Part shown: piece by piece, positions 1 to 18,709 of the stretch | How the letters are laid out: each line of letters begins with the position of its first letter | Numbering within the stretch: position 1 is the stretch's first letter | NCBI GenBank assembly: GCA_003504855.1 | Contig: DNZD01000299.1 | Coordinates: 1 to 18,709 of the forward strand | Reading direction: 5' to 3' | DNA: 18,709 nt | DNA from: Cytophagales bacterium | Lineage (GTDB): Bacteria > Bacteroidota > Bacteroidia > Cytophagales > Cyclobacteriaceae | Translations under genes and position numbers: made by a program | The notes under the pieces: generated by a model | The model's input: only the letters and a program-made list of their open reading frames with translations | The model's database searches: none | What the model was told of the DNA's origin: nothing

Positions 1-547
1 GAAACTTCCCGTCGGGCAACTGATACAATCCTTCGTTTTGACCGCTGACGCCGATGAATGTTTCTACATAGTCATACCATGGAGACATGTCTTTGTATCG
101 CACCGGCCAATCAACTGCGATGCCGTCTTTTGCATTTGCCTCAAAGTCCATGTCGCCAAGGCGATAGCTTTGCCGGCCCCAGGTAATGGAGCGGCCGCCC
201 ACATGGTACCCGCGCATCCAGTCGAACCGTTTGGTTTCTGAATAGGGGTTCTCGATATCATTTACAAACCAGTGTTTGCTGGATTGGCGAACGGTATAGC
301 CCGTACGATTTTGAACGCCCTGACGGACCAGGTCTTCCTGGGTCGGCCGATCAGCATTCTCCAATTCCCAGGGTGCTTTCGTGGCCGTGGGATATTCACC
401 GTGCTTCACCATCCTTCCCCGTTCCAAGACCAACGTCTTCAGACCCTTTTCGGTGAGTTCCTTGGCTGCCCATCCTCCGCTGATGCCTGTCCCGACGACG
501 ATCGCATCGTACGTGTTTTCCTTCTGCGCTTCAGTATTTAAGTTCAT
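1..547 (-). CDS. GMC-family FAD-dependent oxidoreductase, N-terminal part (runs off the window)
   Basis: Reading the minus strand from ATG at 547-545 gives an open frame to the window edge, about 182 residues. An in-frame stop at 556-554 lies just upstream and fixes the start. Residues 14-44 form a Rossmann FAD-binding unit with GTGISGG (19-25) and the acidic ribose-binding residue E42 in VLERG. Around residue 120 there is HVGGRSITWGRQS, the flavin-contacting signature of glucose-methanol-choline oxidoreductases. The family oxidises alcohol or sugar hydroxyls using FAD. In Bacteroidota such proteins are often paired with a gluconate-dehydrogenase-type subunit 3, which would lie outside this window. 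The substrate cannot be read from this fragment. No signal peptide is seen in the first 40 residues, though export with a partner is possible. Family assignment is firm; the substrate is unknown. Confidence 0.88.
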   Translation of the reverse strand, partial: MNLNTEAQKENTYDAIVVGTGISGGWAAKELTEKGLKTLVLERGRMVKHGEYPTATKAPWELENADRPTQEDLVRQGVQNRTGYTVRQSSKHWFVNDIENPYSETKRFDWMRGYHVGGRSITWGRQSYRLGDMDFEANAKDGIAVDWPVRYKDMSPWYDYVETFIGVSGQNEGLYQLPDGKF

Positions 548-630
548 GCGGGTTTATTTTAAAGGTTGGAAGATAATGCATTTAGGGCCTTACAATCCAA
601 CAAATAGTATACAAAAGATCGCAATTCAGT

Positions 631-1431
631 TCAGAATATGAACTTGACCTGTTGAAAGGAAAATGCCCTGGGACCGTTCTCGGTATCCATACACAAACGC
701 CCGGCATCATCAACATCCCGTATCGTTCCTTCGAAGGACTCCCCGTCTGCGATGAATTTGTGGGACTCCCCCATTCTGTACATGTTGGCCAAATACCGGG
801 ACTTGAGTTCGGCGCTTCCGGCACGAAGGCGAAGATATTCTCCCTCCAGGGACTCAGCCACAGCCTCAAGCACCTCCTGCAATTGAAATTCATGGCCTGC
901 CTCAACAGCCAGTGAGGTCGCCAATGGACTTTGAAACCGTTGTTGATTGACATTAATACCAATTCCCACGATGGATGAGCTCAGGTGATGACCCCGAAGC
1001 TGGTTTTCAATCAGAATACCCCCGACTTTGCGCTCACGCACCCAAAGGTCGTTGGGCCATTTGACGAGGACCTGAGCATTGATCAGGCCTTGAAGGCCGT
1101 GAGCCACCCCTAGTGCCACGGCCATGTTCAATTTGAACTGATCTGCTGGTGGCAGAAACGCGGGGTTCAGCAATACGGAAAACGTGATGTTTTTGCCTGG
1201 CTCAGCCTCCCACGAATTACCCCTTTGTCCTCGCCCTGCTGACTGGTGAGCCGTAATGAAAATTGTTCCTTCGGTTTGCGGGGAGGTATCATGTAACGCC
1301 TGAAGGGCAGTGTTGGTAGAGTGACATTCTGGCACAGAAATAAGGTTCTTACCCAGGAAAAGCGGTCTGGCAGGAATTTTATACAAGGTTATTTTGGTTA
1401 GTTTTACGGGTTGATAGAGAGACCGCAACAC
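631..1431 (-). CDS. birA: Biotin--[acetyl-CoA-carboxylase] ligase, catalytic-only type
   Basis: This enzyme activates biotin with ATP and attaches it to the biotin carboxyl carrier protein of carboxylases. The catalytic motifs are present in order: SAGRGQRG around residues 64-71 (biotinoyl-AMP loop), KWPNDLW at 124-130, KVGGILIE at 135-142 with the catalytic Lys, and GIGINVN at 156-162. The C-terminal SH3-like cap occupies roughly the last 50 residues. There is no N-terminal helix-turn-helix, so unlike E. coli BirA it should not act as a repressor. The longest frame starts at GTG 1431, but similarity to family N-termini (LYKIPA followed by LFLGKN) suggests the real start may be the TTG at 1386-1384, giving about 251 aa. 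It is divergent from rsfS with only 10 bp between the outer starts. Confidence 0.93.
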   Translation of the reverse strand: MLRSLYQPVKLTKITLYKIPARPLFLGKNLISVPECHSTNTALQALHDTSPQTEGTIFITAHQSAGRGQRGNSWEAEPGKNITFSVLLNPAFLPPADQFKLNMAVALGVAHGLQGLINAQVLVKWPNDLWVRERKVGGILIENQLRGHHLSSSIVGIGINVNQQRFQSPLATSLAVEAGHEFQLQEVLEAVAESLEGEYLRLRAGSAELKSRYLANMYRMGESHKFIADGESFEGTIRDVDDAGRLCMDTENGPRAFSFQQVKFIF

Positions 1432-1441
1432 AAGTTAATGA

Positions 1442-1813
1442 ATGGCTAAAAGAAGGAAGGTTGATCACACTGAAAAATTAAGTCAGTTGGTGGTGAAGGG
1501 GATGCAGGAAAAGAAAGCCACCGAGATTGTGGTGATGGACCTTAGGAGTGTAAAAAACGCCGTTGCGGACTTTTTCATCGTGTGTTCAGGTAATTCTGAC
1601 AAGCAACTTGACGCTATTGCCGACTCCATGGAAGACGAGGTGCGAAAAGGGCTGAAAGAAGACCCCTGGCACGCAGAAGGAAAAAACAATAAAGAATGGA
1701 TGTTGCTCGACTATACCAATGTAGTCGCCCACATCTTCCGGAGAGACAAGCGCACCTTCTATTCCCTGGAAAAACTGTGGGGGGATGCCAAAATCACGGA
1801 AATTGAAGACTAG
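1442..1813 (+). CDS. rsfS: Ribosomal silencing factor RsfS (iojap/YbeB family)
   Basis: A 123-aa protein of the RsfS/YbeB/iojap family, which binds ribosomal protein L14 on the 50S subunit and blocks subunit joining when nutrients are scarce. Hallmarks are ADFFIVCSGNS (42-52), the W-HAEG segment (76-80), EWMLLDYTNVVAHIF (85-99) and the C-terminal YSLEKLWGDA (107-116). The length is typical of the family. The start is ATG at 1442, with no in-frame alternative that keeps the basic N-terminus MAKRRK. ftsH follows in the same orientation 56 nt downstream, a common order in Bacteroidota that suggests co-transcription. Confidence 0.96.
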   Translation: MAKRRKVDHTEKLSQLVVKGMQEKKATEIVVMDLRSVKNAVADFFIVCSGNSDKQLDAIADSMEDEVRKGLKEDPWHAEGKNNKEWMLLDYTNVVAHIFRRDKRTFYSLEKLWGDAKITEIED

Positions 1814-1869
1814 AACCAATTTGGGCACAGTACGTTATTGAATGAGTTTAAAATAAGTAGCAAAAGAGC

Positions 1870-3939
1870 ATGGCTGACAAGGAACGAAAGGACAACAAGA
1901 ATATGCTTCCGCCCCGCGGACCTCGCCCTAATTATCAGATCTGGGTAATCCTGGGTCTGGTGGCGATGATTCTGGGGGTTTCTCTCTTTAAGCAATCGGG
2001 AGATCTGGTAGAAATCCAGATGAACCGGTTTGAGGACATGGTGAAGAGCAATGACATCCAGAAACTGGTGTTGGTGAAGAACGAAGAGCAGGTTGAAATT
2101 ACCCTGAAGGAAGCAACGCTAAAAAATGCCAAGTACAAGCAGGAACTTGAACGCAACAGTCCATTAGGAGGCCCCAATACAACTGGTCCACATTATAAAC
2201 TGAAGATTGCCGACAATGGAAAATTTCAGGACAAATACGATCAAATCGTTAAATCAATTCCACGCGATCAACAAATTGATCTTCGCATAGAAGAACGAAG
2301 TGATTTTACCAGTGTGCTCGTACAGTGGGGATTCCTCTTCCTCCTGCTGTTCGGTTTCTGGATGCTGATGCGTCGCATGACTGGCGGAGGCGGACCTGGT
2401 GGTCAGATATTCAATATTGGTAAGTCGAAAGCAGCGCTCTTTGATGCCGAAAGCAAAGTCAAAATTACTTTTGAAGATGCCGCTGGTCTGGACGAAGCCA
2501 AGGAGGAAATAATGGAGATTGTCGAGTTCCTCAAGAACCCTGGCAAGTTCACGAAACTGGGTGGAAAGATTCCCAAGGGCGCACTCCTGGTTGGACCTCC
2601 CGGAACCGGAAAGACGTTATTGGCAAAAGCGGTTGCCGGCGAAGCTGGTGTACCCTTCTTCTCGCTGTCAGGTTCTGACTTTGTGGAGATGTTTGTTGGC
2701 GTTGGTGCCGCGCGCGTGCGTGACCTCTTCAAACAAGCGAAAGAGAAAGCGCCGTGTATCATTTTTATCGATGAGATTGATGCCATCGGTCGGTCACGCG
2801 GACGCGGACAGGTACCCGGCGCTAATGATGAGCGTGAAAATACATTGAACTCATTGCTGGTAGAAATGGATGGCTTTGCCACCGACAGCGGTGTAATCAT
2901 TTTGGCAGCCACCAACCGTCCTGATGTGTTGGATTCAGCGCTGCTCCGTCCGGGCCGCTTCGACCGGCAAATCAGCATTGACAAACCAGATATTGTTGGG
3001 CGCGAAGCCATCTTTAAAGTGCACCTGAAGCCAATTAAGCTGTCCAAGGAAGTTGACACCAAGAAACTGGCTGCTCAAACCCCTGGGTTCGCAGGCGCGG
3101 AAATTGCGAATGTTTGTAATGAAGCTGCATTGATTGCTGCCCGTCGCGATAAGAAAGAAGTGGAGATGCAGGACTTCCACGATGCAATTGACCGGGTCAT
3201 TGGCGGACTGGAGAAGAAGAATAAGATTATTTCACCCGAGGAAAAGCAAATCGTGGCTTACCACGAATCCGGTCATGCGGTAGCAGGATGGTTCTTGGAA
3301 CATGCCGATCCACTCGTGAAGGTCAGTATTGTACCCCGGGGCATAGCGGCATTGGGTTATGCCCAGTATTTGCCGAAAGAGCAGTTTTTGTACCAAACCG
3401 ACCAGCTTATTGATGAGATGTGCATGTCGTTTGGGGGGCGTGTTGCTGAGGATATTGTGTTTAACAAGATATCAACTGGTGCTTTGAGTGACCTGGAGCG
3501 GATTACGAAGATGGCGTACAGCATTGTCACCGTTTATGGCATGAACAAAGAGATTGGCAACCTGTCTTTCTATGACAGCAAACAGTCTGAATACAATTTC
3601 CAGAAGCCTTATTCTGATGCTACGGCAGAACGGATTGACAAGGAGGTAAAATCCCTGATCGATTTCTGTTACCAGCGCACCAAGAAGTTGTTGAATGATC
3701 ATCGCAATGAGCTGGAGATCATTGCCAAGGAATTGTTGCAGAAGGAAATTTTATTCCAGACAGATCTGGAGCGACTGATTGGCAAGCGGCCATTTAGCCA
3801 CCAGACGAATTATGAAAAGTATACCAACGGCCAGGACCTGAAGAAGGAAGAAACAAATAAGGAGGCAGCCGGATTCGGCAAAGAAGATGCTCCTTCTCCC
3901 GCTCCCAATCCGGTGGAAGATCCGCACGCAGCACAGTAG
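1870..3939 (+). CDS. ftsH: ATP-dependent zinc metalloprotease FtsH
   Basis: Membrane-anchored AAA+ protease that extracts and degrades misassembled membrane proteins and short-lived regulators. The 689-aa protein has all expected parts in order: a first membrane helix (about 23-41), an extracytoplasmic domain (about 42-148), a second helix (about 150-168), and a Gly-rich linker TGGGGPGG. Next come Walker A GPPGTGKT (242-249), Walker B IIFIDEID (297-304) and the second region of homology around [19 protein letters not shown] (347-365). The zinc site HESGH (465-469) has the probable third ligand D541 in TGALSDLER. The C-terminal tail after about residue 640 is charged and low in complexity. The start ATG 1870 gives a short basic cytoplasmic leader. 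The gene ends 17 nt before an intrinsic terminator, so rsfS-ftsH probably forms a transcription unit that stops here. Confidence 0.98.
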
Positions 3940-3956
3940 CAACTGGCCTAACCCTC

Positions 3957-3991
3957 AAAAAAGAGCACCGCTAAATGGTGCTCTTTTTTTT
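3957..3991 (+). terminator. Rho-independent terminator after ftsH
   Basis: Perfect 8-bp stem AGAGCACC (3962-3969) / GGTGCTCT (3977-3984) with a 7-nt loop, followed by an uninterrupted T run to 3991. A run of A's before the left arm can pair with the T run and lengthen the stem. It lies 17 nt after the ftsH stop codon. Confidence 0.93.
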
Positions 3992-4058
3992 GGCAGGTAG
4001 CACCTTGGATATTCCGAGACGGCCAATGGTCATTATAACTGATTCGTTGTCAAATACG

Positions 4059-4066
4059 TATCTTTG
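4059..4066 (+). promoter_or_regulatory. Bacteroidota -7 element TATCTTTG upstream of lpxH
   Basis: TATCTTTG matches the phylum consensus TAnnTTTG exactly and is followed by GCGGCC, a frequent continuation in this group. No clear TTG -33 element is seen at the expected 19-21 nt spacing. The predicted transcription start near 4073 lies downstream of the TTG at 4064, so it favours the ATG at 4085 as the lpxH start. Confidence 0.6.
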
Positions 4067-4084
4067 CGGCCGTCGCAACACCTC

Positions 4085-4858
4085 ATGAAAGCTGCTTCAT
4101 TCCAACTGCCTCCAGGAAAAAAAATCTACTTCGCTTCTGATTTTCATTTGGGTGTGCCAACTCATGCCTCAAGTCTGGATCGTGAACGCAACATTGTAGC
4201 ATGGCTGGATCAAATCCGCCACGATGCTGCGGCCATCTACCTGCTCGGCGACATATTTGATTTTTGGTTTGAGTACCGACATACCATTCCCAGGGGCTAT
4301 ATCCGTCTGCAGGGTAAGTTAGCTGAACTTCGGGATGCAGGTATCGAAATAGCGTTCTTCACCGGCAATCACGACATGTGGATGTTTGACTACTTCCCTA
4401 CCGAATTGGGTATCCCGATCCATCGCGAGCCCATTGTACTGGTTGTGGGAAACCAACGCCTCCTCCTGGGGCATGGCGATGGGCTGGGACCCGGTGAACA
4501 TGCCTATAAGTTGTTGAAGAAATTTTTCGCGAGCAGGGTATGTCAATGGCTGTTTGCCCGCATTCACCCAAATCTTGGCATGCAAATAGCTACTTTCTGG
4601 AGCAAACGGAGCCGGATCAGCAACAGCAAGAATGCTGAACAATACCTCGGTGATGACAAGGAATTCCTGTTGATCTGGTGCAAAGAGCAAGAATCGATGA
4701 AACACCACGATTTCTATATTTTCGGTCACCGGCACCTCGTGCTCGACATACCCGTGTCGGCTACCTCGCGTTACATCAACCTGGGCGAATGGGTACATGA
4801 CACCACCTATGCCGTATATGACGGCCAAACCGTAACGACGAAGAAATTCAAGGTATGA
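4085..4858 (+). CDS. lpxH: UDP-2,3-diacylglucosamine diphosphatase (LpxH)
   Basis: Calcineurin-like metallophosphoesterase that hydrolyses UDP-2,3-diacylglucosamine to lipid X in lipid A synthesis, acting at the inner face of the cytoplasmic membrane. The 257-aa protein carries the five metal-binding blocks: SDFHLG (18-23, D19 and H21), GDIFDFW (55-61), GNHD (94-97), GHGDG (129-133) and GHRH (214-217). A longer frame begins at TTG 4064, but that codon lies within the TATCTTTG promoter element, so ATG 4085 is chosen. The last codons overlap the next gene by 4 nt (ATGA), which implies translational coupling. The GDIFDFW block points to LpxH rather than a generic phosphoesterase, although LpxH-like paralogues exist in this phylum. 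Confidence 0.87.
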   Translation: MKAASFQLPPGKKIYFASDFHLGVPTHASSLDRERNIVAWLDQIRHDAAAIYLLGDIFDFWFEYRHTIPRGYIRLQGKLAELRDAGIEIAFFTGNHDMWMFDYFPTELGIPIHREPIVLVVGNQRLLLGHGDGLGPGEHAYKLLKKFFASRVCQWLFARIHPNLGMQIATFWSKRSRISNSKNAEQYLGDDKEFLLIWCKEQESMKHHDFYIFGHRHLVLDIPVSATSRYINLGEWVHDTTYAVYDGQTVTTKKFKV

Positions 4859-5643
4859 AAGCCACCCTCGTGTTTACTTCGATGCTCGTGCTTTGTCTTT
4901 CATCAGCACAGGCACAAACTGGAACTATCCGGTACACGGCTGAAGCTGAAATTATATGGGCTGGCGTTGACCGGGCCAGTGATCTTATCATACAGTTAAA
5001 GTCAGGGGTTGTTGAAAAGATAAACCTGGCGGGTAAACGGGTAGGACGTTATAAATTTGATCAGGTACCTACCCTGATCGATCCATTGGATGGTGCGCAG
5101 GCTTTCTTCTATCAACGCAATTTCGGAAAATATGGAACGCTTTCTTCAGACCTGGCTTTTGCTACGCTGGTTGACCTTGAGCCCTCCCTGGCCGTGACCC
5201 CGTGGTTAGCAGCACCCATGCTCCACGAACTATGGATTGTAGATGCGGGTGATTTTACCCTAAAGAAAACCTCCTCCAGGTGTAGCGCGATTGCGTGGGA
5301 GGTTGCCATGCCGGCAATAGTATCGCATAACGCCGAGGACCTGATATACATGAAGGAATATCAGAACTATGTGTTCCTGCTAGACCGAAGTGCAGGTATT
5401 CATGTATTCAATAGCCTGGGAAAATTTCTTAAAACAATTGGCGAGAAGGGTATTTCGTACTTCGGCTTCATTGGTGAAGAAATATACTATACCAAAGGAG
5501 GTCAATTGATTCTAACAGACCTCTACTCCGGTGAAGTACGGACAATGGCTCTCCTGGGAAGCAGCCAATTTTACCTGCTGGTAGATGAATTACTTTACGC
5601 AGTGGCCGGAAAAGAAATACAAATAATTCATTTTAAGCCCTGA
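4855..5643 (+). CDS. Secreted protein of unknown function, probable beta-propeller-like repeats
   Basis: A 262-aa protein with a clear signal peptide (hydrophobic residues 5-17, AQA before the probable cleavage at about residue 20). The mature part alternates short beta-strand-like segments with turns, such as DLIIQLKSGVVEKINLAGK, YVFLLDRSAGIHVFN and IYYTKGGQLILTDL. Each reads as hydrophobic strand, then Asp or Gly turn, then polar strand, as in NHL or WD-like propeller blades. No catalytic motif or lipobox is visible. The start ATG overlaps the lpxH stop codon, so the two genes are probably co-translated, although no functional link to lipid A is evident. The fold is inferred from strand periodicity only. 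Confidence 0.72.
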   Translation: MKATLVFTSMLVLCLSSAQAQTGTIRYTAEAEIIWAGVDRASDLIIQLKSGVVEKINLAGKRVGRYKFDQVPTLIDPLDGAQAFFYQRNFGKYGTLSSDLAFATLVDLEPSLAVTPWLAAPMLHELWIVDAGDFTLKKTSSRCSAIAWEVAMPAIVSHNAEDLIYMKEYQNYVFLLDRSAGIHVFNSLGKFLKTIGEKGISYFGFIGEEIYYTKGGQLILTDLYSGEVRTMALLGSSQFYLLVDELLYAVAGKEIQIIHFKP

Positions 5644-5679
5644 CAGTAAATTCAAGATTTAACGTTTTGTCAGGCTTAA
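5633..5679. terminator. Long hairpin shared by two convergent gene ends
   Basis: TTAAGCCCTGACA (5633-5645) pairs with TGTCAGGCTTAA (5668-5679): 12 bp with one bulged C and a 22-nt loop. It includes the stop codon of the plus gene (5641-5643) and the last sense codons of the minus gene ending at 5659. No T run follows on either strand, so a bidirectional terminator or RNA-stabilising role is inference. Confidence 0.5.
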
Positions 5680-6897
5680 CATGAAAATAGTATGTGAACC
5701 ATTGAGGGGATAACCCGTATTGGTCCCGGAAAATCCTGTTACCGTATCGTAACGAGCCTCTGCACTTATGGCGAGTCGATCACTCAGGCTGCTTTCAATA
5801 CCAAAGCCCACCCAAAATCCGATCAGATTGGCGTTATCCCAAGGATGCGTAACATCACTTACGAGGGTTGAATTGATAAGGGTTTCATGCGTTCTTGTTC
5901 CGGAAAAACCCGATGCCTGATAGGATGAAACTCCCCCCTTCAAAAAAGGTGTTATGTATCGCATAGGGATCAATACCTTTACTCCAAGACCTAAACGAAG
6001 GTAGTTCGCCTTCAGTTCAACCGACTCAGTTTCGGGATTACCTGTTATGCTGGTTCCCGATGCAAACCCATTGATGGTTTGCGAAAAATAGGTCGCCTCA
6101 GCATAGACGGAGAAAGCATTTGAGAGTCGGGGAAAAGTGAGAGAATACCAGCCACCAAAAACCGGAACATTAGATCCCGTAAATTTTGTCTGCCTATAAG
6201 TGGCCCTGGTGCCGGTTGCTTCGAAATCCGCAAATTGATACGAGGATGCATCAAATCCAATCAGTAGTCCAAAAGAACTGCGAACGGGTCTAATGACTTT
6301 ACCTGGTTTAAAAAGTATTGGAACTCCCTTGCAAGAATTGTACTTGCGGGTTAATTCCACAATTTTCTCATCATTGAGTATAATTGAATCCCAAGGAAAA
6401 CGAACAGTCTTGCAATCAGCAAACATAAAATTCATCTTTCCGCGTGACTTATTCATTCCAAATAAGTCTTGGGGGCCATTAAAGGTTAAATCTTGGGTAC
6501 CAAGGGAATCATGAACCATATACGTAGACTTTCGATAGCGGTATAGACTGGCCCGCGACATCAAAACGATTGATGCAAACACTCGCTTTGAATTACCCAA
6601 ATTATCCTTAATTGAAATTGACTGGAAGTACTTGAGTCCATCCATTCCATAGGCCTTAATGTCACCCGGATAATAGATCTTAGGGCTTTCCTTGGCAGAA
6701 GCAGCAAAGACGCAAAAATTAGCATTTGATTTCAGGCTTCTGTTTTCAATAAAACCACGAATCGTATCACCTTGCAATGGCACCAGATATCCCGGAACTT
6801 GATCAATTTGAGACCAACCTTCGAATCCAAAAAAACAAGCTACCCCAATCAATGATGCTTGTATAAGTCGTCTGCCTGAAATTCTCATGGTCTTCAT
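5659..6897 (-). CDS. Outer-membrane beta-barrel protein with N-terminal extracytoplasmic domain
   Basis: From ATG at 6897 the protein has 412 aa. It opens with a signal peptide (about 1-29: basic start, hydrophobic core, then GWSQ). A first domain to about residue 190 opens with LVPLQGDTIRGFIENRS, a pattern I associate with Bacteroidota surface proteins of unknown function. From about residue 200 the sequence becomes strands of alternating small/aromatic and polar residues separated by turns (for example VYAEATYFSQ, NYLRLGLGVKVLIP, LAISAEARYD). It ends in a barrel-like final strand, HTIFMLSLTKR. A longer frame starts at TTG 6945, but that TTG is better explained as the -33 promoter element. 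The gene converges on the plus-strand gene at 5643 with a 15-nt gap. Function is unknown; outer-membrane location is inferred from the strand pattern. Confidence 0.75.
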   Translation of the reverse strand: MKTMRISGRRLIQASLIGVACFFGFEGWSQIDQVPGYLVPLQGDTIRGFIENRSLKSNANFCVFAASAKESPKIYYPGDIKAYGMDGLKYFQSISIKDNLGNSKRVFASIVLMSRASLYRYRKSTYMVHDSLGTQDLTFNGPQDLFGMNKSRGKMNFMFADCKTVRFPWDSIILNDEKIVELTRKYNSCKGVPILFKPGKVIRPVRSSFGLLIGFDASSYQFADFEATGTRATYRQTKFTGSNVPVFGGWYSLTFPRLSNAFSVYAEATYFSQTINGFASGTSITGNPETESVELKANYLRLGLGVKVLIPMRYITPFLKGGVSSYQASGFSGTRTHETLINSTLVSDVTHPWDNANLIGFWVGFGIESSLSDRLAISAEARYDTVTGFSGTNTGYPLNGSHTIFMLSLTKR

Positions 6898-6914
6898 CTT
6901 GATTTGATCGTTCT

Positions 6915-6945
6915 CAAAATATACATCTCGAACTAACTGGTTCAA
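6915..6945 (-). promoter_or_regulatory. Bacteroidota-type promoter for the barrel gene at 6897
   Basis: On the minus strand TTG (6945-6943), then exactly 19 nt, then TATATTTTG (6923-6915), one T longer than the TAnnTTTG consensus. The predicted start site is near 6908, leaving a leader of about 10 nt before ATG 6897. This argues against the longer TTG-initiated reading frame. Confidence 0.6.
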
Positions 6946-7003
6946 TTAACCAAGGGAGAAATAAGTAAAATATACAACTAAAGATGTATCAAAGAGCTTG
7001 GTC

Positions 7004-7333
7004 TTATGTCCACGATCCGCCACGCGAGGGAATATGATGAGACTCCAGAAACTTAACAAAATTGGAATAACAGAAGTTGTCATTGAACCTGGACAACAGG
7101 CCTCGTACGATGCTTTCCTGATCATTGGCCACTCCCAATGCATTCGCCAATTGAACGAGATCTGCTTCGGCTACCGTGGTGGAGTATTCATAGTCGCTGT
7201 CGCCCCAGTATTCTTTTACACGCATTCCGATATCATACCCTTCTACCACCAGGGACCCATTTTCAAAGCCAGCCTCTACGGTGATTGAAATTTCATCATC
7301 CTTGTGGTGATATAAGACGGTTCGGTGCTCCAT
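7004..7333 (-). CDS. Small soluble protein of unknown function
   Basis: A 109-aa acidic protein without signal peptide or membrane segment. A conserved-looking core reads LVVEGYDIG, then EYWGDSDYEYS, and a C-terminal NFCYSNFVKFLESHHI with a possible helical end. I do not recognise a named domain. Its ATG (7333-7331) lies 3 nt after the stop codon of the NIPSNAP gene, with two tandem TGA codons between them, so translation is probably coupled. It is the last gene of the minus-strand run. The start choice is clear because no in-frame alternative lies close upstream. Confidence 0.7.
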   Translation of the reverse strand: MEHRTVLYHHKDDEISITVEAGFENGSLVVEGYDIGMRVKEYWGDSDYEYSTTVAEADLVQLANALGVANDQESIVRGLLSRFNDNFCYSNFVKFLESHHIPSRGGSWT

Positions 7334-7336
7334 TCA

Positions 7337-8110
7337 TCAATAATCCGAATAATCAGTAGGCCGCAGGAACCAAATGGTGATTTTAGAAATATTGTTCTGA
7401 TAGATCGGATTGCCCTTGAGGCTCTTCCACTGCGCGTCGTCTGTAAAGGCTTTCCAATGTTCATCCCTTGAAGCCTGGTTCGCGAAAGTAGTCATATACA
7501 TAAGATTGGGCATCTTGCCTCCTGCCAGCACATCTGCATAAAACACAGCATTAAATCCCAGTCGCTTGAACAGGGCTACTTCATCTCCTTCCACAAACAT
7601 ATTTACCTTGTTACGGTAGATTCTTTCTGTAGCACTTTCATAACTCCTGAGTTCGTAGACACGCTCCGAACGGGGTCCGGTAAGGGGGGATGGCTGCAGT
7701 GCCGGCGCTCCTTTGAAGGTCCGAAGCAGGATAGATTCCATTCGCTGGTAAGGAGGTTGGTTATAAGGTGCGTTGAGATAATCCTTTCCAGCCTCGTTGT
7801 ATGCCTTGTCTATGGTGATCAGGTCATTCATCTCCGAATAAAGTGTCAGATTCTTGTAGGGGATCAGCACATAAATCCGTTTGCCAAAGGTGGAATCCTG
7901 CTCTACCGGCTTGAATACTCCGATGTTCCTGATCCCGGCCCGGTGCAGGGTAGGCAACAATGCATTCTTCAAGTAATGATCAACCTGATCTTCCTGCGCC
8001 TTATTGGCAATACGATAAATTGTGAGGTCGTAGTACTCTTGTTTGAGAATCTGAGCTGTTGCCTGGGTTATCGTCAGGCATAAACAGAGGGAACAAAGCA
8101 AATAGCGCAT
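7337..8110 (-). CDS. Exported NIPSNAP-domain protein
   Basis: Two ferredoxin-like (dimeric alpha/beta barrel) NIPSNAP modules follow a signal peptide. From ATG 8110 the protein is about 257 aa with leader MRYLLCSLCLCLTITQATA. The first module begins YDLTIYRIANKAQEDQVDHYL; the second has the family signature VYELRSYESATERIYRNKV and continues to a strand ending TTFANQASRDEHWKAF. NIPSNAP proteins are widespread and their biochemical role in bacteria is unsettled. A longer frame opens at 8194, but its extra residues precede the signal peptide and overlap the response-regulator gene. ATG 8119 is a second possible start. The gene follows the response regulator by 58 nt on the same strand and may be its last co-transcribed target or a separate unit; TACCTTG (8132-8126) is a weak -7 element. 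Confidence 0.85.
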   Translation of the reverse strand: MRYLLCSLCLCLTITQATAQILKQEYYDLTIYRIANKAQEDQVDHYLKNALLPTLHRAGIRNIGVFKPVEQDSTFGKRIYVLIPYKNLTLYSEMNDLITIDKAYNEAGKDYLNAPYNQPPYQRMESILLRTFKGAPALQPSPLTGPRSERVYELRSYESATERIYRNKVNMFVEGDEVALFKRLGFNAVFYADVLAGGKMPNLMYMTTFANQASRDEHWKAFTDDAQWKSLKGNPIYQNNISKITIWFLRPTDYSDY

Positions 8111-8168
8111 GATGGTCATTTCCGGCAAGGTACTAAACAGAACTGAGTGCCAAAAAATTGGGGAGGCC

Positions 8169-8810
8169 TCATGCAATGCCATGGTGCATAACAAATGTGG
8201 TCAATTCTGCCACATTATGCACGCCGAGTTTTCTGAAAATATTCTTACGGTGCGTCTTCACTGTTTCTTCGGAGATAAAAATCCGCTCGCCGATCTCTGC
8301 GTTGCTGAGACCTTCCATAACCAGGCGAATGATTTGAAGCTCACGTTCACTGAGGCGCCATTCCTGTGCATCAGACTCCCGCTTAAAATCAGATATCCAG
8401 TCAAAGTACGATTTTCCACTGCTGACCCGCTCAATCGCGTTGATGAGGTCAATGGACCCTCGGCTCTTTAACAAACATCCGTCCGCCCCGGCTCTTAATA
8501 GCTGGTTGATGAATGTCTTTTCAGGATACATGGTAAGGATGATGACCCTGATTGCAGGAAATTGCTCTTTGATCATGGTGGTACACTGGATGCCATTGAT
8601 GACGGGCATATTGATATCCACGATCGCCAGTTCGGGTTGGTGTTTTCTGATAACGTCCAGGAACTGGCGACCATCATAGGCCACTCCCACCACTTCCCAT
8701 TCCTGTCTGGTCTTGAGAATTTCTTTCAGTCCATCCACAACAATCGGATGATCATCGGCGATGCAAATACGGAGGGGTTTATGGGTTTCCATGCGCAAGG
8801 GGGATTTCAA
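8169..8810 (-). CDS. NarL/FixJ-family response regulator (REC + LuxR HTH)
   Basis: A 213-aa DNA-binding response regulator. The receiver domain spans about 12-130 with the acidic pocket DD at 19-20, phospho-acceptor D65 in AIVDINMP, T93 and K115. The C-terminal LuxR/GerE helix-turn-helix covers about 153-210, including [18 protein letters not shown] and the recognition segment [17 protein letters not shown]. It overlaps the 3' end of the histidine kinase gene by 32 nt (14 nt if ATG 8792, METHKPLRI, is the true start). They are therefore almost certainly a cognate pair with coupled translation. Targets cannot be read from the sequence; the adjacent minus-strand genes are candidates. Confidence 0.95.
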
Positions 8811-9585
8811 TAATAAATGTGCTGCCTGCAGACGAAGATTCGATCCTTAACTCACCGTGAAGGCTCTCTACCCGGCTTCGGATGTTGTGCAATCCCATCG
8901 ATTTCTTGCTTGCTGCCTGCACGTCAAACCCGATACCATTATCTTCAAAAATAATGGTGATTTCATCATGGACCTGGGTGATTTCAAAGCGAATAGCGGT
9001 GGCCTGGGCATGCTTCAGTGTATTGGTAAAAAGCTCCTGGACAATGCGATACATATTGAGCAATGTCTCCCCATCATCGGCTGATGGTTTGACATCCACA
9101 ATGGAGGTTACCTTAATTTTACCGGAATTGGTTACTGCCTCACATAATTGCTCCACTGCCGCCGAAAGTCCAAAATTGCGCAACGTGCTGGAATCAAGGC
9201 TATGTGCGATACGGCGTACTTCCACTGAAAGCCGCTCCACCAGGTTATTGATCCGGTAGTTCAAGCTGTTCATCTCGTGCGCCGAAGGACCCATCAAGAC
9301 CAGGTCACTGTAAATCTTCAAGGTTGCCAGCAGGTTGCTCAGGTTATCGTGGACGTCAGCCGCTACTCGTTTGCGCTCCTTTTCCTGCCCTTGAATCAAC
9401 GCATAGGCAGACAGCAATTCCTGCTTCTGCAACAACTTTTCAATTTCACGATAAGCCCTTTCCTTCTTCATCAGTTTCTTCTGAAACAAAAAGACAAAGA
9501 GGATAATCGCCATCAACATGATCAGCATGGAGGCAGTGCCCAGCACCAGGGTCATCAGATCATTTACTGCTGTCTCGCCAGCCAT
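8779..9585 (-). CDS. HisKA_3-type sensor histidine kinase with one membrane helix and no sensor domain
   Basis: From ATG 9585 the protein is 268 aa. A single membrane helix (about 12-34) is followed by a coiled-coil linker (about 38-68). The dimerisation/phosphorylation segment [14 protein letters not shown] has phospho-acceptor H79. The ATPase domain carries the N-box [10 protein letters not shown] (184-193), DNGIGFD (215-221) and GLHNIRSR (231-238). This is the NarX/DegS-like class that partners with LuxR-type regulators. There is virtually no extracytoplasmic or cytoplasmic input domain, so sensing probably depends on another protein. The polytopic membrane protein encoded just upstream, which overlaps this gene by 22 nt, is the obvious candidate. 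A longer TTG/GTG-type frame to 9642 would lie wholly inside that upstream gene and is less likely. Confidence 0.92.
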
Positions 9586-10205
9586 AGTCCGTAGCCTGCA
9601 ATAGTGTTTTTGACGATGGTAGAAACCGATTGGATCACCCAACCATTGTGAAAGAATCCTTTCGCTTCTTCAGATAAAATTCGTGAACCCAGAATATAGG
9701 TGAATAAAGATCCGGCAAAATAAATGAGAAATCCGGTGTTAATAACAAATAAGGGATGGGTGGGCAAATGAATGTTCTCCAGATCATCATATAATTTGTA
9801 CAGGTAGCTAAGACCCAGGCACAGCAAGAAAAGAATACCGAACGTCCAGGCAAATGAGTTAAACTGTTCCAAAGGCTCTATGAAGACAGAGTTGAATAAA
9901 AAGAGGATCACCAACAAAACAGTCACCCAACGTCTCGGGCCCTTTGAATAAGTAATCCTTGCATAGAACTCATACAACAGGATTACCTCCACCGCTGCGA
10001 GCAGATGATACGCAGGCATATTAAAAATGCCCATCTCGGATGTAATCAAGGTGCCGATCATGATGAATCCACTCAGGTAGAAGTACCAACTCAGTATTAT
10101 AAAGGGATGCTTCCTGGGCACCACGAACAAACACAAGATCACGGGAAAGAGCGCCGTGACGTCCGAAATCGATGAGACCCAGATGTTGAAGGACTCCAAA
10201 TCCAT
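9564..10205 (-). CDS. Polytopic membrane protein, possible sensory partner of the adjacent kinase
   Basis: A 213-aa, very hydrophobic protein with six or seven predicted membrane helices (roughly 10-28, 35-55, 63-82, 92-108, 118-137, 152-172 and 187-209). It has short loops and no catalytic motif, and I do not recognise a named family. Its 3' end overlaps the histidine-kinase gene by 22 nt. Since that kinase has one helix and no input domain, this protein may supply signal perception within the membrane; that role is inference from arrangement. The start codon (10205-10203) lies inside a strong RNA hairpin (see 10199-10225). It sits 44 nt downstream of the CPNLC protein on the same strand. 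Confidence 0.75.
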   Translation of the reverse strand: MDLESFNIWVSSISDVTALFPVILCLFVVPRKHPFIILSWYFYLSGFIMIGTLITSEMGIFNMPAYHLLAAVEVILLYEFYARITYSKGPRRWVTVLLVILFLFNSVFIEPLEQFNSFAWTFGILFLLCLGLSYLYKLYDDLENIHLPTHPLFVINTGFLIYFAGSLFTYILGSRILSEEAKGFFHNGWVIQSVSTIVKNTIAGYGLWLARQQ

Positions 10206-10225
10206 TCCTAAAGATAGGAAGGATT
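10199..10225 (-). promoter_or_regulatory. mRNA hairpin enclosing the start codon of the membrane-protein gene
   Basis: In the minus-strand transcript AATCCTTCCTA pairs with TAGGAA-(T)-GGATT across a four-base UCUU loop. This gives 11 base pairs with one bulged U, and that U is the middle base of the AUG start codon. The only SD-like AGGA is within the stem. Such a structure should restrict ribosome entry unless it is opened by upstream translation or a regulator. Confidence 0.5.
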
Positions 10226-10249
10226 CAAAGCCCTTCCATCCGGCCCAGA

Positions 10250-10669
10250 CTAATTACACAGGTTCGGACATGGTCGCGAGTCCGACAAGATCAAAGCGGG
10301 ACCAAGAGCAGATTTCGCTTTTGGATGAGCTCCCCTGGATTTATCGGTTGACGAATGATGAACCGGATCGGGGTAGTCGTGACCATCCCGTGTGACCGGA
10401 ACCACCAGAATATCCTTTTTACCATGAGTCTTTGAATGATAAATTCTAAGTCCATTGATGTGTTTGGAGGAATCCGTCTCGTGCAGGTTGTGCTGATCGA
10501 TGCGTGCCAACAACTCCTTGATTTTCGCCAGCCCAAGTACATGTCCAAAAACATGGTCAGGATGATCGTGTTTGGGTTGCGGCTTTCCTTCATCGCTGAA
10601 GTACGCAGCCAGGTTTGCTTTTGCGGTTGTGGCATCTATGAAGGTGCCGGTGTGGGTGATCTCTGTCAT
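10250..10669 (-). CDS. Small His-rich protein with C-terminal CPNLC motif, function unknown
   Basis: A 139-aa protein with no signal peptide or membrane helix. The N-terminal half has a His/Asp-rich stretch (KHDHPDHVFGH, 33-43). A middle beta-rich block follows, HINGLRIYHSK then KKDILVVPVTRDG (70-96). It ends ILSDSRPCPNLCN, with C134 and C138 at the extreme C-terminus. I associate this layout (GLRIY block, ILVV block, terminal CPxxC) with uncharacterised Bacteroidota proteins, but cannot name a domain. The terminal CxxxC could bind metal or be modified; that is speculation. It lies between the holin-like gene (61 nt) and the membrane protein of the two-component unit (44 nt), so it bridges the two groups. 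The start ATG 10669 is the only good one. Confidence 0.72.
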   Translation of the reverse strand: MTEITHTGTFIDATTAKANLAAYFSDEGKPQPKHDHPDHVFGHVLGLAKIKELLARIDQHNLHETDSSKHINGLRIYHSKTHGKKDILVVPVTRDGHDYPDPVHHSSTDKSRGAHPKAKSALGPALILSDSRPCPNLCN

Positions 10670-10730
10670 GGGTTATGTTGATTTGGATGGTGCCTACTCT
10701 GTTAAAGGTTTTCAGCGTCCCCTCTTGGTT

Positions 10731-11240
10731 TCAGGATTTTTCGTTTCGCAGGTTTTGATGCATGGAACTGATGATATCGGTCTTGGTGGCACTTCCCTGG
10801 CTGGAGCCGAAATAATAACTGTAGATCTGGGAGAGAATTCCACTCAGAACGCCCAATACGTAGAGGATGATCTCCTTCTTGTCCGTATCATCCGGTTTCT
10901 TCCACTCCCCGAACATCAGCCAGGCAAATAATGCAAAGCACAAGAGGGTGCCACCCAACGCAAGGAAAGCAGACACATTCTTTGAAAGCCGGCTTGCCGT
11001 GGCACTGGTCTCCACCGCCGCATTACTAGCGCGCGCCGAAGCCACATCGCCGAGCATGGCCTTACGCTCTTCCAGGGATAGGTTAGCCATGTCCAGCTCA
11101 AACTGCCGCTCCGCCTTCTTCATCTCCATTTCCAATTGCATCTTCTCAGCCTTGGTCGTTACTACTTTGTCGAGCACCTTGCCAACAGAATTGACCAGTT
11201 CACTGGAACCTCCGGAAAATAGGTCTTTGATAAATCCCAT
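10731..11240 (-). CDS. Holin-like membrane protein (GTA_holin_3TM type)
   Basis: From ATG 11240 the protein has 169 aa. An N-terminal amphipathic and coiled-coil-like region (about 14-60, MQLEMEMKKAERQFELDMAN) is followed by two strong membrane helices (about 88-111 and 122-144) and a conserved-looking tail YYFGSSQGSATKTDII (142-156). This organisation matches the 'holin of 3TMs' family known from phages and gene-transfer-agent release, where the holin lets an endolysin reach the cell wall. The longer frame to 11390 overlaps the muramidase gene and its extra residues are not convincing. The start lies 7 nt downstream of the GH108 stop codon, so the two genes form an endolysin-holin pair in one transcript. 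The family call rests on motif recognition; pore formation is inferred. Confidence 0.75.
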   Translation of the reverse strand: MGFIKDLFSGGSSELVNSVGKVLDKVVTTKAEKMQLEMEMKKAERQFELDMANLSLEERKAMLGDVASARASNAAVETSATASRLSKNVSAFLALGGTLLCFALFAWLMFGEWKKPDDTDKKEIILYVLGVLSGILSQIYSYYFGSSQGSATKTDIISSMHQNLRNEKS

Positions 11241-11247
11241 ATCGGTA

Positions 11248-11778
11248 TTAGTTATTGATAGCCCTTGATATCCAACCAAAAAAGTATTTCTGACTTGTCG
11301 GACGTTTGTGCACAATGCCCACATAACGGACAACTTTGGCAACCGTAAATGCCGCCAGAAAAAACTCAGGATCCATGGTATTAATGGCATTCACGGTGCC
11401 GGGACCAATTACGCCATCGGGGTTAACACCCACTACATGCTGGGCCAGCGTCGAACTGGTAGCCACACCCGTGTTTACGGCAAAATCGAACACCGAAAAT
11501 GCGACATGGTCGTTGTCAATCTGGTCGCCTTGTACGCGGTCCCAGAAATTACTGCGGTAGAAATCACGGATCTTCGTCTGCAAGTCCATGTTCTTGTCCA
11601 TACTCAGTGGAAAGCCCGGTTGGAGCTTCATGGCATCCACGATCGGCCACCCTTCCCAGGTGCTGAATATCCGGCGCGCCACGCCACGATATGTTTCACC
11701 TCCGGGATCATCCGGATCATTGACGTACCCTCCTTCATTGAGGAGTGTTCGCTGCAAAGCCGCTTCAAAAGATGCCAT
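11248..11778 (-). CDS. GH108-family peptidoglycan muramidase (endolysin-like)
   Basis: A 176-aa protein of glycosyl hydrolase family 108, which cleaves the glycan strands of peptidoglycan as a lysozyme-like N-acetylmuramidase. The catalytic motif NEGGYVNDPDDPGGET (14-29) has catalytic E15 and is followed by RGV. DFAVNTG (98-104) is the second conserved block. The C-terminal part contains the peptidoglycan-binding repeat DGVIGPGTVNAIN (121-133). There is no signal peptide, as in holin-dependent endolysins. It begins 3 nt after the stop of the astacin-like protease gene and ends 7 nt before the holin-like gene, so translation of all three is probably coupled. No phage head, tail or packaging genes accompany it, which makes ordinary prophage lysis less likely. 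Confidence 0.9.
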   Translation of the reverse strand: MASFEAALQRTLLNEGGYVNDPDDPGGETYRGVARRIFSTWEGWPIVDAMKLQPGFPLSMDKNMDLQTKIRDFYRSNFWDRVQGDQIDNDHVAFSVFDFAVNTGVATSSTLAQHVVGVNPDGVIGPGTVNAINTMDPEFFLAAFTVAKVVRYVGIVHKRPTSQKYFFGWISRAINN

Positions 11779-11781
11779 GGT

Positions 11782-12609
11782 TCAGGGTTTTGGATAAATC
11801 TTTGCGATGAACGCCTTGTCCTTTTCAGATAAATGATAATTCATCGGTGTGCCAACATGGTTCCTGAAAAGTTCGGCCGGGAACTGATACAACATAATCG
11901 AGTGTCTGTCGAAGATGGTTTCGTTGATTCCCCGGGGCGAGTACTTCTGCAGGATGTTGGCGTCGATGGTGGCCCTGTCCCAGTTGTTGGGTGGGCCTGA
12001 AAACTGGGCGTAAACTTTAGCTTTGTCCCACTGCAGGTTCTCGGTGGGTGACTGATGCTCGTGTACGCAACCAAGGGCGTGACCAAATTCGTGAACCACT
12101 ACCCGCTCATATTCGCGGTCATCGGTATCATCCTTTAGCCAGCCAAAATTCATGGTAGCCTTGTTCCTGGGGAAATATTGTGCATTCAAGGCATCTCTTC
12201 CTACAGCCGACCATGAGCCAGTATCAGCCTTAAAGGAGATCCGGATTACTTCATCCTTCGTCGTGACAAATGACAAATGAATGTTTGCGTACTGCTCCCA
12301 AATTTTCGCCTTGTGAATCACCTTCGCGCGTTGCACGTCTGAGCCATCCAGAAACCTGCACTTCAATGTAGAACCTGCCGGCCAGGCCTTGGACGTAATA
12401 ATGGCCATGTGCTGTGCCGGCACTACCCCCATGGGGTCAATACCCTCGAATGCAGCGCGTAAAGATTTTGCACCCATTGATTTGAGCACAACCGACTTGT
12501 GCATCTCATGGAGGACGGCTTCGGGCGAATCCTTTTCCAGCGGAATAATCCGATCATAGCAAATCCGCAGAGCCGGATTTGCCTTTGAGGTGATCTTCTT
12601 CATGAACAT
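11782..12609 (-). CDS. Astacin-like zinc metalloprotease (M12A-type metzincin)
   Basis: A 275-aa protease. The extended metzincin zinc motif HEFGHALGCVHEHQSP begins at H173 (ligands H173, H177, H183; catalytic E174), and the Met-turn is SIMLYQFP (237-244, M239), the expected spacing for astacins. Residues 1-80 precede the catalytic domain and may be a propeptide. This region contains no hydrophobic segment, so no classical signal peptide is seen, although the family normally works outside the cell. The start at ATG 12609 (or M3 six bases later) is the only sensible one. It lies 66 nt downstream of the aspartic protease and 3 nt upstream of the GH108 gene. Protease class is firm; export route and substrate are unknown. 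Confidence 0.9.
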   Translation of the reverse strand: MFMKKITSKANPALRICYDRIIPLEKDSPEAVLHEMHKSVVLKSMGAKSLRAAFEGIDPMGVVPAQHMAIITSKAWPAGSTLKCRFLDGSDVQRAKVIHKAKIWEQYANIHLSFVTTKDEVIRISFKADTGSWSAVGRDALNAQYFPRNKATMNFGWLKDDTDDREYERVVVHEFGHALGCVHEHQSPTENLQWDKAKVYAQFSGPPNNWDRATIDANILQKYSPRGINETIFDRHSIMLYQFPAELFRNHVGTPMNYHLSEKDKAFIAKIYPKP

Positions 12610-12675
12610 CTAATGTCTTGGGCCTACTCTTCTTCGGATTTTCGGCGTCCTCCGTTCGACAAGTATTATTCTCAC

Positions 12676-13899
12676 TTACACCTGTCTCTTGATGCTGGCA
12701 AATTTTATTACGCCGGTCCGACTGGCCGACCGGTCGAAAATCGTATAGTAGTTATTCAACAAGGGTAAACCGAAAATGGACTGCACCCCTTCAGGACCAA
12801 TCTGGAACACGGCTCGTCCAGGTGCCGGGTAGTTGACCTGCCAGTAGGTGTCCGGTCTGACAGTGAGCAGCGCATCCTTATGGACACCTTCAAATCTGAA
12901 GTGAACGTCAGGCCAATCTTCAAGGTCTAATTCACTTACAGGCACGCTGCCCTTCTGCTGAGCCAGATGGATGAGGCGTGAAAAGGCAGGATTCAATGAA
13001 TCCAATGAATCGGTTATAGCGTGGTACACATCACTTGCGAGTGCGAGATAGCTGGTGCCACTGTCGATGATTGAATTTGACACCTGGTAGGGAGCCAAAT
13101 GGACCGGCAGTTCCCTGGCCTGAATGATGCGGCCCTCTCCGACCTGCACGGTCCTGAGATGCGTATTGTAGTATACATCGTGTAACACCTTCACCTCGGT
13201 GAACGGACCTGCGTACAAGTCATGTTGCTCTTCCCCGCCACCTAAAATAAAGTAACCTTGATTTAGCGGATCTGTTGCCACCCGTTCGCTGATATGCACC
13301 CAGGAACGAAGCGTGTAGAAGGCAAACTTGTTGGCTACGAGACCAAGCCTTTCAATTTCATCAAAGTAGGGTTCTATGGAGATTGAAGGAATGTTCTGTT
13401 TATTCACTAACCCACCAAACTGCACGAGGAATTTTTTAAAGCTATGCGCCGGAAATGACCAGGGATACGTGGCAGGAGGAGAAATGTGATGACGATAGAA
13501 ATAACCGGAAAAATCGTAGGCGTTGTTCAGCACATGGTAGGCAAGTCCCAGAATACCATCCACGCCTGTGAAGCTCCCGTGCTGCTGAATATCAATGATG
13601 GCTACAGGTGTTCGTGGGAGGGTGATTTCATGTTCATCGATACCCATGCGCAAACTTGTTTTTACCACCGGACCTGCCCATCCACCAGACCCATACTGGA
13701 TTAATTGCGCCAATGGGGTGGGTTTTAGGTGAGCATCAAGCGTGGGGTCGTATGCCGATGGCGTGACCGCGAGGGTACTACTGCCGGTGTCCAGAATAAC
13801 ATTGGCCACCCTGCCCTGACTTCCGACTCTTATTCTTACCGTGTAGTCGTTTCCATCATAGATATTAGTTATGGGAATACGAACGGAAGGCTTTGTCAT
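12676..13899 (-). CDS. Pepsin-like aspartic protease (family A1) without signal or propeptide
   Basis: A 407-aa bilobal aspartic protease of the pepsin type. The first catalytic triplet DTGSS is at 37-41, the flap tyrosine is probably Y69 in QYGSGGWAG, GILGLAY is at 115-121, and the second catalytic motif DSGTS is at 279-283. The C-terminal FGLPLLNNYYTIFDR is the usual A1 'G-x-x-F-L-R-x-Y-x-V-F-D' region. The family is mainly eukaryotic; bacterial members exist but are scarce. The mature fold starts almost at the N-terminus (PITN-Y-YTVRIRVG), so there is neither signal peptide nor N-terminal propeptide. The start ATG 13899 is preceded by a good promoter. It is the first gene of a run that continues with a metalloprotease, a muramidase and a holin-like protein. 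Confidence 0.92.
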   Translation of the reverse strand: MTKPSVRIPITNIYDGNDYTVRIRVGSQGRVANVILDTGSSTLAVTPSAYDPTLDAHLKPTPLAQLIQYGSGGWAGPVVKTSLRMGIDEHEITLPRTPVAIIDIQQHGSFTGVDGILGLAYHVLNNAYDFSGYFYRHHISPPATYPWSFPAHSFKKFLVQFGGLVNKQNIPSISIEPYFDEIERLGLVANKFAFYTLRSWVHISERVATDPLNQGYFILGGGEEQHDLYAGPFTEVKVLHDVYYNTHLRTVQVGEGRIIQARELPVHLAPYQVSNSIIDSGTSYLALASDVYHAITDSLDSLNPAFSRLIHLAQQKGSVPVSELDLEDWPDVHFRFEGVHKDALLTVRPDTYWQVNYPAPGRAVFQIGPEGVQSIFGLPLLNNYYTIFDRSASRTGVIKFASIKRQV

Positions 13900-13918
13900 T
13901 TAGAATTTGGAAGGCCAG

Positions 13919-13949
13919 CAAAACTTAAAACCACCATCTACTTAGGCAA
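13919..13949 (-). promoter_or_regulatory. Bacteroidota-type promoter of the protease/lysis cassette
   Basis: On the minus strand TTG (13949-13947), 19 nt, then TAAGTTTTG (13927-13919), the TAnnTTTG element with one extra T. The same geometry occurs upstream of the barrel gene at 6897. The expected start site is near 13912, about a dozen nt before ATG 13899. Confidence 0.6.
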
Positions 13950-14094
13950 TACCTATGGGAAGGGATCGTACTACCGTGCTGAGGGTATTCCTGAAGTCCC
14001 GAATTCCGGGCCTGTCCACACTGAAGGGTGGTGCAGGATACCGAAAAATGAAATGAAGTTTTTAGTTAGATTAGGGTAACAAACCCAAAAATTT

Positions 14095-14679
14095 ATGAAG
14101 AAGCCCCTATTGAGCATTTTTCTTTCCTTAGTAGTGTTTGGTGCCAATGCCCAGATTTCCCGTGGCAGTTTTTTACTGGGTGGCAGTATTGGCTTTAACT
14201 CCATGAGTTCCAAGTACATTTCCAATGGCGTAACGACGCCGCAGGGTACAACAACAACGTTTAGCGTTATTCCTCAGGCTGGTTACTTTTTATCAGACCA
14301 AATTGCCGCAGGAATCGGATTAACAATCAATAGTATTTCCTACAAGGCTAACGGTGCCTCCACCAGTTTGAACAGCTCCCGATTTCTATTTTCACCTTTT
14401 GTCAGGTACTATTTTCCTCCAAAGGTCTACTTCCAGGGAGGGGTGGATATAGGATCTGCCTCCGCATCATCAACCGGAAATGGTGGGAGCACCACCAATT
14501 CACTTTTTGGATGGACCCTGCTTGCTGGCTATCCTGTATTTCTCAATGAATCGATTGCCATTGAACCACAATTGGGATACAATTCGCTGACCAACAAAAT
14601 AGACGCTGGTAACAAGACTACAGATGGAAACTTCTTTATCCGGGTGGGATTTCAAATCTACTTTCGCCCGGGAAAGTAA
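14095..14679 (+). CDS. Small outer-membrane beta-barrel protein (OmpA/OmpW-like barrel)
   Basis: A 194-aa protein with a typical signal peptide (MKKPLL..., cleavage after about ANA at residue 20). It is built of about eight amphipathic strands, for example GSFLLGGSIGFNSMSS, FSVIPQAGYFLSDQIAAGIGL, RFLFSPFVRYYF and WTLLAGYPVFL, and ends in a strand with aromatic residues, FFIRVGFQIYF. This matches the generic Bacteroidota 'outer membrane protein beta-barrel' family of unknown function. It is divergent from the protease cassette, with 195 nt between the two start codons. I found no convincing TAnnTTTG element for it. Co-regulation with the divergent cassette is possible but not shown. Confidence 0.82.
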   Translation: MKKPLLSIFLSLVVFGANAQISRGSFLLGGSIGFNSMSSKYISNGVTTPQGTTTTFSVIPQAGYFLSDQIAAGIGLTINSISYKANGASTSLNSSRFLFSPFVRYYFPPKVYFQGGVDIGSASASSTGNGGSTTNSLFGWTLLAGYPVFLNESIAIEPQLGYNSLTNKIDAGNKTTDGNFFIRVGFQIYFRPGK

Positions 14680-14717
14680 CGGACAAGTTCAATTGAATCA
14701 TTTATAGGAACTCACTG

Positions 14718-14737
14718 TACCCAGGAATCATTGGGTA
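14718..14737. repeat. Inverted repeat TACCCA-N8-TGGGTA
   Basis: Perfect 6-bp inverted repeat 38 nt after the barrel gene stop. It could be a weak hairpin ending that transcript, but no T run follows directly (TAGATTTTAC), so an operator role for the next gene is equally possible. Confidence 0.4.
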
Positions 14738-14781
14738 TAGATTTTACTTTGCTCTAAACGGATCGGGGCCCTGCTTAAAAC

Positions 14782-14845
14782 TGTTCATTTTTGAACATCT
14801 TTGTACAAAAGAGGCCACTTCATTGCCCGAAAACCCCATTTTCGG
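14782..14845. promoter_or_regulatory. Cluster of dyads upstream of the sigma-54 regulator gene
   Basis: Three perfect symmetric elements: TGTTCA-TTTT-TGAACA (14782-14797), TTTGTACAAA (14800-14809) and CCGAAAA-CCCCA-TTTTCGG (14827-14845). A further palindrome TTCAATTGAA (14688-14697), in the context GTTCAATTGAATC, resembles the first dyad (GTTCA...TTGAA). Their position upstream of a candidate sigma-54 promoter suits activator-binding sites; binding is inferred only. Confidence 0.4.
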
Positions 14846-14858
14846 ACACCCTGAGCAC

Positions 14859-14874
14859 TGGCACAGTTTTTCCA
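14859..14874 (+). promoter_or_regulatory. Candidate sigma-54 (-24/-12) promoter of the NtrC-type regulator
   Basis: TGGCAC (14859-14864), five bases, then TTCCA (14870-14874). The consensus is TGGCAC-N5-TTGCW, so the -24 box is perfect and spacing correct, with one mismatch at the usually conserved G of the -12 GC pair. The expected transcript start near 14885 is about 20 nt upstream of the GTG start codon. Confidence 0.45.
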
Positions 14875-14904
14875 CTATAAAAGGCAACCGTAAACCTATT
14901 CCCC

Positions 14905-16269
14905 GTGAACGAAGGCAAAATTCTCATGATTGACGACGACGAAGATGTGCTCCTCGCCGCCAAAATGTTGCTGAAAAAATACAACTACCAGGTCATCATC
15001 GAGAAAAATCCGAACAAGATCCCGTTCCTCCTCAACAATGATACCTATGATGTGATCCTGCTGGACATGAACTTCAGCAAGGACACTACCTCCGGCAAGG
15101 AGGGGTTTGAATGGCTCGGAAAGATCAAAGAAAAAGATCCCAATGCGGTCGTCATCATGATCACTGCCTTTGGCGATGTGGAGATGGCGGTACGTGCGCT
15201 GAAAGACGGGGCGACTGATTTTATTCTGAAGCCCTGGCAGAACGAAAAACTGATTGCTACGATCTCCACGGCCATCAAACTGAAGCGCTCCTACAACGAA
15301 GTAGACAAACTGCGTAAGGCCAAGCAAATGCTGGAAGAACAAATCTCACAGCCTTTCCGGGACATTGTGGGAAACAGTGGCGCCATGCAGGAAGTATATT
15401 CTCTCATTGACCGTGTTGCCAAAACCGACGCCAACGTATTAATCCTGGGTGAAAACGGTACAGGAAAAGAGCTGGTTGCACGCGCCATCCACCAAAAGTC
15501 ACTGCGCAGTGATGGTTCATTTGTGGCGGTCGATATGGGCGCCATTACAGAAACGTTGTTTGAGTCTGAATTATTCGGACATAAGAAAGGTGCCTTTACC
15601 GACGCACGCGAAGATCGCCCGGGTCGCTTCGAATTAGCCAATGGAGGCACACTATTTCTCGATGAGATCGGAAACCTGAGTCTGAGTTTGCAGAGCAAGT
15701 TGCTCAGTGCACTGCAGTCACGGAAAGTGACACGGGTGGGCTCCAATAATGCAGTTGACGTAGACATCCGATTGATTTGCGCCACCAACATGCCGATTGA
15801 ACAAATGGTAAAAGAAGGGAAGTTCAGACAAGATCTCTTGTACCGGATCAATACAGTGGAAGTGCACATCCCTCCGCTCGGTGACCGCGTAGACGACATC
15901 CCCATGCTCGCCAATCACTTCCTTGATTACTATAGCAAAAAGTACCGAAAGGAAGTGCTCTCCATTTCACCAGAAGCTATCAACAAACTCAAGAAATATG
16001 CGTGGCCCGGAAATGTGCGTGAGTTACAACATGCTATTGAGCGTGCTGTCATCATGGCCGATTCCGCCACTTTACAGGAAAGTGATTTTCTTTTTAGCAG
16101 GAAGTCCGAGTCGACAGCTTCTGTTGACACCCTCAATCTGGATGAAGTAGAAAAGGCAGCTGTTGTGAAAGCCCTTCAACTTCATAGTGGCAATATCTCC
16201 AAAGCCGCGGATGAACTGGGCCTCACACGGGCAAGTTTGTACAGGAGGATGGAGAAGTATGGGCTTTGA
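14905..16269 (+). CDS. NtrC-family sigma-54-dependent response regulator (REC-AAA+-Fis HTH)
   Basis: A 454-aa enhancer-binding protein. The receiver domain (about 4-125) has the acidic pocket DDD at 10-12, D54 as phospho-acceptor and K109. The AAA+ domain (about 152-385) has Walker A GENGTGKE (182-189), the sigma-54 contact loop GAFTDA (229-234, a variant of GAFTGA) and Walker B TLFLDEIG (249-256). The Fis-type helix-turn-helix is at about 426-451 (ISKAADELGLTRASLYRRM). The start is GTG 14905. It would activate RNA polymerase with sigma-54 after phosphorylation, most likely by the kinase encoded at 16877. A candidate sigma-54 promoter upstream suggests autoregulation. The stop codon TGA is shared with the first unit of a heptanucleotide array. 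Confidence 0.95.
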   Translation: MNEGKILMIDDDEDVLLAAKMLLKKYNYQVIIEKNPNKIPFLLNNDTYDVILLDMNFSKDTTSGKEGFEWLGKIKEKDPNAVVIMITAFGDVEMAVRALKDGATDFILKPWQNEKLIATISTAIKLKRSYNEVDKLRKAKQMLEEQISQPFRDIVGNSGAMQEVYSLIDRVAKTDANVLILGENGTGKELVARAIHQKSLRSDGSFVAVDMGAITETLFESELFGHKKGAFTDAREDRPGRFELANGGTLFLDEIGNLSLSLQSKLLSALQSRKVTRVGSNNAVDVDIRLICATNMPIEQMVKEGKFRQDLLYRINTVEVHIPPLGDRVDDIPMLANHFLDYYSKKYRKEVLSISPEAINKLKKYAWPGNVRELQHAIERAVIMADSATLQESDFLFSRKSESTASVDTLNLDEVEKAAVVKALQLHSGNISKAADELGLTRASLYRRMEKYGL

Positions 16270-16337
16270 GTGGTGAGTAGTAAGTAGTAAGTGGTAAGTG
16301 GTAAGTGGTAAGTGGTGAGTGGTGAGTGGTGAGTGGT
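16268..16337 (+). repeat. Heptanucleotide tandem array, 10 copies of (G/A)AGTRGT
   Basis: Ten head-to-tail 7-bp units: GAGTGGT, GAGTAGT, AAGTAGT, four AAGTGGT, three GAGTGGT. The first unit begins at the G of the TGA stop codon of the regulator gene (16267-16269). A related array in inverse orientation lies at 16829-16877. Confidence 0.93.
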
Positions 16338-16423
16338 TTTTATATGGAAAATAAGACAATTATTCCTGTGGCAATAATGATCATAAGAACCATATTCGGC
16401 AACACAAGCAATGTGGGCACATT

Positions 16424-16810
16424 ATGCGGTTCGCCAATGACTATTCCGACCTGGAAGTATATAAAGCATCCATTGCTCTATCAGATATGATATTCGATAT
16501 CTCATTGGCATTTCCCAGATCCGAAATCTATTCCCTTACGGATCAAATTCGCAGATCTTCCAGGTCTATCGGGGCACAGATTTCAGAAGCCTGGGCCAAG
16601 CGAAAGTATGAAAAGCACTTTATCAGCAAAACCACCGATGCTATGGCTGAAGCTTATGAGACCCGGCACTGGATTGAAACAGCCAGAAGGTGTGGGTATA
16701 TCAGCAACGAAGAGTCATCTTCATTGAGTGATCAGTGCGCTGCCATCATCAAAATGCTATCTTCCATGATCACCAAATCACAGCTATTTTGCAAACCAAT
16801 TATCAACTAA
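16424..16810 (+). CDS. S23-type four-helix-bundle protein (23S rRNA intervening-sequence family)
   Basis: A 128-aa all-helical protein. The N-terminal signature DLEVYKASIALSDMIFDI, then LTDQIRRSSRSIGAQISEAWAKRK (about 38-61), and a final helix ending in IIKMLSSMITK, are typical of the S23/IVP four-helix-bundle family. The family is named from genes in intervening sequences of 23S rRNA, and is structurally related to the Avd accessory protein of diversity-generating retroelements. Its molecular role is unknown; basic patches suggest nucleic-acid contact. Here it stands alone, outside rRNA and with no reverse transcriptase nearby. It starts at ATG 16424, 86 nt after the left heptad array, and ends 18 nt before the right one. 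No clear promoter is seen in those 86 nt. Confidence 0.9.
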   Translation: MRFANDYSDLEVYKASIALSDMIFDISLAFPRSEIYSLTDQIRRSSRSIGAQISEAWAKRKYEKHFISKTTDAMAEAYETRHWIETARRCGYISNEESSSLSDQCAAIIKMLSSMITKSQLFCKPIIN

Positions 16811-16828
16811 CCTGTCATCCTCTTTAGA

Positions 16829-16877
16829 ACTACTTACTAATTACTTCTCACCACTTACTACTTACCACCTACCACCT
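16829..16877 (-). repeat. Heptanucleotide array, inverse orientation, about 7 degenerate copies
   Basis: Seven consecutive 7-mers: ACTACTT, ACTAATT, ACTTCTC, ACCACTT, ACTACTT, ACCACCT, ACCACCT, mostly reverse complements of the AAGTRGT units at 16268-16337 with some decay. The last T is the first base of the TTG start codon of the histidine kinase. Confidence 0.85.
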
Positions 16878-18232
16878 TGAAAGATATCAACTGGCGTACT
16901 CCCCTCATGACCCGACTCCTGATCCTCACGGGATCGGTGCTCGTGTTTGGGTATGTTTTCGCCAAGTCCTCTTCGGTGTTGATTTTGTTAGCCATTATCG
17001 TCGCCACGGGATTTCAGTTAATCCGCTTTGCCCATATCACAGAAGGCCTTGAAGTACCCGACCATGAACCGGCTCCTGCTCCGGATTTCAACTCGATCTA
17101 TTTTGACGATGCCTCCCAGACTTTCAAGACTTCAAGTCACCACCCTGGCGTCCTGAAACACTGTAGCCGGATGAATGAAACCCTGGTGGCAGGCAGGAAG
17201 GAAAGAGATTCCGACTATCAATTTTTCAGAAATATTGTTCAGCATGTGGGCATCGGGTTGCTGACGTTCCGAAAGGATGGCGCTGTGCAGATTATCAACA
17301 GTGCTGCCCGCCGGCTATTGCGGGTCAATCAAATTCAGAATATCACAGAACTCAACCGACCAAGTCCCACGCTCGTCGAGGCGTTTCAGAAATTGAAGAC
17401 CGGAGGACGAGAGCTCATTAATCTTAAGATCGGTGATGATACCGTACAGTTATCGGTGTTTGCCATCGAACTGACCTTGCGCGGAGAGGAGATCAAACTT
17501 ATCTCCATGAGCAACATCCAGAGTGAACTTGAGGAGAAAGAGATGGAGGCATGGCAGAACCTGGTTCGCGTGCTCACACACGAAATCATGAACTCTGTCA
17601 CCCCCATTTCTTCCCTGGCAGGCACCGTTGAAGAGGCGTTGCTCAATGCCGTGCAGCATCCGGAGACGCCCATTCATGGGGATGACCTCGCAGATATGCA
17701 TTTATCGTTGCAGACCATCAGCCGGCGCAGCGAAGGATTGATCCGGTTTGTAAAAGAATTCAGAAACCTGACACAGGTGCCACAACCGCTGATGAGTGAA
17801 ATGGCTATCCAACCCTTGCTGGAGGAAATGGCAGTATTGCACAAGAAAGAACTGAGTGACCGGAACATTGAAATTGCTGTTCATATTGATCCCCCACAAC
17901 TCACTGCGCTGGCCGACAAGAATATGATCGAGCAGGTGCTCATCAACCTTATCAAGAATGCTATTCAGGCCTTTGATGAACAGGCTAACAAACGTATCGA
18001 ACTCCGCGCGTACACCAGTGAAAAGGGCAGGCCCATCATCAGCGTCACCGACAATGGACCGGGTATCGATCCGGAGGCCCTGGAGAAAATCTTCATCCCG
18101 TTCTTCTCCACCAAAAAGACCGGTTCTGGCATCGGATTAAGTCTTTCCCGGCAAATCATGAGAGTTCATGAGGGTCGGATCACCGTGAAGTCCGAATTGG
18201 GGAAAGGAACCGAATTCAGCCTCAGGTTTTGA
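16877..18232 (+). CDS. Sensor histidine kinase (two TM, PAS-like, HisKA + HATPase), probable partner of the NtrC-type regulator
   Basis: A 451-aa kinase. Two membrane helices (about 10-28 and 32-50) form a short hairpin with almost no periplasmic loop. A PAS-like domain (about 115-215, [20 protein letters not shown]) is followed by phospho-acceptor H235 in [14 protein letters not shown]. The ATPase domain has the N-box NLIKNAIQA (N361), DNGPGI (392-397) and [12 protein letters not shown] (from 416). This is the NtrB-like class that works with sigma-54 activators, consistent with the regulator gene upstream. The start is a TTG at 16877 directly fused to the end of the heptad array. The alternative ATG 16907 would remove INWRTPL, a segment that looks native, so TTG is preferred with caution. 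Confidence 0.92.
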
Positions 18233-18277
18233 GACGGGTAGTTCGCCATTACTACACCCAAATTATTCCAAATTCAC

Positions 18278-18285
18278 TACCTTGG
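18278..18285 (+). promoter_or_regulatory. Weak -7-like element TACCTTGG upstream of the acyl carrier protein
   Basis: TACCTTGG is one T short of the TAnnTTTG consensus and is positioned 9-16 nt before the ATG. No clear -33 TTG at standard spacing is seen. It also covers the TTG that would start a longer reading frame, supporting ATG 18294. Confidence 0.35.
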
Positions 18286-18293
18286 TGCCCATT

Positions 18294-18533
18294 ATGCCAG
18301 ACATCCAGAAGAAAATCACTTCCATCCTTACCGACAAGCTCGGTATTCCAGATTCAGAGATCACCCCGGATGCCAGTTTCGTAAAAGACCTGGGTATTGA
18401 CTCATTGGATTATGCAGAGTTGGTGATGGAATTTGAGCAGACCTTCGACATCAAAATCCCGGATGATGATGCAGAGAAAATGCAGACCATCGCCCAGGCA
18501 GTGAAGTATATCGAAGGAAAAATAGCAAAGTAG
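18294..18533 (+). CDS. Acyl carrier protein
   Basis: A 79-aa acidic helical protein from ATG 18294. The phosphopantetheine attachment motif is GIDSLDYAELVMEFE with S37; helix III and IV residues follow in IPDDDAEKMQTIAQAVKYIEG. It carries acyl chains as thioesters on the prosthetic arm. The usual bacterial AcpP motif is GADSLDTVEL, so the GIDSLDYAEL variant leaves open whether this is the housekeeping AcpP or a second, pathway-specific carrier. No fabF-like start is seen in the 176 nt that follow, so the common acpP-fabF pairing is not shown here. I therefore leave the symbol blank. The longer TTG frame (18282) is rejected. Confidence 0.92.
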   Translation: MPDIQKKITSILTDKLGIPDSEITPDASFVKDLGIDSLDYAELVMEFEQTFDIKIPDDDAEKMQTIAQAVKYIEGKIAK

Positions 18534-18536
18534 TCA

Positions 18537-18569
18537 CCCGCTTTGCTCCTCGCAGCGGGCTGTAGCCCG
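18537..18569 (+). repeat. Overlapping GC-rich inverted repeats after the acyl carrier gene
   Basis: CCCGCT (18537-18542) can pair with AGCGGG (18554-18559), or CGGGC-TGTA-GCCCG (18556-18569) can form instead; the two are mutually exclusive. No T run follows. They may end the transcript or belong to a dispersed GC-rich repeat. Confidence 0.4.
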
Positions 18570-18610
18570 GATGGCGCAATTACCCCCACGCCTGACAGGC
18601 TATTATCGTT

Positions 18611-18638
18611 GGTAACCGGATATCATATTTTGGTTACC
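18611..18638. repeat. Inverted repeat GGTAACC-N14-GGTTACC
   Basis: Perfect 7-bp arms (18611-18617 and 18632-18638) with an AT-rich 14-nt loop, in a stretch (18534-18709) where I see no gene on either strand. The sequence CATCTTTTCGATTTT downstream is T-rich but not a clean terminator tail. Confidence 0.4.
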
Positions 18639-18709
18639 GCATCTTTTCGATTTTCAACGAACATCGTACTGGAACTGCCCGCAAAATCAAGTAGGTTTGA
18701 AGGCTAACG

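Follow-up and report, generated by a model that had tools for sequence, protein, structure and literature searches.

It is still debated by what means Gram-negative cells release proteins that lack signal peptides. The question is raised by a locus in the DNA analysed here, an 18,709-nucleotide stretch from a member of the Cytophagales (the window). An ORF listing and a Pfam scan agree with the initial annotation on four minus-strand genes, which encode a pepsin-like A1 protease, an astacin-like metzincin, a GH108 muramidase and a two-helix protein, and the coordinates bear out the gaps of 66, 3 and 7 nt between them. The 66-nt gap contains a DUF805b RNA that was overlooked, as was a second copy after the gene for the two-helix protein. 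Tentatively, and somewhat short of even confidence, we favour the explanation that the hydrolases, having no export signals, are kept in the cytoplasm until lysis of some of the cells lets them out.

Features of the locus within the window (all on the minus strand)
Feature	Coordinates	Supporting match
A1 promoter-like site (weak −33/−7 match)	13921..13949	pattern match only
A1 pepsin-like aspartic protease	12676..13899	PF00026 E 4e-18
DUF805b RNA no. 1	12621..12655	RF02914, 38.2 bits
Astacin/myroilysin-like metzincin, leaderless	11782..12609	PF00413 E 1.2e-6; PF01400 E 1.1e-5
GH108 muramidase, endolysin type	11248..11778	PF05838 E 2.5e-23; PF09374 E 3.3e-12
Holin-like protein, two predicted TM helices	10731..11240 (ATG at 11240)	phrog_3427 and PF11351 relatives
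DUF805b RNA no. 2	10691..10725	RF02914, 42.0 bits
ORF5, small protein of unknown fold, C-terminal CPxxC	10250..10669	no Pfam match
TM, multi-helix membrane protein	9564..10205	family alignment; no Pfam match
Histidine kinase, HisKA_3/HATPase	8779..9642 (longest frame; likely start 9555)	PF02518 E 8e-13; PF07730 E 2e-5
Response regulator, LuxR/NarL-type DNA-binding domain	8169..8810	PF00072 E 4.4e-26; PF00196 E 3.8e-21

Leaderless proteases and a phage-type lysis pair

The A1 protein contains DTGSS and DSGTS, the two catalytic D[TS]G[ST] motifs that define pepsin-type A1 enzymes and that are present in 119 of its 120 listed homologues. It has no signal peptide, and its catalytic aspartate lies so close to the N-terminus that there is no room for a prosegment. 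The metzincin carries the zinc motif HEFGHALGCVHEH, which fits the HExxHxxGxxH signature of M12A astacins found in 119/120 listed homologues, and it aligns with the structure of myroilysin, an M12A protease from Myroides (5gwd; E 3.5e-51). Its predicted model (pLDDT 91) has myroilysin as the top six Foldseek matches (E 9e-24), with a common catalytic domain at 38–42% identity. Both proteins also have an N-terminal cysteine, conserved in the metzincin as Cys17, that may act as a cysteine switch. The NCBIfam model NF050131 was dropped as a source of the astacin name, the score of 137 bits being under its cut-off of 650. The absence of signal peptides noted initially turned out to be a family-wide trait, extending to 119/120 listed A1 homologues and to the window metzincin and all 120 of its listed homologues, as called by a home-made, crude hydropathy rule rather than SignalP. 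Where signal peptides were called in this way, one copy in L242 was reassigned by eye to the group that has them.

The main rival explanation is that the proteases act inside the cell, in stress or self-destruction and perhaps against phage, while the muramidase and holin-like protein finish the cell and no release is selected. Shewasins, bacterial A1 pepsin homologues, resemble the window A1 protein in having neither signal peptide nor prosegment, and shewasin D accumulates in the cytoplasm (PMC4814920); the window A1 gene is instead linked to lysis-type genes. Elsewhere, the DUF805b loci L155 and L202 encode a caspase and a subtilase, respectively, that fit defence models of PADLOC. No such match was obtained for the six proteins of the window that were scanned, and an anti-phage system was rejected on this basis. 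The metzincin has its nearest relative of solved structure in myroilysin, which is secreted (PMC4377995, PMC6331793), whereas the window metzincin belongs to a family without signal peptides. On balance we regard intracellular action as rather unlikely.

The muramidase has PF05838 (82.9 bits) and PF09374 (46.8 bits), both over their cut-offs, and a NEGGY motif. A PHROGs search, which covered six window proteins, placed it with the endolysins of phrog_315 (E 1.9e-36), and 538 of 50,697 phage records match it. NCBIfam NF040573 (holin-associated muramidase) was not used, the match (56 bits) being under the cut-off of 240. The holin-like protein was described initially as ending in YYFGSS, which is wrong, as 22 residues follow that motif. 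Its best PHROG is phrog_1544, of unknown function (E 8.9e-13), followed by the ‘holin’ family phrog_3427 (E 7.6e-5), and its best Pfam match, EamA (E 1.2e-4), is under the cut-off of that model. It also falls below the cut-off for GTA_holin_3TM (PF11351; 10.7 versus 24.8 bits, E 0.8), to which its relatives in L070 and L072 score 18.5 and 18.8 bits, and PF11351 is carried as a precomputed domain by 5 of its 120 listed homologues. Its one match in the 50,697 phage records is a protein of phage DSL-LC04 annotated ‘holin’ (E 5e-15). From these similarities we call it a putative holin with moderate confidence.

The GH108 and holin-like genes lie 7 nt apart, with the holin label at moderate confidence and no phage structural gene recognised in the window; type 10 secretion likewise has a holin and a peptidoglycan hydrolase encoded together outside an active prophage. 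The pair belongs to the same families as the adjacent phage lysis genes for GH108 (phrog_315) and PF11351-like holins, and its gene order is the one seen at L001, L002, L004 and L072, which comprise viral contigs and one prophage. It also occurs in surroundings judged by eye to be free of phage genes (L070, L071, L074, L075). It is a lysis pair of phage type that is found also outside phage-like surroundings. Unlike its phage counterparts, the window pair shares a unit with the astacin gene behind a DUF805b element. Inspection of the window ORFs by eye upheld the earlier view that phage genes are missing around the pair, no structural one being recognised, and prophage ownership was rejected for the window on this ground. 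No spanin was recognised by eye among these ORFs; lytic exit from Gram-negative cells normally needs one.

RNA leaders and a two-component module

DUF805b (RF02914, clan CL00115) is catalogued in Rfam only as Cis-reg. Both window copies match it above the gathering score of 35.6 and retain the hairpin and the AGAGUAGG tail; over 94 sites, 87% of the positions in the hairpin arms pair, compared with 53% when shuffled. The two elements bracket the astacin–GH108–holin trio. Because the first sits in the 66-nt gap it splits the A1 gene from the trio, which itself looks like a single unit given its gaps of 3 and 7 nt and the element 11 nt ahead of the astacin start codon. As for the promoter placed initially before the A1 gene, what remains is a loose match to the Bacteroidota-type −33/−7 pattern, and a sigma-70 scan there gave none.

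The second element follows the holin-like gene and heads a downstream regulatory module of four genes, for ORF5, TM, a histidine kinase and a response regulator. In the ORF5 family (11 sequences) C134, P135 and C138 are invariant; its predicted model is weak (pLDDT 73) and gave no Foldseek match at E≤0.001. Relatives of TM were found as 85 matches in 41 of 198 Bacteroidota genomes. Eight of the 85 lie within 5 kb of a DUF805b site against 0.49 expected, and 5 of 82 against 0.45 when three biased seeds are removed, in a test that used the 150 strongest listed sites and assumes that they are evenly spread. At the genome level, TM occurs in 41, DUF805b in 67 and both in 27 of the 198 genomes (Fisher p 2.4e-6, ignoring kinship). 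By the 5-kb count, the TM protein is near DUF805b more often than by chance. In Pedobacter cryoconitis DSM 14825 (L114) the module and a DUF805b element are adjacent. The literature searched contained no tie of DUF805b to this module or to leaderless hydrolases, and the DUF805b–TM–HK–RR linkage is a testable regulatory prediction independent of whether release takes place. The element is not specific to release, since 48 of 87 first genes led by it encode a signal peptide or an N-terminal membrane helix.

The neighbours of this module bear on a further explanation, that the proteases exit without Sec by some different means, such as vesicles, contractile injection or a T6SS-like system, and the GH108–holin pair only trims the wall. 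Patatin and Tle1-like phospholipases, whose families include injected effectors, adjoin the same regulatory module in L334, L336 and L337, and an SpvB/TcdB-like gene comes after a DUF805b-led operon in L204. Against this, inspection by eye of the window and of the printed DUF805b loci brought no tail, sheath or T6SS gene to notice, and we consider such a route improbable.

Occurrence of the gene set elsewhere

Conserved linkage, named initially as a check on the proposal, was not found for the exact four-gene set in the material searched. The set was not found in 395 genomes searched by astacin and by holin; neither GH108 nor holin was present in the stretches fetched around the 16 astacin matches in these genomes, and neither A1 nor astacin matched in 100 loci fetched by GH108. 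No A1 gene was found in 198 genomes, an empty answer that weighs little as the search had no positive. Among viral contigs searched by astacin, two stretches fitted the pattern and neither was a relative. Plasmids yielded nothing by A1 and 15 records by astacin, with the four-gene set not found in the neighbourhoods of the three examined. A Paenibacillus plasmid carries a cluster of leaderless proteases that includes an astacin relative, and its gene table, which is incomplete, shows no annotated lysis gene for about 6 kb around. Separately, the A1 homologue P0006 and the holin homologue P0249 both list a 5426-base JGI contig, which they may share.

A GH108–holin pair, DUF805b and two leaderless peptidases were seen together in one other genome, at L075, where the order is DUF805b, GH108, holin, a DUF805-like element (by eye), a leaderless M19 peptidase and a leaderless papain, the peptidases being of other families than in the window. 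Leaderless proteases of secreted type make up 8 of 348 leaderless proteins at 72 DUF805b loci and 0 of 302 at 40 control loci (Fisher p 0.0065; 7 versus 0 and p 0.012 without L123). Regex matches in L112 (glycosyltransferase-like), L120 and L329 (aminoacyl-tRNA synthetase-like) and L282 were discarded by eye. Papain (PF00112) matches occur in 76 of 198 genomes, and as just one of the matches falls no more than 10 kb from a DUF805b site on the list, the link between proteases and DUF805b is lineage-bound rather than general; papain genes overall are not clustered with the element and were dropped as a general marker. Three leaderless astacins led by DUF805b (L173, L175, L247) have gene neighbours in common and so count as about one event.

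These searches also bear on a chance neighbourhood, in which the lysis genes are left over from a prophage and share no function with the leaderless proteases or the regulatory module beside them. The failure to find the exact set again in the searched loci and genomes argues for it, as do the prophage and viral relatives of the GH108–holin pair (L001, L072). However, phage structural genes were not recognised in the window, the tightly spaced trio is bracketed by two RNA elements, the succession of DUF805b, GH108, holin and leaderless peptidases recurs at L075, and the genes seem maintained, since homologues reach 97% identity to the holin-like protein and 87% to the A1 protein. We regard coincidence as unlikely.

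Proposed lytic release and its relation to type 10 secretion

The best reading of the locus is lytic release resembling type 10 secretion, with control that would lie with a two-component system and an RNA leader. The ORF5–TM–HK–RR module would sense some cue and raise transcription, and the mRNAs starting with the DUF805b hairpin, an element present at both sites, might then be translated together. Inside the cell the metzincin would build up, probably along with the A1 protease, and the metzincin would perhaps be kept inactive by a Cys17 switch, as its conservation and the comparison with myroilysin suggest. By homology, the holin-like protein would then give the muramidase access to the wall, the cell would burst, and the enzymes set free could serve as public goods or weapons. 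A broader and doubtful extension is that DUF805b leaders and ORF5–TM–HK–RR form a programme of the Bacteroidota that has not been described before. Leaderless proteases, phospholipases and wall hydrolases would accumulate in a fraction of the cells, lysis genes captured from phages would then break these cells open, and the hairpin would tie cargo and exit together post-transcriptionally. If lytic release is correct, the locus would provide the first functional setting for DUF805b RNA.

A close parallel is the lytic release of Tc toxins in Yersinia entomophaga, where RoeA activates the toxins and a holin/endolysin cassette (YenLC) together and a subpopulation lyses (PMC10847048, PMC10101115). 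There, as may be the case here, a phage-type holin and wall hydrolase are put to non-phage use on the cell's own proteins, and both involve a response-regulator-type switch, RoeA being PhoB-like and the window having its own response regulator. The window differs from YenLC in that GH108 replaces the endolysin PepB, no spanin was recognised, the putative cargo is protease, and the TM–HK–RR module and an RNA leader stand in place of RoeA. The proposed system would be akin to type 10 secretion in using a lysis pair captured from a phage, though with other proteins and another regulator. In the literature searched, work on type 10 secretion is mostly on Yersinia, Salmonella and Clostridioides, and its range would, if the reading is true, be widened by a version from the Bacteroidota that has a two-component system of its own.

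Gene order and leaderless proteases

The four protein genes of the initial annotation, encoding a pepsin-like (A1) protease, an astacin-type metzincin, a GH108 muramidase and a holin-like protein, are correctly assigned to the minus strand. Two features that it had missed accompany them in the window: two DUF805b RNA elements (Rfam RF02914) and a regulatory module of a small protein (ORF5), a membrane protein (TM), a histidine kinase and a response regulator. Among the matches listed, the best organism-named homologues of the A1 and holin-like proteins come from Cyclobacteriaceae.

Features of the window, with positions and strand
Feature	Position	Strand	Remark
A1 pepsin-like protease	12676-13899	minus	first in transcription order
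DUF805b element no. 1	12621-12655	minus	between A1 and metzincin genes
Metzincin, astacin/myroilysin type	11782-12609	minus	
GH108 muramidase	11248-11778	minus	
Holin-like protein	10731-11240	minus	two-helix
DUF805b element no. 2	10691-10725	minus	heads the module
ORF5	10250-10669	minus	small protein
Hairpin	10217-10237	minus	7 pairs, then T-containing stretch
TM	9564-10205	minus	membrane protein
Histidine kinase	8779-9642	minus	likely start 9555
Response regulator	8169-8810	minus	LuxR/NarL type

By a crude hydropathy rule applied to N-termini, neither window protease carries a signal peptide, as had been claimed, and the same is true of 119 of the 120 A1 homologues and all 120 astacin homologues listed (116 and 118 of them, respectively, start with Met). 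Since this state extends across the listed homologues, it does not come from wrong start codons, and both proteases belong to leaderless families. The A1 proteins most similar to that of the window have their first catalytic Asp at about residue 35, too close to the N-terminus for a prosegment to fit; across the 120 listed homologues its position has a median of 62 and a maximum of 194, so some carry N-terminal extensions.

The metzincin's closest match is myroilysin (E 3.5e-51), which also accounts for the six best Foldseek hits. Its Cys17, in a CxDR[IV]IP motif ahead of the catalytic domain, is nearly invariant: the strict motif type is present in 106 of 120 listed homologues and, by eye, five of the remaining 14 start past the motif region and nine keep the Cys in a variant. 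Cys17 is a candidate cysteine switch in this leaderless family and, because such a switch is described for myroilysin (PMC9848320), a latent cytoplasmic form of the metzincin is plausible by analogy.

The DUF805b element and its neighbours

The DUF805b motif was reportedly first described by Weinberg and colleagues. Of 198 Bacteroidota genomes sampled, 67 gave a match (40 of them over the cut-off); none of 14 control genomes did. Over 94 sites, with 54 different arm pairs, the arms pair at 87% of positions; in 2,000 shuffles the mean was 53% and the highest value 60%, so the element is a folded RNA and not merely a DNA site. A median of 21 nt (range 9–62) separates the element from the start codon at the 87 sites that precede a gene; 39 of these first genes are leaderless and 48 encode a signal peptide or N-terminal helix. 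DUF805b is a general leader, and leaderless genes are only part of its use.

Several loci carry repeated elements. Four stand in series in Pedobacter cryoconitis (L112, 3001-5312), and the genes behind these and the elements of L115, L121, L163 and L164 in this species encode multi-copy small proteins of about 78–105 residues, mostly with a MARSWYAY-like start. Three elements spaced by 584 bases precede three similar signal-peptide proteins in genome G007 (L111, 11512-12717), a tandem duplication. In G099 (L204/L340, 127-6818) an element leads an operon of three uncharacterised leaderless proteins followed by an SpvB/TcdB-like gene.

The module recurs as a set. The TM profile gave 85 hits in 41 of 198 genomes; eight of these hits have a listed DUF805b site no more than 5 kb away, against 0.49 expected (p 5e-8). 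When three hits used as profile seeds on account of their DUF805b are set aside, 5 of 82 remain (0.45 expected; p 1e-4), and a profile built without those seeds found TM in 6 of 72 DUF805b loci versus 0 of 40 controls. A pattern search showed no clear element near 13 of 14 inspected TM loci, so the module also works without DUF805b. Beside modules lie patatin and Tle1-like phospholipase genes (both by Pfam) and a papain gene (L334, L336, L337), a patatin-like gene (L293, by eye) and a DUF805b-led leaderless subtilase (L202). The only invariant residues of the ORF5 family sit in a C-terminal CPxxC. The hairpin between ORF5 and TM is a possible attenuator; in a scan of the window that included it, such hairpin and T-stretch sites were no commoner than chance.

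Leaderless proteases were compared between 72 DUF805b loci and 40 control loci. The former comprised 13 hand-picked from genomes G001-G008 and the surroundings of 59 of the 87 survey sites above the cut-off; the latter came, with one exception, from the surveyed genomes. Secreted-type protease motifs occurred in 8 of 348 leaderless proteins versus 0 of 302 (Fisher p 0.0065; p 0.012 without L123, a locus fetched for its GH108). The eight are papains (L113, L117, L122, L123), a caspase (L155), astacins (L173, L175) and a subtilase (L190). Pfam agrees on the papains of L117 and L123 (the same as L075), the caspase and the L190 subtilase, and at L202 and L146 it identifies further subtilases, which the motifs overlooked. 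As similar genomes are not independent, we judge these to be about five separate cases. Against the association, a single PF00112 protease in the 198 genomes comes as close as 10 kb to any of the listed DUF805b sites. Among 16 astacin hits in 395 genomes, eight leaderless and eight with a signal, DUF805b stands directly upstream of three leaderless ones and no signal-bearing one; the three share gene neighbours.

The putative lysis pair and its parallels

The GH108 protein matches phage endolysins (phrog_315; 538 of 50,697 phage records). The holin-like protein has 286 homologues, with a GTA_holin_3TM domain in 5 of 120 among the matches listed, and one phage relative annotated as holin. The PHROG family that it matches best is one without an assigned function, and the window protein itself matches PF11351 below the cut-off. 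Because a second holin family (PF05105) adjoins the pair at L072, a holin role for the two-helix protein is likely rather than proven.

Matches to the holin-like protein occur in 9 of 31 GH108 loci from GTDB genomes (L070-L075, L077, L078, L080). The pair has phage surroundings at L072, where a tmRNA and an integrase-like gene adjoin it, and in viral contigs (L001, L002, L004); the L073 pair lies near a recombinase-like gene. No phage genes were seen by eye around the pair in L070, L071, L074 or L075, the last beginning only 590 bases upstream of GH108. Over 395 genomes the holin-like query matched in 12 and the pair in one (G386, L254). The proposed linkage of A1 or astacin proteases to the pair was not supported: neither matched in any of loci L001-L100, and the window's exact gene set was not seen a second time in the loci and genomes searched. 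For an A1 homologue (P0006, 59%) and a holin-like homologue (P0249, 70%) the contig given is in each case a JGI contig 5426 bases long, so the two may share one contig.

A leaderless protease, a wall hydrolase and DUF805b do occur together more than once, with differing families. The closest parallel to the window is in a Chitinophagaceae MAG (L075), where DUF805b (539-575) precedes GH108, a holin-like gene and a second, DUF805-like element with longer arms (identified by eye immediately ahead of 1886), followed by two leaderless proteases, an M19-type peptidase and a papain. In G065 (L155/L341; L341 2978-10169) a leaderless caspase, two DUF805b elements, five uncharacterised proteins and an N-acetylmuramidase (PF11860) stand in one row. 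On Paenibacillus sp. 37 plasmid pART37 (L346, 2342-6828) the genes for an astacin relative, two S8 peptidases and a trypsin-like protease are neighbours, and by a crude test none of the four products has a signal peptide; the plasmid's incomplete gene table lists no lysis gene nearby.

Comparison with known systems

Among the papers listed in literature searches on DUF805, and on holin, endolysin and protease with Bacteroidetes or lysis-dependent release, none described such a system. The strongest counterpoints to lytic release are that no spanin was recognised by eye in the window and that shewasin D, as reported in PMC4814920, accumulates in the cytoplasm; shewasins are described there as lacking signal and prosegment, as do the window-like A1 proteins. 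What the analysis establishes is the gene order, the leaderless nature of the protease families, the RNA elements and the linkage of the module. Lytic release of stored enzymes is the most likely reading of the locus, by analogy with Yersinia entomophaga, in which RoeA is described as turning on toxins together with a holin/endolysin cassette while a subpopulation lyses (PMC10847048, PMC10101115). In this reading a signal, co-expression of the genes, latency, holin action and the release itself are inferred.
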